DNA of 64,000 nucleotides, from NCBI GenBank assembly GCA_014728215.1, contig WJLZ01000185.1, positions 62,001 through 126,000 of the forward strand, read 5' to 3'. Every line of letters starts with the position of its first letter. Position 1 is the first letter of the stretch. The DNA is from Chitinivibrionales bacterium (GTDB lineage: Bacteria; Fibrobacterota; Chitinivibrionia; Chitinivibrionales; WJKA01). A model generated the notes under the pieces. The model worked only from the letters and a program-made list of their open reading frames with translations, was not told the origin of the DNA and did no database searches. Below are positions 1 through 64,000 of the stretch, piece by piece. The translations under genes were made by a program, and so were the position numbers.

Positions 1-1177
1 AAAGAAAGGATCCCGTTTCCATGCTTCCGCCGATAATCACCGGTTGACCGGTTTTTAGATATCGTTCCGGAAGTTCAGGATTTCCCGGACCGAATGCCCG
101 GGTTGCCCCTTTGCGGTGCACCAACAGTTCCTTCTGTTCGCCGTCAACGGTATGCGTTTCGAGCTTTGCCGTATTATGGGCAACATCGTACACCTGATCC
201 ATGCCCAGCGATTCCTCACTTTTTCCCAGCACCTCCGCAAAAACCTCACGAGCATGGTGGAGAATTACCTGACGGTTGGCAAAGGACATATTGATTGCAC
301 ATTTCATGGCGGCAAAATAATCCCGGCCGTCCTGCGAGTCGAAGGGTGCGCAGGCGAGGTCCCGGTCGATAACCGTGATGCCGTATTTGGGGCCCATGGC
401 CTTGACAAATTTCTGAACATAATCGGTTGCCACCTGATGACCGAACCCGCGACTGCCGCAATGAAACATCACCACAATCTGGTTGGGTTTGGTAATACCA
501 AACGCCCGCGCCAGTTGGGTATCGAAAATATTCTCTTCTCTCACCACCTGTATCTCGAGGTAGTGATTCCCCGAGCCCAGGGTCCCGATCTGATGATATC
601 CCCGCTCTATTGCTCTTTCGCTTATTGTGGAGGCGTCCGCGCCTTCAACGCAACCACTCTCTTCGGTGCGCTCAAGATCCTCGGGCCGTCCCATACCGCG
701 CTCCACGCACCATGTGGCGCCGCGTTCGATTACTCGACGAAACGTATTTTGCGAAATATCTAAAAGACCTTTTCGCCCAACCCCGGCGGGAATTCGTTCG
801 TACAGACGGTCGACCAGACGGTTCATCTTTGGCTCAAGTTCATCGTAGGTAAGATTGGTAACCGCCAGCCGCATGCCGCAATTGATATCAAACCCAATCC
901 CACCGGGAGAAATTACGCCGGTCGAGGGGTCCATCGCGGCCACCCCACCGATCGGAAATCCATACCCCCAATGACCATCAGGCATACAAAATGAGTACTT
1001 GGTAATTCCAGGAAGCGTCGCTACGTTGACAGTCTGATCGAACACCCCTTTATCCATGGCTTCAAGAAGCTTATGGGTGGCAATGATACGAGCCGGTACC
1101 CGCATTCCGCTCTTATGCCCCCTGTCCAGCTCCCAGACCGCCTCGGATATCTGCTTGATATTTTCAGGTACTGCCAT
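1..1177 (-). CDS. rtcB: RNA ligase RtcB, partial (3' end beyond left edge)
   Basis: RtcB joins RNA 2',3'-cyclic-phosphate or 3'-phosphate ends to 5'-OH ends using GTP and Mn2+, in tRNA splicing or RNA repair in the cytoplasm. The frame is open for 392 codons and leaves the window, so the C-terminus is missing here. Visible family blocks are PDGHWGYG (residues 66-73), DINCG (97-101) with a metal-ligand Cys, and VHRKGATRAFGPGNPE, whose His354 matches the guanylylated His. The ATG is preceded by GGAGG eight bases upstream. No archease or RtcR regulator is visible beside it. The opposite strand carries a long open frame that is only a shadow. The gene looks intact as far as it can be read. Confidence 0.95.
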   Translation of the reverse strand, partial: MAVPENIKQISEAVWELDRGHKSGMRVPARIIATHKLLEAMDKGVFDQTVNVATLPGITKYSFCMPDGHWGYGFPIGGVAAMDPSTGVISPGGIGFDINCGMRLAVTNLTYDELEPKMNRLVDRLYERIPAGVGRKGLLDISQNTFRRVIERGATWCVERGMGRPEDLERTEESGCVEGADASTISERAIERGYHQIGTLGSGNHYLEIQVVREENIFDTQLARAFGITKPNQIVVMFHCGSRGFGHQVATDYVQKFVKAMGPKYGITVIDRDLACAPFDSQDGRDYFAAMKCAINMSFANRQVILHHAREVFAEVLGKSEESLGMDQVYDVAHNTAKLETHTVDGEQKELLVHRKGATRAFGPGNPELPERYLKTGQPVIIGGSMETGSFL

Positions 1178-1227
1178 GACAAACGCCTCCATGGGTATGA
1201 TTTTTCAAAAATCAATGTAGCGTAAAC

Positions 1228-1247
1228 GCCTGAACTGAAGTTCAGGC
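1228..1247. repeat. 20-bp palindromic repeat, copy 1
   Basis: GCCTGAACTGAAGTTCAGGC is a perfect inverted repeat around a GA centre, followed by CACACA. Its length, central CTGAAG and trailing CACAC are shared with the copies at 1345-1364 (other strand) and 5079-5098. Confidence 0.7.
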
Positions 1248-1344
1248 CACACACTATTATCAGACACACAACAGTATCATAAAACAATTAACAATCAACC
1301 GCTACCAGTTGTTGATATTCCAAACGGCCTGCTCAGCTCGTGTG

Positions 1345-1364
1345 CCCGGTACTTCAGTGCCGGT
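1345..1364 (-). repeat. 20-bp palindromic repeat, copy 2
   Basis: Read on the minus strand it is ACCGGCACTGAAGTACCGGG followed by CACACGAG. Its core CCGGCACTGAAGTACCGG is identical to that of the copy at 5079-5098. A degenerate third relative (CCTGAACTGAAG then CGCCACAC) lies at about 1393-1413. Confidence 0.65.
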
Positions 1365-1486
1365 AAGGGTAGTTCTCAAGCAACGGTAAACCCCTGAACT
1401 GAAGCGCCACACTGAGCGTGTCGAAGGGTCTGTTGCCTCTTTTCTTCCCCCTCAACCTCACCTTTAGCTTTAAACCTTAAACTAAT

Positions 1487-1984
1487 TCACTCCTCACCAC
1501 ATTCTTCATTCATCTCCGAATCTTTTCTGATTTTCTTTTCGAACCGGTGAAAAACGAGCAACACAATAATCCCCAGCAAAGCGATACCGCCTCCCAGGAT
1601 AAACTGACCCGCGCCTATCGCAATACCGATACCGCCCGAAAGAAGAAGACTGACCATGCTGGTAAGCCCCTTTACCGTGTAGGTGCTTTTATCACGGATA
1701 ATTGCCCCCCCGGCAAACACGCTGATCCCCATGATTAACCCCTGCATGATCCGCATGGGATCCATATCAATCGTGTTAACGGCGTTGAGTCCCGCAGCCA
1801 TCTGATACCGATGAACAAGAAGGTCACTCAGTCCCATCAGCAAAGCCGATGCTGCGGCGATAATCATGTGGGTCCGTAGACCGGCCTGCTTTCCTCCCAG
1901 TTCACGTTCCAATCCAATAAGGCCCCCGAAAAACATGGCAACGGCAGTCTTTCCTAGAACAATCAGTTGCGGCATAAAATCCAT
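1487..1984 (-). CDS. MgtC/SapB-family membrane protein, short form
   Basis: It is a 165-aa inner-membrane protein with four to five hydrophobic segments. The N-terminal stretch FFGGLIGLERE followed by GLRTHMIIAAASALL is the MgtC/SapB signature. Family members are linked to Mg2+ stress, acid stress and modulation of the F1Fo ATPase; the biochemical activity is unsettled. The usual C-terminal cytoplasmic ACT-like domain is absent, so this is the short membrane-only form. AAAGGAT lies upstream of the chosen ATG. A sigma-54 type promoter lies about 50 bases upstream, and the gene is divergent from the CapA-like gene. Confidence 0.88.
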   Translation of the reverse strand: MDFMPQLIVLGKTAVAMFFGGLIGLERELGGKQAGLRTHMIIAAASALLMGLSDLLVHRYQMAAGLNAVNTIDMDPMRIMQGLIMGISVFAGGAIIRDKSTYTVKGLTSMVSLLLSGGIGIAIGAGQFILGGGIALLGIIVLLVFHRFEKKIRKDSEMNEECGEE

Positions 1985-2036
1985 AATCCATAATCCTTTA
2001 CACTACAATTTTATCTGCAAATTCAGGTTAAAAGAA

Positions 2037-2050
2037 GCAAAATATGTGCC
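2037..2050 (-). promoter_or_regulatory. Sigma-54 type promoter for mgtC-like gene
   Basis: Minus strand CGGCACATATTTTGCTT has GG and GC ten bases apart, CGGCA in place of TGGCA and a perfect TTGCT at -12. The predicted start of transcription is about 40 bases before the ATG. Confidence 0.6.
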
Positions 2051-2086
2051 GGGAAGATGATATGTCGGGGCAAATTTTATTTCTTT

Positions 2087-2100
2087 GGCATTCTTTTTGC
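2087..2100 (+). promoter_or_regulatory. Sigma-54 type promoter for capA-like gene
   Basis: TTGGCATTCTTTTTGCA matches TGGCA-N6-TTGC exactly. It lies 66 bases before the CapA-like ATG and is back to back with the promoter for the MgtC gene, leaving only 36 bases between the two -24 elements. Confidence 0.75.
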
Positions 2101-2166
2101 AAAAATATTTACGTATTACATTTAATAAACTGACGGCATACGCTTTACAGAAAAGGTCTATTTCCA

Positions 2167-3288
2167 ATGATTCACAGCAACCATCTCTCGATTTTCCTCT
2201 GTGGTGATGTCATGACCGGTCGCGGAATCGATCAGGTCCTTCCCCATCCCGGCGATCCACGAATATATGAATCCTGGATCAAAGACTCCCGTTCCTACCG
2301 TGATCTGGCACAAAAGACAAACGGCCCGATACCTGCACCGGTCTCCTTTGACTATATATGGGGAGCAGCTCTGGATGAACTGCAGCAACGACGGCCACAT
2401 ATCCGGATTGTCAATCTCGAAACCGCCATTACCACATCGATGAAATACTGGCCCGGTAAAGGTATCAATTACAAGATGCACCCCGGGAACACGCCTTGTT
2501 TGACCACGGCCGGGATCGACGCCTGCGCGCTGGCCAATAACCACGTGTTGGACTGGGAGTATGAAGGGCTTGCTGATACACTCGATTCACTGCACAGTGC
2601 TCAAATCAAAACCGCAGGCGCCGGCGCGAATATCAATGATGCTCTCGCGCCAGCGATAATACCCATTCCCAAAAGTGAGAATCATGTATTGCTCTTCTCC
2701 TGCGGATTCATGTCCAGCGGTATCCTGTCTCAGTGGGCGGCAACCGACAATCGTGCCGGCATAGTGCTCATGGATGAGTCTACCCGATTGAAACCCGATC
2801 ATCTGCGCGCCTGGGTCAACCGGTATCGAAAACCCGGCGATTATACGATTTTTTCAATCCACCGCGGGGGAAACTGGGGATATGAGATCCCTCAATCTCA
2901 TCGTGATTTCGCTCACATGCTGATCGATGAAGTCGAGGTTGACATCGTACACGGTCATTCATCGCACCACCCCAGGGCAATCGAGATGCATGAGGGCAAG
3001 CCTATTTTCTATGGCTGCGGCGATTTTATCAACGATTATGAAGGCATCTCCGGCTATGAAAAATACCGTGATGATCTCCGTGCCATGTATTTCGTGACAA
3101 TCGATACAGATACACGGACTATTACCCAGCTCGATATCATCCCCCTGCAGGCCTGTCGGTTCTCTCTTCGGCGGCCCAAACCGGAAGATACCACTTTCAT
3201 GACAACACTCTTTGCCCGTAAAGAAAAGAAATTCGGATGCGACGTTCGTATGAATGATAATGCCGGCATAAGCCTTCTCTGGAAATGA
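2167..3288 (+). CDS. CapA/PgsA-family metallophosphoesterase-like protein
   Basis: The 373-aa protein is of the CapA family (PGA_cap), which has a calcineurin-like metallophosphoesterase fold and is known from poly-gamma-glutamate capsule export. Seen are GDVMTGR (residues 13-19), NLETAIT (about 80), LANNHVLDW (about 123), HRGGNWGYE (about 235) and HGHSSHHP (about 262), i.e. the metal-binding His/Asp set in the expected order. There is no signal peptide or membrane anchor at the N-terminus, so it may be cytoplasmic, unlike capsule CapA. No capBC genes are nearby, so a capsule role is doubtful. It is a single-gene unit behind a strong sigma-54 type promoter. Confidence 0.85.
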   Translation: MIHSNHLSIFLCGDVMTGRGIDQVLPHPGDPRIYESWIKDSRSYRDLAQKTNGPIPAPVSFDYIWGAALDELQQRRPHIRIVNLETAITTSMKYWPGKGINYKMHPGNTPCLTTAGIDACALANNHVLDWEYEGLADTLDSLHSAQIKTAGAGANINDALAPAIIPIPKSENHVLLFSCGFMSSGILSQWAATDNRAGIVLMDESTRLKPDHLRAWVNRYRKPGDYTIFSIHRGGNWGYEIPQSHRDFAHMLIDEVEVDIVHGHSSHHPRAIEMHEGKPIFYGCGDFINDYEGISGYEKYRDDLRAMYFVTIDTDTRTITQLDIIPLQACRFSLRRPKPEDTTFMTTLFARKEKKFGCDVRMNDNAGISLLWK

Positions 3289-3313
3289 CATTCCCACGAT
3301 CAGCTACATTGCT

Positions 3314-3327
3314 GGCATATTCTTTGC
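3314..3327 (+). promoter_or_regulatory. Sigma-54 type promoter for three-BON protein
   Basis: CTGGCATATTCTTTGCAT matches TGGCA-N6-TTGC exactly. It sits just after the CapA stop and about 90 bases before the BON-protein ATG. Confidence 0.75.
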
Positions 3328-3416
3328 ATCAATGTTTTTGCACGAAGAGCAATGAACAGGAAATTCTTTATCTTTATTTTTAAGGTTCGATCATTTTTTC
3401 ACAGAAGGAGTTTTTT

Positions 3417-4106
3417 ATGGCCCAGACTGCCGAGGACATTCGCAAAAGTGTAGTAGAGCAACTTTTATGGGACGGCCGCATTGAAGGCGCTGATATTGAT
3501 GTTCGGGTTGATGATCATTTCCGGACCACCCTTACCGGCACGGCGCCGTCGTACATGGTAAAACAGGCGGCGGGTGAAGATACACTCCGGGTATCGGGAG
3601 TATCACGGGTCTATAATCAGATCAATGTACTGTCTGAAGACGGCGGTCCGAGGCGCAGCGGCGAAGACCTGCAGAAAACCATACACACCCTGATCTCACT
3701 CTATCCCAATTTTGCAAAAGATTCGGTTGATGTATCGGTTGGAGACGGCAAGGTTGTTCTTCAGGGGTCGGTCGATTCCTACTGGAAAAAATTGCGGGCC
3801 GAAGAGATCGCCTTTGATGTCAAGGGCGTACAGCAGGTAGTGAACGACTTGACCGTTGTTCCCGGCCACAAACCTCTGGATGAAGAAATTGCCGAATCAA
3901 TCCAGAACGCGCTCAAGCGGACCGGCATTATCGATCCTGCCAATGTGGGAATTAAAGTCGAAGGCGGCCGGGTTACCCTCTCGGGAACAGTCGACTCCTG
4001 GAGCGCCTACAGCGCAGCCCATACCGCAGCAAAATATACCCGCGGCGTGGTCGACCTTACCAACGAGCTGGTTATCCGGGAATCGGAGGCAGGGAAAAAC
4101 AGATGA
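3417..4106 (+). CDS. Three-BON-domain protein, cytoplasmic
   Basis: The 229-aa protein consists of three BON domains (about residues 5-72, 80-148, 155-223), each with the pattern of an amphipathic helix, a VxVxxGxVxLxG strand pair and a second helix ending in GVxxVxN. BON domains bind phospholipid or peptidoglycan in OsmY-type stress proteins. No signal peptide is present, unlike the six-BON relative at 37 kb, so this copy probably acts in the cytoplasm. A strong AAGGAG precedes the ATG. It is monocistronic, from its own sigma-54 type promoter. Confidence 0.9.
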   Translation: MAQTAEDIRKSVVEQLLWDGRIEGADIDVRVDDHFRTTLTGTAPSYMVKQAAGEDTLRVSGVSRVYNQINVLSEDGGPRRSGEDLQKTIHTLISLYPNFAKDSVDVSVGDGKVVLQGSVDSYWKKLRAEEIAFDVKGVQQVVNDLTVVPGHKPLDEEIAESIQNALKRTGIIDPANVGIKVEGGRVTLSGTVDSWSAYSAAHTAAKYTRGVVDLTNELVIRESEAGKNR

Positions 4107-4153
4107 GGAAGTTAGGGCCCCTGCCAAATAAAGCCCGGTTAAAGACACTGATA

Positions 4154-4173
4154 CCCCGACGTATGCGTCGGGG
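4154..4173. repeat. 20-bp palindrome, related repeat
   Basis: CCCCGACGTATGCGTCGGGG has a perfect 8-bp stem and a TATG loop, followed by CCACGATTGACATTTTGG. The trailing CCACGATT...TTTTGG echoes the CCACACGATTTTGG after the 5079-5098 copy. It could also end transcription of the BON gene, although no T-run follows. Confidence 0.55.
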
Positions 4174-4338
4174 CCACGATTGACATTTTGGTTGTTTTCC
4201 AGGAGAAAGCCAATTCCGCCGCCCCAAGCGGCAATACAGGGAGACGGTTCACCGATAATGTCGATTATTTTGCTGGAAATGTTCTATCCATCTATAAATC
4301 ATGATAATTGCCGGTAATCTGCATAAAAAACACCGGCC

Positions 4339-5010
4339 TCACAGATACTCGTCAAACCATTTCCCGGCAAGTTCCGCCACTTTTTCCAGCGCGCCGGGCT
4401 CTTCAAAAAGGTGGGTTGCGCCCGGAATAATATCCATGCGCGAGGTACAGTGCAGTTTTTTGAGGGCAAATTTATTCATATCGATAATGACCGGATCATT
4501 GCCGCCAACAAGGAGCAGGACGGGGGCTTGTACCCGGGGTAAAAAATTGGCCGGCATATCGGCCCTGCCCCCGCGGGAGACGATCGCCTTGACATTTTCA
4601 GGTTCCTGCGCCGCGGCCATCAAAGCAGCTGCCGCTCCGGTGCTGGCGCCGAAATACCCAATATTTAGGTCCTTAAGCTCCCCCTGGTTTTTTACCCAGG
4701 AAACGGTTTCTTTCAATCGGTCGGCAAGTAAATCTATATCAAAACGGAGTTGTCCTGTCATGTTGTCCATGACTTCTTCCTCCGAGGTCAACAGATCGAA
4801 CAGCAGGGCTCCGATCCCGCGCTCTACCAGGGAACCGGCAACAAAACGGTTTCGCGGACTATGCCTGCTGCTGCCGCTCCCATGGGCGAAAAGCACAATG
4901 CCCCGTGCACCTTCAGGGACAGAAAGGTTCCCATGCAATGTCACCTTCTCCAGACCAATATCAACTTCCCGCTCACCCGCCGATACCGTCTTTGTTTTGT
5001 CAGCCTTCAT
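4339..5010 (-). CDS. Dienelactone-hydrolase-like alpha/beta hydrolase
   Basis: The 223-aa serine hydrolase has the oxyanion-side FAHGSGSS (residues 41-48), the nucleophile elbow GASTG (Ser123), the acid Asp172 in VGGNDPV and the base His200 in GATHLF, so the triad is complete. Proteins of this family are often found in bacterial stress clusters, sometimes fused to or beside a phosphoribosyltransferase; none is visible here. The natural substrate is unknown. The gene stands alone on the minus strand, with repeats on both sides and no sigma-54 type promoter recognised. Confidence 0.85.
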   Translation of the reverse strand: MKADKTKTVSAGEREVDIGLEKVTLHGNLSVPEGARGIVLFAHGSGSSRHSPRNRFVAGSLVERGIGALLFDLLTSEEEVMDNMTGQLRFDIDLLADRLKETVSWVKNQGELKDLNIGYFGASTGAAAALMAAAQEPENVKAIVSRGGRADMPANFLPRVQAPVLLLVGGNDPVIIDMNKFALKKLHCTSRMDIIPGATHLFEEPGALEKVAELAGKWFDEYL

Positions 5011-5078
5011 GATTCCACTCCCTTCCTGTTATTTGAACGTTTGTTGTTTTCTGAACTATCTATGAAATACGAAGACCG

Positions 5079-5127
5079 GCCGGCACTGAAGTACCGGCCA
5101 CACGATTTTGGTGCCACACGATTTTGG
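5079..5127. repeat. 20-bp palindromic repeat with 14-bp direct repeat
   Basis: GCCGGCACTGAAGTACCGGC is a near-perfect inverted repeat with one C/A mismatch in the stem. It overlaps two tandem copies of CCACACGATTTTGG (5098-5111 and 5114-5127). The palindrome core is the same as that at 1345-1364. Confidence 0.7.
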
Positions 5128-5278
5128 CGTGACATGTATATATTGGTCTACCTGCTATCGTACTGTACCAAAGCACCTACCACAGGAGATACTATTAACC
5201 TGCTTTTCCTGCACCACAATATGCTGACGCCTACACCTATCGGCGCCATGCACAATTGACGGCACGTTTGCGGACCAT

Positions 5279-5629
5279 TCAGGAAGCTCCTGTCGGCTGC
5301 GTTTGCAGGTTGTCTATTTTTGACGCCAGAATAAAATCGTTCTCCGAAAGACCGTCTATTTTATGGGTCGTAAGTTCGATAATTACCTTATTATAGGAAA
5401 TATGCATGTCTGGGTGATGATTCTCTTCATTGGCGAGGTCCGCAACTTTTTTAACAAATTCCATGGCCTCTTTGAAATTATCAAAGGTAAACTTTTTCTG
5501 AAGAGTATGGGTACCCTCCCGGTTGAGTTCCCATTCTTCGATCTCATTCATCAATTTGTCTTCATCCTGCTCCTTAAGCGGTGGTGTTCCGCCTTCACAA
5601 GGGGTGCAGTGTTTTTCGTTGATAGCCAT
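5279..5629 (-). CDS. phhB: 4a-hydroxytetrahydrobiopterin dehydratase (PCD/DCoH)
   Basis: At 116 aa it has the normal family length. The hallmark is NHHPDM (residues 70-75, catalytic His pair), followed by YNKVIIELTTHKIDGLSEND. The enzyme removes water from 4a-hydroxy-tetrahydropterin; in bacteria without aromatic hydroxylases it is also linked to molybdopterin or pterin recycling. No phenylalanine hydroxylase is nearby. It follows hoxH by 16 bases and is probably the last gene of the hydrogenase operon. An N-terminal HCTPCEGGTPPL motif carries two Cys, as in other bacterial members. Confidence 0.93.
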   Translation of the reverse strand: MAINEKHCTPCEGGTPPLKEQDEDKLMNEIEEWELNREGTHTLQKKFTFDNFKEAMEFVKKVADLANEENHHPDMHISYNKVIIELTTHKIDGLSENDFILASKIDNLQTQPTGAS

Positions 5630-5645
5630 ACTGTGGTCCTTTCGG

Positions 5646-7142
5646 TTAAATGATACATTGTTGCGAGTTAAAATAAGCTCTGTTTTTCCGGTCGATTATA
5701 TCGCCCTGTTCATTACAGAGTGAAACCGACAGAGGCATGTGTCCTACGGCATGGGTAGCACAAGAAAGACAAGGATCGTAGGCCCGTATAGCAGCTTCGA
5801 TATGATTAAGCATGCTTTCGGTTATTTCAGTACCCTGAAGATATCGTCGGGCAACATATTCCACCGCCCTGTTCATGGGCTCATTGTTCTGAGTGGTCGA
5901 GACGATGATGTTTGCCATGGATACCTGATCGTTACGGTCGACCCGGTAGTGATGGAACAGGGTCCCCCGGGGCGCTTCAATAACCGAAATGCCTTCATCC
6001 TTTCGCTTACCTTTCACGACCAGTTCGTTTCTCAGCAGATCGGGGTCCTGGAGCAGCAACTTAATTTTTTCGGCGCCGTGAATAATCTCGATTATCCGTG
6101 CCCAATGATAGGCCATTGTCAAACCCGAAGCTTTTCCGCCAAGGGCCTCGATCATTTCACGACGGGCTTTTTCCGCAAGGGGCGTATCGATATAATCGCA
6201 GGCTGTTACTCGGGGTAACGATCCCACACTGTACCACCCCTCTTTTGGACCGAGTTGCCGAATAAATGGAAATTTCATGTAGGTCCAATTGCGAACTTCC
6301 TCGGCCACATGTTGAAGGTAATTGACTACCGGTTCATTTTCGAAAATGATTTTATCCTGTCTATCTACCGCCCGTAAGGTGCCGTCATATAAATCCATCG
6401 CACCATCCGAATCAAGAATACAGAGACGGTTGCTGGTAAATGCCCCTAAGGCTTCAGCATCATCCTGATGTTTTTCCATGTATTTTTTGATAAATTCAAG
6501 TGCATCACATGCATCCTTGATTGCCTGGTCGGCATCTGCAAGCAGCCGGTCCCTTTCCACCGGGGTGAGATTTTTATTGATCCCGCCCGGAATCGCGCCC
6601 GTGCCGTGGATCCGTTTTCCTGCCGTTGTTTCGATTATCTTCTGACCATACTTACGCAGCCGTACTCCACGATGGGCCATGTCCGGATGCTCCATTACCA
6701 CCCCGCCTGCGTTCCGCTTTTGCATGGGGGCATCGAAACCGAAAAGCAAATCGGGTGATGCAAGGTAGAAAAAATGGGTAGCATGGGACTGGACTATCTG
6801 TCCGTAGTGCATCAACCGCCGCATTTTTTCGGCTGTCGGAGTCAGCTCATCGGCGCCCACGATCATATCCATTGCCTTGGCCGCGCCCAGGTGATGGCTT
6901 ACCGGGCAGATACCGCATAACCGCTGCACAATGACCGGAACTTCCCACAGAAGTCTTCCCTGAATAAATCGTTCAAAGCCGCGGAATTCGACAATATGTA
7001 ACCGGGCCTGCTTTACTGCGCCCTCATTGTCAAGGAGTATGGTAACTTTCCCATGCCCTTCAACCCGTGTTACCGGATCGATAACAATGCGACGCATATC
7101 AGTGTCGGTTTTTGTTTCCTGTATTTTAGTCGTATTAGTCAT
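5646..7142 (-). CDS. hoxH: NAD-linked [NiFe] hydrogenase large subunit HoxH
   Basis: This is the catalytic subunit of a group 3d-type bidirectional hydrogenase (H2 with NAD+). The Ni-Fe ligands are in RLCGICPVSHH (Cys76, Cys79) and DPCLSCATH (Cys458, Cys461). A 34-residue tail follows His464, the usual cleavage point for the maturation protease, so the protein is made as a precursor. No hyp or protease gene is in the window and they must lie elsewhere. It overlaps hoxY by eight bases. At 498 aa it has normal length and all key residues are present. Confidence 0.95.
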   Translation of the reverse strand: MTNTTKIQETKTDTDMRRIVIDPVTRVEGHGKVTILLDNEGAVKQARLHIVEFRGFERFIQGRLLWEVPVIVQRLCGICPVSHHLGAAKAMDMIVGADELTPTAEKMRRLMHYGQIVQSHATHFFYLASPDLLFGFDAPMQKRNAGGVVMEHPDMAHRGVRLRKYGQKIIETTAGKRIHGTGAIPGGINKNLTPVERDRLLADADQAIKDACDALEFIKKYMEKHQDDAEALGAFTSNRLCILDSDGAMDLYDGTLRAVDRQDKIIFENEPVVNYLQHVAEEVRNWTYMKFPFIRQLGPKEGWYSVGSLPRVTACDYIDTPLAEKARREMIEALGGKASGLTMAYHWARIIEIIHGAEKIKLLLQDPDLLRNELVVKGKRKDEGISVIEAPRGTLFHHYRVDRNDQVSMANIIVSTTQNNEPMNRAVEYVARRYLQGTEITESMLNHIEAAIRAYDPCLSCATHAVGHMPLSVSLCNEQGDIIDRKNRAYFNSQQCII

Positions 7143-7680
7143 ATTTCAGTATCTCGTAGGGCAATTGTACCGGTTTATTATGGAGTAATGCCTGCAATGC
7201 TTCCCAGAGTGCATCCGACCGCGGCGGACATCCGGGAATAGCGGCATCGATTTTAACAATATCATGACACGGATGAACCCGGTTGAGAAGAAGCGGCAGC
7301 TCCGGATCGTTGGGGATATTGTGGGTCGGATTCCACGTGGATACCGTGTTAAGATATGCCTCTTCGATACACTCCCGCAGAGGGATGGTATTACGCAGAG
7401 AGGGGATATCACCCATAATTGCACACTCCCCCACCGAAATCAGAAAATCGCAATGATCCCGCAATGCCAGGAGCACTTCAACATTTTCCTCGGTCACGCA
7501 GCCGCCTTCAATCAAGCCGATATCGCTCCGCTCTTCAAATACTTTCCGGTCAACCAGAGGCGACTTATATATTTCGACAATATCCACCAGCTCGATTATC
7601 CGTTCATCGATGTCAAGGAGTGACATGTGGCACCCAAAACATCCGCCAAGAAAAACGGTGCTCAATTTCGGTTTCGCCAT
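7135..7680 (-). CDS. hoxY: NAD-linked hydrogenase small subunit HoxY
   Basis: The 181-aa subunit carries the proximal [4Fe-4S] cluster that passes electrons between HoxH and the diaphorase. Cluster ligands are seen in GGCFGCHMS (Cys14, Cys17), VGECAIMGD and PGCPPRS. It lacks the twin-arginine signal and the extra clusters of membrane-bound small subunits, as expected for the cytoplasmic Hox type. It sits one base after hoxU and overlaps hoxH, so translation is probably coupled. Confidence 0.94.
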   Translation of the reverse strand: MAKPKLSTVFLGGCFGCHMSLLDIDERIIELVDIVEIYKSPLVDRKVFEERSDIGLIEGGCVTEENVEVLLALRDHCDFLISVGECAIMGDIPSLRNTIPLRECIEEAYLNTVSTWNPTHNIPNDPELPLLLNRVHPCHDIVKIDAAIPGCPPRSDALWEALQALLHNKPVQLPYEILKYD

Positions 7681-7681
7681 G

Positions 7682-8401
7682 CTATTCCTTTCCTTGCTTT
7701 CCTACATGTTCTTCAATATCACTGCCGATCGGCATGAGATCAAACAGCCGTTTACCGATCGGTACACTGTAGCCCACGTGTTTTCGCATGAGTGTTCCTA
7801 CCGGACACACCGACAACGCTTTGTCATCAGGCGAAACATTGGTATCCCGTGCTCCCTTTGCCGATGAAACCGCGAGTTTTTTTGCCGTTCCCCGGCCCAC
7901 AAAACCAAAGACATGTTTATGATCAACATCCCGTGATGCCCGCACGCACCGGGCGCAAAGAATGCATCGGTCATGGTCGATAAAAATATCGGGATGGGTG
8001 GCATCCATGGTCCGACGGGGATACTGATAGGGAAATTTGGGCCGGGTAATTCCGAAGCGGTATGCAAGGGCCTGGAGTTCACAAAACCCGCTCTTTTCGC
8101 AGAACATGCAGTAATGATTGCCTTCGATAAAGAGCATATCGAGAATGCTTTTTCGTATGTTAAAAAGTTGGGGGGTATCATTCTGTATCTCCAGTCCGTC
8201 ACTTGCCGGATGGGTACATGCGGTCTGAGGCTTTCCATTAATGAGAACCGTGCACATCCTGCAGGCACCGAATGGTTCCAGGTCGGGATGGTTACACAAA
8301 CGGGGGATAAATATCCCGGCATCATCTGCGGCATTCAGGACTGTCTGCCCTTCCTGTGCCCTCACCTTTTGGCCGTCAATGATAAATGATATTTCTTTCA
8401 T
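7682..8401 (-). CDS. hoxU: NAD-linked hydrogenase diaphorase subunit HoxU
   Basis: The 239-aa iron-sulfur protein is homologous to the N-terminus of NuoG. Domains in order are a plant-type [2Fe-2S] site (CNHPDLEPFGACRMC, then a Cys in QTACTHP), the His/Cys cluster HYCMFCEKSGFCELQ (about residues 97-111) and a [4Fe-4S] site starting DRCILCARC and completed by SVCPVGT near the end. It links the NADH site in HoxF to HoxY. The start overlaps the hoxF stop by four bases. Confidence 0.94.
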   Translation of the reverse strand: MKEISFIIDGQKVRAQEGQTVLNAADDAGIFIPRLCNHPDLEPFGACRMCTVLINGKPQTACTHPASDGLEIQNDTPQLFNIRKSILDMLFIEGNHYCMFCEKSGFCELQALAYRFGITRPKFPYQYPRRTMDATHPDIFIDHDRCILCARCVRASRDVDHKHVFGFVGRGTAKKLAVSSAKGARDTNVSPDDKALSVCPVGTLMRKHVGYSVPIGKRLFDLMPIGSDIEEHVGKQGKE

Positions 8402-10233
8402 TGGTTGTATTCCTTACTCGAAGGGAAAATGGTCGATTCTCTCCCAGCCAGCATCTCGGCTTCACTGAGTTCACTGCGAATATCAAAGGATGGCATACGC
8501 GGTCCACGGGCCGACTGCAGTTTCTTTTCATAGAGGGAGCGAAAATTACGCAGGGAAGACAACACCGGGTTCGGTGAGGTCTGCCCGAGGCCACAACGGC
8601 TGGCCAGGCGAACGCTTTCGCATAACTCCTCGAGATACTTCAGGTCATCAGTAACACCCCTCCCCTTGCGTATGATATCGAGACGCTCCTTTAAAAGCAC
8701 ATTCCCGACCCGGCAGGGTGTGCAATAGCCACAGCTTTCATCGATGAAGAATTCCATGAATTTAGCCACCACCTGCAAAAGATCACGGCTCTGATCGAAA
8801 ACCATAACAGAACCACCGGTAGGAAGGTCCTGATAATCGATACTACGGCCAAAATCGCCGGAACCAACAAGCTCTCCTGCAGCTCCTCCCATCTGGACCG
8901 CGGCGGTATTTTTTGCGCCGCATAAATCAAGCATCTCTCCAAGAGTTTTTCCCCAGGGTATTTCGTACACCCCGGGCTGATCGCAGTCTCCGCAGATACT
9001 GAGCAGTTTGGTCCCCGTACTGTTGGTGCTTCCGATCGATGCAAACCATTCAGCGCCTTCCTGCATGATTGCCGTAACGCAACTGAATGTTTCGACATTA
9101 TTAACCACCGTTGGAAATCCCCGGTACCCGCTCTGGGTAGGAAACGGCGGACGGGTTTTAGGATCGCCCCGACGGCCTTCACAGGAACTGAGCAAAGAAG
9201 TTTCTTCTCCGCATATATAGGCACCTGCGCCTATTTGAATTCGTATATCGAAATGAAATCCCTTTTTGCCGGCCACATCCTCTCCTAAAAGACCGTCGTT
9301 ACGCCTTGCGGCAAGAATCTCTTCGAGATACCGATGAAGGTATTTATATTCGGCTCGCAAATAAAGGATACCTTCATGGGCACCAACAGCATAAGCGGCG
9401 ATAGTCATGCCGTCAAACAAGCCCTCGGGATACTCGGTCAGGAGGATCCGGTCTTTGAATGTTCCGGGTTCGCCCTCATCACCGTTGCAGATAATATACC
9501 GCCGTTTCTTTTTTATTTTGCGGGTGAAATCCCATTTCATCCCGGTTGGAAATCCCGCGCCTCCGCGGCCTCTGAGACGGGATTCTTTCATCGCCTTGAT
9601 TATATCATCGGGCGATTGCTGCAACGCCTTTCGTAAAGATGCCCCCGGCTCACGGTCGACCAGAAGGACCTTGTCCCGGAGCCGGATATTGTTTGTAACC
9701 ATCGCCTTTACCAGGGGATGACCATTGTTACCGTCGCCATACGTATCCACCAATTGCGCAGGATCTCTATGATGACGCAGGGCTCTTATTATCGACGGCA
9801 CCTTTTCTTTGGAAAGGTTGGTGACGATGGTATCGTTAATCAATACAGCCGGAGCCTGGTCGGACATACCGATCGAGGGCGTCCGATGAAGTGAGAACAT
9901 TCTGTCGGCGCTGGTTTCTCCGAGGCCGATACCAAGCATTTCCGTAAACCGCCTTGTTACTTCATCACCGCCCGACAGCTCATCGATAATATCATCGCAC
10001 AGACGGATTATTACTTCCCCTTGGGGAACAGTTGAAAAAAATGCGTAAAACGTGGCCGGACTTTCAACCAGCACACGGGGAACCGAAAGGCAGCGAGCAA
10101 TCTTATCGATCGCTTCGGGAGAAATGTATCCTTCCAACGATTGCACATCATGAAGAATATCCATCAAGCGAATCGGATCGTTATGGAAGGTACGGCATAT
10201 CGACTCAACGGTTTTTGCCTGAGTGTTATTCAT
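8398..10233 (-). CDS. hoxF: NAD-linked hydrogenase diaphorase subunit HoxF (NuoE-NuoF fusion)
   Basis: The 611-aa protein holds FMN and the NAD(H) site. The N-terminal NuoE-like domain (about 1-155) has lost its [2Fe-2S] ligands: only one Cys is visible in the cluster region, and HRTPSIGMSDQ replaces the usual Cys-containing loop. The NuoF part has GRGGAGFPTGMKW (FMN), CNGDEGEPGTFKDR, GAGAYICGEETSL (NAD) and the [4Fe-4S] motif ESCGYCTPCR plus a distal Cys in SRCGLGQ. No separate hoxE is present, so this resembles Ralstonia-type HoxF rather than the cyanobacterial hoxEF pair. It starts 41 bases after the ferritin-like gene. Confidence 0.95.
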   Translation of the reverse strand: MNNTQAKTVESICRTFHNDPIRLMDILHDVQSLEGYISPEAIDKIARCLSVPRVLVESPATFYAFFSTVPQGEVIIRLCDDIIDELSGGDEVTRRFTEMLGIGLGETSADRMFSLHRTPSIGMSDQAPAVLINDTIVTNLSKEKVPSIIRALRHHRDPAQLVDTYGDGNNGHPLVKAMVTNNIRLRDKVLLVDREPGASLRKALQQSPDDIIKAMKESRLRGRGGAGFPTGMKWDFTRKIKKKRRYIICNGDEGEPGTFKDRILLTEYPEGLFDGMTIAAYAVGAHEGILYLRAEYKYLHRYLEEILAARRNDGLLGEDVAGKKGFHFDIRIQIGAGAYICGEETSLLSSCEGRRGDPKTRPPFPTQSGYRGFPTVVNNVETFSCVTAIMQEGAEWFASIGSTNSTGTKLLSICGDCDQPGVYEIPWGKTLGEMLDLCGAKNTAAVQMGGAAGELVGSGDFGRSIDYQDLPTGGSVMVFDQSRDLLQVVAKFMEFFIDESCGYCTPCRVGNVLLKERLDIIRKGRGVTDDLKYLEELCESVRLASRCGLGQTSPNPVLSSLRNFRSLYEKKLQSARGPRMPSFDIRSELSEAEMLAGRESTIFPSSKEYNQ

Positions 10234-10274
10234 ATAGTGGGGGCCTTTATAGTGAAGATACCAGAGAAATCATT

Positions 10275-10769
10275 TTACTTCATCGCTTTCAGATTCTTTT
10301 GAAGAATACCTGCGTGCCGCATTTCTTCACGGATAATCGTTTCAACTTTTGTTCGCCCCTGTCCTTCGGGCACATAATCTTTAAGAAATGTGTAAAAATA
10401 GACAGTCTCCTTCTCCGCATTCAGGGCGATCTGCAGAATATCTTTGGCATTTTCTGGTGTTTTTATGCCAAAACGTTCGGCGATTTTGCTTTCCCATGCG
10501 TGAAGGTCCTGCATGCCTTCAAGATAATAAAACATCTCATTACCCGGATCCAGGGGCTGTACTTTCTTCTCATCTTCCGAAAGCCCTTCCCGCAATTCTC
10601 TGAATATCCGGCTATGCTCTTTTTCCATATCACTCAAATACCCAAACAGCCCCTGCATTTCTTCATTTTCAACATTTTCGGCTGCACTGCGATAAAATGC
10701 ACAGGCCTTGTTCTCAACTTCAATGGCCCTCCCTAATACATCATCGGCGCTGAATGTCATTACCGGCAT
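10275..10769 (-). CDS. Ferritin-like (rubrerythrin-type) diiron protein
   Basis: The 164-aa four-helix protein has two half-motifs of a diiron site: a Glu pair with MEKEH in the first pair of helices (VENKACAFY then DMEKEHSRIF) and NAEKETVYFY with REEMRHAGIL in the second. No rubredoxin-like CxxC tail is present, so it is an erythrin/ferritin-like domain only, probably removing peroxide or storing iron. The ATG used here has AAAGGA upstream; a start 105 bases earlier is open but would place the candidate promoter inside the gene. It leads the hydrogenase operon, which suggests oxidative protection of the O2-sensitive enzyme (inference). Confidence 0.85.
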   Translation of the reverse strand: MPVMTFSADDVLGRAIEVENKACAFYRSAAENVENEEMQGLFGYLSDMEKEHSRIFRELREGLSEDEKKVQPLDPGNEMFYYLEGMQDLHAWESKIAERFGIKTPENAKDILQIALNAEKETVYFYTFLKDYVPEGQGRTKVETIIREEMRHAGILQKNLKAMK

Positions 10770-10823
10770 AATCACATTTCCTTTATACGTTGTTATAACT
10801 CCCGTAGTATCACGGAAAATAAC

Positions 10824-10837
10824 GCAAACACCATACC
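10824..10837 (-). promoter_or_regulatory. Possible sigma-54 promoter for ferritin-like/hox operon
   Basis: Minus strand CTGGTATGGTGTTTGCGTT has GG and GC at the right spacing, TGGTA for TGGCA, and a good TTTGC. It is weaker than the others. It would give a leader of about 40 bases before the ATG at 10769. Confidence 0.45.
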
Positions 10838-10969
10838 AGCCCGGAACTGCCGTTACCGCATCCCCTTCTCTCAAGATTGAATTAAAATTTTCCAGAAAAT
10901 GAGAAGCCTTTTGTCAAAAATGAGAATTCATACTCCATAAGCCCATCATGCCCTGAGCAAACCTCAATT

Positions 10970-10983
10970 GGCGTGGTATTTGC
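10970..10983 (+). promoter_or_regulatory. Sigma-54 type promoter for PRC-barrel/N-ATPase operon
   Basis: TTGGCGTGGTATTTGCTA has one deviation from TGGCA and a perfect TTGCT. It is divergent from the candidate promoter of the hydrogenase operon and about 90 bases before the PRC-barrel ATG. Confidence 0.55.
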
Positions 10984-11074
10984 TATTTCTTCTACCACAA
11001 TGATTTTTCAAATGTCGAATTTCGAGTTTAAAATTCATTACCATATTGTTTCGAGTTTACCCGAGGGAGGTTCT

Positions 11075-11791
11075 ATGTTACTCAGTACCAACCACATTCT
11101 GTCCCTGTTGGTTAATGCCAAAGACGGCGGTATAGGCCGGGCTATTGATTGCTATTTTAACGATCAGACCTGGAAATATGATTACCTGGTGGTAGATACC
11201 GGCACGTTGATTTCAGGACGGAAAGTTTTAATCGCTCCGCAGGACATAACCGGCGTAGAAGTAATCGCCGTTACGGTGAATTTAACAAAAGATAAAATCA
11301 AGCAGAGTCCCGATATTTCCCACGCCCTCCCGATCTCCCGTCAACACGAACACGATCTGAGATTTTACTATGGATGGCCGGTTGAAGAAAACCTGGAAAA
11401 GAAAGACAAAACCGAGGTCTCCGAAGAAGAGTCTCATCTGCGGAGTTATAACGAACTCCATGGATATCATATTCAAGCCGAAGACGGCGAGATCGGTCAT
11501 TGTGATGATTGTATTGTAGATGATGAACTCTGGCGTGCACGCTACGTTGTGGTTGATACGGCAAACTGGCGCCCGGCAAAAAAGGTACTCATTTCCACCG
11601 AATGGATCGACAATATTGACTGGAAGAATAAGAAAATATGTATTGACCTTACTCGGGAACAGATCAAAGACAGTCCGGAATACAAACCTGATGAGCCGAT
11701 AAACCGGGTGTATGAAAAAAGATTGTACGACTATTACGGAAGACCCAAATACTGGGAGAATGTACCTGAACGGCATGGGGTAAATGAATAA
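11075..11791 (+). CDS. Protein with two PRC-barrel domains
   Basis: The 238-aa soluble protein has two copies of a PRC-barrel-like unit (about residues 5-75 and 130-205), each with the pattern of a D/E-x-G-x-IG turn, then YLVVDTG or YVVVDTAN and a KVLI strand. PRC-barrels mediate protein-protein contacts in photosynthetic reaction centre H subunits, RimM and many stress proteins. The ATG used has GGAGG six bases upstream; an upstream open stretch to 10973 lacks such a site and would overlap the promoter. It is 49 bases ahead of a small membrane protein and the N-ATPase genes, and probably heads that operon. Confidence 0.85.
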   Translation: MLLSTNHILSLLVNAKDGGIGRAIDCYFNDQTWKYDYLVVDTGTLISGRKVLIAPQDITGVEVIAVTVNLTKDKIKQSPDISHALPISRQHEHDLRFYYGWPVEENLEKKDKTEVSEEESHLRSYNELHGYHIQAEDGEIGHCDDCIVDDELWRARYVVVDTANWRPAKKVLISTEWIDNIDWKNKKICIDLTREQIKDSPEYKPDEPINRVYEKRLYDYYGRPKYWENVPERHGVNE

Positions 11792-11840
11792 TTATCGAAC
11801 TAAATATTTATGTGATATCGGGATATAGAGGAGCTGGCGA

Positions 11841-12242
11841 ATGATTCTACTCGAAATGTTGACAGCCCTTTTCTTTGCAGCCTTCTTTACTGCACTTTTC
11901 AGCTTTGCTTTTCGTCTTGGCCCGGGAAGAGAGATGTTATTTCTTTTTATCATCATTTTTCTTCTCACCTGGGCTGGCGGGCTCTGGCTGACACCATTCG
12001 GGCCCTATATATGGGGAGTCCAGATATTTCCATTTCTCTTTTTTGCGCTGATGGTTGCCTTGCTTATCGGCGCCTTTTCCCGTCCATGGTTCCGGCCACG
12101 TACGAAGCGGGAAGCGACCCAGGAGGCGGAAATCCGCCGGGAAGAACGCATTATTGTTAATGGGATGATCTGGGTTTTTATTGCTTTCCTGATATTTGCG
12201 ATTATCGTGCGCTACCTTTTCCCGCTCAGGGTTATGTCATAG
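11841..12242 (+). CDS. Small membrane protein ahead of N-ATPase
   Basis: It is 133 aa with four predicted membrane segments (about residues 3-25, 31-52, 57-80 and 108-128) and a charged cytoplasmic loop KREATQEAEIRREER between the third and fourth. I do not recognise a family. GAGGAG sits upstream of the ATG. It lies 12 bases before atpD, so it is almost certainly co-transcribed with the ATPase; an assembly or accessory role is possible but not shown by the sequence. Confidence 0.7.
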   Translation: MILLEMLTALFFAAFFTALFSFAFRLGPGREMLFLFIIIFLLTWAGGLWLTPFGPYIWGVQIFPFLFFALMVALLIGAFSRPWFRPRTKREATQEAEIRREERIIVNGMIWVFIAFLIFAIIVRYLFPLRVMS

Positions 12243-14019
<1,777 letters not shown>

Positions 14020-14023
<4 letters not shown>

Positions 14024-14406
14024 ACAGGGAAAATGCGAAAATGCCCCGGCACAGAAAAACCGGCGCTTCGGATACCGATCCTTTGAAAGCGCCCGAAGAC
14101 AAGTCGATGCGCGAACGATTCAGAGAGAAGATCGCTCGAAGTGAAAAAAGCCGGCTCCGGGCGCGCAAAAGAGGAAAAAATTCCCTCTGGTTTGGTTTCG
14201 GCTATTTCGGAGTTGTCGGATGGCTGGTGATGATTCCTATCATAATCTGTCTTGCAATTGGAATATGGCTCGATACTCAAACGGAAGGAACCATATCCTG
14301 GACTCTGACCTTCTTTTTTATCGGGCTGGCAATCGGTCTGGCGAATGCCTGGCTATGGATCAGCAGACAACGTAAAGATATCGAAGAAGAAAGGAAAGAA
14401 CAATGA
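14020..14406 (+). CDS. atpQ: N-type ATPase accessory membrane protein AtpQ
   Basis: The 128-aa protein has a basic N-terminal half, then two membrane helices (about residues 64-86 and 93-112) with a short loop, in the AtpI/AtpZ style seen in N-ATPase operons. AtpI-like proteins help assemble the c-ring or supply Mg2+; the N-ATPase version is unproven. A second in-frame ATG at codon 8 is possible. It overlaps atpC and atpR by four bases each. Confidence 0.85.
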
Positions 14407-14693
14407 TTCCACATTTTCTTTTTCTAGCAATCGTTCCCATGATAGGTGGTGTAATACTCGGCGGTGTTTATTTCTACATGATGTGGTTGAATGTTAATGC
14501 GATATCACATGCAAAACATCCGCGCCTCGCTCTCGCAGCAGGAAGCATCAGCCGGTTACTTATGGCGTGCGGTGCCTTTTTCTTTATTTTGCAATGGGCA
14601 AAATGGTATTCCCTTATCGCAGCGCTTATCGGTTTCATTATGGCAAGATACGGTGCAGTCAGTTTTGCTAAAAAGGAAAGTAAATATCTGTAA
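14403..14693 (+). CDS. atpR: N-type ATPase membrane protein AtpR
   Basis: The 96-aa protein has three hydrophobic helices and is specific to N-ATPase operons at this position between AtpQ and subunit a. Conserved features seen are the Gly-rich first helix MIGGVILGGVYFYMMW and an Arg in SISRLLMACGAFFF. It is thought to sit near the c-ring during assembly; the function is inferred from operon position. It ends two bases before atpB. Confidence 0.88.
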   Translation: MIPHFLFLAIVPMIGGVILGGVYFYMMWLNVNAISHAKHPRLALAAGSISRLLMACGAFFFILQWAKWYSLIAALIGFIMARYGAVSFAKKESKYL

Positions 14694-14695
14694 TT

Positions 14696-15415
14696 ATGGA
14701 AACTATCAATATTACCCCCGATACCATTACGATGTTCAAGATCGGCTCCTGGCCTGTCAGTGCGACAATTTTTTACACCTGGGTGATCATGGCGCTGCTT
14801 ATTTTCGGATCGCTGATTATCACCTCGAGATTATCGACCGGAAAGAATATTTCACGATGGCAACATATGCTTGAGGTGATTGTTAAAATTATCCGGGATC
14901 AGATACATGATATTACCCAGCAAAAACCCGAGAAATATCTGCCCTTTTTAGGAACATTGTTTCTCTTTATTTCGCTGTCGAATTTTTTGATTTTTATTCC
15001 CGGTTATTATCCGCCTACAGGATCGTTGAATACCACCGCAGCACTGGCCTTGTGTGTTTTTGTTGCCGTTCCGGCATACGGCATAGCCGAATCCGGTCTT
15101 CTGCAATATCTGAAACATTACATCGAGCCGGTCGTTTTCATGCTGCCTTTCAATATCATCTCCGAACTGTCACGGACTCTCGCTCTTGCTGTCCGTTTGT
15201 TCGGAAACGTAATGAGCGGCATGCTTATCGGCGCAATTCTTATTTCGATTGTTCCCTTTTTCCTTCCCGCTGTCATGAATCTGTTCAGCCTTCTGATTGG
15301 TCAGATTCATGCCTATATATTTGCCGTACTGGCAGCAGTATACATTGCATCGGGAACACGGGTACAGAAGAAGACAACGCAAAAAGGTAAAGGTGAACGC
15401 AAGGAAAATGAATAG
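14696..15415 (+). CDS. atpB: N-type ATPase Fo subunit a
   Basis: The 239-aa stator channel subunit has five to six membrane helices. The essential arginine is Arg167 in ELSRTLALAVRLFGNVMSG, facing the c-ring carboxylates. FNIISEL before it and the final HAYIFAVLAAVYI helix are typical. It is followed by an unusually long gap of 188 bases before atpE, which contains a hairpin. Confidence 0.95.
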   Translation: METINITPDTITMFKIGSWPVSATIFYTWVIMALLIFGSLIITSRLSTGKNISRWQHMLEVIVKIIRDQIHDITQQKPEKYLPFLGTLFLFISLSNFLIFIPGYYPPTGSLNTTAALALCVFVAVPAYGIAESGLLQYLKHYIEPVVFMLPFNIISELSRTLALAVRLFGNVMSGMLIGAILISIVPFFLPAVMNLFSLLIGQIHAYIFAVLAAVYIASGTRVQKKTTQKGKGERKENE

Positions 15416-15440
15416 ATTTTTCTGGTATCACCTGATTACC

Positions 15441-15463
15441 GCCATGGCCTGGAAAGCCACGGC
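15441..15463 (+). other. Hairpin between atpB and atpE
   Basis: GCCATGGC and GCCACGGC flank a 7-base loop (CTGGAAA) and can form a stem with one mismatch. It lies in the only large gap of an otherwise tightly packed operon, just upstream of the gene whose product is needed in many copies. It could be an RNA processing or stability element (inference). Confidence 0.4.
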
Positions 15464-15603
15464 ACATAAGGTTGAGTTGAGCACTATAGGTGCGGGAGCG
15501 TTTTTTTGCAGAATAATGAATATATAAATAGAAATAAGCAAAATCAATGTGGCATGGGTATCCAGACCATGCCTTCATAACCCTGCGAAAGGAGCTGAAA
15601 ATT

Positions 15604-15882
15604 ATGGATTCTGTTTCTATTGTTGCAGCATGTTCGATATTGAGCGCCGGTCTGGCGATGGGCCTTGGCGCTATCGGACCTGCTATTGGTGAAGGTCTCG
15701 GACTGGCCCGCGCCCTGGCGGCCATTGCACAACAACCCGATGAATCAAACACGATTGTCAGAACGCTGTTCGTCGGAATGGCAATGGTGGAATCAACCGC
15801 CATCTACTGTCTGGTGGTCGCTATCATCATTTTGTTTGCCAATCCATTCTGGAACTATGTTATCCAGCAGGCAGGAGGATAA
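15604..15882 (+). CDS. atpE: N-type ATPase Fo subunit c
   Basis: The 92-aa hairpin of two membrane helices forms the rotor ring. The ion site is in helix 2, MVESTAIYCLV, with Glu63, Ser64, Thr65 and Tyr68 matching the Na+-binding pattern of Ilyobacter c. The helix 1 position that is Gln in Ilyobacter is Glu30 here (GPAIGEGLG), giving two carboxylates per site, as known in some N-type rings. AAAGGAG lies ten bases before the chosen ATG; longer in-frame starts upstream lack this. Confidence 0.95.
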   Translation: MDSVSIVAACSILSAGLAMGLGAIGPAIGEGLGLARALAAIAQQPDESNTIVRTLFVGMAMVESTAIYCLVVAIIILFANPFWNYVIQQAGG

Positions 15883-15885
15883 AAA

Positions 15886-16701
15886 ATGGAAATTGATATC
15901 GTTACGATTGTTGCGCAGATAATCAATTTTCTCATTCTTGCAGCAGTTCTCTATTTTGTCCTCTTTCGTCGTATCGTAAAGGCCATGAAAACCAGAGAAG
16001 AAAAAATCAACCAGCAAATCGATGAGTCTCGAAGAAAAAACCAAGAGGCAGAAAAGCTTAAACAGGAATATGAGACAAAAATGAAGGAATTTGAGAAAAA
16101 ACAATCGGATTTATTGACATCCGCAAAAGAGGATGCCTCCAAAAAAGGTGAGGAAATGACACAAAAGGCCCGTGAAGAAGCCGAACGTCAGAAAAAGCAA
16201 TGGATACAGGACTTTCAGAGTGAATGGGAACAGTCGCTGGACCAGGTAACCGGGCAAGCACGGGAAATGCTGTTTGAACTCAGCGCAAAGATGGTGACCG
16301 CCCTTGGCGGTGAAGACATGCAGAAGGGAGTTATGCATGCTTTTGTAAACCGTATGACACAGAGTAAAGATACAACGGTCAAAGAATTTTTAGAATCAGC
16401 CGATGGCCCAATTAACATTGTGTCCTCCCATCCATTATCGAAAAAAGAAAAATCCGAAATTGAAGAAGCCATTCGAGCGATCACCGAAAACAAACCATCA
16501 CTCTCATTTACCACCGATGAACATATAAAGCTCGGTATTGAAATACGCAGTGACGGCAAAAAAATCGGATGGAGTATCGACGAATATATTCGTGAATTTC
16601 AGGAACACTTGAGTGGTTCGGTAAGCCGGACCGGTGGCAACGAAAATATCAATGAGGAAACAGAGAATGACACCACGATCGCCAGTCACGACAGAACCTG
16701 A
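15886..16701 (+). CDS. atpF: N-type ATPase Fo subunit b with delta-like C-terminus
   Basis: The 271-aa stator subunit is about 100 residues longer than a usual b. One N-terminal membrane helix (about 5-27) is followed by a long charged coiled coil (about 35-145). The C-terminal part, with SSHPLSKKEKSEIEEAI and GIEIRSDGKKIGWSI, resembles the end of subunit delta. No atpH is present, and N-ATPases are known to do without a separate delta, so this fused tail probably takes its place on top of F1. It overlaps atpA by 35 bases. Confidence 0.92.
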   Translation: MEIDIVTIVAQIINFLILAAVLYFVLFRRIVKAMKTREEKINQQIDESRRKNQEAEKLKQEYETKMKEFEKKQSDLLTSAKEDASKKGEEMTQKAREEAERQKKQWIQDFQSEWEQSLDQVTGQAREMLFELSAKMVTALGGEDMQKGVMHAFVNRMTQSKDTTVKEFLESADGPINIVSSHPLSKKEKSEIEEAIRAITENKPSLSFTTDEHIKLGIEIRSDGKKIGWSIDEYIREFQEHLSGSVSRTGGNENINEETENDTTIASHDRT

Positions 16702-18274
16702 GGGTACTGCAGCACCGGAAAAGACAATCGACCGATTAACATCGTCGATGCAGAATATCACCGGAAGCCTTTCGGACTTTTCTTTTGTGCCGAAAGCCCG
16801 GGAGTATGGACAAATTGAATCGATAAGCGCGGGTATTGCACGTTTGTCGGGTCTTCCAGGCATTCAGCATCAGGAACTGGTCGAATTTGAATCCGGTATT
16901 ACCGGTATGGCCTTCAATCTCGACGCGGAGGGAGTATCGGTTGTTATTCTCGATAAAGGCACGGCAGTCCGTGCCGGGGAGTATGCCTACGGCACCGGGC
17001 GGACAGTTGATATCGGCGTAGGAAATGGTGTTATATCCCGGGTTATGGATCCCATCGGAAGGCCCCGTGATACGAAAGGAGCAATCCGCACAAGTAAACG
17101 GCGACCGGTCGAAAAAATAGCACCGCCGATCATGGACCGGAGTCCGGTTACGGTTCCCGTGCAAACCGGAATCCAGGTTGTCGATGCACTCATTCCTGTG
17201 GGACGGGGGCAGCGCGAACTGATTCTGGGAGACCGCCAAACCGGTAAAACTGCAATTGCTCTGGACACAATTATCAACCAGAAAAACAAAGACATGATCT
17301 GCATTTATTGCGCAATCGGGCAACGGTTGTCTGCCATAGCCCGGATTATACGCGATTTACAGGATTATGGCGCCTTTGAGTATACCACAGTCGTTGCGGT
17401 TACCGAAGAAGATGCTCCCGGTTTGCGTTTTCTGGCGCCCTATGCGGCAACCGCAATCGGGGAACATTTCATGGAACAGGGCAAAGATGCACTGGTTGTC
17501 TATGACGACCTTACCAAACATGCGCGGGCATACCGGGAGATATCGCTCCTTCTCCGCCGCCCCCCTGCACGGGAAGCCTATCCGGGTGATATCTTTTATA
17601 TCCATTCCCGTCTGCTTGAACGGGCAACCCACCTGCGTGAGGATGCCGGCGGAGGATCACTCACCGCCTTACCGATTGTCGAAACGCAAGCCCAGAATGT
17701 CTCGGCCTATATACCGACAAATCTTATCTCGATTACTGATGGACAGATATATGTTAATCCATCAATGTTTCAGCAGGGAGTATTACCCGCCGTTGATGTT
17801 GGAAAGTCTGTTTCCCGGGTGGGTGGCAAAACTCAGCTTCCCGCCTATCGGGCCGTCGCCTCAGACCTGCGACTCCAATATTCACAGTTCGAAGAACTGG
17901 AAGCATTTTCCCGGTTCGGCACCAGGCTCGATGAAGAGACCAAAAAGGCGCTTGAACGGGGTAGACGCGTAAGAGAAATTTTCAAGCAGTCACAGTATGA
18001 TCCGGTCCCTGTTGTCGAACAGATAGCGGTGCTCCTCTCAACCTCCGAAGGTGTGTTCGATCCGGTACCTCTGGACAAAGTCGGTGATGCCAAAAAGCGT
18101 ATAAGGGAGATTGCCCGGGAAAAATTCGATGACCTTTCCGGAAAAATCACAAGCGGAGAAAAACTCAGTGATGATGATAAAAAGCGTATTCTTGAAGAAG
18201 CGCGCAAAGCGACCGGGGATTTCATAGAAGATACCAAAGAAGAAGAAAACGATGAAAACGAAGGGGAATCATGA
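16667..18274 (+). CDS. atpA: N-type ATPase F1 subunit alpha
   Basis: The 535-aa regulatory F1 subunit has P-loop GDRQTGKT (188-195), IYCAIGQR, VYDDLTKHA and the alpha signature region PAVDVGKSVSRVGG. An extra acidic C-terminal tail of about 25 residues follows the normal end. The ATG chosen has GAGGAA seven bases upstream inside the end of atpF; an earlier ATG 33 bases upstream lacks a site. The active Arg finger region SRVGG is present. Confidence 0.96.
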   Translation: MTPRSPVTTEPEGTAAPEKTIDRLTSSMQNITGSLSDFSFVPKAREYGQIESISAGIARLSGLPGIQHQELVEFESGITGMAFNLDAEGVSVVILDKGTAVRAGEYAYGTGRTVDIGVGNGVISRVMDPIGRPRDTKGAIRTSKRRPVEKIAPPIMDRSPVTVPVQTGIQVVDALIPVGRGQRELILGDRQTGKTAIALDTIINQKNKDMICIYCAIGQRLSAIARIIRDLQDYGAFEYTTVVAVTEEDAPGLRFLAPYAATAIGEHFMEQGKDALVVYDDLTKHARAYREISLLLRRPPAREAYPGDIFYIHSRLLERATHLREDAGGGSLTALPIVETQAQNVSAYIPTNLISITDGQIYVNPSMFQQGVLPAVDVGKSVSRVGGKTQLPAYRAVASDLRLQYSQFEELEAFSRFGTRLDEETKKALERGRRVREIFKQSQYDPVPVVEQIAVLLSTSEGVFDPVPLDKVGDAKKRIREIAREKFDDLSGKITSGEKLSDDDKKRILEEARKATGDFIEDTKEEENDENEGES

Positions 18275-18292
18275 ATATCGGAATTTTAATAT

Positions 18293-19174
18293 ATGGCTCA
18301 GCTTAACAATTTAAAACGACAGATTGCCGGCACCGAACAGATGGGAAGTGTTGTCGGTACCATGAAAGCACTTGCTGCAGTAAATATTCATCATTACGAA
18401 AAAGCAGCCGAAGCGGTGGATCGATATTACGATACAATCCTGCGAGCCCTGCAGGGAGTTTTCAAATACTACCGCCACCTGCTTCCGGGCGCACGGACAC
18501 TCCGGGAAGAAAAATCGGCATTTATTATCTGTGGAGCAGAACAGTCGATGGCGGGACCTTTCGATGAACAACTACTGCATTATATCGAAAAGAGAATGGA
18601 AGAAACCGCACTTACAAAACAGCGACTCGAATGCTTTGTCTTTGGGGAGCGTATGACCGGTCTGCTTGGTACCAGCGGCTTTTCGATCAGAAAATCGGGT
18701 GAGTATCCCGGTTCCTTATTGAATATTTCAGACAGTGTTTATAATGTTCTCGGGACAATCGATGCATGGCGCGAACAGAGTATTATCTCCCGCGTTGAAA
18801 TCTATTTTAACCGTCCCGTATCCGGAGGATCTCATACGTCTGACCATGCAACCCTTTTTCCTGTCGACAGATCACTCGTCCGGGAATTGCAAAACCGTCC
18901 CTGGGGTTCCTCAGCCGTGCCACAGTTAAGCGGTCCGTGGGAAGACATTTACGGGGGGCTCTTGCGTAATATGATTTTCACCGGTGTCATTCGTGCTCTG
19001 ATCAATACACTGGCAGCCGAAAATGCCGCCCGTCTGGCTGCCATGCAGGCAGCGGAAAAATATATCTCCGAGCGACTCGGTGAATTAAATATGGTCTATA
19101 ATCGTGAACGGCAAAGTTCGATTACCGCAGAATTGCTCGATATCGTTGCCGGAGTCGAGGCATTGAAACAATAA
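18293..19174 (+). CDS. atpG: N-type ATPase F1 subunit gamma
   Basis: The 293-aa central shaft has terminal helices that pair to form the rotor coiled coil: the N-terminus reads LKRQIAGTEQMGSVVGTMKALA and the C-terminus ENAARLAAMQAAEKYISERL then NRERQSSITAELLDI. The middle domain is divergent, as usual for N-ATPases. It is the last ATPase gene; pfkB follows after 19 bases. Confidence 0.93.
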   Translation: MAQLNNLKRQIAGTEQMGSVVGTMKALAAVNIHHYEKAAEAVDRYYDTILRALQGVFKYYRHLLPGARTLREEKSAFIICGAEQSMAGPFDEQLLHYIEKRMEETALTKQRLECFVFGERMTGLLGTSGFSIRKSGEYPGSLLNISDSVYNVLGTIDAWREQSIISRVEIYFNRPVSGGSHTSDHATLFPVDRSLVRELQNRPWGSSAVPQLSGPWEDIYGGLLRNMIFTGVIRALINTLAAENAARLAAMQAAEKYISERLGELNMVYNRERQSSITAELLDIVAGVEALKQ

Positions 19175-19193
19175 AAACGAGGATTATCTCAAA

Positions 19194-20144
19194 ATGACAA
19201 AGCAAAAAGTAAGAATTGTTACATTAACAATGAATCCGAGTATTGATATCAGTATGAGTGCCGACAGTGTCGTTGCGCAACATAAGATCCGCTGTTCAAC
19301 GCCCCGGTATGAGTCTGGGGGAGGGGGAATTAATGTTGCCCGGGTAGTGATCTCACTGGGCGGTTCGGTCCATGCGGTTTTTCCTTCGGGTGGAAATGAA
19401 GGCGCTATGTTGCAAGACCTTGTCAAAAACAGCGGAATCGAATACTCGAATATTTCGACAGAAAAATCGACACGGATGAGTTTTGCAGTCTACGATAAAT
19501 CCAACGAAAACCAGTTCCGTTTCAATGCACCAGGTCCGTCACTCACCAAACAGGAATGGCGGCAATGCCTCGATTATATCGAAGGTTTCGAACCGGCACC
19601 GGATTATATCGTTGCAAGCGGCAGTTTACCCCCCAATGTTCCCGATGTATTCTATGAACACATCGCGCTATGCGCAAAAAAGAGGAACATCCGTTTTATT
19701 CTCGACACCTCTGGAACCGCTTTGAAAAAAGGTGCCAGAAAGGGTGTGTACCTGCTAAAGCCCAACATGCGTGAAATGAGAGCCTTATCAGGAAAAGAAC
19801 TTGATCACGAGCAGGAAATTATCGACACACTGAAGGAACTCATCGATAAGGGTACGGCCGAAGTTATTGTATTGTCACTCGGCGCCGGAGGCGCTTTTTT
19901 GGCAACCGATAAGACTGTCAAGCGTATGCATACACCGACCGTGCCGATTCGCAGCGCGGTTGGGGCGGGTGACAGCATGGTTGGTGGAATCACCGTTGCT
20001 CTCTCACAGGGGAAAAGCATCTCCGATTCAGTCCGCATGGGTCTTGCTGCGGGAGCTGCAGCTGTTATGACTCCCGGAACCGAACTCTGCAGACGGGATG
20101 ATGTGCTGTCGTTATATGATAAAATCAGCACTGAACTTGAGTAA
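19194..20144 (+). CDS. pfkB: PfkB-family sugar kinase, probable 6-phosphofructokinase
   Basis: The 316-aa ribokinase-family protein is of the Pfk-2/LacC type. Seen are TLTMNPSIDIS at the N-terminus, GGGGINVARV (about 42-51), LKPNMREM (about 182) and the catalytic AVGAGDSMVGG (about 256-266, Asp base). It probably phosphorylates fructose-6-phosphate; tagatose-6-phosphate or fructose-1-phosphate kinase cannot be excluded. The close spacing to atpG suggests it is in the same operon, linking ATP-driven ion pumping to glycolytic ATP supply (inference). Confidence 0.85.
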   Translation: MTKQKVRIVTLTMNPSIDISMSADSVVAQHKIRCSTPRYESGGGGINVARVVISLGGSVHAVFPSGGNEGAMLQDLVKNSGIEYSNISTEKSTRMSFAVYDKSNENQFRFNAPGPSLTKQEWRQCLDYIEGFEPAPDYIVASGSLPPNVPDVFYEHIALCAKKRNIRFILDTSGTALKKGARKGVYLLKPNMREMRALSGKELDHEQEIIDTLKELIDKGTAEVIVLSLGAGGAFLATDKTVKRMHTPTVPIRSAVGAGDSMVGGITVALSQGKSISDSVRMGLAAGAAAVMTPGTELCRRDDVLSLYDKISTELE

Positions 20145-20193
20145 AATCAGCAGTATTTGGTATTTCAAATTTCGGATTTCGAATTGAATAATT

Positions 20194-20216
20194 CCCCTCC
20201 CTGGTCCAGAGAGGGG
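20194..20216. terminator. Hairpin between convergent pfkB and aldo/keto reductase
   Basis: CCCCTC and GAGGGG flank CCTGGTCCAGA, which extends the stem with CTG/CAG. No clear T-run follows on either strand, but the convergent position fits a shared transcription end. Confidence 0.5.
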
Positions 20217-20227
20217 ATGAATGCAAC

Positions 20228-21046
20228 TTAGGATTCCCCAATTGTATCCAGTTTCATTATATCTTCATCCGACAATTCAAAACCGAACAAGTCGATATTT
20301 TCGCTTATATGTTCTTCCTTTGAAGAGCGGGGGATTACGATTGTTCCTTTTTGTAAGGCCCATCGCAGCATTACCTGGATAATCGACCGTCCATATTTGC
20401 CGGCGATAGATTCCAGACGGCTGTCTTTGCCGTATTTCCCCTGGGCTATAGGTGAGTAGGCCTCAACGGCAATATTATTTTCAAAACAGTAATCGGTCAA
20501 TTCCCTGGGATATTCATAAACGTTGAATTTAATCTGATTTACGGATGGAACCACCGATGTTGCCTCGACAATCTGGTTGATATGATCCTGCTCGAAATTG
20601 CTGACACCGATAGAACGGCATTCGCCGCCGTTTGCCAACTCGATAAGGGACTGCCAGGTTTCAACCAGCGCACCGCTTTCGGGCCAGTGAATCAGATAGA
20701 GATCGATATAAGACGTCTGCAGCGCGTCAAGACTCCGCTGAAACGCTTCCTTCGCCTTATTCCGGCCATGAGCATCATTCCATAATTTGGTGGTCACAAA
20801 AATCTCTTCACGGGGGATTCCGCTTTTGCGAATTGCTGAACCGACCTCTTTTTCATTATTGTAAATTGCGGCGGTATCGATCAATCGATAGCCGTGTTCG
20901 AGTGCCAGCAAAACCGAACGCTCGGTTTCTTCACCGGGCTCCAGTTGAAAAGTACCGAAGCCGATGATCGGCATTTTGATGCCGTCGGCAATTACAAAAC
21001 GGGTATCGGGCTGGAGTGTCGTCCCTGTAGTTGCTGGGATTTCCAT
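20228..21046 (-). CDS. Aldo/keto reductase
   Basis: The 272-aa NADPH-dependent (alpha/beta)8-barrel enzyme has the tetrad Asp and Tyr in DTAAIYNNEKEVG, Lys in TTKLW and His in LYLIHWPES. SIGVSNF and VNQIKFN are classic AKR blocks, and IPRSSKEEHISENIDLFGF near the end binds the cofactor phosphate. It is close to the 2,5-diketo-gluconate reductase/YtbE group; the natural substrate is unknown, with aldehyde detoxification likely. It starts 42 bases after mlaD and may be the last gene of the amrS-mla operon. Confidence 0.9.
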   Translation of the reverse strand: MEIPATTGTTLQPDTRFVIADGIKMPIIGFGTFQLEPGEETERSVLLALEHGYRLIDTAAIYNNEKEVGSAIRKSGIPREEIFVTTKLWNDAHGRNKAKEAFQRSLDALQTSYIDLYLIHWPESGALVETWQSLIELANGGECRSIGVSNFEQDHINQIVEATSVVPSVNQIKFNVYEYPRELTDYCFENNIAVEAYSPIAQGKYGKDSRLESIAGKYGRSIIQVMLRWALQKGTIVIPRSSKEEHISENIDLFGFELSDEDIMKLDTIGES

Positions 21047-21088
21047 GCGTTTTCCTCCTGTTGCTAGTTGGTTGAAAGATACATTAGC

Positions 21089-22063
21089 TTAAAAAACCGA
21101 GAAATCAAAGTATTTTTTCGGATTTTCCTGAACATCGGTTACTAAAACATTGATACTTCTTAAGGTAGATCTCAGATCCTGAACCAGGGTATCAGTCTGT
21201 CCCAGGCCAAAAAGACCGTCTCCGTTTTCCATGCGTCCGATAAGCATTGATACCCGTTCGAAAGCTTCGGTTGCATTGGCATACAACTGGGGATCCTGAG
21301 TCAGCCTGTTAATTGTACTCGAGGTATCATTTAGGGAGCGGCTGAATTTACGCAGTGAAGATGTCGTTGCAAGGAACTGATTATAGAGAGCCGGACTTTC
21401 AACAAGCTTTTTGAATGTTCCTTCGGATTCCTGAACATTCCCCAGAATGCTGGAGAGGCTGTTTACGGTACTATAGAGTTCCTGATAGAATTCAGGATTT
21501 CTAATCAGTTTTGCAATGCTTCCTTCTCCCTTTTCAATATATGCCACGATACTGTCGAGACGGGATAAAAAGCTCTGCACTTCTGCAATCGACTGGGTAC
21601 TTGTCTGAAGAATATCTTCAAACTCAACAGCCTCTTTCCCCTCGATTCTCTGCCCTGGATCCACAAGAGGGGCTTCCCTGCTCCCCGGGTTGATTTCCAC
21701 ATATTTGTCGCCCAGAATACCGATAGTCCGGATATAGGCCTCTGCATTTGCGTGAATATAGTTGAACGCATTACGGTTGACAGAAAATGTAATCAGTGTC
21801 TGTCCGTTACTGAATTTGATATTTTCGACGGTGCCGATTTCAACGCCCAGGAGCCACACCGGAGATCCCGGACGAAGGCCGCTGGCATTCTCGAACAGTG
21901 CCGAAATTTCATCCCGTGGCGTAAACAACCTGCTTGCAACACCGGAAAAAAACACTGCCGAAAAAAAGATCAAAATGCCGAGACTGATGATTATCCCTAC
22001 TTTAAGGGCCGACCATGCAATAATTTTTCGACGATCAAAGAGATTTCGTTCTGTTTGTGCCAT
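21089..22063 (-). CDS. mlaD: MCE/MlaD-family lipid transport protein
   Basis: The 324-aa substrate-binding subunit of a Mla-type phospholipid transporter is anchored by one N-terminal helix (IIAWSALKVGIIISLGILIF) and exposed to the periplasm. The MCE domain (about 40-125) contains LRPGSPVWLLGVEIGTVE and GDKYVEINPGS. A long helical tail (about 130-320) replaces the short end of E. coli MlaD and may form the hydrophobic tunnel seen in longer MCE proteins. The ATG of MAQTERN is used; a longer TTG frame overlaps the end of mlaF. Confidence 0.9.
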   Translation of the reverse strand: MAQTERNLFDRRKIIAWSALKVGIIISLGILIFFSAVFFSGVASRLFTPRDEISALFENASGLRPGSPVWLLGVEIGTVENIKFSNGQTLITFSVNRNAFNYIHANAEAYIRTIGILGDKYVEINPGSREAPLVDPGQRIEGKEAVEFEDILQTSTQSIAEVQSFLSRLDSIVAYIEKGEGSIAKLIRNPEFYQELYSTVNSLSSILGNVQESEGTFKKLVESPALYNQFLATTSSLRKFSRSLNDTSSTINRLTQDPQLYANATEAFERVSMLIGRMENGDGLFGLGQTDTLVQDLRSTLRSINVLVTDVQENPKKYFDFSVF

Positions 22064-22079
22064 AGTAGTCTTTCCCGGT

Positions 22080-22814
22080 TTAGTATTTAAGCGCCTGTTC
22101 GACAAACTTTTTTACCGACTCCTTCTGTACATTTTTCAGACTGCTTTCATTGCCGTCAACAACAATCGATCCCTTTTCTAAAAAAAGAAACCGTTGTGCA
22201 GTCAACAGAGCATCAGACACACTGTGCGTTACAATAATAAAACCTCTCCCATGGGAAGAAAGATCATTGATGATATTCCTGATAATTTCAGCATTCACCG
22301 GATCGAGATCTGCAGTCGGTTCATCATAGAGAAACATTTTTGATCGCTCGGTAGCCAGTGCTCTGGCTATCGACACGCGGCGCCGCATTCCTCCGCTCAA
22401 CTCTTCGGGCATGTACTCGATCGCATGTTCAACACCCACCGTCCCAAGCAGCTTTCTCACTTTTTCTTCCAGTTTGACAGGATCGTTCATCCCTGCCTCC
22501 CGCAAAGGGAACGCGATATTATCCCCAACCGTCATTGAATCGAATAAGGCGCCCTGCTGAAAAACAACTGCAAAGCTCCGCCGTATCTTCTGCAATTCTT
22601 CCTCGCTTTTATCGTTTAATATATCGTTACCAATACGAATAATGCCGCTGTCCGGCCTTTGAAGCCCAATTATCAGGCTGAGTATCGTGGTTTTTCCTTC
22701 CCCACTGCCTCCAAGAACAGCCACCCGTTCATCAAAGGCAATTGAAAAACTCACCCCATCCAGTATTGTACGATTACCGCGAGCGAAAACTACTTTGTCA
22801 AAAACTATCATCAA
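22080..22814 (-). CDS. mlaF: MlaF-type ABC transporter ATPase
   Basis: The 244-aa ATPase drives lipid transport with MlaE and MlaD. The Walker A is GGSGEGKT, the signature is LSGGMRRR with the Mla-typical MRRR, and the Walker B is MFLYDEPTADLDP. The switch His lies in VTHSVSD. The start overlaps the mlaE stop by four bases. Confidence 0.93.
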   Translation of the reverse strand: MMIVFDKVVFARGNRTILDGVSFSIAFDERVAVLGGSGEGKTTILSLIIGLQRPDSGIIRIGNDILNDKSEEELQKIRRSFAVVFQQGALFDSMTVGDNIAFPLREAGMNDPVKLEEKVRKLLGTVGVEHAIEYMPEELSGGMRRRVSIARALATERSKMFLYDEPTADLDPVNAEIIRNIINDLSSHGRGFIIVTHSVSDALLTAQRFLFLEKGSIVVDGNESSLKNVQKESVKKFVEQALKY

Positions 22815-23596
22815 ATACTTCCCAACAAATAAAGAATCAGTTTGGTGATGACAAAATCGAGAAGAATAATTACGATTACCGAATTAACAAAAGCACGAGT
22901 AGTCGCCCGTTGTAATCCGGTTGCTCCTCCTGTTGTTGTAATGCCGGTATAGCAGGAGATAAGCGAAATACATAATCCAAAAACCGCCGGCTTAATTGCA
23001 CCCGGCAGTATCCATCGTGGGTGAAGTGTTACGATAATCTGATTCCAGTACACAACCGGGCTCTGATCGCTCATAAATACTGCAACATAGGCGCCGCCGA
23101 TCAGGGAGGTTATATCACCGATAAAAGTCAAGGCAGGAAGAATAATTACGCCGCTTATTACCCGGGGAACCACCAGTTTCTTCAGCGGATCAACGCCATA
23201 TACCCGTAACGCATCAACCTGCTGATTTAACCGCATCGAACCCAGCTCCGAGGCAATTCCCGCCCCAACTCTTCCTGCATACACAATAGCGATAATAACC
23301 GGGCCGATTTCACTGATTATTGCCGTACCGACAACCTGACCGGTATACATTTTCAGCCCCATAACCGATAATTCGGTGATAATCTGTAATGAAAGCGCCA
23401 TGCCGATAAATGCAGAAATGATCACGACAATGAAAATCGATCCTGTTCCTGCATTATCCATATGCAATAATGTTTCGAAAATATAGGAAGGGCGTTTGAA
23501 TATTCCGGCAATCGAATAAAAAGTCATTATATAAAAATCTTGAAGCTGCCCAATAAATTTTTTTAAAGAAGCCAGTTTCATTGACTTTACATTCAC
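22811..23596 (-). CDS. mlaE: MlaE-type ABC transporter permease
   Basis: The 261-aa inner-membrane permease has five to six helices. Conserved MlaE blocks are GRVGAGIASELGSMRLNQQVDALRV (here with all the typical Gly and Glu residues) and the Gly-rich CYTGITTTGGATGLQRATTRAFV near the C-terminus. It moves phospholipid between inner and outer membrane. It starts 18 bases after the AmrS-like gene, so lipid transport and the radical SAM protein are probably co-expressed. Confidence 0.93.
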   Translation of the reverse strand: MNVKSMKLASLKKFIGQLQDFYIMTFYSIAGIFKRPSYIFETLLHMDNAGTGSIFIVVIISAFIGMALSLQIITELSVMGLKMYTGQVVGTAIISEIGPVIIAIVYAGRVGAGIASELGSMRLNQQVDALRVYGVDPLKKLVVPRVISGVIILPALTFIGDITSLIGGAYVAVFMSDQSPVVYWNQIIVTLHPRWILPGAIKPAVFGLCISLISCYTGITTTGGATGLQRATTRAFVNSVIVIILLDFVITKLILYLLGSI

Positions 23597-23614
23597 AGTT
23601 CGGGTTCCCCTTTA

Positions 23615-24667
23615 CTATTCGGTTGCATTCGATCCCACCGGCTGGTGAACTGCTATTTCCTGTCCCCAGACTCCGGCTATTTCATGGTTACACGAAGGAC
23701 ACGATGAATTATGGATGTTGTTTTCCACAACGGTATCGCCTTCCCGCTTAATAAGCAGTGTGTTACAGTTGGGACATAAGGTATTTGATGCTACCAGTGC
23801 ATTACCGATATAGACATACTTGAGCCCGGCTTCTCTCCCGATCTGCTGTGCACGTTCGAGTGCATGCAGTGAAGTCGGCTGAACATCCATCGCATTATAA
23901 TCGGGATAAAACCGGTTGACATGCCACGGAATATCCTCCGATATGCCGGCAATGAATCTCGCAATGTCCTTGATTTCTTCTTCACTATCATTCTGTTCCG
24001 GAATTATAACCGTCGATATCTCCAGCCATAACCCGAGTTTTCTCATATGCGCAATAGAATCGAGCACAGGCTGCAGCTTGGCACTACACACCTTGCGATA
24101 AAAATCATCCCTGAAAGATTTCAAATCCACATTACAAGCATCGAGAAACGGAGCAATTGTATCAAGCGCCGGAGTGGTCATGTACCCGTTGGTCACAAAA
24201 ATGTTCTTCAGATTCCGCCGTGATGCCATTCGAGCAATATCAAAAGCATATTCAAAAAATATTGTGGGTTCGGTATATGTGTAGGTAATGCTTTTACAAC
24301 CATTTCTTTTCGCATGCCGTACAACGGCCTCAGGAGTTAACGGAGTGCCGGCAATTTCACCATTGTGCTCCCCATGCAAAGAAGACTCAAGGCTTTGACA
24401 ATAGGTACACTTGAAATTGTTTCCCTGCGCAGCAATCGATGCTGTTTTTGTTGCAGGAAGAAAATGATACATCGTTTTCTTTTCTATCGGGTCGATATCC
24501 CGTGCAATTACCTCACCATAGGCATAGGTAATCAAATCACCGGAAATATTCTGACGCATCTCGCAGAAACCATACTTCCCCGGTTTGATCAGGCAATTGT
24601 GGGCACACAGAAAACATTGGGTTAGCGAGCCGTCTTGTTTTTCATACAGCATTGCCTCGTGATCCAT
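23615..24667 (-). CDS. amrS: AmrS-like radical SAM protein with altered cluster motif
   Basis: The 350-aa protein matches the AmmeMemoRadiSam system radical SAM family: an N-terminal Cys motif CFLCAHNCLIKPGKYGFC (18-35), the barrel with TYTEPTIFFEYA, and a C-terminal zinc-ribbon-like CPNC...CPSC ending GVWG. The radical SAM motif normally reads CNFxCxxC, but here it is GNNFKCTYC: the first cluster Cys is Asn83 (codon AAC), leaving Cys87 and Cys90. Activity is therefore uncertain. No Memo or AMMECR1 gene is in the window. The ATG with GGAG upstream is chosen over an earlier TTG. It heads the mlaEFD operon. Confidence 0.82.
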   Translation of the reverse strand: MDHEAMLYEKQDGSLTQCFLCAHNCLIKPGKYGFCEMRQNISGDLITYAYGEVIARDIDPIEKKTMYHFLPATKTASIAAQGNNFKCTYCQSLESSLHGEHNGEIAGTPLTPEAVVRHAKRNGCKSITYTYTEPTIFFEYAFDIARMASRRNLKNIFVTNGYMTTPALDTIAPFLDACNVDLKSFRDDFYRKVCSAKLQPVLDSIAHMRKLGLWLEISTVIIPEQNDSEEEIKDIARFIAGISEDIPWHVNRFYPDYNAMDVQPTSLHALERAQQIGREAGLKYVYIGNALVASNTLCPNCNTLLIKREGDTVVENNIHNSSCPSCNHEIAGVWGQEIAVHQPVGSNATE

Positions 24668-24756
24668 AATGTTTCTCCGGTTTAGTGTGGCAAACTCAAG
24701 CAAAATTTCTGTGTATCCCGCTGCAAAAGGTGAAAAAACTATACCGATTTAAGACC

Positions 24757-24770
24757 GCAAAGACTATGCC
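24757..24770 (-). promoter_or_regulatory. Sigma-54 type promoter for amrS-mlaEFD operon
   Basis: Minus strand TATGGCATAGTCTTTGCGG matches TGGCA-N6-TTGC exactly. It predicts a leader of nearly 80 bases before the AmrS ATG. Confidence 0.72.
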
Positions 24771-24843
24771 ATAAAATCGATGCGCTCAGGCAAATTCATT
24801 GTATTACAGAAAAACAATAATAATCCGGCAAAATTCCCGGTTT

Positions 24844-24862
24844 TGACAAACTTATTTCGCAT
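24844..24862 (-). promoter_or_regulatory. Candidate activator-binding element, copy A
   Basis: TGACAAACTTATTTCGCAT on the plus strand lies about 75 bases upstream of the -24 element of the amrS promoter. It differs by three bases from the element at 34509-34527. Confidence 0.45.
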
Positions 24863-25056
24863 CTGCAAAATCATTTTCACTGATTTTTGTATGCATTACC
24901 ATACTAACCGGGTCATTAACAACAAACGGCGCAGTTCTCTTGAGATTGGTACAATTATTGATGTTTATTAAGGATTGCAAAAACAGGAATATAACCTATA
25001 TATATCCGTATTTTCATAAAGCTTTGAAGTATGCGATAATTAAAAACGAAAAAATA

Positions 25057-27390
25057 ATGCACGGAAAAATAAACACTCTCTTATTCCATTTCAAGTGGCT
25101 CCGGCGTCTTCTCAAACGCCGTTCTCCGGCCGGACGTAGAAACCCGCCGGGATTGATACTCATCCAGGTTGACGGTCTTTCGAAAAGCCAGTTTGAACGG
25201 GCTCTGCAAAACAAACGGATGCCCTTTATCAGCAGACTGCTTAACCGCGAGGACTATCACCTCTATTCTCATTATTCCGGTCTTCCTTCAAGTACCCCCT
25301 CAGTCCAGGGCGAGCTTTTTTATGGCGTGAAAACATCGGTCCCCTCCTTTGGATTCAAAGACAGGGAAAAGAAGCATATAACGTCAATGTTCACCCGTAA
25401 AACAGCGACCGCGGTCGAAGAAAATATTGCCCGGAAAGGCGAACCGTTGCTCAGTGACGGGAGTTCTTATGCTGATGTTTATACCGGAAGTGCACGGGTG
25501 AGTCATTTTTGTCTGAGTTCATTTCATCAGGGGCCAAAAGAATTCATAAATTCAATCCCGGGAATGTTCCGCTCACCTTACAGCATGGTTTTGTATGTCG
25601 CCGCTTTCGCCCGGGCTGCCGTTCTAACCGTAATTGAGACCGCTCTGGCAGTGATGGATTTTCTTCGTGGAGTGCTGACCCGCCACAGTTTTGTAAAGGA
25701 ACTTTCATTCATTCCCCCTCGAATCGCCATTTGTGGCATTCTTCGTGAATTTGTAAAGGCTCATGTAATGAGCGACATTTCCCGGGGCATTCCGATTATT
25801 CATGCCAATTTCCCCGGCTACGATGAGCAATCTCACCGACGAGGCCCATCATCATCTTTTGCCCACTGGACATTACAGGGCATCGATGCATCGATAGGTG
25901 CAATCTGGCATAAAGCACACGCATCGTCAAAAAGAGAATATGATGTCTGGATCTATTCGGATCATGGTCAGGAGGATACCATACCCTATGGAAAACTCCA
26001 CAATCGAAATATATTGGAATCTGTCCGGGATGCAGCGGCAATAGCCGGTTTCGGTGCCGACTTTTCCCATAACCCTTTTCAGAGTATCATGCGAAAAAGG
26101 ACTGTTCTTTTGTATCCCGGAACCGAACAGCAGAATGTAACGGCAATTTCGGGGCACAACAGCAATGCATTGGAGATGGCCGGACTGGGACCTTTAATGC
26201 ATATCTATTTTGAAAAGGAAATCGATCAGACTGCAATCAAAAACTTTGCACACGCATTAATCGACCATGCAGCCATCCCGCTTGTTCTGCAAGGGAAAAA
26301 CAGCAACAGAATCACGGCTCTGAACAGCACCGGTGAATGGCAATTGCCAAAGGATATCGATCGTGTTATCGGCCAGGATCATCCTTTCAAAGATGAGATT
26401 AAATATGATCTGATACAACTCGTTCACCATCCAAATGCCGGAGATCTGATTATGTGCGGCTGGCAACCCCATTCCCAGGCAATCAGCTTTCCTCACGAAA
26501 ACGGTGCACATGCAGGACTGGGTACCGAAGAGACCCATGGTTTTTGCTGTACACCAGCCTCTGTACCCTTTAATGAAATTACCGGGCGCTCCTATCTCCG
26601 ACCCCTTGACATACGAAAAGCGGCATTGCAGCATCTTGGCCGTGCACCGCTTATTCGTAAAAAAGACGCAGTCTCGGCAACTGATTCACACTTGCGTATA
26701 ATGACTTACAACATCCACAGCTGTATCGGTATTGACGGCACCGTATCACCCGAACGGGTCGCACGTGTCATTGCCCGGTATAACCCGGATATCGTCACTC
26801 TGCAGGAACTCGAATGTAATCGTAACTATACGGGTAATGTCGATCAGGCCGATACCATAGCACGACTTCTGGATATGAAATTTCATTTTCATCCCGCAAA
26901 TGTGTTTGAGGATGGCGTTTACGGCAATGCTGTCCTCAGCAAACGCCCAACCAAAAAAGTCCGCACAATATCTCTTCCCGGATGGCATAAAACCGAACCG
27001 AGGAGCGCCCTTTATATAAAGCTCAACCATGGAGGAAAAGAATTGTCGGTTGTCGCAACCCACATGAGCTTTTATCCTGCCGAACGCCACCAGCAGTGTG
27101 AGTATTTGCTTTTCGATCAGAAAATCGGGGAACTCGATGCCTGTGTGGTATGTGGGGATTTCAACATGGTACCCCGATCCAAAACATACCGGATGATCAC
27201 ACAGGTTTTTCGGGATGCCCACACGGCATCCTATTCGGGAAAGAATCGTACCTGGATGGGACTTACGTGTCTTGATTATCTCTTTGTGAGTAAAGGAGTG
27301 GAAGTCAAAAGTATTACCGTTCCCCGCGATTCATTTATACGAAAAGTTTCAGATCACGCGCCGGTGATAGCCGACATAATCATTCGATAA
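25057..27390 (+). CDS. Alkaline-phosphatase-superfamily phosphodiesterase fused to EEP nuclease/phosphatase
   Basis: The 777-aa protein has two hydrolase domains. The first (about 28-440) looks like a type I phosphodiesterase/nucleotide pyrophosphatase: metal Asp in LIQVDGLSK, SSTPSVQGE with the likely nucleophile, YSDHGQED and a late His in GHNSN. A hydrophobic insert (about 170-205) may touch the membrane. The second (about 545-777) is an endonuclease/exonuclease/phosphatase domain with MTYNIHSCIG, TLQELE, CGDFNMVP and the final SDHAPV, all catalytic residues present. A phospho-lipid or nucleic-acid substrate is possible. The start is uncertain: ATG at 25057 or 24961, neither with a good ribosome site. 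Confidence 0.82.
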   Translation: MHGKINTLLFHFKWLRRLLKRRSPAGRRNPPGLILIQVDGLSKSQFERALQNKRMPFISRLLNREDYHLYSHYSGLPSSTPSVQGELFYGVKTSVPSFGFKDREKKHITSMFTRKTATAVEENIARKGEPLLSDGSSYADVYTGSARVSHFCLSSFHQGPKEFINSIPGMFRSPYSMVLYVAAFARAAVLTVIETALAVMDFLRGVLTRHSFVKELSFIPPRIAICGILREFVKAHVMSDISRGIPIIHANFPGYDEQSHRRGPSSSFAHWTLQGIDASIGAIWHKAHASSKREYDVWIYSDHGQEDTIPYGKLHNRNILESVRDAAAIAGFGADFSHNPFQSIMRKRTVLLYPGTEQQNVTAISGHNSNALEMAGLGPLMHIYFEKEIDQTAIKNFAHALIDHAAIPLVLQGKNSNRITALNSTGEWQLPKDIDRVIGQDHPFKDEIKYDLIQLVHHPNAGDLIMCGWQPHSQAISFPHENGAHAGLGTEETHGFCCTPASVPFNEITGRSYLRPLDIRKAALQHLGRAPLIRKKDAVSATDSHLRIMTYNIHSCIGIDGTVSPERVARVIARYNPDIVTLQELECNRNYTGNVDQADTIARLLDMKFHFHPANVFEDGVYGNAVLSKRPTKKVRTISLPGWHKTEPRSALYIKLNHGGKELSVVATHMSFYPAERHQQCEYLLFDQKIGELDACVVCGDFNMVPRSKTYRMITQVFRDAHTASYSGKNRTWMGLTCLDYLFVSKGVEVKSITVPRDSFIRKVSDHAPVIADIIIR

Positions 27391-27415
27391 TGAAACATGT
27401 ACCGAAGTGACCAGT

Positions 27416-28486
27416 TTAAAGAAAAAAGGCCTTACTTACCGAAATTTCGCGGTGGATGTTATGAATTACCCGGGCGAAAGTATGGGTAAGAGAATGAATA
27501 TGAAAGCCGTGCAGTGAAGAAAATTTTTCTGTTGGTGGAATACTGTCGGTAACAATACAGCACTGCATCCCGTTCTGTTCGTGCATACGCTCAAGAGCTT
27601 CATATGCCTTTGGAGCGTAGAGACAGTGAGAAATGCATATGTAGATTTTTGTAATTCCTAATTCGCCGGTTAGTTTCTGAACGACTTTTTCAATTGTCTG
27701 TCCGCTGCTGATTATGTCATCGCATATAATTGCTGTTGTTTTGTTGCTGAAATCACCGATAATCTCGGCATGCTCGACTTTTTCGGGCCCCGGGCGGCTT
27801 TTTGATGCTATGGCATGAGCAACATGCAGACGTTCACTTATGGCGATTGCCATTTTGGCCGCACCGGCATCCGGCGCCACAACCGTTACATCATCCCGTC
27901 CTTTCATATCCTTGAACTGATTGACAAAATATGTTAATGGTTCGAGCTCATTGACCGGTGTGTTACCATAGAAACCATGTATTTGTCTACTGTGAGGATG
28001 CCAGGTGACCACCCGATCGATTCCCGCCCTCTGGGCAAGATTCGCCATGAGCGCGGCGGTTGTGGGCTCGCGTTTAAATCTGGTTGGTTTATCCTGCCGG
28101 GAATAGGCAAGATAAGGAAGCACTGCTGTGACATGCCTTGCTCCATGTTCCCGAAAAGCACGGGCAGCAATGAGCAGGGCACAGTAATTGTCATTAATAT
28201 CGGAACCATCCGTGGGATTTTTCAAAGACTGAAAAAGAAACACATCACACCCGCCTACATGTCGCTGCAATCGGACATAGGTCTCCGAATCGGAAAAGGA
28301 AGAATCGATATTCTTTAGGTAGGCAATTTCTCCTTCAGAAAACTCATTGTCGTACAGCCGGCGATAAGCATTGTAAACACCTTCGGTAAAAACCTCCCCG
28401 GAACGACATCCTGCCAAAAGCAGCTTGCCACGTGGAGGAAACCAAGGTTGCTCTTCGGCAGTTCTCTCCTGTTCCTTGTCACGCAT
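27416..28486 (-). CDS. prs: Ribose-phosphate pyrophosphokinase
   Basis: The 356-aa enzyme makes PRPP from ribose-5-phosphate and ATP. Blocks seen are the flexible loop VLPYLAYSRQDKPT, the ribose-binding VVAPDAGAAKMA and the PRPP motif AIICDDIISSGQT. The N-terminal region (about 1-60) is longer and divergent, with the usual FxDGE part replaced by FSDSETYVRLQ, so it belongs to an atypical Prs branch and may not be the only copy in the genome. It converges with the fusion gene upstream on the plus strand. Confidence 0.88.
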   Translation of the reverse strand: MRDKEQERTAEEQPWFPPRGKLLLAGCRSGEVFTEGVYNAYRRLYDNEFSEGEIAYLKNIDSSFSDSETYVRLQRHVGGCDVFLFQSLKNPTDGSDINDNYCALLIAARAFREHGARHVTAVLPYLAYSRQDKPTRFKREPTTAALMANLAQRAGIDRVVTWHPHSRQIHGFYGNTPVNELEPLTYFVNQFKDMKGRDDVTVVAPDAGAAKMAIAISERLHVAHAIASKSRPGPEKVEHAEIIGDFSNKTTAIICDDIISSGQTIEKVVQKLTGELGITKIYICISHCLYAPKAYEALERMHEQNGMQCCIVTDSIPPTEKFSSLHGFHIHSLTHTFARVIHNIHREISVSKAFFL

Positions 28487-28518
28487 TCGACTTCTGTCTC
28501 CCAGTAATAGAACAGATA

Positions 28519-28776
28519 TTAATCACCTCCGCCATAGGAATAAATGATATTGGCCGATTCGTTATCAAAATCGAACTCTTCATTATAATGCCCGTCATGA
28601 CCCAAAGTCGCCACATTCGGTTCGAAAACGACTTTGGGGATTACATGCATCTGCGTTCCATTAGAGGCTTCCATTTCACCAAGCACCTCTGCAACATTTC
28701 TTTCCATTGAGCGGGGAGACTTGCTTAAGCGACGTTGCCTGATATTTTTTTGTTTTAATTTTGTACCTGCAGCCAT
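28519..28776 (-). CDS. Small acidic protein of unknown function beside ferredoxin
   Basis: It is 85 aa, with a basic first third (KLKQKNIRQRRLSKSPRS), a middle with HVIPKVVFEPN and an acidic Gly-ending tail (EEFDFDNESANIIYSYGGGD). There is no signal peptide, membrane segment or Cys. AAAGGA precedes the ATG chosen; a longer frame upstream would overlap the ferredoxin gene. It lies 19 bases after the ferredoxin and is probably co-transcribed. I do not recognise a family. Confidence 0.65.
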   Translation of the reverse strand: MAAGTKLKQKNIRQRRLSKSPRSMERNVAEVLGEMEASNGTQMHVIPKVVFEPNVATLGHDGHYNEEFDFDNESANIIYSYGGGD

Positions 28777-28795
28777 ACCATCATCCTTTCGAGTC

Positions 28796-28984
28796 TTATG
28801 TAATGGAAATGCAATCAACAGGACAACCATCCGCAGCTTCCTGAGCGCTCTCCTGAAGATCTTCAGGGATGTCGTCCTTCACCGTTTGTGCTTTGCCGTC
28901 ATCATTCATCTCAAACACTTCGGGGCATGTATTCGCGCATAATTCGCATCCAATACATGTATCCTGATCAACCACTGCTTTCAT
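28796..28984 (-). CDS. Ferredoxin, single [4Fe-4S] type
   Basis: The 62-aa electron carrier has Cys10, Cys13 and Cys16 (TCIGCELC) and Cys54 in DGCPVDC as cluster ligands. Cys20 and Cys58 are extra and placed as in ferredoxins that can form a disulfide. The acidic surface is typical. GGAG lies close before the ATG. A TATAAT-like box occurs about 35 bases upstream, which suggests ordinary sigma-70 control, unlike most neighbours. Confidence 0.93.
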   Translation of the reverse strand: MKAVVDQDTCIGCELCANTCPEVFEMNDDGKAQTVKDDIPEDLQESAQEAADGCPVDCISIT

Positions 28985-29117
28985 TGAGTAGCTCCTTTCT
29001 GCAAGGATTATAATAATTGCATTATCTTTGCAATTTGCAATTTATGAAAACCCTATAAATTGGTAACTATACTGCTGCAATCATCATGCCAAATCGATCT
29101 TTTTATTCACAAACGGC

Positions 29118-30392
29118 CTATTCAGATTTGCTGCCTTTTACCGCTGACTGCATCGATTTGGCCATATTCGACATCAGTTCCCATTCTGCTTTAATCAGAC
29201 GTCGGCTTTTGTCCCAGACGGACCCTTCAATACGTTTTCCATATCGTTTTTCCGCCAGAAGCCGTTCGTACAATTGCATTGCCTTTCGGGCACAAGCAGG
29301 CAACGTAAAACGCCGGGCGGTGTCCAGTGCTTCCTGCCGCATGGAATGTATCTTTTCTGAGTCATGCCTGAAAAAATTCTGTAGCGATTCAACAAAAACG
29401 GCAATCTCCTTTTTATGTACAACCAGGCCATTTCTGTCATTCTCAACTACATCACGAATTCCCGGACCATCAAGTGCAACAACCGGAACGCCGCAGGCCA
29501 TGGCCTCGGCAAGTACCAGTCCCTGGGTTTCGGTTTGCGATGCAAAGGCAAACATATCCATTGCATGATAGCAATCGACAAGTTGCTGGCCTTTGAGTGT
29601 TCCAGGCGCATGAACCCGATCGCCCACCTTGTGCCGGCTAAATATTTCCAGAAGTTCATCCCGTGATGGTCCGCTGCCGGCAACAATGTAATGGGCATCC
29701 CTGTCCATCTCAAGATATTGTGCAACGGCTTCACCCAGAAAATGTATGTTTTTTTCCGGCGCCAGCCGGCTTACAAATCCAATCACCTTCTTATCGGCGC
29801 CAATCCCTTCTTTCGCACGGAAACGATTACCGTTTCCATTACTGAAAAGATTGAGATTGATACCGGTAGGAATTACCGATATGGGGGTAACAACCCCTCT
29901 TCCCGCCAGATCTTTACGCACGCTGCTTGACGGTGCTATTATGTGAGAGCATAAATTCGCATATCCAATGGCAAGGGATGCCGCAAAGCGTTGCAAGGCC
30001 GGCGAATCACCGGGAACATAATGAGTGTAACGCTCATAGTAGGTGTGAAAGGTAAATACAATAGGAATGGCATACTCTGCAGCGGCCCGTAAAGCGGTAT
30101 CCCCGACCAGATAGGGATGGTGCGAATGAATTATATCGGGCCCAAAATCATTGAGTTTCTTTCCAAGAATTCCGGGTATCGGTAATTGAACCGAAAAATC
30201 GGTGCCGTTAAAATTCTGTATGGCGGGTAATCGAACTACATTTTCTTCATGATCGGGCATATTTTCAAAAACGGGAGCTACGATAAGGACTTCATGCCCG
30301 TGTTTGCGATACTCTTCGCTGAATCCTTTTATCGATTTTTCCACACCTCCTACAAAGGGTGCATAGGTATTGGTCATCATTACTATTTTCAT
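29118..30392 (-). CDS. Glycosyltransferase family 4
   Basis: The 424-aa GT-B enzyme begins with the donor-side MTNTYAPFVGGVEKSIKGF and has DIIHSHHPYLVG, VIPTGINLN, GFVSRLAPEKN and the E-x7-E motif in ETQGLVLAEAMACGVPVV. It resembles diacylglycerol alpha-glucosyltransferases, so a membrane glycolipid or oligosaccharide product is likely. The C-terminal 40 residues form a Lys/Arg-rich amphipathic helix that could dock on the membrane. It follows the glycosidase-like gene by 48 bases in one unit. Confidence 0.88.
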   Translation of the reverse strand: MKIVMMTNTYAPFVGGVEKSIKGFSEEYRKHGHEVLIVAPVFENMPDHEENVVRLPAIQNFNGTDFSVQLPIPGILGKKLNDFGPDIIHSHHPYLVGDTALRAAAEYAIPIVFTFHTYYERYTHYVPGDSPALQRFAASLAIGYANLCSHIIAPSSSVRKDLAGRGVVTPISVIPTGINLNLFSNGNGNRFRAKEGIGADKKVIGFVSRLAPEKNIHFLGEAVAQYLEMDRDAHYIVAGSGPSRDELLEIFSRHKVGDRVHAPGTLKGQQLVDCYHAMDMFAFASQTETQGLVLAEAMACGVPVVALDGPGIRDVVENDRNGLVVHKKEIAVFVESLQNFFRHDSEKIHSMRQEALDTARRFTLPACARKAMQLYERLLAEKRYGKRIEGSVWDKSRRLIKAEWELMSNMAKSMQSAVKGSKSE

Positions 30393-30440
30393 GTATTATT
30401 CCTTTATATTAATCGTTTTGACCACGTTCGGAGATAAGAT

Positions 30441-32726
30441 TTACACTCCTTCCTCTTTGATGTCAACCTGTGCAGATCCGGCTGTCTTGGAAATAACCGT
30501 TCCCCATATTGGAGCAACTTCTACCTGAGGAATTACTCCCCGCCATTCACCTTTCCATTGGATCTCTACACCATCTTTACTACGGTGGAGATGAACGGTA
30601 ACTGGTCCAAAGGATGTTGCCGTGGGGCCGAAGGAACAGTGCGCTCCTGGTTTAACCCAGTCGCGAAGTACTCCTGAACAGAGTACGAGTTTTCGTTCTC
30701 CGTATTCTTCTCTGACAAACAGATTCCGGACCATGATTGCCCATTCGGCAGCAGCCCACACATGCTGGCCGTCACCCATACAGCCGGTTTCGAGTTGCGG
30801 ATGAATGGCTTCCGGCCACTGCCCGGTATCGGATGCCAGCCTGGCGATTGTTTCCATACATTGGGCGTAGCGACTGTCTCCGGTCCGTAAAAATGCCTGA
30901 GCGATATGAAGCGTCAGGTAGGCATTAATACCCGAATGGCTGATATCATGAAACAGTGCATTATTAACAGTACAAAAGTCATACAAATATTCTGCGGTAT
31001 CGAGTATTCGTCTGTCATCAGGTGCGAATACCTGCAGCGGATAGGCCGCGGCAAGTGACCCTACCGAAGCACTGTCCGGACGACGATACGGAGAGACAGG
31101 CATGATGTTATTTCCCGATGCCTGCGATACTCTTGCAAGGCTTTGAATTACCGCTTTATAGACACTGTTGGCCTGATTTTCATAATTCCGGGCCCGTTCC
31201 GAATCTCCCAGCGCCTCCATCATCCGTGCCGCGCCGCGTAAACCGGCTATTGCCCAGAAATCATCCCAGTAGTAGTAATCGTTGGGCCCGAAATGCTCGG
31301 CGCTGAAACCGGCCGGCAGTAATCCTCCATGGAGCGATTCTTTTTTGCCCTTCACAATCTTACGGCATATCCAGTCGGCGCCGTATATTATGCTCTTTCT
31401 TAAATTTTCATTGGGTGCTTTTCCTGCAAGACGGCCCGCCATATCAAAAATCCATAACACCTGACCGTTGGCATCCCATTCACCTTCCTGTGAAACAAAA
31501 TAGCCAAGGGCATTCTGACGTTTTGGAAAGCGCGCAAGCGCAGAATCAGCCGTGCTCTCAAGACCGCACAGATACATGGCATGGGCAATTAAAACCGCAT
31601 CGCGAAACCAGAATCTTTTGTATGTATACGGCCCGGCAACGATATCATCCCAGGAATGTAATAACATCGTCCGAAGCGAATTTTCGTAAAGAAACTGATA
31701 ATGCTTATCAGGTATCTCGATTTTGCATGCACCCTCAAGACGCTCACGCCATGGTTTTTCTTCTTGACCCTTATCAAGGGAAAGTACTATCGGAGTTTTT
31801 GATTTGCGCTGTTGCAGCGGAACCGTAACAACTACCTCCCGCTCCTTATCGGAGGTCAGATCGAATTGAGCGGCGGCAGTGGCCATGCCAATCTTACACC
31901 CTGCTTGCTGCTCTTTTCCATTAACGCCCGTGCATATTTTCTGATATACATCACCCTGACGATAATCGGAATACCACATCATCTCGGGACGAACATCGAA
32001 ATGGAGCTGGTGTTTGCCGTTGAGCAGCCATCCACTTGCCGTGCTTAACGGTTGTATCGATTCCAGCAAACTTATTCCTTCAGGATTATAGGGCCGTACC
32101 GAGATCATGAGCCGAACACCCGGTGATCCGGTTTGAGCAGCTGCACGGATAACGCAAACCGGCATGCCGTCAACCATACATGCTTCGGTGGTAACACGAA
32201 GTCGATTGCTTCCCAGGGAGCTTTCGGTGATAACCTGCAATGGATAGGTATGGTGAATTTTCTGGTTAACTTTCTTCATGCGTGATGGGATCAAATTATC
32301 CCCGTCATTATCCAATACCCAGCAATCGATCGACCAGCTGTCGAACAGGGGAGTTACCAGACCCCGGGGATCAACAATCGGTAAATGTTTCATGCCGGGG
32401 ATACCTACCGCAGTCCAGTTTCGGTGCGTAAGATTTATATGCGTAATGGCAAAGGCACGAGGAATAAATGAACTACTTGTGGGACTGAACTGCTCCGAAA
32501 CCCAGTAAGGCCATACCCAGTCGAGATTATGTTGTATTGCCTGACTGTTGAGCAACCCCCTTGCGTGTAAAACCGCTCCGGCACGCATCAATTCTGTTGG
32601 TGCAACCATCTCTGCAGGTTGAGAAAAGCGATTAAAACTTGCCAGTAAAGCCAGGGGATCGATAAAACCGTGAGCTTTTGAAAGACGTTTAAGAAAAAAC
32701 TTCCATGGAAAAAATTTAGTTAACAT
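30441..32726 (-). CDS. Six-hairpin (alpha/alpha)6 glycosidase-like protein
   Basis: The 761-aa protein has a beta-rich N-terminal half and a C-terminal half resembling six-hairpin glycosidases such as GH15 or amylo-1,6-glucosidase: FWFRDAVLIAHAMYLCG, GEWDANGQVLWIFD, DDFWAIAGLRGAARMM and GDGQHVWAAAEW. Acidic residues in RD and EWDANGQ are candidate catalytic positions. No signal peptide is seen; the hydrophobic start MLTKFFPWKFFL is short. The substrate is unknown. With the glycosyltransferase behind it, it may trim or make a glycolipid or storage oligosaccharide. Confidence 0.75.
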   Translation of the reverse strand: MLTKFFPWKFFLKRLSKAHGFIDPLALLASFNRFSQPAEMVAPTELMRAGAVLHARGLLNSQAIQHNLDWVWPYWVSEQFSPTSSSFIPRAFAITHINLTHRNWTAVGIPGMKHLPIVDPRGLVTPLFDSWSIDCWVLDNDGDNLIPSRMKKVNQKIHHTYPLQVITESSLGSNRLRVTTEACMVDGMPVCVIRAAAQTGSPGVRLMISVRPYNPEGISLLESIQPLSTASGWLLNGKHQLHFDVRPEMMWYSDYRQGDVYQKICTGVNGKEQQAGCKIGMATAAAQFDLTSDKEREVVVTVPLQQRKSKTPIVLSLDKGQEEKPWRERLEGACKIEIPDKHYQFLYENSLRTMLLHSWDDIVAGPYTYKRFWFRDAVLIAHAMYLCGLESTADSALARFPKRQNALGYFVSQEGEWDANGQVLWIFDMAGRLAGKAPNENLRKSIIYGADWICRKIVKGKKESLHGGLLPAGFSAEHFGPNDYYYWDDFWAIAGLRGAARMMEALGDSERARNYENQANSVYKAVIQSLARVSQASGNNIMPVSPYRRPDSASVGSLAAAYPLQVFAPDDRRILDTAEYLYDFCTVNNALFHDISHSGINAYLTLHIAQAFLRTGDSRYAQCMETIARLASDTGQWPEAIHPQLETGCMGDGQHVWAAAEWAIMVRNLFVREEYGERKLVLCSGVLRDWVKPGAHCSFGPTATSFGPVTVHLHRSKDGVEIQWKGEWRGVIPQVEVAPIWGTVISKTAGSAQVDIKEEGV

Positions 32727-32800
32727 ACAGAATACTTTCTTTCTAAAGGAATAAACATACCCTGAAATGACGTAGATGAAACCGTAGTCCTACTAAAAAA

Positions 32801-32814
32801 GCAACTACAATGCC
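32801..32814 (-). promoter_or_regulatory. Sigma-54 type promoter for glycosidase/GT4 unit
   Basis: Minus strand AATGGCATTGTAGTTGCTT matches TGGCA-N6-TTGC exactly. It gives a leader of about 65 bases. Confidence 0.75.
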
Positions 32815-32898
32815 ATTACCCCTATTTCAGAGACTCTAGGGTATTATATCCAGTATTCAGGAGTTTTATTCTCAAAAACGACAACAGTTTTATCAATT

Positions 32899-32917
32899 AT
32901 GCGAAATTTTTTATTCG
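32899..32917 (+). promoter_or_regulatory. Candidate activator-binding element, copy B
   Basis: ATGCGAAATTTTTTATTCG is the reverse form of the element at 34509-34527 with three differences. It lies between two divergent promoters, 69 bases from one -24 box and 85 from the other. Confidence 0.45.
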
Positions 32918-32985
32918 TTTTTCTGATAGTTCTTAGGCATAATGCGTGAGCATGAAACAAATATCCCCGCACTAACAGGAGTTCT

Positions 32986-32999
32986 GGCATGTTTTTCGC
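32986..32999 (+). promoter_or_regulatory. Sigma-54 type promoter for receiver/YihY unit
   Basis: CTGGCATGTTTTTCGCAT has TGGCA and TCGC in place of TTGC. The correct ten-base spacing is kept. Confidence 0.6.
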
Positions 33000-33111
33000 A
33001 TTGAAGTAAAGGTACAATTTATTAATCACTTTCAGTACTCTGGTCGTCGGAACACATTTTTATCGGCCCTGTTTATACCTACAGGAAACTTTAATTGCAA
33101 TCGGACAGATT

Positions 33112-33489
33112 ATGAAAAAAAATGTATTGATTATTCACGAAGATACGATTTTATGCGAAAGATACGTTCATCGTTTAAGAGCAGAAAATTACACCGTAGC
33201 TGTCGCTCATACTCCGCAGGAAGGATTCAAACGTGTCATAAAATCGAGGCCCGATTTCATTTTTCTTGATGAACTCATGGCTATGGGAACAGAAGATTTC
33301 AACATAGTCGACAAATTGCAGCACAACAAAAAAACCGCCTCCATTCCCATTGTTCTCATTAAAGGACTTATGCGCCAGTCGGCGATCGATATTAAAAAGG
33401 ATGTGGAAGACAAGGGAAGCCGAGTTATTGGAGAAATCAGCGTCGAAGAAAGCGATTCCGAGGTGGTGAATGCAATCAAGGGAAAATAA
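33112..33489 (+). CDS. Stand-alone receiver domain, degenerate C-terminal half
   Basis: The 125-aa receiver-only protein keeps the acid pocket HED (9-11) and the phosphate acceptor Asp53 in FIFLDELMA. The usual Thr/Ser after strand 4 is replaced (LIKG), and the conserved Lys-Pro of strand 5 is missing (VIGEIS), so phosphorylation chemistry may be altered. No output domain is present. It shares a unit with the YihY-family gene 47 bases downstream. Confidence 0.8.
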   Translation: MKKNVLIIHEDTILCERYVHRLRAENYTVAVAHTPQEGFKRVIKSRPDFIFLDELMAMGTEDFNIVDKLQHNKKTASIPIVLIKGLMRQSAIDIKKDVEDKGSRVIGEISVEESDSEVVNAIKGK

Positions 33490-33536
33490 AAAACCCGAAA
33501 AATGAATAACCGATAATCCAAAGCAAGTATACAACA

Positions 33537-34403
33537 ATGGGTGAACTTCTATTCAAACTGAAAGCCTTAAAAGACTTTATCGGAGAAGTTATTAAAGAAT
33601 GGGGTAACGATAAAGGATGGCTTCTTTCGGCGGCACTGGCTTTTTATTCACTATTCTCATTGGCCCCTCTTCTGATTATCACCATTGCCATAGCGGGTAT
33701 TATCTTCGGCCAGTCCAACGCTGAAGATGCCATAATTTCTCACCTACAGTCGCTTGCCGGGGAACGCGGAACGCGGGCATTGAAAAACATTGCCTTTGAG
33801 ATCAGCCTTGCCGGTAAAAGTATTCCGGCGATGCTGGTCGGTTTTGCCGCGCTTTTCATCGGCGCTTCGACTCTCTTCTTTCAAATGCGTCATTCATTAA
33901 ATGAGATCTGGAAGGCTGAACAACCAAATGAAAAATTCTTTATCGGCTACATTAAAGCGCGGGTAACTGCATTTATCATAGCGGTGGGAGGAGGGATATT
34001 AGTGCTTGTCTCACTGATCAGCAGCTCCCTTCTTTCGGCACTGGCCGAACAACTGGAACCGGCTTTCGGTCAGCTTATTATTCTCTGGAAAACACTTGAC
34101 TTTGTGCTCTCCTACGCTGTTTTGACTGTGTTGTTCGCCATGCTGTATAAATATGTTCCCGATGCCCATATCAAATGGAAGGACGTGTGGGTAGGAGCAA
34201 TCACCGCATCCTTACTCTATAATGCCGCTAAATTTCTGATCAGTCTGTATCTTGGACATAGCAGTGTCGGTTCGGCCTATGGAGCCGCAGGCTCTCTGGT
34301 CGTGCTTCTTGTCTGGATTAACATTTCGGCTCAAATATTTCTTCTTGGCGGTGAAGTTGCTCAGGTTTACGCCAGACATAAAGGCCGTATTATTGCGCAT
34401 TAA
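33537..34403 (+). CDS. YihY/BrkB-family inner-membrane protein
   Basis: The 288-aa protein has six membrane helices. LSAALAFYSLFSLAPLLIIT near the N-terminus and GSAYGAAGSLVVLLVWINISAQIFLLGGEV near the C-terminus are the family hallmarks. Earlier called RNase BN, the family is now regarded as membrane proteins of unknown transport or envelope role. It is paired with a receiver protein in a sigma-54 unit. Confidence 0.9.
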   Translation: MGELLFKLKALKDFIGEVIKEWGNDKGWLLSAALAFYSLFSLAPLLIITIAIAGIIFGQSNAEDAIISHLQSLAGERGTRALKNIAFEISLAGKSIPAMLVGFAALFIGASTLFFQMRHSLNEIWKAEQPNEKFFIGYIKARVTAFIIAVGGGILVLVSLISSSLLSALAEQLEPAFGQLIILWKTLDFVLSYAVLTVLFAMLYKYVPDAHIKWKDVWVGAITASLLYNAAKFLISLYLGHSSVGSAYGAAGSLVVLLVWINISAQIFLLGGEVAQVYARHKGRIIAH

Positions 34404-34508
34404 TCCAAGTTACTTTTTCGCTCAGAAGAGATTAAGAAAAAACGTGAAGCCCCAACTGTATCTCATATCATAGTCATTCTCTCATTTTTGAAAAAGCTTT
34501 TTCATATC

Positions 34509-34527
34509 CGACAAAAATATTTCGCAT
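34509..34527 (+). promoter_or_regulatory. Candidate activator-binding element, copy C
   Basis: CGACAAAAATATTTCGCAT is located 42 bases upstream of the -24 box of the site-2 protease promoter. It is the best match to the shared element. Confidence 0.45.
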
Positions 34528-34568
34528 TAAGCAATTAAACTCCCACTAAAATAGTACAGATCCCCCTT

Positions 34569-34582
34569 GGCATACATTTCGC
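34569..34582 (+). promoter_or_regulatory. Sigma-54 type promoter for site-2 protease
   Basis: TTGGCATACATTTCGCTT has TGGCA and TCGC, with ten-base spacing. The leader is about 40 bases. Confidence 0.62.
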
Positions 34583-34633
34583 TTATTAAGATCGCAGACA
34601 GATATAATGAGAACAAAAATATTGGAGCGGCAT

Positions 34634-35812
34634 ATGTTTGGCAGACGGAAAAAATTATTTAACCTATTCGGATTTGATGTGAAAATTGATATAAGCTGGT
34701 TAATCATAGCTTTTCTAATCACCTGGTCATTGGCTACCGGTGTATTTCCTTATTATTATGAAGGCTTGACTACCGGCGCCTATTGGATAATGGGGCTGCT
34801 TGGCGCGATCGGACTCTTTGCCTCTATTATCGTCCACGAATTCTGCCATTCCTTTGTAGCCAAGCGATTTGGTTTACCGATGAAAGGGATAACACTTTTT
34901 GTTTTCGGGGGGGTAGCGGAAATGGATGAAGAACCTCCGAGTGCGAAGGCCGAATTCATGATGGCGATAGCGGGGCCGATCGCAAGTATCGTTATCGGCG
35001 GCGTCATCCTCCTGCTTCTTAATCTTATCGGCGCCGGTCTGCTTACTCAACCGGTGTACGGTGTGCTTCAATATCTGGGAAGTATTAATCTGCTGCTCGC
35101 AGCATTTAATTTACTGCCAGCATTCCCCCTTGACGGGGGCCGGGTTTTACGTTCGGGCTTATGGGCCTGGAAAAAGGATCTCCGTAAAGCAACCCGGATT
35201 GCATCGTACAGTGGTAATGTCTTCGGGTTTATACTGATCGGCCTTGGAGTATTCAGTATATTTGCCGGCGCCTTTATCGGCGGCATGTGGTGGATACTGC
35301 TTGGAATCTTTCTCTGGCAGGCAGCACAGGTTTCCTACCAACGGCTGGTTATGCGGCGGGCCCTCGAAGGCGAGCCGGTCATGCGCTTCATGAACGACCA
35401 CCCCGTAACCATCAATGAAAATACCACCATCGATCAGTTCGTTCATGATTATGTTTACCGGTATCACTACAAAATGTTTCCGGTCACTCAAAGCGATGAA
35501 TCACTGAAGTGTATAACCACTCGAGATGTAAAAAATGTAGAACGCGATCAGTGGGGATCACACACCGTTGGAGAGATTGCTCATCCCTGTACCACAGAAA
35601 ACACACTCACTTCCAACACCGATGCTGTGGAAGCACTTGCCCGAATGCACAAGTCCGGGGTGAGTAGAATGATTATCACCGATGAAAACGGTCATCTTCA
35701 GGGAATAATCACCCTCAAAGACCTTATCGCTTTCCTCTCGGCAAAACTTGACCTTGAAGGAGAGGATTCCAATACTGACGTTAAAAGCCGGATAGAGGAA
35801 ATGAAGAAATAA
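34634..35812 (+). CDS. Site-2 protease (M50) with CBS pair
   Basis: The 392-aa intramembrane zinc metalloprotease of the SpoIVFB/Rip3 type has HEFCH (68-72) with metal His and catalytic Glu, and the third ligand Asp167 in FPLDGGRVLR. Six hydrophobic segments cover residues 20-240. The C-terminal part (about 250-375) has two CBS motifs that can sense adenine nucleotides and control cleavage. GGAGCGG precedes the ATG used. The substrate is unknown; the sigma factor encoded next door or an anti-sigma factor elsewhere are candidates. Confidence 0.92.
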   Translation: MFGRRKKLFNLFGFDVKIDISWLIIAFLITWSLATGVFPYYYEGLTTGAYWIMGLLGAIGLFASIIVHEFCHSFVAKRFGLPMKGITLFVFGGVAEMDEEPPSAKAEFMMAIAGPIASIVIGGVILLLLNLIGAGLLTQPVYGVLQYLGSINLLLAAFNLLPAFPLDGGRVLRSGLWAWKKDLRKATRIASYSGNVFGFILIGLGVFSIFAGAFIGGMWWILLGIFLWQAAQVSYQRLVMRRALEGEPVMRFMNDHPVTINENTTIDQFVHDYVYRYHYKMFPVTQSDESLKCITTRDVKNVERDQWGSHTVGEIAHPCTTENTLTSNTDAVEALARMHKSGVSRMIITDENGHLQGIITLKDLIAFLSAKLDLEGEDSNTDVKSRIEEMKK

Positions 35813-35822
35813 AAAATTCGAT

Positions 35823-36764
35823 TCAGGTTTCCGTCTTTTTCAACGCAGCAATCACATTTTCATCCCGCAGACGTTCTAAAGCCCGATCACGCAACTGCCG
35901 TACCCGTTCACGGGTCAGACTCAGCTTTCTGCCGATCTCATCAAGCGTAAAGGTTACATCATAGCCGAAACCATAATACATGCATAAAATCTCACGCTCC
36001 CGTAAGGGCAGAACATGCAGGATACCGGCGATTCTATCAAATTTCGATTCCCGCTCGATCACCTCATCGGGAGATTCCGATTCATTGTCGGTGATCAAAT
36101 CGATATACTGGCGGCTCTGATTTGTAGCAACAGGAGAATTCAACGACAGGGTCTTGTCCAGAAGACGCAAGCTTTCGGCTACACTATCTTCTTTTGCACC
36201 AAGCGATTCTGCTATTTCCTTTCGGCTTGGTGGACGGCCAAGCTTCTGCTGCAGTCGGGTGCGTTCCCGGTCGACATTCTGTATCTGTCCCACTTTATTG
36301 ACCGGCAGTTTTACCGCGCGCGAATGATCGGCGAGAGCTTTTAAAATCGACTGCCTGATCCACCATACTGCATAGGAGATAAAACGGAAATTCTTGGTGT
36401 CGTCAAATTTATATGCAGCCTTGATAAGCCCCAGATTACCTTCATTAATCAAATCTGCAAGGGGCAACCCCTGATGTTCATAGGTACGAGCGACACTCAC
36501 GACAAATCGTAAATTTGATTTTATCAATTTAGCCAATGCAGCTTTATCATCACGCTTGATACGCCGCCCCAACTCCGCTTCTTCGGCTGTAGCAAGCGGC
36601 TTGTACTTCGCTATCTCACTTAAATAAATCAGAATCGAATCGTCATCGACGATCGGCATCTTGCTTGCCAGTTTTTCTCCTTTTTTCACTTCTCTTTCCC
36701 CTCTTTTACTCTTTCCGGTTCCAGCAACATTTGAAAGGAAATAATCCGAATTGCTGCCGCTCAC
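35823..36764 (-). CDS. RNA polymerase sigma-70 family factor (RpoD/RpoS-like)
   Basis: The 313-aa sigma factor has regions 1.2 to 4. Region 1.2 reads DSILIYLSEIAKYKPLATAEE, region 2 has NLRFVVSVARTYEHQGLPLADLINEGNLGLIKA with the -10-reading FRFISYAVWWIRQSI, region 3 starts SRAVKLPVNK, and region 4 ends with FTLDEIGRKLSLTRERVRQLRDRAL. Region 1.1 and the large non-conserved insert of primary RpoD are absent, so it is an alternative group 2-like factor. The start is unsure; a GTG 75 bases downstream has AGGGG before it. Confidence 0.9.
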   Translation of the reverse strand: MSGSNSDYFLSNVAGTGKSKRGEREVKKGEKLASKMPIVDDDSILIYLSEIAKYKPLATAEEAELGRRIKRDDKAALAKLIKSNLRFVVSVARTYEHQGLPLADLINEGNLGLIKAAYKFDDTKNFRFISYAVWWIRQSILKALADHSRAVKLPVNKVGQIQNVDRERTRLQQKLGRPPSRKEIAESLGAKEDSVAESLRLLDKTLSLNSPVATNQSRQYIDLITDNESESPDEVIERESKFDRIAGILHVLPLREREILCMYYGFGYDVTFTLDEIGRKLSLTRERVRQLRDRALERLRDENVIAALKKTET

Positions 36765-36942
36765 AGAAAAACTTGGTTATAAGAATTATAACTTGCCTTT
36801 GAAGCATTTCATAATACACTACTTACACTTGTTTCCTTGAGGGTAATACGATGTAGCACGGTCATTTATTACATATATATTAGAAAGAAACGTATCTCAA
36901 AACCCTGCAAGAAAAGATTCCGTTTTTTAATCCTTTCCGGTT

Positions 36943-36956
36943 GGCATGCAAGTTGC
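36943..36956 (+). promoter_or_regulatory. Sigma-54 type promoter for six-BON protein
   Basis: TTGGCATGCAAGTTGCAC matches TGGCA-N6-TTGC exactly. The leader is about 45 bases. Confidence 0.76.
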
Positions 36957-37012
36957 ACCTCTTTAGAGCAAAGTTGTTGTACCTTTAACCTTCGTAGTGA
37001 AAGGAGACGCTT

Positions 37013-38551
37013 ATGCGTTTGAATAAAAGCTTATCTTTGCTTTTTTTCTCATCTATAGGATCGTGCAGACTCACTCTCCATTTAACCGTACTGATCGGTA
37101 TTATTACGGTCGCCTCTGCAGTACAGGCTGCACCGCAAAAAAAGGAGATTGAAGACAGCAAAATAACACAGGCAATTGAACAGGCATTGAGACGTGACGA
37201 TGCGGTGTCATCACACCTGATCAGCGTGGTAACAACAGACGGCATTGTAACGCTTGATGGTTCTGTGAGCAATATTCTTGAAAAAAACCGTGCAGAAGCT
37301 ATGGCAGGCACGTTCAAAGGAGTGAGAAGTATTGTTAACCGTATCGATGTGCTTCCGGTGATGAGGAGCGAAACGCAGATACGTACTGATGTTCTCAGCG
37401 CTCTTGCAGCCGATCCTGCTACCGAATCCTTCGAAATTGATGTTGATGTCGATGCCGGCACAATAACACTAAAGGGCAACGTTGATTCTTATGCAGAAAA
37501 ATCTCTGGCATCAAAGGTCATTAAAGGTGTCAAAGGGGTTAAGAACATAGAAAACAAAATAGAGGTCGCCTTCAAGGATGGCAGATCGGACCATGAAATT
37601 CAAGAAGAAATCGAACGGCGCCTCGAATTCGATCCATATATTCCGGCATCACTGATAACGGTCGATGTTCTTGAGGGCGAAGTAACGTTAAAAGGAACCG
37701 TAGGAACGGCCAGGGTTAAAACACTGGCTTATAATAAGGCCTGGGTTGCTGGAGTGGAAGATGTCGATCACAGCAAGCTTTCCGTCGACTGGTGGGCTGC
37801 AGCAGAATTAAAACGGAAAGATCCTACTCCTGAAGTAACCGATAGTACGATTAAAGCTGCAGTTAAAGATGCTCTCCGGTATGATCCCCGGACAGCCTCC
37901 TTTAATATAAACGTGAAAGTTGATAATGGCACTGTTTATCTGAACGGGAAAGTAGAAAACTATGAAGCCAAACGGGCAGCGGAACAGAACGCCCGTAATA
38001 CGGTTGGTGTTAATGAGGTCGACAATTATTTATTCGTCAAAGTTGTTTCTCCGACAGATAAAGAGGTTAAAAGTGAAGTCCTTGCGGCACTTGCCCGTGA
38101 TCCGGTTCTCGAACGGCATGAAATCAGGCCGGTAGTGCGGAACAAAAAGGTATACCTTTACGGTGAAGTAGACAGCTATTATGAAAAAGTACATGCCGAA
38201 AATGTCGTTTCCCGCGTAAACGGTGTGGCTGCAATTCAAAATACGCTGAATGTTCCCAAGGGTTGGACATGGGAAAGCGATCAGGCTATCATGCAAAATA
38301 TAAAAGATGAATTTTTCTGGAATGGAAACGTCGATCGAAAAGACATCGATGTCAGCGTAGAAGACGGCATAGCGACACTCAAAGGTAAGGTGGATAATTG
38401 GTCTGAATATCATGCGGCTATTACCAATGCCTTTGATGCCGGCGCTCGAACCGTAGAGAGTGAACTGGATATTGCCGGAAAAAATATAGTCGACAATTCG
38501 ACCTTCTATTTCGACTATTATTACTATAATCCTGATATGGGAATGTACTAA
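37013..38551 (+). CDS. Periplasmic six-BON-domain protein
   Basis: The 512-aa exported protein has a signal peptide (about 1-42, core LTVLIGIITVASA then VQAA). Six BON domains follow at about residues 45-113, 117-188, 194-262, 278-348, 352-420 and 424-496, each with the V-x-V-x-x-G-x-V-x-L-x-G strand pair. The end is Tyr-rich (FYFDYYYYNPDMGMY). OsmY-type BON proteins have two domains and act on membranes or as periplasmic chaperones; six is long. AAAGGAG lies seven bases before the ATG. Confidence 0.92.
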   Translation: MRLNKSLSLLFFSSIGSCRLTLHLTVLIGIITVASAVQAAPQKKEIEDSKITQAIEQALRRDDAVSSHLISVVTTDGIVTLDGSVSNILEKNRAEAMAGTFKGVRSIVNRIDVLPVMRSETQIRTDVLSALAADPATESFEIDVDVDAGTITLKGNVDSYAEKSLASKVIKGVKGVKNIENKIEVAFKDGRSDHEIQEEIERRLEFDPYIPASLITVDVLEGEVTLKGTVGTARVKTLAYNKAWVAGVEDVDHSKLSVDWWAAAELKRKDPTPEVTDSTIKAAVKDALRYDPRTASFNINVKVDNGTVYLNGKVENYEAKRAAEQNARNTVGVNEVDNYLFVKVVSPTDKEVKSEVLAALARDPVLERHEIRPVVRNKKVYLYGEVDSYYEKVHAENVVSRVNGVAAIQNTLNVPKGWTWESDQAIMQNIKDEFFWNGNVDRKDIDVSVEDGIATLKGKVDNWSEYHAAITNAFDAGARTVESELDIAGKNIVDNSTFYFDYYYYNPDMGMY

Positions 38552-38577
38552 CCTGATATTCGGTACAATAGAGCCCC

Positions 38578-38610
38578 GGCAGGTGCGCATCGCCCCCGAG
38601 CGCACCTGCC
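38578..38610. terminator. GC-rich hairpin after six-BON gene
   Basis: GGCAGGTGCGC and GCGCACCTGCC form a perfect 11-bp stem with an 11-base loop. No T-run follows, so it may stabilise the message end or act with another factor rather than terminate alone. Confidence 0.55.
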
Positions 38611-38745
38611 GCATAATTCAATATATCCGACCGATTTTCCCACAAATGAAAAGGTGTTTTGCGTTTTTGCGAAAACATGGAACATATTATAATTGTCGGC
38701 AAGAAGTATAATAACCAAAATTATTAAATACCGCAGGGTGATACT

Positions 38746-39552
38746 ATGCTTGCTATAGCTTCGTTACTCGTCATTCTGGCCTTATCCCTGCTGATAACCC
38801 GGGTTGCAACAAGTGCGTTATCACATACCGGTCTATCCAAGGAATCGGCCCGTTTTCAAGCGCGTTCTGCCTTTACCGGTGTTGGATTCACGACCAATGA
38901 GTCCGAAAGCGTCGTCAATCACCCGCTTCGGCGGCGCATACTCATGACCCTGATGCTTCTGGGCAATGCCGGAATTGTAACATCCGTATCTTCACTTATG
39001 CTGGGCTTGATCAAACCTCAGGGAGATGGCCTCGTTGTTCGTCTTCTTGTCCTGTTTGCCGGAATTGTGGCTTTAATGATAATTGCACGGAGCAAATGGA
39101 TAGATAAGCACCTTTCGAGGGTTATCGACGCCGCCTTAAAACGCTACAGCAAAATGGACATCAAAGATTATGCAAGTATTTTGCACCTTGCATCAGGTTA
39201 CACCATTTCAGAGCTTAAAATCGAGAAAAAGGACTGGCTTGCCAATCGTACGCTCGCAGAATCACAAATGAAAGATGAAGGCGTTAATGTATTGGGTATT
39301 CAACGCAAAAACGGTCCCTATATCGGTACCCTGGAAGCCGATACTCTTATCAAACCCGATGATACACTCATTCTTTATGGAAGACAGGGCTTGCTGAAAA
39401 ATCTTGATAGACGAGGTAAAGGTATTCATGGTGATATCGAACACAATAAAGCGGTAGCCGACCAAAAAGCCGAAGCCGAAAAGGCACGGAGTGCCGATGA
39501 AACTAATTTACATAAGAAAAGTGACGATGAAAGCGCAAAGCAACAAATATAA
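38746..39552 (+). CDS. Membrane protein with TrkA-C domain
   Basis: The 268-aa protein has three hydrophobic segments (about residues 2-24, 64-90 and 97-113) around a cytoplasmic part with FTGVGFTTNESE, which resembles a piece of a cation-channel pore region. A TrkA-C (RCK_C) domain lies at about 150-225 with GVNVLGIQRKNGPYIG and KPDDTLILYGR; this domain binds nucleotides or ions in K+ transport gating. A charged, Ala/Lys-rich tail follows. It is probably a regulator of ion flux. No sigma-54 type promoter was found directly in front. Confidence 0.75.
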   Translation: MLAIASLLVILALSLLITRVATSALSHTGLSKESARFQARSAFTGVGFTTNESESVVNHPLRRRILMTLMLLGNAGIVTSVSSLMLGLIKPQGDGLVVRLLVLFAGIVALMIIARSKWIDKHLSRVIDAALKRYSKMDIKDYASILHLASGYTISELKIEKKDWLANRTLAESQMKDEGVNVLGIQRKNGPYIGTLEADTLIKPDDTLILYGRQGLLKNLDRRGKGIHGDIEHNKAVADQKAEAEKARSADETNLHKKSDDESAKQQI

Positions 39553-39555
39553 AAT

Positions 39556-39569
39556 GGCCTGATTTTTGC
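39556..39569 (+). promoter_or_regulatory. Sigma-54 type promoter for the NtrC-type activator
   Basis: ATGGCCTGATTTTTGCGT has TGGCC for TGGCA and a perfect TTGC. It starts four bases after the stop of the TrkA-C gene and gives a leader of about 150 bases. Confidence 0.58.
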
Positions 39570-39729
39570 GTAATAATAATTTTGCTGCGCTGCTCGTCAT
39601 GTTTTGCACAATGTTTCTTTATTGATTTATCTTATCTATACTATGTTTAAGACTTAAATACCGGCAATTCCGGCGATTCCATAGAAGCAGCAATACGATG
39701 AACCACTCTGGGAGGACTAATAATATTCT

Positions 39730-41052
39730 ATGATACGCAAAAACCCTCGCCTGCTTATTGTTGAAGACGATGAATCTGCACAATTCGGCTATCAGCGTTA
39801 CTTATCGAAGGTTGGCTATGAACCGCAGGCAGTTTCGACGCTTAAAGAAGCGAGAGATATTGTTGCTCAAAAAACATTTGATGCCATTTTACTCGACCTG
39901 AAGCTTCCCGACGGTAACGCGCTGCAGTGGATACCGCAGATCAAAAACACCTATCCGGGTGTTCCGGTTCTGGTGCTAACCGGGCTCGGTGATATTCCTA
40001 CCGCGGTCCAGGCCACCAAAAGCGGGGCGGATTATTTTCTTACCAAACCTATCGATATGGATGAACTCAAGGCAAACATCACCAAAAGCCTTGAATATCA
40101 TGCCTTGCGCAGAAAAAATCTCGTAAATCAACGTCTGAAACGAAAAAATGAGCCATTTTTCGGTAACAGTGACGCTGTTAGCAAGCTTCTCAGGTATGCG
40201 GAAGTTGCAGCGGCAAACGAAACGGTCATTCTGATTCAAGGAGAAACCGGTTCAGGAAAAGGTGTGCTTGCGCGCTGGATCCACGATTATGGTCAGCGGG
40301 AATCGGAAGCATTCGTTGAACTGAACTGTTCCAGCCTGAAAGGTGAATTGCTTCGAAGCGAGCTTTTCGGACATGTTAAAGGATCATTTACCTCTGCAAT
40401 AAAAGACCGCGAGGGTCTTGTTGAAGTTGCTGACGGTGGTACGCTTTTTCTCGATGAAATCGGCGATATGGATATGGAAGTACAGGCTCAGTTGCTGAAG
40501 ACAATCGAAGAAAGATCTTTCCGCCGAATTGGTGAGAATAAGCTACGCACCAGTGATTTCCGGCTTATCTGTGCCTCAAACAGAAACCTTCGTCAAAAAA
40601 TAGAGGAAGGGGAATTTCGTAAGGATCTCTATTATCGGATATGCGTTTTCCCGATTTCGGTGCCCTCACTCAGCGAACGCAAAGAGGACATTCCCGGTTT
40701 GTCGGAGCACCTTCTGGCCGAATTCGGATATTCTCATTTACCCCTTGCGCCCGATGTAATCGAACTGCTGAAACGGTATTCCTGGCCGGGCAATGTGCGG
40801 GAACTCCGCAATATGCTCGAAAGGGCCATGCTGCTGGCGAGTGGTGAAAATATTGCCACCAGCCATTTTCCCGGCATGGACGCCAACGTACCTGTTGTGG
40901 AAAGTAATAATGAGAACCTGAGTCTTGATGATATTGTAAAACACCATGTGGTAAAGGTACTTCAGTCGTGCAATGGCGATAAAAACCAGGCGTGTAAAAT
41001 CCTTGGTATTTCCTTATCTTCACTCTATCGCCGCTTAGGAAAGATCAATTAG
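39730..41052 (+). CDS. NtrC-family sigma-54 activator, receiver-AAA+-Fis HTH
   Basis: The 440-aa response regulator has a receiver domain (1-120) with Asp56 as phosphate acceptor and Lys106. The AAA+ domain (about 142-365) has Walker A GETGSGKG (171-178) and Walker B TLFLDEIGD. The sigma-54 contact loop is GSFTSA (218-223) instead of GAFTGA; the key Phe and Thr remain. A Fis-type HTH follows (KNQACKILGISLSSLYRRL). It is the obvious candidate to run the many sigma-54 promoters around it, including its own. No rpoN is in the window. The nearest kinase gene is 3 kb downstream. Confidence 0.93.
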   Translation: MIRKNPRLLIVEDDESAQFGYQRYLSKVGYEPQAVSTLKEARDIVAQKTFDAILLDLKLPDGNALQWIPQIKNTYPGVPVLVLTGLGDIPTAVQATKSGADYFLTKPIDMDELKANITKSLEYHALRRKNLVNQRLKRKNEPFFGNSDAVSKLLRYAEVAAANETVILIQGETGSGKGVLARWIHDYGQRESEAFVELNCSSLKGELLRSELFGHVKGSFTSAIKDREGLVEVADGGTLFLDEIGDMDMEVQAQLLKTIEERSFRRIGENKLRTSDFRLICASNRNLRQKIEEGEFRKDLYYRICVFPISVPSLSERKEDIPGLSEHLLAEFGYSHLPLAPDVIELLKRYSWPGNVRELRNMLERAMLLASGENIATSHFPGMDANVPVVESNNENLSLDDIVKHHVVKVLQSCNGDKNQACKILGISLSSLYRRLGKIN

Positions 41053-41149
41053 AGCCGCATTAAAAAATGTGCCGGGCTTGTATATAATTAACCGGGCAGT
41101 TGTTTCTGCCTTGCAGGCTTCGGAGTTTGATCCCCCGTATTTAGCACAT

Positions 41150-41168
41150 TTGCAAAATCACTTCGCAT
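41150..41168 (+). promoter_or_regulatory. Candidate activator-binding element, copy D (weak)
   Basis: TTGCAAAATCACTTCGCAT shares CAAAA and TTCGCAT with the other copies but has about six differences. It lies 50 bases upstream of the -24 box. Confidence 0.3.
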
Positions 41169-41217
41169 GTATGCAAAGAACGTGTACCGCAGAAGCGTTT
41201 ATAGCAACATTTTCATT

Positions 41218-41231
41218 GGCATAATGTTAGC
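41218..41231 (+). promoter_or_regulatory. Possible sigma-54 promoter for receiver/EI-like unit
   Basis: TTGGCATAATGTTAGCTA has perfect TGGCA but TAGC at -12. The spacing is correct. It is nearly 280 bases before the gene. Confidence 0.42.
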
Positions 41232-41296
41232 TATATTATAGAGATAGACAAAAATACGCAGGGCGTGTATTTTTTCCGATTCTCTTCGGGATTTCT

Positions 41297-41311
41297 ATGG
41301 ACAGTGTCCAT
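41297..41311. promoter_or_regulatory. Palindrome in leader of receiver gene
   Basis: ATGGACAGTGTCCAT is a 7-bp perfect inverted repeat around one base, of the kind used as a dimeric operator or RNA hairpin. Its role is unknown. Confidence 0.35.
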
Positions 41312-41509
41312 TGATTGTTCCTGTCCTGAACTTCTAATCTCAACTTTCAGAGTTTGAAATTCAGGGGTGGAACCAAATCAAAGCAGACAGATCCCGAACA
41401 GACAATTGTTAATTGGTTTAGGATAGTTACAAAATCACTATACCGGTGTTATAGAGAACTTTATTGACAAAGGGATTTTGTTTTAGGTTATATACAAAGG
41501 ATCGATTTC

Positions 41510-41887
41510 ATGGCTCCAATAAAACGTATTTTAATTGCCGATGATGATGAGGCGTTACTTTTCGCTTTTCAACGATTATTCAGTGGAAGCGAATTTCGTA
41601 TCGATGCGGCTGAATCGGTGGCTCATGCGCGAAAATTAATCGAAAAACATCCCTACGCACTGGTAATAAGCGATTTGCAGTTTGGTGATGAAGGTGGTGA
41701 AACGGGGGCTGATATTATTGCTTATGCGCTCCGTTTTAATCCTGATACAAAAACAATACTCTGGACCGCTTATGGTGATGCAACCATAAAAAAGAGCCTC
41801 AGTAATGTTAAACCAGACCGCGTACTCTCCAAACCGGTCCCATCGGAAATAATACGCGATATGATGAAAGAGATGGGGCTGCTGTAA
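41510..41887 (+). CDS. Stand-alone receiver domain protein
   Basis: The 125-aa CheY-like protein has a complete phosphorylation site: acid pocket DDDE (11-14), Asp55 in LVISDLQFG, Thr86 in LWTAYGD and Lys108-Pro. It has no output domain, so it must act by protein contact or in a phosphorelay. AAAGGAT precedes the ATG. It is 38 bases ahead of the enzyme I-like gene. Confidence 0.9.
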   Translation: MAPIKRILIADDDEALLFAFQRLFSGSEFRIDAAESVAHARKLIEKHPYALVISDLQFGDEGGETGADIIAYALRFNPDTKTILWTAYGDATIKKSLSNVKPDRVLSKPVPSEIIRDMMKEMGLL

Positions 41888-41925
41888 TCAGCTTCACATG
41901 AACCAGACAACTATGAAAATTCACA

Positions 41926-43569
41926 ATGACAATCACCAGCGATACGCAAAGCAGAATTATTCGCAAGCAAGGGATTGCTATTGCCGGAGGTATTGCCTCG
42001 GGCAAATGCTGGCTCATATCCCGTCCGCTGCACCCGCTAAGTGAACGACGGACCGTTCCGCGGCGCTTTCATGAAAGGGAAGAGAGCAAGATCCGACACG
42101 CGCTTCAAATCATGAGCTTCGTAATGGAGCATGCTATTGAAGAAGTGCGCAAGCGAGCGAATAAGGAACATGTCCGCATGTTTGTGGTCCTTAAAGCAAT
42201 GGTCCACGATCCCATGCTGTTAAAGTCCATTGTCGATGTTATCAGAAAGAAAAATTATTCAGCCTATGCGGCGGTGCAGGAAGTTTTTCGGGATTTCAGA
42301 AAACAGCTTCAGGACAGCAACCTGGCCCTTATTCGTGAACGGGCAAACGATCTGGTCGAGATTGAAGAAGGGCTTCTGGATGCACTGGTTAATCCGCTCT
42401 CACTTGTCAGAGACAATCATGACCGTCACGGCATTGCCGGCCGAATTGTTTTGACCCGTATCCTTACTCCCCGCTTTGTTCTTGAAATGAGGGGCAGAAA
42501 TATCAGAGGGATAATCGCCCAGATCGGTGGCCCGACTTCTCATGCGGCAATACTGTGCAGAACACTCATGATCCCCTGTGTCAGCGGAATAGCAGGGGTA
42601 TACATCAAAGATTTCGGGGCGATGCACTCAGCAATAAACGGCGCAACCGGAGAAACTCTTTTTTCCGAGCAGGGTAAAGATAATCTGACCGAATATTTTC
42701 ACACCCGCTCCCGCATACATCACATCAGCCAGAAAAGACACTTGCCCGAAATTACACTGTACGCTAATCTGAATATCTCCGATCATGCTTCCCGGGCACT
42801 GGCTGCAGGTGCACAGGGTATCGGCCTCTACCGGACTGAACTGGAATTTCTGGCAGCGGGCAAACTGCTTTCATCACGACAGCAGGAAACATGCTACCGT
42901 AACGTAGTCATGACGATGATGGGCCTTCCGACAACAATCAGGGTCCTCGATGTACGTCGGGACAAGTTTCAACCTATTGTTGAACCTATGAAACGCCCCT
43001 TCCGGCTTGATCTTGAAGGCGCTGCATTTCTCCTTTCTCATCCGGGAATGCTGAGAGCACAGGCCAGAGCGATCGGCAAGGCAGCTCTTATCGGCCCGGT
43101 TCGTCTGCTCTACCCCCTTGTTGAAAATACTCAGCAATTCATCGAGCTCAAGACAATCGTCCATGAGATTATCGATGAGATTGCTCAACTGGAAATACCC
43201 GACGGCGTTATGTTCGAACTAGTGGGAGCCTGCCGGAAAGCACAGGATTTATTTACTGAAGCCGATTTCGGGAGCATCGGCACCAACGATCTGCTTCAGG
43301 ATCTCTTCGGTACCGATAGAGAAACAGCAGTCAAAGCATTGAGCAGCAAACGACAGGTCCTGGAATTCCGCGACCTGATAGAACATGTCTCCAACGCAGC
43401 ACAGAAAGCAGGGAAATCACTGACCGTGTGCGGTGAACTGGCTTCAGATCCCCGCTGGATCCGCCGGTTCGTCGATATGGGCATAACAAAATTCAGCGTA
43501 GATATCCATCAGATAAAAATTCTGAGACCCCTCCTACAACCAGCCCAGGAAAAAGTAACCGTCAAATAA
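41926..43569 (+). CDS. PTS enzyme I-like protein with altered PEP site
   Basis: The 547-aa protein follows enzyme I from end to end: a His domain with GPTSHAAILCR (phospho-His206), and a PEP barrel with GLYRTELEFL, GTNDLLQDLFGTDRE and Cys502 in CGELASD. Two PEP-site blocks deviate: the usual LDIGGDK is LDVRRDK, and the NPFLGxRxIR arginine block is RPFRLDLEGAA. It may have lost or changed PEP use. No HPr or sugar-specific EII is nearby, and no N-terminal GAF domain as in PtsP. It sits behind a receiver gene in one unit, so a signalling role is possible. Confidence 0.82.
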   Translation: MTITSDTQSRIIRKQGIAIAGGIASGKCWLISRPLHPLSERRTVPRRFHEREESKIRHALQIMSFVMEHAIEEVRKRANKEHVRMFVVLKAMVHDPMLLKSIVDVIRKKNYSAYAAVQEVFRDFRKQLQDSNLALIRERANDLVEIEEGLLDALVNPLSLVRDNHDRHGIAGRIVLTRILTPRFVLEMRGRNIRGIIAQIGGPTSHAAILCRTLMIPCVSGIAGVYIKDFGAMHSAINGATGETLFSEQGKDNLTEYFHTRSRIHHISQKRHLPEITLYANLNISDHASRALAAGAQGIGLYRTELEFLAAGKLLSSRQQETCYRNVVMTMMGLPTTIRVLDVRRDKFQPIVEPMKRPFRLDLEGAAFLLSHPGMLRAQARAIGKAALIGPVRLLYPLVENTQQFIELKTIVHEIIDEIAQLEIPDGVMFELVGACRKAQDLFTEADFGSIGTNDLLQDLFGTDRETAVKALSSKRQVLEFRDLIEHVSNAAQKAGKSLTVCGELASDPRWIRRFVDMGITKFSVDIHQIKILRPLLQPAQEKVTVK

Positions 43570-43910
43570 AGCACCGATTTACACTTCTTTACCAATTATG
43601 AAATTTTGATTTGCAAACTTGCCAATTATACGACAATTCCCGGAGATAATAAAAAAATTGATAAAGTACCCCATCCCCGGTGTGTGCCATTAAATGATTG
43701 AATTACTTGGTTTTGCAAAACAACCCATCCCCTCTAAATGCACTACCATTACCGTCGTTTGCCTCATCAGGATTAATGGCACTGTATTTGCATAATATCC
43801 TGACTAAAGATCAGTATTAGAAAAGTATTTTCAGATTTTTATTATTTTATGGTGCTCAGAATTTATCCCATCGCACATCATGCATAGCTTTGAGAAGGAG
43901 GAATACGACG
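43570..43910. other. Intergenic stretch before third receiver gene
   Basis: No gene is seen. It is AT-rich, with a sigma-54 type promoter in its second half. A TTGTCG-like piece (minus strand, about 43628-43636) may be a distant relative of the activator element. Confidence 0.45.
43778..43791 (+). promoter_or_regulatory. Sigma-54 type promoter for receiver gene
   Basis: ATGGCACTGTATTTGCAT matches the consensus TGGCAC-N5-TTGCA in full. The leader is about 110 bases. Confidence 0.77.
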
Positions 43911-44306
43911 ATGGCTCTCTCAAACGGATCAAAGCATTTATTGCTCGTTGATGACGAAGAAGCGATCATATTTGCTTTGACCAGAATTCTTGATCGTCCC
44001 GGAGTAAAAATCGATTCTGCAGGCAGTCTTCATGACGCCGAAAAGTTGCTGCATGAAAATGAATACGATGCTGTAATTGCAGATATGCGGCTTTCAGGTT
44101 CAGGTAATATGGAGGGATTCCAGGTGGTGGATTATACCAGAAAACATCAGGATAATTGTAAAATCCTTGTTATAACTGCCTATGGTGACAATAGTATTCG
44201 AGAGAAAGTTTTTAAACTCGGGGCAGATATTTATCTCGAAAAGCCGGTCTCCCCAAAAAAGATCAGTGATATTCTTGAATCGATAGGAGTTCTCGATAAT
44301 GTCTAG
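43911..44306 (+). CDS. Stand-alone receiver domain protein
   Basis: The 131-aa CheY-like protein has acid pocket VDDEE (13-17), Asp58 in AVIADMRLSG, Thr89 in VITAYGD and Lys111-Pro, so it should be phosphorylatable. AAGGAGG lies upstream of the ATG used; an in-frame ATG seven codons earlier is less likely. It converges with the histidine kinase gene, a plausible partner. Confidence 0.9.
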   Translation: MALSNGSKHLLLVDDEEAIIFALTRILDRPGVKIDSAGSLHDAEKLLHENEYDAVIADMRLSGSGNMEGFQVVDYTRKHQDNCKILVITAYGDNSIREKVFKLGADIYLEKPVSPKKISDILESIGVLDNV

Positions 44307-44386
44307 GGGAGTGTTCTGCCAAACCGCCTGTTACTCACGAGCGATTTCAGACATTCAGCCGGACTTTAAATCCCTGCCTTTATGCG

Positions 44387-46033
44387 TTAGTCTTCATCCA
44401 CAACAGGCAGGTAGACTTCGACTGTTGCACCGGGAGGGGGGATATTGTTGCAAGCAGAAACTGTGCCCCCATGGCTCTCAATAATGTATCGCACAATGCT
44501 GAGTCCAAGGCCGGTACCGCCTTTACGGGTAGTAAAGAAGGGCTCAAAAATCTGTGGAATATTCTCAGAATCAAATCCCGTGCCTTCATCGGAAACCATA
44601 AAGCAAACCATATCAGGCCAGCATTCTTCTACACTCAGGACTATTCGCCCACCGGAAGGAGAATGATTACAGGCGTTAGCAAACAGATTAATAAAGACCT
44701 GCTCCATTTTAACAGCATGTACCTTGATAATCTTGTCTTTTAATGAAGGGGATAGGTGAACCGAAATGGTATAATCCGGAAACTCATTACCTAAATTCCA
44801 CGAATCGAGTGCATTATTTATCATCGATTTGATTGTCACAGAATGAAAATCGGACTTTTTAATGGAACGTCCAAGCATAAGCAAATCTTCCATAAGTGCT
44901 GAAAGTCTGCCTACCTGCGCCTGGATATGCTTTTTATAAGGGTCAATTTTTGGTTCGCTCCCAAGCTCTCTGAACAATGCCTCAGAAACAGCCATAATGC
45001 CGTTAAGTGGATTGCGAACTTCATGAGCCACGCCGGAAGTCAATTGTCCGAGTGTTTTGAATTCTTTTGCCTGCAGCAATTGCTCTTCGAGTCTCCGTCG
45101 AGTCAGTTCATGTGATATATATCGCGCAAATATCTGTATCAGATGTATTTCGTAGGCACTGAATTTTTGTTCTCTGTAATCCATAACACAAATCATACCC
45201 AGATCTTCAGATTTATGATTCGTAATGGGAATAGTTATAAAAGATTTAAATGGCTCACATTTAAAGCATTCGGCATTTTCAAATAGTTCATGAAGATTTC
45301 CACTAAATTGCCGAACCTGCTTGTTCTGGAGTGTCCGGCAGCATGTCGAGCACGGAACTGCAAGGTTGTCTTTGTGATATAAGCGATTCTTAAAAAATTG
45401 AGAAATCCTGCAAATAGTTCTTCCCTTTATTTCATATATAAGCGTATGTGGAACTTTGAGAACATGGGCAACGGTAACAGCCACCTGGTCAAATGATGTA
45501 TCCATGGATGAATCGAATGCTGTTGCCATAGCATAAACCGCTTCCAGTGCCTGAGCGCGTTCGTCCAGTTTCCGTTCTGCAATAACCCTGTCTTTTATCT
45601 CCTGGGTAAGAATATTCTGTGTATCTTCAATCTCCACCGACTTATCCAGAACCATTTTTTTCAATAGATGCCCTGCGCGATGAAGTTCATCTTCCATTTC
45701 ATGACGTTTGGTGATATCAATACCATAGAAATTAATGTAGGGACCATCGAGAACAGGTACTGCAGTGATATGAAACCAGCGGTTGCCCGTTCTGAATTCA
45801 AATGCAACATTTTCTCCGCTCTCCAGGGATTTTGTTGCAGCCCGGCGCCATTGATTTCCGACTCTAGCCCCATGCTTTCCCTTCCATTTTCTTATAAGCA
45901 CTTCACTTGCCTGATTTGCATAGAGCAGCTTTCCCTCAGGGTTAATACGCATTACCGGATAGGGATTTTCTTCAGGAAATCGGGCAATTATCCGGGGCTC
46001 CTGATCTTTAGGATAAATCGTTTTCTCGACCAT
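44387..46033 (-). CDS. PAS-GAF sensor histidine kinase with Cys cluster in GAF
   Basis: This is a 548-aa soluble kinase with no membrane segment. A PAS domain (about 20-110), a coiled linker and a GAF domain (about 165-315) precede the HisKA H-box GVAHEVRNPLNG (phospho-His337) and an ATPase domain with NLFANACNH, SDEGTGF and GGTGLGLSIV. The GAF domain carries CxxCC (228, 231, 232) and CxxC (256, 259), a likely Fe-S or Zn site for redox sensing. The ATG used has AGGA upstream; a GTG 60 bases earlier is possible. It is a candidate partner of the NtrC-type activator or the stand-alone receivers. Confidence 0.92.
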   Translation of the reverse strand: MVEKTIYPKDQEPRIIARFPEENPYPVMRINPEGKLLYANQASEVLIRKWKGKHGARVGNQWRRAATKSLESGENVAFEFRTGNRWFHITAVPVLDGPYINFYGIDITKRHEMEDELHRAGHLLKKMVLDKSVEIEDTQNILTQEIKDRVIAERKLDERAQALEAVYAMATAFDSSMDTSFDQVAVTVAHVLKVPHTLIYEIKGRTICRISQFFKNRLYHKDNLAVPCSTCCRTLQNKQVRQFSGNLHELFENAECFKCEPFKSFITIPITNHKSEDLGMICVMDYREQKFSAYEIHLIQIFARYISHELTRRRLEEQLLQAKEFKTLGQLTSGVAHEVRNPLNGIMAVSEALFRELGSEPKIDPYKKHIQAQVGRLSALMEDLLMLGRSIKKSDFHSVTIKSMINNALDSWNLGNEFPDYTISVHLSPSLKDKIIKVHAVKMEQVFINLFANACNHSPSGGRIVLSVEECWPDMVCFMVSDEGTGFDSENIPQIFEPFFTTRKGGTGLGLSIVRYIIESHGGTVSACNNIPPPGATVEVYLPVVDED

Positions 46034-46138
46034 AGGCCAAAATTCCTGATTTTGAGAATTTATTTCCTGATTATGCAAAATTAAGGCACTCACAAAGATC
46101 TAATTTCGAATGTAAATGCATAGGCATATATATAATTT

Positions 46139-46152
46139 GGCATATTTGTTGC
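46139..46152 (+). promoter_or_regulatory. Sigma-54 type promoter for mini-PDZ protein
   Basis: TTGGCATATTTGTTGCAT matches TGGCA-N6-TTGC exactly. It lies about 100 bases before the ATG. Confidence 0.75.
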
Positions 46153-46254
46153 ATTATTTTATTATGCGTTCCCACAATCATCATAAATCTTGATTCTGTA
46201 AACCGAATATTTTTCCTCGCCGGAAATGCGAGGTTTTGATACAGGCGGTGAGTT

Positions 46255-46452
46255 ATGAGCGACATACACGAATTATTTCGCCAAAAGGGCCTCCAATCGG
46301 AAGACAGGATTGTTGCGATCAATGGAACGCCCATAAAAAATCGAATGGATCTGCGAAAAGCAATACACAGATTAAAGAACGAAAAACAAATGGGTATCGA
46401 GATTGAGCGGGAAGGACAGCGAATGTTATTTTCGGTTTTAATCAAAGAGTGA
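46255..46452 (+). CDS. Stand-alone mini-PDZ domain protein
   Basis: The 65-aa protein is little more than the core of a PDZ domain of the HtrA type: GLQSEDRIVAINGTPIKNRMD, then a helix RKAIHRLKN and the final strands MGIEIEREGQ and FSVLIKE. There is no signal peptide, so it is cytoplasmic. The carboxylate-binding loop normally at the N-terminal end of a PDZ domain is missing, so peptide binding may differ. GGTGAG precedes the ATG. It is monocistronic behind a perfect sigma-54 type promoter and close to htrA. Confidence 0.75.
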   Translation: MSDIHELFRQKGLQSEDRIVAINGTPIKNRMDLRKAIHRLKNEKQMGIEIEREGQRMLFSVLIKE

Positions 46453-46684
46453 GATGATGGAAATATAAAGCTATTTTGAGGCATAAGATAAATAACTAAT
46501 TTCTCATAAGCATGTAATAACGAGATGGGCATACTATTTCAATAAATTAAAATAAAATGAGATGCAAAAATGGGGCCAATAGATACTTTAACCCATTGCG
46601 CTCTAGTAATTTACCGTACAATTCATCCGGCGGTGGGGCGGCAAATAAATAAATAACCGAGATTGAATTTGTCCACTTGGTAAA

Positions 46685-46723
46685 ATTTTTGAAAAGAGCG
46701 CACACAATGTTTTGAGTGTGCGC
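46685..46723 (-). terminator. Rho-independent terminator after DUF2934 gene
   Basis: GCGCACAC and GTGTGCGC form an 8-bp stem with a 10-base loop; on the minus strand it is followed by TCTTTTCAAAAATTTT. It fits the end of the htrA/DUF2934 unit. Confidence 0.7.
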
Positions 46724-46743
46724 CTCCCTCGGGTTACAAATCT

Positions 46744-46944
46744 TCAGGGCTTCATTTTTGAAGGGGCTTTTTTCTTACGGGTTGATGTTTTTCTGGTTCC
46801 TTTGCTTTTACCCTCTTGTGAACCAACTATTTCCCCTTCAGCTTTCAGCCAGTCATCCATTGCATGTCCATCCTCACCTCCCCTTCCGAGGTAAATCTCA
46901 AAAGCACGTTGAGAAACCTTTTCTTTTGTTGCAGCTGCTGCCAT
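46744..46944 (-). CDS. DUF2934 small protein
   Basis: The 66-aa protein has the DUF2934 core RAFEIYLGRGGEDGHAMDDWLKAEGEI and a very basic Ser/Thr/Lys tail (KGTRKTSTRKKKAPSKMKP) that could bind nucleic acid or membrane. The family is common in stress-gene clusters with BON, PRC-barrel and Hsp20 genes, but its activity is unknown. AAAGGAAGG lies before the ATG chosen. It follows htrA by about 60 bases and may share its transcript. Confidence 0.85.
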   Translation of the reverse strand: MAAAATKEKVSQRAFEIYLGRGGEDGHAMDDWLKAEGEIVGSQEGKSKGTRKTSTRKKKAPSKMKP

Positions 46945-47005
46945 ACATGCCTTCCTTTCTATCTCCATCTTTGAGAATTATAGTTTATCGAAATTCCTGC
47001 ATTAG

Positions 47006-48556
47006 TTACCGGACTTTAAAAGCTATGAACAATCTGCTGCCGTCTCGAACAATCGAGAACATTATTGCATCACCCTGCTCTGCTTTGGAAACAATTTTTG
47101 CATATTCTTTGCTGTTTGTAATCGTTTTCATTTTCTGATCCCGCAGCTTTACTGCATGAATAACATCACCAGGCTGGATTTTGCTATATGCTTCCGATGA
47201 AGACTGGACATTGAGGACGAGTACTCCCTTTACATCCTGTTTAATATTGTGCTTATTACGAAGCTCACTCGAAAGATCGGTTACGGAAATACCGAGTTTT
47301 TCTTTGCTTTCTTTCCCCCATTCAGAGGGCTGTTTTTTGCTTGAAGGACGGGCCTGTTTCAGCATCTCTTCATTCCGCTCGGTAATTGTAATGGTAATGG
47401 TTTTGCGCTTGCCTTCACGAATTATCTCAAAATCTACCTTTTCACCAGGTTCAAGTTGTGCAACCATGTTCCGTAATTCATTGGGTGTAGTCACCTCTTT
47501 ATCATTGATTGCCACAACAATATCGCCACGTTCCATTCCTGCTTTATCGGCCGGCTGCCCCTCAAAAACATCTCCGATAAGTACACCATGTACATTTTTG
47601 ATCCCCATCGCTTCACGACTGGCTTCATCAAGGGGCTGGATGGAAACGCCAATCCAGCCGCGAGTCACTTTTCCTTCATAAATCAGATCTTCGGCAACAC
47701 GCCGGGCCATATTGATTGGTATGGCAAAGCCAATTCCCATGTATCCTCCGGAACGGGTAAAGATCATAGTATTAATGCCAACCACTTCACCCCGGATATT
47801 GACCATCGCTCCTCCCGAATTCCCCGGGTTAATAGCGGCATCGGTTTGTACATAATTTTCGTATCGCTCCGATCCACTCACCGAACGGCCGAGTGCCGAA
47901 ACAATACCCGCAGTAACAGTCCATGATAAACTGAAAGGATTACCTATCGCAACAACCCAGTCACCGGGCCGCAACTCATCAGAATCACCCAGGTAAGCTG
48001 CCGGATAATCATCAATTTCTTTGTTTATCTTCAGCACGGCAACATCGGATAATGAATCGCTGCCGATAATTTCAGCATCAAAAGAACGCTTGTCATGAAA
48101 ACGCACCTCAATTTCATCGGCTCCGGCAACAACGTGATAGTTAGTTAAGATATAACCGTCTTTGGATACTATCACTCCAGAACCCAGCCCTTTCCGGCGA
48201 CGCTCACGCTTCTCGACATTTCCATTGTCCTGAAAGAACTCAAAGGGTTCCGGGGAGTCGAAAAACCGGTAAAAAGGATTTTTCCGAAATACAACCGTAT
48301 CGATTTTCGTTGGGATGACCGATACCACTGAGGGGAGAACCGCCTCTGCAACATTAGAAAATATTGTACCGAATGCTTGAGCTTCACGAGCTAATTTGGG
48401 AATATCGGGTTTTTCTTTCGCGCCAAATTGTACACTCCCCTTTTTTGGAGAATTATTAGATTCTGCATATGAGCAAGTACAATCAAAAAGAAATATTGCT
48501 GCTAAAGACGCAACAATTACAAGAACACTGTAAACATGCATTTTCCTCGAAAACAT
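47006..48556 (-). CDS. htrA: HtrA/DegP-family periplasmic serine protease
   Basis: The 516-aa exported protease-chaperone has a signal segment (about 8-31) and a trypsin-like domain with triad His141 (TNYHVV), Asp171 (LSDVAVL) and Ser247 (NPGNSGGA). PDZ1 (about 290-390) contains RGWIGVSIQPL and AGMERGDIVVAIN; a divergent PDZ2 (about 420-510) starts LGISVTDLSSELR. It degrades misfolded envelope proteins. A perfect sigma-54 type promoter precedes it, unusual for htrA genes, which are mostly under sigma-E or two-component control. Confidence 0.95.
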   Translation of the reverse strand: MFSRKMHVYSVLVIVASLAAIFLFDCTCSYAESNNSPKKGSVQFGAKEKPDIPKLAREAQAFGTIFSNVAEAVLPSVVSVIPTKIDTVVFRKNPFYRFFDSPEPFEFFQDNGNVEKRERRRKGLGSGVIVSKDGYILTNYHVVAGADEIEVRFHDKRSFDAEIIGSDSLSDVAVLKINKEIDDYPAAYLGDSDELRPGDWVVAIGNPFSLSWTVTAGIVSALGRSVSGSERYENYVQTDAAINPGNSGGAMVNIRGEVVGINTMIFTRSGGYMGIGFAIPINMARRVAEDLIYEGKVTRGWIGVSIQPLDEASREAMGIKNVHGVLIGDVFEGQPADKAGMERGDIVVAINDKEVTTPNELRNMVAQLEPGEKVDFEIIREGKRKTITITITERNEEMLKQARPSSKKQPSEWGKESKEKLGISVTDLSSELRNKHNIKQDVKGVLVLNVQSSSEAYSKIQPGDVIHAVKLRDQKMKTITNSKEYAKIVSKAEQGDAIMFSIVRDGSRLFIAFKVR

Positions 48557-48632
48557 TTAGCCGTGTCTCCTTTCAAAATCAAAATATTTAAATAGATTTT
48601 ACGATTCCGTTCATTCAGAGTCTGGATGAAAT

Positions 48633-48646
48633 GCAACATCTATGCC
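48633..48646 (-). promoter_or_regulatory. Sigma-54 type promoter for htrA
   Basis: Minus strand TTGGCATAGATGTTGCAT matches TGGCA-N6-TTGC exactly. The leader is about 65 bases. Confidence 0.76.
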
Positions 48647-48771
48647 AACTATAATCACGTTCCAATATTCCTTTACCTTACAAGCAATAAGGAAGATCAT
48701 GAATGCCCCGGCAATTTCCGGATACGCATAATTTTTTGCAAAAACGACAATCTTGCCGGGCCCACCAGGTC

Positions 48772-48793
48772 CCTGGAGGCTATGCCCTCCGGG
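48772..48793. repeat. Palindrome related to the dispersed repeats
   Basis: CCTGGAGG and CCTCCGGG pair over a 6-base loop (CTATGC), with one G-T pair. It is similar in size and base content to the 20-bp palindromes in the first 5 kb, but without the CTGAAG centre. Confidence 0.4.
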
Positions 48794-48804
48794 ATATGAT
48801 AACT

Positions 48805-48818
48805 GGCATTCAATTTGC
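48805..48818 (+). promoter_or_regulatory. Sigma-54 type promoter for receiver-PAC2-ftsH operon
   Basis: CTGGCATTCAATTTGCGT matches TGGCA-N6-TTGC exactly. The leader is about 40 bases. Confidence 0.75.
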
Positions 48819-48867
48819 GTTTAAAATTTTGTAACTGCAATTCCCAAACAGAAATAAGGAGATTTGC

Positions 48868-49275
48868 ATGAATCCATCCGACCGAATTATCATCGTCGAA
48901 GACGAAAAAGATATACGGGAACTTTTATTGACAGTTCTTGAGAATGATGGCTATAGTGAAATCGCGGTGTTCGAGAACCCCATAAAAGCGCTTCAGCATA
49001 TTCATAATGGATGGGTTCCCGATTTGTTTATTACGAATTACAATCTCGAACAGATGAAAGGCGATAAAGTATTAGAGGCGGCGCGAAAAATTTATCCTGA
49101 ATTACGCGGGCTTATCATAACCGGTGATCCGCTTTCGGTAAGTGAAGCAACGGGGGATTTCCTGATAATTGACAAGGGCGATCTCGAGTTTCTCGAAAAA
49201 CTGTTACAGGCAATCAGATCGAACATTACCACACATGTGATGCAAGGTAAACCGGACGACCCTCGCGTATCATGA
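48868..49275 (+). CDS. Receiver-domain protein lacking the phosphate-accepting Asp
   Basis: The 135-aa CheY-like protein keeps the acid pocket VEDEK (10-14) and the folding pattern, but the acceptor Asp is Asn57 (DLFITNYNL). Thr in LIITGD and a Lys (IDKGD) remain, without the usual Pro. It is thus a pseudo-receiver that probably signals through binding rather than phosphorylation. AAGGAG precedes the ATG. PAC2 and FtsH follow in the same unit. Confidence 0.88.
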   Translation: MNPSDRIIIVEDEKDIRELLLTVLENDGYSEIAVFENPIKALQHIHNGWVPDLFITNYNLEQMKGDKVLEAARKIYPELRGLIITGDPLSVSEATGDFLIIDKGDLEFLEKLLQAIRSNITTHVMQGKPDDPRVS

Positions 49276-49289
49276 AAGGGCTTTAAATA

Positions 49290-50225
49290 ATGGGCACAGA
49301 AACACTTTTTGGCGTTACCTTCGACACACGGCCCACGATGCTGGCAAGCTGGCCCGGTATGGGGAATGTCGGAATTATGTCGGTCGATTATGTACGTCGT
49401 ATGCTTGGCGCACGACCCTTTGCAGCAATTGACATGAGTGAATTTTTCACGCCCGATAATATTATTGTTGAAGAAGGGGTGGCAAAGGTGCCCCAATTAC
49501 CAAGCAGCGCATTTTATTATCACAAGAATCCGGATATCATATTCTTTGAAAGCGATACTCAAATCGGGGGTAAGGAAGGCATTACCATACTGCAGGCCGT
49601 GCTTGAAATAGCCCGTCAATTGAGGGTTGTCCGGATTATCACTGCTGCGGCACTGGCCGAACCGATCAGCCATACCGCACCGTCTCGTGTATATTGCGTG
49701 GGAAACAACAAGGAGATTCTTGAACAGATGGAAACTCTGGGCACGCAGCCACTTCACGAAGGAGCAATTTCCGGACAAAACGGCGTGCTCTTAAGTGTCG
49801 CCCAATCAAAACATATCGATGCAGCCTGTCTGCTCGGAACAATACCCTCCTATGCCGCCAATATCTCCTATCCCAAAGCTGCAATAGAGGTAATCAGTGT
49901 TATCAAAAATCTCCTGGGAATTACCCTCGACCTGATTGAACTGGAGTCGGCGGCATCAGAACTGGACGATCGCCTTGACGGTATAGAATCCAAAATCAGG
50001 GAACTCTTTCCGAATGCAATCAACGAAACAGAAGAGGGGAACGACAATGAAACCCCCACATACATCATGGAAAAAATCGAGCGGCTTTTTGAAGAGGCAC
50101 ACAAAGACCGTTCACGCATAAACGAATTGAAGCAGGAACTCGACCGGTGGGAGCTTTTTAAACATTATGAAGATCGGTTTCTTGACTTGTTCAAGCCTGA
50201 AAACGATGAAAAGGACGAACTATGA
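49290..50225 (+). CDS. PAC2-family (proteasome-assembly-chaperone-like) protein
   Basis: The 311-aa protein has the PAC2 fold pattern: ASWPGMGNVGIMSVDYVRR near the N-terminus, FFESDTQIG, VGNNKEI and the GAISGQNGVLL core with CLLGTIPSYAANISYPKAA. The last 90 residues are a charged coiled coil (KIERLFEEAHKDRSRINELKQEL in part). In archaea and actinobacteria relatives act with proteasomes; here the gene overlaps ftsH by four bases, pointing to a partnership with that protease (inference). Confidence 0.85.
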   Translation: MGTETLFGVTFDTRPTMLASWPGMGNVGIMSVDYVRRMLGARPFAAIDMSEFFTPDNIIVEEGVAKVPQLPSSAFYYHKNPDIIFFESDTQIGGKEGITILQAVLEIARQLRVVRIITAAALAEPISHTAPSRVYCVGNNKEILEQMETLGTQPLHEGAISGQNGVLLSVAQSKHIDAACLLGTIPSYAANISYPKAAIEVISVIKNLLGITLDLIELESAASELDDRLDGIESKIRELFPNAINETEEGNDNETPTYIMEKIERLFEEAHKDRSRINELKQELDRWELFKHYEDRFLDLFKPENDEKDEL

Positions 50226-52192
50226 ACAACAATCATAAAACCACAGGTACCCATTTAAAAAAAGATACCGATCGCAAATCCGAGAACCGGCAGCGAAAGC
50301 CTGCTCCCCCACCACCACGCTCACTGTGGCGCAATCCAATTTTCTGGATTCTTCTTATATGGGTTATATTCGCTATTGCAGGAAGTAATTTTTTCAGTAA
50401 TCTAACCAGGGCCACCATCTCGTATTCGACGTTTAAAAGCCAGCTTAATCAGAATAATATCAAGAGTGTGGTGATTAAAGGCAGTGAAATACGGGGCGAA
50501 TTTCGTAATGCCTATACTCCCGAAGAAAAGGCTCAGGGTGAAGCCACGCAGGAATATTCCAGCTTTATTACTACCCGTCCCCCCATAGATGACCCCGAGC
50601 TTATTACTTTGATGGAAAAAAACAATGTAGCGCTTGAAGCGGAAAGTCCGGATGGAGCCTGGTGGCCGTCATTGATGATAATTCTGTTGCCTTGGCTTCT
50701 GATTTTTTTCTATTTCATGTTTATCAGCCGGAATGTCCAAAAAAAGGGACAAAACATGTCGGGACTTGGGGGGATATTCGGTGTTGGTAAATCCCGTGCC
50801 CGTCGTTTTCGTGAATCAAAAACCCGCACCACGTATAATGATGTCGCCGGATTGGAAAATCCAAAACGGGACTTGCAGGAAATAGTTTCCTATCTTAAAG
50901 ATCCCAAAAAGTTTACTTCTCTGGGCGCACAGATCCCTAAAGGGGTATTGCTGATGGGCCCTCCCGGTACGGGCAAGACACTGCTTGCCCGGGCAACCGC
51001 CGGTGAGGCCAATGTACCATTTTACAGTATCAGCGGTTCCGAATTCATTGAAATGTTTGTCGGCGTCGGTGCCTCACGGGTACGTGACATGTTTGCAAAT
51101 GCTAAAAAGGAAGCTCCCTCGATCATTTTTATCGATGAAATCGATTCGGTGGGCCGCTCACGAGGCGCCGGCCTTGGAGGTGGCCATGACGAACGGGAGC
51201 AGACGCTTAACCAGATTCTCTCGGAAATGGACGGTTTTGAACCTCACGAATCGGTCATTGTGATTGCAGCCACAAATCGTCCCGATGTTTTAGATTCGGC
51301 ATTGATCAGGCCCGGACGATTCGATCGCCAGATAACACTCGAATTGCCCCAGAAAAACGCCCGTAGGAACATACTTCAGCTCCATATGCGTCATGTACCT
51401 GCCGGCGAGGATGTTGACCTTGACATTACAGCCGCCAGAACCGTCGGTTTCTCTGGTGCAGACCTCCATAACCTGGTGAATGAAGCCGCTTTGCTTGCAG
51501 GACGAAAAGACAAGAAAAAAGTGACTGCTGAAGATTTCGATGAAGCGAGTGACAAGATCATCCTTGGCGCAGAACGGGAAGATGTCATTACCGAAGAAGA
51601 AAAGAAGGTTATCGCTTATCATGAAGCCGGCCATGCGTTAACCGCCAAGTTACTGCCCGGTACCGACCCGTTACAAAAGGTAACGATCATTCCCCGTGGA
51701 AGATCCCTGGGTGCGACACAGCAGATACCCGAAATAGACCGGCACAATTACAATCAGTCATACCTGCAGAACCGCATATGTGTTGCTCTTGGGGGGCGGA
51801 CCTCCGAAAGACTTATATTTAATGAATTGACTACCGGTGCCGCACAAGACCTCAAGGCTGTCACCCAATTGGTTAGAAAGATGATTTGTCAATGGGGCAT
51901 GAGTGATAAACTGGGACCTGTAACATATAATCTTGGTGAAGAGCACCTCTTTTTAGGTAGAGAACTCTCACAGAGTAAAAACTTCAGCGAAGATACGGCC
52001 AGGGCCATCGATGAAGAAGTCCGGCGTATAATCCACGATATGGAAGACAAAACAATGAATATCCTGAATAAAAACCGAGGGAAACTTGATGTCCTTGCAA
52101 CCAGGCTGATGGAAAATGAAACCCTCTTTAAAGATGACATCGAACGCATACTGGCAGACGGGAAAGGTCAAGTACAACAGCATTCGGTTTAA
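50222..52192 (+). CDS. ftsH: ATP-dependent zinc metalloprotease FtsH
   Basis: The 656-aa membrane protease has a Pro-rich cytoplasmic start ([10 protein letters not shown]), a first helix at about 37-55, a periplasmic part and a second helix at about 147-167. The AAA+ domain has Walker A GPPGTGKT (246-253), Walker B IIFIDEID and the pore motif MFVGVGASR. The protease domain has HEAGH (467-471) and a third ligand Asp in TTGAAQDL. All catalytic residues are present. It is probably a stress-specific extra copy, because housekeeping ftsH is seldom linked to receiver and PAC2 genes. Confidence 0.96.
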
Positions 52193-52204
52193 ATAAAAGT
52201 TCAG

Positions 52205-53197
52205 TTATGCCGCCACGCTCGGCAAAGGTTTGGATTCGTCTCCGTATTTTACGATTGTTGTGCGCTCCGAAGTTCCGTTCTCCTCTTTATCGTCAAGCCA
52301 CCCTTTCAGATCTCTTCCGATAATCTTTGACAATTTCATTATATCTTCACGATAGTAATTTTGCAGCATGCGCCGTGTCTCTTCTTTCATTTCCATCGGC
52401 TCCAGATCACCTTCCCGCACACTTTCGATCACACTGAGAATGGTGGAATCGGATATCCCGCTCAAAGAAAGAAACTTGTAAAGCATGCCTTTAAAACCAC
52501 TGGCTCTGAATATGAGCCGCCACAATGCACTTCGCATTCGTCCCGAAGCATTTACTTTGAGGGATATCTTCGGATAGAACGATTCCCGGACTTCGAGGAA
52601 AGAATAAATATTCTGCATACATGAAACGGCATTAAGGCGCAAATCGTCAAACAGTACTATTTTAACATTCGTGAACGACTGAAAATATGCCTGTACCTGT
52701 GATGCATAGAATCCGCATTGCAGATAATACCACAAATATTCCCAGTTTTTCATCATACGATCTGCTTCCGCCTCAAGCGCCTCTTCAAATGACAGTACTT
52801 CCCGTCCATCACGCACCATCATCTTATAGGCAGAAAAAGCCCGGTCTACAGGATTCCGTAAAACGATAATTATTTTTGGATCTCCAAGATAACTCTTTAT
52901 CAGCGGTATGGCAGATTGGTAATAATAGAGGTTTTCGACACTCGCCTCACCAATTGCCTTTTCACGACGAACCCATCGAAAGAGTCGTTGATAGGAACTC
53001 ATTGTCTTTACCGTAAAGTTTTCAACAAAATCGTCACCTGGTCCCCGGTAAGGGAACTTGATAAACTGTGAGGAAAAAAATTTCGGCTCTTTCATGGGGC
53101 TTAGATAAATCTGAGGATGCTGCTCCAGATAGGTAGCAATAGCCGTAGTGCCGGCCTTGGCTGCTCCCGCGATCAGAAAATTAGGTAACTTTTCCAT
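52205..53197 (-). CDS. PAPS-dependent sulfotransferase
   Basis: The 330-aa protein is of the sulfotransferase family. The 5'-phosphosulfate loop is IAGAAKAGTTAI (about 6-17) and the 3'-phosphate site is VLRNPVDRAFSAY (about 110-122). It moves sulfate from PAPS to a sugar, lipid or peptide acceptor that cannot be deduced. The ATG is chosen over an upstream TTG. It converges with ftsH, only 12 bases apart. The region from here rightward is more AT-rich and lacks the sigma-54 promoters seen to the left. Confidence 0.88.
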   Translation of the reverse strand: MEKLPNFLIAGAAKAGTTAIATYLEQHPQIYLSPMKEPKFFSSQFIKFPYRGPGDDFVENFTVKTMSSYQRLFRWVRREKAIGEASVENLYYYQSAIPLIKSYLGDPKIIIVLRNPVDRAFSAYKMMVRDGREVLSFEEALEAEADRMMKNWEYLWYYLQCGFYASQVQAYFQSFTNVKIVLFDDLRLNAVSCMQNIYSFLEVRESFYPKISLKVNASGRMRSALWRLIFRASGFKGMLYKFLSLSGISDSTILSVIESVREGDLEPMEMKEETRRMLQNYYREDIMKLSKIIGRDLKGWLDDKEENGTSERTTIVKYGDESKPLPSVAA

Positions 53198-53445
53198 AAT
53201 ATTTTTTACATTGAGAGCCAAAACAAACGTATACAACTGCTTATGTACTACAATATAACAAATTATGTGCCATATACCTCCGCTTTAAAAGTAGCATTTA
53301 TTGTTAGAGCAATACATACAACAGCGGGTTAAATGAGAAAAACCGTCAGCTGCTTTGCCATTTTTAACAATTGAATTCTCGATATTGGAAAAAATCGGCA
53401 ATGCCAAGCACGGTTATTAAACGGTAGGGAAGGTATGATTTGGCC

Positions 53446-53928
53446 TTATGCATTTTTACCCGAACCATCGTGGTTCAGGATCTCACATAATTGATCAATG
53501 AGCTGCCGCTGGCTTTTTAATATTTTTTTTCGAGCCGACTCGATGGTATACCAGGCAAACCGGTCCATCTCGGGAAATCGACGCATCTTACCCGATTTTG
53601 GTGGCCATTCAATTTCAAACGTATTGCTCGTCAGGTTTGACGGATTACAGTACCCCTCGAGCGCCCATATCTTGATCTTTTTGCCGCCCGATTGTTTTAA
53701 TTCATTAAGCTCGATGAAATCACCTTCAGGCCGCATTCCGGTCTCTTCTTCAAATTCACGCTTTGCAGCAGTAAAAGGATCTTCACTTTCATCGTATTCA
53801 CCCTTGAGTATCGACCATCCCCCATCATCCCTGTTCCTCCAGAAAGGACCGCCCATATGTCCCAGCAAAATATTCAATCGATCCTTTTCAAAATGATACA
53901 TCATAATTCCTGCACTTTTTTTACTCAT
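53446..53928 (-). CDS. Nudix hydrolase
   Basis: The 160-aa protein has the Nudix box starting GEYDESEDPFTAAKREF and ending EEETGM (full G-x5-E-x7-REUXEEXGU pattern). The start SAGIMMYHFEKDRLNILLGHMGGPFW and the phrase GGWSILKGEYDESED resemble Ap4A-hydrolase-like or NTP-cleaning Nudix proteins of about this size. AGAGG lies before the second of two close ATGs, which is used. No clear operon partner is seen. Confidence 0.88.
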   Translation of the reverse strand: MSKKSAGIMMYHFEKDRLNILLGHMGGPFWRNRDDGGWSILKGEYDESEDPFTAAKREFEEETGMRPEGDFIELNELKQSGGKKIKIWALEGYCNPSNLTSNTFEIEWPPKSGKMRRFPEMDRFAWYTIESARKKILKSQRQLIDQLCEILNHDGSGKNA

Positions 53929-54009
53929 ACACATCCTCTTTTCTCAAAATATCCTCTTAAAAGACGAAATGGCAGGATAGAGCTGCTGATCTGTTTTTCA
54001 ACTGCCGGT

Positions 54010-55080
54010 TTAAGGGACAAACGTTGGTTGAGGACTTTTGAGCCGTGCAGCCAGTGCTTGTTTCTTTATCTCTTCAGCCTCGGAAAATTGTGGCTCAAGC
54101 CTTTTTTCTACTTTCGAGTCAAACTGGTAATGTTTCATGCGATTACATTCTGCAACACATTGGGTATATTGCTGCAGGCTAAAATGGATTTTAGCCAGCC
54201 ATAAATGGCATCGCGATGCATTATAATGATTATCAAAGGATTCGGCTTCAACTCTTCCGAGAATGTATCTGAATGCCTTTTCGGCCTCTTTATATTGCCT
54301 GTTTCCATATAACGCTTTTGCCATACCCCAGTGGAACACCAGTGAATTTGGATATTTTTTCAGCATTTCATTAGCCACCTTGATGGCCTCCCGATATCGT
54401 TTCTCATTATTGAGAACCGCCACAAGGCTCTCGGTTGCGCTTAATCTGGTATATATTCCGTCTTTTTTAGCTTCATATAACATGGTAATGCCCGACTCCC
54501 TCTTATCGACAACGCCGGGCATCCACCACAATTTTTTAATCAGTGCGCTCCTCCAGTAATTATAGCTTCCAATCCCATAAGCAATATCTTTAATTTCCGG
54601 ATGCTTCTTATGGAGATCTAAAAGCACCGAAACACCTTTCCAGCCATATCTGAATGCGGTTATCCATCGCTCAAATCTGCTTTCATAGGTTCCCTTGTAC
54701 CCATCAGCCCCGCCAACAAAAAATTTTGCCCATACATTATCCCGATCTTTGGCAAGAATGGCCTCTCCCTTTTCGATTGCAAGATCGCAATACTGATAAA
54801 ATTCATCTTCTCTCTTATCGGTTTCATAATACACCATCCACGAGTAGATCGCGGCAGCATAAAAGAAATAACCCGCAGGATGATCCGGAAATTTCTTAAT
54901 AACTTTCCTGGCTTCCTGCTCTGCCCGGCTGAATTTCTCTTTATATATATAATCGATTGACGCTAAACAGGAATGGTGCATTTCTGAAGAAAGCAGTGCA
55001 ACATCAGCGGAATGCACGCCAAATATAAGTACCGCAGCTAAAACAAGAAAATCAATTGATTTAATCCTTGGGAGATGCAT
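54010..55080 (-). CDS. Exported TPR-repeat protein
   Basis: The 356-aa protein has a signal peptide (IDFLVLAAVLIFGVHSADVA) and helical repeats of TPR type, clearest at ARKVIKKFPDHPAGYFFYAAA, ANEMLKKYPNSLVFHWGMAKALYGNRQY and ARCHLWLAKIHFSLQQYTQC in part. It probably works in the periplasm or at the outer membrane as an adaptor. The start overlaps the end of the upstream small protein by 20 bases, so the two are probably co-expressed. Confidence 0.8.
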   Translation of the reverse strand: MHLPRIKSIDFLVLAAVLIFGVHSADVALLSSEMHHSCLASIDYIYKEKFSRAEQEARKVIKKFPDHPAGYFFYAAAIYSWMVYYETDKREDEFYQYCDLAIEKGEAILAKDRDNVWAKFFVGGADGYKGTYESRFERWITAFRYGWKGVSVLLDLHKKHPEIKDIAYGIGSYNYWRSALIKKLWWMPGVVDKRESGITMLYEAKKDGIYTRLSATESLVAVLNNEKRYREAIKVANEMLKKYPNSLVFHWGMAKALYGNRQYKEAEKAFRYILGRVEAESFDNHYNASRCHLWLAKIHFSLQQYTQCVAECNRMKHYQFDSKVEKRLEPQFSEAEEIKKQALAARLKSPQPTFVP

Positions 55081-55456
55081 CTTTTTCCGAAGAACTCTGG
55101 TCTGCAATTGTAGCCCACCTGTTATAATAACGATCCCACTTGCCCCATTCTCTGTGGTATCGATATTTTCTTCTGATTTTTTTAGGAACACCCTTTAAAA
55201 AATAAAAATCAACAACGGCTTTTCTGCTATATTTACTTTCAGTATACTTTTTATATTCGACAATTGAATAATAGGTTGAATCGAGAAGGCTTGAATCAGG
55301 AATTTCATGTGTTATGGTAGCCAGATCATCCTTAACAATCGTCTCGAGCTTCTCCTTAATTCCCCCCTCTGTTTCTACTATACAATTTATGAGAAACAAT
55401 AACAAGGCTGGACCAACATAGAGCAGAATTCTTCTGATTTTAACGTGCTGTTTCAT
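55061..55456 (-). CDS. Small membrane-anchored protein of unknown function
   Basis: The 131-aa protein has one N-terminal hydrophobic segment (IRRILLYVGPALLLFLINC). The Cys after LIN could be a poor lipobox or just the helix end. The rest is charged and Tyr-rich (YHREWGKWDRYYNRW). No family is recognised. A TTG start eight codons earlier is also possible. It lies between the ABC transporter and the TPR gene. Confidence 0.6.
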   Translation of the reverse strand: MKQHVKIRRILLYVGPALLLFLINCIVETEGGIKEKLETIVKDDLATITHEIPDSSLLDSTYYSIVEYKKYTESKYSRKAVVDFYFLKGVPKKIRRKYRYHREWGKWDRYYNRWATIADQSSSEKDASPKD

Positions 55457-55505
55457 ATTGCAAAACCCGAAATTATTCAATTTTTATTGACACACCATGG
55501 AATAA

Positions 55506-56630
55506 TTATTCAACGAAATCCGAATCAAAAATATTTACCTGCTTTTCAATATCAAAAAGATGAACCCTTCTTCCATCAACAAACACATTAACTTTCTGAT
55601 TAAGTTGTATGTCTGCTTCCCGGGTAATCAGAAATCGCAATGTAACATCATTTTCCGATTTACCGACAATCAAACTACGGTCGCCGAGTGATTCAATAAG
55701 CTCGACAGTCATATAAAAGGAAGTATCCGAATACCGCCTGGCTGCCCGATGTTCAAGATAGGAGATATTCTGCGGTCGAATGCCCACCTTTACCGGTCGA
55801 TTCATAAACGAGACCGCTTTTTCTGCCCGTTGACGATCAAGCGCTAAAAAGCCGATCTGTGTCTCCACGCCGATATGGCTATCCTTTTCTGCAACAGTTC
55901 CATCGATAAAATTCATTACCGGACTGCCTATAAACCGGGCGGAAAACATGGTTTTCGGATGATCGTATACCAGACGAGGTTCGTCATATTGCTCAAGGAC
56001 TCCTCTGCAAAGGAGTGCTATGCGTTCACTCATTGTCATTGCTTCAACCTGATTGTGTGTTACATAAATGATTGTCTTTCCTACCTGCTGATGAATCCGT
56101 TTGAGTTCTTCCATGGCCATTTCACGTAAGGCAGCATCAAGATTGCTCAAGGGTTCATCCAGCAACAAAACCTCAGGATCAAGTACAAGCGCCCGGGCCA
56201 GCGCCACCCGTTGACGCTGCCCTCCCGATATCTCTTTGGGATACCGGTTTTCAAGGTCCCGCAGCCCAAGCATAGAAACTGCCCACTGAAGTTTCTCCTC
56301 AAGTTTTTCGGGTGTCGCTTTTTTAATTTTCAGACCAAAAAGGATATTTGATCTGACAGTCATGTGTGGAAACAACGCATAGCTCTGAAATACCATGGCA
56401 ATTCGCCGCTCCTGAGGAGGAATGGTATTATATCTCCTGTTGTTGATTAGCAAATCGCCCTTGTCGATACTTTCAAGCCCCGCTATCATTCGTAAGAGGG
56501 TTGTTTTTCCACACCCCGATGGTCCCAGAAGAGTAATAAACTCACCATCTTTAACCTCGAGACTGAGATTGTCGATGATCCTGCGATCATTTAATTTTTT
56601 GGAAATATTTTTAAGAACAACATCGGCCAT
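55506..56630 (-). CDS. Sugar-type ABC transporter ATPase (MalK/UgpC-like)
   Basis: The 374-aa ATPase has Walker A GPSGCGKT, signature SGGQRQRVALARAL, Walker B VLLLDEPLSNLD and switch His in VTHNQVEAM. A C-terminal TOBE/OB part (about 240-370), with VKVGIRPQNISYLE, is typical of carbohydrate importers. It forms one operon with two permeases and a binding protein upstream on the same strand. Confidence 0.92.
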   Translation of the reverse strand: MADVVLKNISKKLNDRRIIDNLSLEVKDGEFITLLGPSGCGKTTLLRMIAGLESIDKGDLLINNRRYNTIPPQERRIAMVFQSYALFPHMTVRSNILFGLKIKKATPEKLEEKLQWAVSMLGLRDLENRYPKEISGGQRQRVALARALVLDPEVLLLDEPLSNLDAALREMAMEELKRIHQQVGKTIIYVTHNQVEAMTMSERIALLCRGVLEQYDEPRLVYDHPKTMFSARFIGSPVMNFIDGTVAEKDSHIGVETQIGFLALDRQRAEKAVSFMNRPVKVGIRPQNISYLEHRAARRYSDTSFYMTVELIESLGDRSLIVGKSENDVTLRFLITREADIQLNQKVNVFVDGRRVHLFDIEKQVNIFDSDFVE

Positions 56631-56640
56631 AATTGTAACT

Positions 56641-57486
56641 TTATTTAATAGCCCCGGTTGTTATCCCTGCGCTCATATGCTTTTGCAGCATCAGAGAAAA
56701 GATAATAACCGGCAAAGAAAGACATATAGAAATAGTTGCCAGAAGATTCTGCGGCGGAGCATAGGCTAGTTTCTGTTTTAAATACAGTGTCAGTGTTGAT
56801 ATCCTGCCCAGACCAAGCAAAAAATAGGCAAATATGAATTCATCCCACGATAATAAAAACGTATATATCGCCGCAGCAGTCAAACCCGGAATTGCAAGAG
56901 GCAACAGGATTTTTATAAAAATCTGAAATCGATTAGCCCCCATGACCATCGCCTGATGTTCAAGGTCCCAGGGAATCGGCTCAAAAGCGCTCGCTCCAAT
57001 AAAGATCACATAGGGCAGTGCAAGAAGGGTATGTGCCAGAACAACGCCCCAATAGGTATTATGTGCTCCGATTTTAATGAAAAATTCGGTAATCGGAATT
57101 ACCGATGCTATGTCGGGAAAAAGACGAACCGATATTAAGCCAACCAGCAAAACTTCCCTGAGAGGAATTTTATACCTTCCCAGAATGTAGGAAGCCGGTA
57201 CTCCAAGAAGCATCGACAAAACCACGGTAGAAAAAGCGATAATGAGACTGTTCATCACCACCCCGTAAAAACGGCCATCCGAAAACAGATAAAGAAAGTT
57301 TCTGAATGTTGGTTCATAAGGCCATAGAGGTATCGGTTCTCCGGCGGTATTGATACTTGAAATATCACTGATTGAATACTTGAACAGCAGATAAAGGGGA
57401 GCTATAATCATTAAAAGAACAAGAATCAGAGCACCTAGCCAGCAGGCCTTCCGCAATTTCGATGATGCAATGTATGGTATGGCCAT
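56641..57486 (-). CDS. Sugar-type ABC transporter permease (MalG-like)
   Basis: The 281-aa permease has six membrane helices. The coupling-helix motif EAA-like loop reads DLEHQAMVMGANRFQIFIKILLPLAIPGL, contacting the ATPase. It is of carbohydrate CUT1 type. It ends 10 bases before the ATPase gene and starts two bases after the other permease. Confidence 0.9.
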   Translation of the reverse strand: MAIPYIASSKLRKACWLGALILVLLMIIAPLYLLFKYSISDISSINTAGEPIPLWPYEPTFRNFLYLFSDGRFYGVVMNSLIIAFSTVVLSMLLGVPASYILGRYKIPLREVLLVGLISVRLFPDIASVIPITEFFIKIGAHNTYWGVVLAHTLLALPYVIFIGASAFEPIPWDLEHQAMVMGANRFQIFIKILLPLAIPGLTAAAIYTFLLSWDEFIFAYFLLGLGRISTLTLYLKQKLAYAPPQNLLATISICLSLPVIIFSLMLQKHMSAGITTGAIK

Positions 57487-57488
57487 AT

Positions 57489-58373
57489 CTACCTCCGCAA
57501 AATTCTTTTGTTAAGTTCGGCCAGCAATATCAGTACAAGACTTGTAAGAATAATGCATGCTACAAGAACCAGTGCAACAACTGCAGCTTTATCGGTATAC
57601 CCCCAATTATTATATAATGATTCTATCAATGTACCCAAAAGATTTTGTTGGCCGCCAAGTACAAAGGGAAAGATAAACTCTTTCCACATTTCTATTGATC
57701 TCAATAAGACAACAGCCGACATCGAAGGGAGTATCAATGGAAGAACGACTCGCCGAAGCTGCTGTCTGAATCCCGCACCCATTGTACGGGCCGCATCGAA
57801 AAGCTCAGGGTCGATTGAATTAAGACCGGCAAGTATTATCAGCATCGAAATAGGCATGTCCCGCCATACTTTTCCCATTAGTGAAACTCCCAGAGCAAAT
57901 ACTTTTGCTCCCCGCCAGTTTACGGGAGATTGAATCAATTGAGGGAATGCGGCATATTTGCCTAAAAGCAGATGGTTGATATGTCCCCCCGGATAATCGA
58001 ACAGAATATAAAGTATAATTGCGGTAACAAGAGCCGGTATTGCAAGGGGGATGAGCATAAAACTTCGGATAAAATCGCGGAGAAAAAAAGTTTTATACAG
58101 CAAAAGCGCCAAAAAAAGACCGACTATCAATTCCAATGGTGTTCCTACAACAACAAAGAGAAAAGTATTTAAAAGCGATTCTCTGAATTCTTCCATTTGA
58201 AAAACAGCCGAATATGTTTTTACGGTAGGAAAAGTTCCGGATGCAGTATGGGAAAAACTTAAGCCTAACAAATAGACAAGAACAATGATTAAAAAACCCA
58301 GGAGATAAAGGGATGCCGGTATAATCGGCCATATCTCCTGGATTTTCGATAACTTGAGATTACTACGGGACAT
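57489..58373 (-). CDS. Sugar-type ABC transporter permease (MalF-like)
   Basis: The 294-aa permease has six helices. The coupling loop ELFDAARTMGAGFRQQLRRVVLPLILPSM has the expected EAA-type form. It pairs with the MalG-like protein. GRAVE-type conservation around PALVTAIILYILFD is visible. It lies 29 bases after the binding-protein gene. Confidence 0.9.
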   Translation of the reverse strand: MSRSNLKLSKIQEIWPIIPASLYLLGFLIIVLVYLLGLSFSHTASGTFPTVKTYSAVFQMEEFRESLLNTFLFVVVGTPLELIVGLFLALLLYKTFFLRDFIRSFMLIPLAIPALVTAIILYILFDYPGGHINHLLLGKYAAFPQLIQSPVNWRGAKVFALGVSLMGKVWRDMPISMLIILAGLNSIDPELFDAARTMGAGFRQQLRRVVLPLILPSMSAVVLLRSIEMWKEFIFPFVLGGQQNLLGTLIESLYNNWGYTDKAAVVALVLVACIILTSLVLILLAELNKRILRR

Positions 58374-58402
58374 TATAATTCGACAACCGAATCAAAGGCT
58401 GA

Positions 58403-59887
58403 TCATTTAACCTGGCCCTTCCCCAACAGTTTGTCCTGACGATCTGCAAAGTCGCTTGCAAGACGCATTTTCATTGTCGACAAATCCATTGCGCCCTCTT
58501 CCTGAGCATCATATTCAACGCTAAGTGTATACCAGGCGTCAACATACAACTGGGCCAATTGTGAATACTGCCGGATCAATGGTACGGTCGTTAATTCATT
58601 GATTTTTATCTGTTCTACCGACACTTTAAAGATATCACCAACCCAGCCTTCTTCAAATACATTCGGCAGGTTCATGAGAATATCTTTGCGCACAGGAATC
58701 ATACCGAATTTTGAGCTTTCCTTGGCCTGGATTTCTTTGCTTGTCATGAATCTGATAAACGAATACGCCAGTTCTTTGTGGGGTGATGTTTCGGGTATTC
58801 CCCACCACCATCCACCGGTCGATATTTCACGAGACCCTTCGTACAGAGGATGGCCATTCTTGTCCAATGCAAAAGAAAGCGCCTTTGGCACAACAACAAA
58901 TCCCATATCTTCGGGATCCGCCATGTATCCAGGCATACCGGGATCATCTTCCCATCCATGGACATTAAAAAGATCAATCTGCTGCAAATAGGCAAGAAAC
59001 ACCTTTCCATCCTTGATACCATTATAAATGTCGGAACCTTTCCATTTATCCTGCCACATACTGAAATTGTAGATCCCCTTTTTAACCAGAACATTCTCCC
59101 AGAGAAACGTTTCTGCACATTTATCAGAGGTTAAATCTAAGATCTCATCTTTTGTGGCGCCCAATTGAAGCGCACGATCCATAAGGAATAATGCGGTGCC
59201 GCCATATTTCGCGCCGCGATGAGCCATACGAGCCATTTTAACGCCATTATACTCCTCATTCGCCCATATGGACCCGACTGTATATAGATCATAAAAATCC
59301 CAGTCTCTCGGATTCTCTTCCAGAGTGTAGCCGGCAGGAAGACCAAATCCATTTAAAGAATTAAGTTCTTTATTGATCCGATGTTTGTGAGTTTCAAACT
59401 TGGAAACAGCATCGTTAACCATGGATTTGCGATAAAAAAGCACTCTTGTTTCCAGTTTTCTGGGCAGATAATAAGGGACACTATTAACATAACCCAATCC
59501 ACTGGCCAACTGATGATATTCCGCCATATTCTGCATCACTATAGCAGAATCTTTAATTTTTCTGAGATCCTCCATTAATCCTTTTGAAGCCAGCACTCTG
59601 GTCATTTCAAAAGGAGTTTTTACCACACAGATTTCAGGATTCTTTTTTCCGCTTTCAAGTTTGAGCAGACGTTCAATATCCCATTCATTATCAAAAGTCG
59701 CGATATTTATTTTGCAGTTGTTTTCTCTTTCGAATTCGGGCAAGATTTCTTCTCTCAAGAATCTTTCCTGAGCCGGCATCATCCGCAAAAGAACCGTCAT
59801 CGTTGGTGTTTCGCCTTTCCTAGGGCCGCAACCAACCATAAACATTGTTGCTGCCGCCAAAATACATACCATCGTGGAAAAACGCAT
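58403..59887 (-). CDS. Extracellular solute-binding lipoprotein, family 1
   Basis: The 494-aa lipoprotein signal ends in FMVGC, so it is anchored through Cys. The body has the family 1 pattern: FERENNCKINIATFDNEWD early, a middle with GVKMARMAHRGAKYGGT and the C-terminal ISTGGWWWGIPETSPHKELAYSFIRF, which lines the sugar pocket. AGGAGG precedes the ATG chosen. The ligand is unknown, probably an oligosaccharide. It is first in the four-gene transporter operon. Confidence 0.9.
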   Translation of the reverse strand: MRFSTMVCILAAATMFMVGCGPRKGETPTMTVLLRMMPAQERFLREEILPEFERENNCKINIATFDNEWDIERLLKLESGKKNPEICVVKTPFEMTRVLASKGLMEDLRKIKDSAIVMQNMAEYHQLASGLGYVNSVPYYLPRKLETRVLFYRKSMVNDAVSKFETHKHRINKELNSLNGFGLPAGYTLEENPRDWDFYDLYTVGSIWANEEYNGVKMARMAHRGAKYGGTALFLMDRALQLGATKDEILDLTSDKCAETFLWENVLVKKGIYNFSMWQDKWKGSDIYNGIKDGKVFLAYLQQIDLFNVHGWEDDPGMPGYMADPEDMGFVVVPKALSFALDKNGHPLYEGSREISTGGWWWGIPETSPHKELAYSFIRFMTSKEIQAKESSKFGMIPVRKDILMNLPNVFEEGWVGDIFKVSVEQIKINELTTVPLIRQYSQLAQLYVDAWYTLSVEYDAQEEGAMDLSTMKMRLASDFADRQDKLLGKGQVK

Positions 59888-59942
59888 AAATCCTCCTCGT
59901 AAAAAATGGAATTTATAATATTTTCTATATTTCATTTGGGAA

Positions 59943-59964
59943 TATTTTCACTCCCGTGAAAATA
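59943..59964. promoter_or_regulatory. Operator-like palindrome upstream of ABC transporter
   Basis: TATTTTCAC and GTGAAAATA are perfect inverted arms around TCCC, about 55 bases upstream of the binding-protein start. This suits a dimeric repressor or activator for the transporter operon. No regulator gene is adjacent. Confidence 0.5.
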
Positions 59965-60021
59965 ACTCAGGCTTATTTCAGCAATAAAGATAATTTTTTT
60001 CAGGTGCAATAACTATCATTT

Positions 60022-60048
60022 TTGTCGTTTTTTTATGCATATCGACAA
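60022..60048. promoter_or_regulatory. Inverted TTGTCG/CGACAA pair
   Basis: TTGTCG and CGACAA are separated by 15 T-rich bases. The arms resemble part of the activator element seen in the left region, but no sigma-54 type promoter is near. Confidence 0.25.
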
Positions 60049-60097
60049 TTTCAGAGGTTGCTAAAATTCTTTCTCGATTTTGAAATATCAGGCGGAT

Positions 60098-60134
60098 AAA
60101 AAAAAGACGGATAGAAGGAAACCTTCCACCCGTC
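60098..60134 (-). terminator. Rho-independent terminator after outer-membrane protein gene
   Basis: On the minus strand a stem of CCGTC/GACGG and GAAGG/CCTTC with small internal loops is followed by eight T residues. It ends the TonB/ExbD/outer-membrane protein unit. Confidence 0.85.
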
Positions 60135-60159
60135 CGAATTTTCATCAAAACTGATATGC

Positions 60160-61458
60160 TTAGAAACTGAATGTAAAAGTAAATCGCGTTTGTAAATGGT
60201 GCTGTGGTCCGCTGATAAGGTTTGTAAAAGTATACAGTATATCATCGGCAAGAACACAATCCACTCTCAGTCGATTTTCGATATTCAAGCCGATTCCGAA
60301 TCCTGCAAAATCATCATCGGATGCATCGGCTTCAGCATTCTGTTCCCAGTAACCTCTGTCTTCTCCCTGTTCGGTGACATAGAGGAGTTTTTTCATCACA
60401 CCGCCGCGAAGAAGGAGCCAGTCCCAGACAATATTCCGTTCGAATCCGAAACCGATTCGTCCGCCGAAACCGGTGGATGTTTCACCGATTGCTCTCTTTT
60501 CTCTATCTTCATAGATAAATTCAGCTCCAGCCCATCCAAATCCTTTATCAACATTGATATTAACCCCAAATCCGAGGGCAACCTGGAGCTGGTAGAAAAG
60601 ATTCAGATCGGCATATTTAATACCAAGATGAGGGACGAAATCCCCATTGAGAACAGTAAGGGCGGAAAAGAGACGAACATCTCCCCTTGCCATAATGTTG
60701 TTTTCTTCTTCGAATACGGCAAGCGTATCCAGCGTACCGCTCCCTGTACTGTAAATTCCTAAAACGGTGTCTTTCACATCACCAACCGCATTAACCACAC
60801 CAATACCACCGGAGACTTCCATGTCGATCGATTTGGCAAGCGGCCAGTTAAGACCAAGGTTGACACGGTACAGAGAAGTACGCATGTCCTCGTCTTCTTT
60901 GTCATTCTGAAAGGCAAGATAGGTACCGATACCCAACATGCCGCCATTCTTAAGAGCATATCCAGCCAACACATCGAATTTCCCGACCGGCTCGGGTAAA
61001 TTGATATTATTATACGCCCGGTTGCTGTCTCTTAACGCTTCCGTCATATAAGCATCTTGGAATTCATCCGAAAAGGGGGTGATATATTCAAGCATCTCAT
61101 CGTGCCGGTTTAGCGCAACTCCCAGTGAAAACATGGGATACTGGCTTCCCGATTCTGCCGATTGATTAAATGAATAGGAGATGACCCCGCCACCCCATGG
61201 ACGAATGGGATCGCGATTTGTTCTTCGTAATGCAGCAAATTCGTCCTCGGAGCTTTTTTCCTCCTCGGTCTGCGCATAATACCCCATAGATGCCATCATC
61301 ATATTCGGATAGATACTGACATTGGCGGGATTTCTGAAGATGCTGTAATCATCCATAAAGAAAGCATCATGCCTTCCCAGTGCGATTATCCTCGCATCAG
61401 TTGCAAAACTTGTTGTGACAAACCCCAATAACAGAAAGCATGCTAGGAGTCTCTTCAT
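60160..61458 (-). CDS. Outer-membrane beta-barrel protein
   Basis: The 432-aa protein has a signal peptide (MKRLLACFLLLGFVTTSFA) and ends in FTFTFSF, the C-terminal aromatic signature of outer-membrane barrels. Alternating strands such as GVISYSF, RVNLGLNW, YQLQVALGFGVNINV and RIGFGFER support a barrel. After the signal comes ARIIALGRHDAFFMDDYSIFRNPAN, similar to FadL/PorV-like or UPF0164 proteins. GGAGG precedes the ATG. It is the last gene of a unit with the TonB-like and ExbD genes. Confidence 0.82.
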   Translation of the reverse strand: MKRLLACFLLLGFVTTSFATDARIIALGRHDAFFMDDYSIFRNPANVSIYPNMMMASMGYYAQTEEEKSSEDEFAALRRTNRDPIRPWGGGVISYSFNQSAESGSQYPMFSLGVALNRHDEMLEYITPFSDEFQDAYMTEALRDSNRAYNNINLPEPVGKFDVLAGYALKNGGMLGIGTYLAFQNDKEDEDMRTSLYRVNLGLNWPLAKSIDMEVSGGIGVVNAVGDVKDTVLGIYSTGSGTLDTLAVFEEENNIMARGDVRLFSALTVLNGDFVPHLGIKYADLNLFYQLQVALGFGVNINVDKGFGWAGAEFIYEDREKRAIGETSTGFGGRIGFGFERNIVWDWLLLRGGVMKKLLYVTEQGEDRGYWEQNAEADASDDDFAGFGIGLNIENRLRVDCVLADDILYTFTNLISGPQHHLQTRFTFTFSF

Positions 61459-61514
61459 ACTACCTCCATGAAAGATAGGGAACAGAGTAATGACCGCTCA
61501 CAATGTATAACAAA

Positions 61515-62813
61515 TCATTGAGAGAAAACAAATGGATAGACGACTTCAGTAACATCACCTGGTTTATCGATTTTTCCAAACGCCCACCTTTTAACTTTTG
61601 AAACAATCGTATTCTCCAGTGTAGGATCGTTTATTGTTGTTCCGACGACCTTACAGAAGATAACTTTTCCAAACTCGTCTATAGCAAATTTTACAGTTAT
61701 CTTACCTTTAAGTCCAGGTTTTTCTCTAAGTCTTTTGTTATAGGCATATCGGAGTGCGGCAAGGTTCTGCATAACGACTCGTCTGATGCTCGCCATGCTT
61801 CTGCCGCCGGTCATAGCTCCACCCTTGACAAATTTGGGTGCGGAGATTTTGAGCGCTCCCCGTTTTTTCAAACCGAGATCGCCGCCTTCGCCACCCATCA
61901 GGCTTCCAACCAGATCGTCGATTCCGCCGCCACCGCCGCCGAATCCACTTCCATATCCTGCTCCATATCCAATACCGGCAGCGCCTTTTCTTCCGACACC
62001 ACCACTACCGCCGGCCTTCAGACCGCCGACACCCTGAAGAATAGCATCGATCCCGGATGCAAAGCCACCTTTACCGAACACATCGGCTGAAGCAACTGTT
62101 TTTCCTTTTATCTGTCCGGAGATAATACCCAGAACGCCTTTCTTGGTAACCCGGGCACGAGGATCTCCTCCACCACCCGTACGACCGCCAGCGCCCTTTT
62201 TACTGGTCTTCTTGAGCTTCTTCTTGTCTGATTTAATCTCTTCTTTTTTCTTGTCTTCTTTCTTCTCGACAAGCGTTTCCGGCAATTCTTTAACAAGCTT
62301 GGCTACTCGCTCCTCCGGAATTTTCTCGAAAAAGTCGGTTGCCACTTTGACAATCTCACGAGTGCTCAGCCAGACACCGAAAATTATGCCGAAAATCATA
62401 CTGACAATCTCAAGATTTCTTAATCGACTGTCTTTTTCTACTTTGAATATATCACTACGTTGAGCAAGCTGTGCAGTATATTCGGCTTCGTTTAGAACCC
62501 TTCCCTGTTCCTCCTCATCCTCATCATAGTCGTCACCGTCACCTGATAATGACGGCGGAGGAGGTGGAGGTGGGGGGGGCGCAGCAGCTACCGCAAGCTT
62601 CTCAAGCTCCATTTCTGCTCCAACTGCCTCGAATTGTTGCTTCAATTTCATGGCCTCGGTTTCATCGGCTTCCTTCTTTACACATACAGTTTTCTGCATT
62701 AAAGCGGCAGCCACAACTGTAGCACTACTCCCGGACCATTTGGCAACTTCATCGGCAATTTTTGCAGCCCGTTCAGGATCTACACATTTTTTTATTAGAA
62801 CCTTGTACTTCAC
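61515..62813 (-). CDS. TonB-like AgmX/PglI-type protein with L7/L12-like N-domain
   Basis: The 432-aa protein has several parts. Residues 1-72 resemble the C-terminal domain of ribosomal protein L7/L12 (MKYKVLIKKCVDPERAAKIA, then EAMKLKQQFEAVGAEMEL). A poly-Pro run (79-87), an acidic stretch, one membrane helix (about 133-150), a Lys-rich part, a long Gly-rich linker and a C-terminal TonB/AgmX-like domain (about 350-432, KGKITVKFAIDEFGKV) follow. It should span from cytosol to periplasm and pass force from a TolQR-like motor to the envelope. GTG start with GGGAG upstream, two bases after the ExbD stop. Confidence 0.85.
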   Translation of the reverse strand: MKYKVLIKKCVDPERAAKIADEVAKWSGSSATVVAAALMQKTVCVKKEADETEAMKLKQQFEAVGAEMELEKLAVAAAPPPPPPPPPSLSGDGDDYDEDEEEQGRVLNEAEYTAQLAQRSDIFKVEKDSRLRNLEIVSMIFGIIFGVWLSTREIVKVATDFFEKIPEERVAKLVKELPETLVEKKEDKKKEEIKSDKKKLKKTSKKGAGGRTGGGGDPRARVTKKGVLGIISGQIKGKTVASADVFGKGGFASGIDAILQGVGGLKAGGSGGVGRKGAAGIGYGAGYGSGFGGGGGGIDDLVGSLMGGEGGDLGLKKRGALKISAPKFVKGGAMTGGRSMASIRRVVMQNLAALRYAYNKRLREKPGLKGKITVKFAIDEFGKVIFCKVVGTTINDPTLENTIVSKVKRWAFGKIDKPGDVTEVVYPFVFSQ

Positions 62814-62815
62814 GG

Positions 62816-63319
62816 CTAGCTCTCCCTTTCCATAACTGCAAAATTCATTTTGTTGTATCCGACTTTGCCGCAGGTAGTCATAACCTTATAGAGTATGTCA
62901 AATTCAATGTTTTTGTCAACCTGAATAATGACTTTGCCCTCGACCTGATTCAAGGCTCCCAATCGAACCATTTCCTCCTCAGAGGCATAATGTCCTTTTA
63001 ATGCTTCTTCAAGCTTGGGTTCCACAGGAACGGGATTATCAAGGGGTATATTCTTCACATCCTCGGTCGGTACTGTCGGCACATTGTCGACAAGTATCAT
63101 ATCATTGGTTACCGCAAGCTGAAGATTTACTTCTTTCGGTCTTTTTTTGGACACCGAATTCGGCAACACAAGATTATCCGCATTTGTGAGAATAGCTCCC
63201 TCAGCAGCAAATTGCTTTAAAAGGAAGACTACAAGAATCGTAAACATGTCCATCATGGACGTGATCTGCAGTCCCGCCTTTTTATTTGTCTTTTTACCTC
63301 TACCTCGTTGTTTAGCCAT
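62816..63319 (-). CDS. exbD: ExbD/TolR-family energy transducer
   Basis: The 167-aa protein has a basic N-terminus (KQRGRGKKTNKKAG), one membrane helix with the ion-path Asp in SMMDMFTILVVFLLK, and a periplasmic domain containing LAVTNDMILVDN, then KVIIQVDKNIEFDILYKVMTTCG, typical of ExbD. A 40-residue insert rich in Pro and acidic residues is unusual. GAGAGG precedes the ATG used. It lies between a second ExbD-like gene and the TonB-like gene. Confidence 0.9.
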   Translation of the reverse strand: MAKQRGRGKKTNKKAGLQITSMMDMFTILVVFLLKQFAAEGAILTNADNLVLPNSVSKKRPKEVNLQLAVTNDMILVDNVPTVPTEDVKNIPLDNPVPVEPKLEEALKGHYASEEEMVRLGALNQVEGKVIIQVDKNIEFDILYKVMTTCGKVGYNKMNFAVMERES

Positions 63320-63377
63320 ACAAACCTCTCTGGTTGGCAATAAATACGTCTTTCCCGGGTTTTATGCCAAAAGCCAA

Positions 63378-64000
63378 TTACGCTCTCAATTTTGCAATAG
63401 AGATATTCGGAAATTCGGCTTCCCGAGCAGCATCCATGATCTGTATGATTTTATCATACAAGACCTGGTTTTCTGCAGCAATAATAATATCCTCCCCATC
63501 CTCTGCATCCTTAAACCGTTCTTTCACTTTTGAGAGACGGTTCTTGAGTTGATCATAAACCGACATGGGTTTCAGCTCAAACTCTGCAGGATTACTGACA
63601 ATAATCAGCCTTCGAGGAGTGCTGAGAGCATAGACAGAATCTCCGGGTTGTACCTGCTCAATTGGAACGCCGTCAAGATCTGTTACCATTTCGCCATATT
63701 GTGTATAGAGGGTTTTCTTTACATCCTGGTAACCTTCATCGCACGCATACAGATAAATGTCGTAACGTTCATAAATCTCAAGCGGCCTTCCGGTTTTGGG
63801 GTGCTTCGGAGGCTCCGGATCAGACGGATCGTAACTTACCGTTAATTCGATACCGTCATCTTTTGTAATATAATGATGGTATTCTTTATAAAACAACGAT
63901 GGCAGAAAACCACCCTTTGCACCAAGGGTGAGTACCGAATCGGTAATGATAGCGGTCAAAAGAAGTTTTTCTTCATCTTCTTTCGGCCGTTGTTTAACCG
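63378..64000 (-). CDS. Second ExbD/TolR-like protein, partial (5' end beyond right edge)
   Basis: The frame is open to the window edge, giving 206 codons without the start. The visible part begins RPKEDEEKLLLTAIITDSVLTLG, a membrane helix with an Asp in the place of the ExbD ion-path residue. The periplasmic part has two ExbD-like strands-helix units, the last being DIIIAAENQVLYDKIIQIMDAAREAEFPNISIA. It is probably paired with the other ExbD in one motor complex; an ExbB/TolQ gene should be just outside. Confidence 0.8.
   Translation of the reverse strand, partial: VKQRPKEDEEKLLLTAIITDSVLTLGAKGGFLPSLFYKEYHHYITKDDGIELTVSYDPSDPEPPKHPKTGRPLEIYERYDIYLYACDEGYQDVKKTLYTQYGEMVTDLDGVPIEQVQPGDSVYALSTPRRLIIVSNPAEFELKPMSVYDQLKNRLSKVKERFKDAEDGEDIIIAAENQVLYDKIIQIMDAAREAEFPNISIAKLRA

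Follow-up and report, generated by a model that had tools for sequence, protein, structure and literature searches.

Loss of the first cluster cysteine in an AmrS-like radical SAM protein of a Chitinivibrionales bacterium

An AmrS-like gene leads an Mla-type operon

We analysed a 64,000-nucleotide stretch of a Chitinivibrionales genome (here called the window) that holds a gene for a radical SAM protein with an unusual cluster motif. The open reading frame, its strand, its coordinates, and the NNFKCTYC motif that an earlier note had reported for this DNA were all reproduced from the sequence. The gene heads an Mla-type operon, and the same block is found in a sister species (locus L005). The features of the locus are as follows.

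23615 to 24667, minus strand: AmrS-like radical SAM protein of 350 amino acids, a TIGR04337 member with the first cluster Cys replaced by Asn
24470 to 24475, minus strand: residues 65 and 66, Thr-Met, where the family has Pro (112/112) and mostly Leu (DPIEKKPL), from the alignment
24419 to 24421, minus strand: codon 83, AAC for Asn, aligned with the first cysteine of CX3CX2C, from the alignment and phmmer
24374 to 24430, minus strand: degenerate cluster loop, residues 80 to 98, AQGNNFKCTYCQSLESSLH (family consensus xxGCNFxCxFCQNxxISQx), from the alignment
22811 to 23596, minus strand: MlaE-family permease (PF02405), starting 18 bases past the AmrS stop
22080 to 22814, minus strand: MlaF-like ABC ATPase (PF00005), overlapping the MlaE stop
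21089 to 22105, minus strand: MlaD-domain protein (PF02470)

The description of the product as an AmrS-like radical SAM protein was supported by two profiles. The protein scored 302.8 bits against NCBIfam TIGR04337 (AmmeMemoSam_rS; cut-off, 220) and 67 bits against Pfam Radical_SAM PF04055 (cut-off, 29.5), its TIGR04337 score being lower than that of its orthologue at L005 (344.5). TIGR04337 is the radical SAM enzyme (AmrS) of the AMMECR1/Memo/radical SAM (AmmeMemoRadiSam) system. The window protein resembles this family in sequence, fold, and length, in its N-terminal C-x2-C-x3-C-x9-C set (C18, C21, C25, and C35, all intact), and in its C-terminal CxxC...CxxC ribbon, where C298, C301, C323, and C326 are present as the earlier note had claimed. 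It differs in lacking the first cluster Cys, N92, I95, Q97, and P65, and in the position of its gene, which is not linked to Memo or AMMECR1 and lies with Mla-type genes instead. Since the score and the fold agree with TIGR04337 but the cluster loop fails, the protein should be called AmrS-like and not AmrS.

The gene order atpA-atpG-PFK-AKR-MlaD-MlaF-MlaE-AmrS is common to the window and L005. We found the MlaE-MlaF-MlaD block at no other locus among the 100 searched by tblastn (L036-L135), several of which have short flanks and some of which carry no gene of this AmrS clade. The single Mla-type matches in that set were one MlaE (L073, 4.6 kb away) and an ABC-ATPase in nine loci, which can be explained by how common this domain is. 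The window also encodes, at 24940 to 27390 on the plus strand, a divergently transcribed 816-amino-acid protein with a type I phosphodiesterase-like domain (PF01663) and an endonuclease/exonuclease/phosphatase domain (PF03372).

Departures from the family are concentrated in the cluster loop

The window protein matched 40 of the 60 genomes searched as relatives, its own genome included. Our alignment comprised 114 rows, made up of 33 loci from the relative searches, 80 further named loci, and one fragment (L040) from the same-family genome G002, with relatives' matches that had no locus left out. Row L032 stops short of the motif, and 112 other rows cover position 83. The earlier note had placed Asn83 (AAC) where the first Fe-S ligand should be, and the alignment bore this out, with Cys in 112/112 other rows and Asn only in the window protein. 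By phmmer, N83 stands opposite the first motif Cys of the PFL-activating enzyme (QGNNFKCTYC/QGCLMRCLYC). Two of the three cysteines of CX3CX2C are present (Cys87 and Cys90).

The same note had described all other family motifs as intact. This did not hold, as P65, N92, I95, and Q97 are lost as well, residues that are conserved in 112/112, 112/112, 111/112, and 110/112 of the other aligned rows, respectively. The family DPIEKKP reads DPIEKKT in the window protein, and the QNxxISQ that follows the cluster Cys reads QSLESSL. The substitutions in the loop are C83N, N92S, I95S, and Q97L. Kept are Gly82, Asn84, Cys87, Cys90, and Gln91, together with the TYTEP, NGY, and DLK stretches. No replacement Cys was found in the window protein at any alignment column where the family lacks Cys. 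The four commonest residues at the columns of His98 and His101 do not include His.

We counted departures at conserved columns. With the window and L005 set aside, 50 columns are at least 97% conserved across the full rows. L005 departs from the family at one of them and the window protein at six (P65T, C83N, N92S, I95S, Q97L, and L220V). A leave-one-out count over 56 columns again gave 6 departures for the window, whereas the other 110 rows averaged 0.43 and none exceeded the 4 of the divergent paralogue L003. When the threshold was set at 93%, L003 had 8 departures, spread over the protein, and the window had 7. Within residues 60 to 98, at columns at least 90% conserved, the window protein had 5 departures and any other of the 110 full rows had 2 at most, an excess far beyond chance. 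Four of the six departures fall within residues 80 to 98 (hypergeometric P = 0.007). Comparing departures inside and outside residues 60 to 98 between the window and L005 gave Fisher P values of 0.10 to 0.44 at four thresholds, which are not significant alone. Outside residues 60 to 98, each of these two proteins departs at 6 of the 89 columns that are at least 80% conserved.

The sister orthologue and other members of the phylum have the cysteine

Only one other genome of the genus was searched; its syntenic orthologue, L005, is the nearest relative of the window protein (63% identity), and the motif there, GCNFRCSFCQNWRISQ, has the Cys. The comparison with relatives' orthologues, which had been named beforehand as the refuting test, was run and found Cys in all relatives examined. 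Together with the other near-invariant losses, this points to a lineage-specific loss and not to an error.

Across the phylum, a pattern search found the Cys version in 23/167 genomes and the non-Cys version in 1/167, namely, that of the window, where non-Cys means a codon 83 not beginning with T in an NFxCx[FY]CQ context, a definition that other types of loss escape. A second genome with the non-Cys motif so defined was not found among the 167. Within the source genome, the Cys pattern occurred only in a truncated copy, described below. In G002, the copy of this clade at L040:4946-5636 (plus strand, C23) stops resembling the family at about residue 148, no more than 130 bases from the end of the contig. 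This may be either a truncation or an assembly artefact.

The source genome has other AmrS copies

The source genome has one Memo (PF01875) and one AMMECR1 (PF01871), both on contig C80, outside the window. The AmrS beside them has an intact motif and scored 355.7 bits against TIGR04337. At L038:5831-7450 (plus strand, G000:C80), a single open frame of 540 amino acids holds both Memo and AMMECR1, an apparent fusion, and many AMMECR1 matches in the order are also in single frames of about 460 to 520 amino acids. A third, divergent TIGR04337 member (GCTLKCSFCQNF, 287 bits) is found at L038:12671-13555 (minus strand, G000:C80), about 7 kb from the Memo/AMMECR1-linked AmrS, and adjoins an ORF that is endonuclease III-like by eye.

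The source genome carries another AmrS from the clade of the window gene, at L039:4651-5145 (minus strand, G000:C117). It has an intact GCNFRCDFCQNWQISQ, its match ends after about 138 residues, and it abuts a hemerythrin-domain ORF (PF01814). Contamination was considered as the source of this truncated copy and rejected, as C117 pieces gave tetranucleotide correlations of 0.92 to 0.96 with pieces of the window, C185, and C80, compared to 0.77 to 0.83 with two G002 pieces. The copy looks to belong to the same organism.

AMMECR1 is present in 34/40 genomes of the order, that is, in 22/22 of those with the Cys pattern versus 12/18 of the others. Several Cys-pattern genomes (e.g., G005, G015, G026, and G028) have only one AmrS match, and it is of this clade. 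This implies that the clade can probably serve as the AmrS of the AmmeMemoRadiSam system. Since the source genome has an intact AmrS beside Memo and AMMECR1, the activity of the window gene would probably be redundant there, and we infer that the other copy can stand in for it.

The predicted fold is kept and the protein appears constrained outside the loop

In the AlphaFold2 model, the window protein keeps the radical SAM fold (partial TIM barrel). The mean pLDDT was 91.0, compared to 94.6 for the canonical homologue L056 predicted from the same 43 rows. By segment, the values for the window and L056 were 85 versus 90 for residues 81 to 90, 59 versus 81 for residues 91 to 100, and 76 versus 74 for residues 101 to 110. 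The cluster loop is therefore less well defined in the window model than in that of L056. The closest solved fold is the PFL-activating enzyme (3cb8 and 3c8f; Z of 24.9 and rmsd of 2.1 over 225 residues), from which the window protein differs in sequence (16% identity), in its extra N- and C-terminal Cys regions, and in lacking the first Cys.

Between the window and L005, dN was 0.29 with synonymous sites saturated over the whole gene, and synonymous change could be computed for 9 of 16 sliding windows and was at least 1.27 in each. The neighbouring genes gave dN values of 0.17 to 0.42. A quick tree did not give the window a faster branch (tip length of 0.32 versus 0.38 for L005). The constraint outside the loop fits a folded protein that is still constrained, although the pairwise dN takes in time before the loss, which may be most of the total, and does not isolate selection afterwards. 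Compensating frameshifts around the loop were considered and rejected, as the codon comparison with L005 gave in-frame substitutions and no indel.

Probable loss of radical chemistry

The earlier note had left three options, namely, a novel form of cluster binding, lost radical chemistry, and a sequence error. Taken together, we believe that lost chemistry is the best supported, with a probability of about 75%, the protein being either a retained pseudoenzyme or in early decay. The CX3CX2C cysteines are the ligands of three cluster irons, and changing one of these cysteines in PqqE (C32S) abolished reductive SAM cleavage, according to PMC5715301. The window protein is a true orthologue of an AmrS-type clade from which, in this one lineage, the first cluster cysteine has been lost together with the loop conserved around it. 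Without three Cys ligands, no working [4Fe-4S]-SAM centre would be expected, so that cluster and activity have most likely both gone, leaving a lineage-specific pseudoenzyme; the Cys sets outside the loop, the predicted fold, and the majority of the other invariant residues are retained. The activity was probably dispensable, given the intact AmrS found with Memo and AMMECR1 on C80, and redundancy with this paralogue is probably the cause of the loss, which is known from one genome.

One form that lost chemistry could take is simple decay, in which a redundant gene came under relaxed selection, the loop was the first part to go, and no function remains. We give this somewhat less than an even chance; as a sub-case of lost chemistry, its share overlaps with the figure above. 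The intact AmrS elsewhere, the second same-clade copy already cut short beside the hemerythrin gene, and the G002 copy that departs from the family near a contig end would all fit such a course. However, decay does not readily account for losses that cluster in the loop, for an open frame with both Cys4 sets intact, or for a number of departures outside residues 60 to 98 that equals that of L005. A selected pseudoenzyme is a slightly less likely form. Here, the cluster would be gone and the remaining protein may still bind SAM, a partner, or a metal; its fold might regulate the Mla-type operon that it heads, serve that operon as a scaffold, or compete for a shared partner with the intact AmrS.

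It is improbable that the cluster is still bound through Asn83, a new His (98 or 101), or an external third ligand, with radical or altered chemistry kept. Such binding could draw on the retained loop residues and stretches and on the two His at columns where His is uncommon, and non-Cys Fe-S ligands do exist, though rarely, as stated in PMC5715301. However, the cluster-adjacent N92, I95, and Q97 are lost, confidence in the predicted loop is low, and the single Cys change in PqqE was enough to abolish SAM cleavage. The absence of a replacement Cys, the less defined predicted loop, and the further losses, including that of QNxxISQ, thus favour loss of cluster and chemistry over an alternative mode of cluster binding.

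An assembly or base-calling error in this MAG is very unlikely: the assembly is fragmented (229 contigs, 3.41% contamination), but the three base changes in one codon, which the earlier note had rightly set against an error, are joined by four further independent near-invariant losses within 33 codons, each requiring separate base changes. The frame of 350 codons is open, without a frameshift, and its flanks are clearly orthologous to L005.

A copy that has lost the cluster Cys is uncommon, though not without precedent. NCBIfam TIGR04150 (pseudo_rSAM_GG) presumably comprises radical SAM relatives without the cluster site and is a precedent for the kind; it resembles the window protein, by name, as a radical SAM relative without an active cluster site and differs in being another subfamily. 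This model had no match in the source genome at an E value of ≤0.001. By title and abstract, we found no report of an AmrS without a cluster cysteine in the open-licence papers searched, and "pseudo-rSAM" and similar phrases were absent from them. Radical SAM proteins of Memo-Ammecr1 systems receive a passing mention in an excerpt of a published survey (PMC7159879).

The finding is a warning for annotation, as the TIGR04337 profile calls this protein an enzyme despite the missing defining residue. A cluster-loss variant whose predicted fold is intact, found with an intact copy in the same genome and a Cys-bearing orthologue in the sister species, offers a natural pair for testing what the fold does without radical chemistry.
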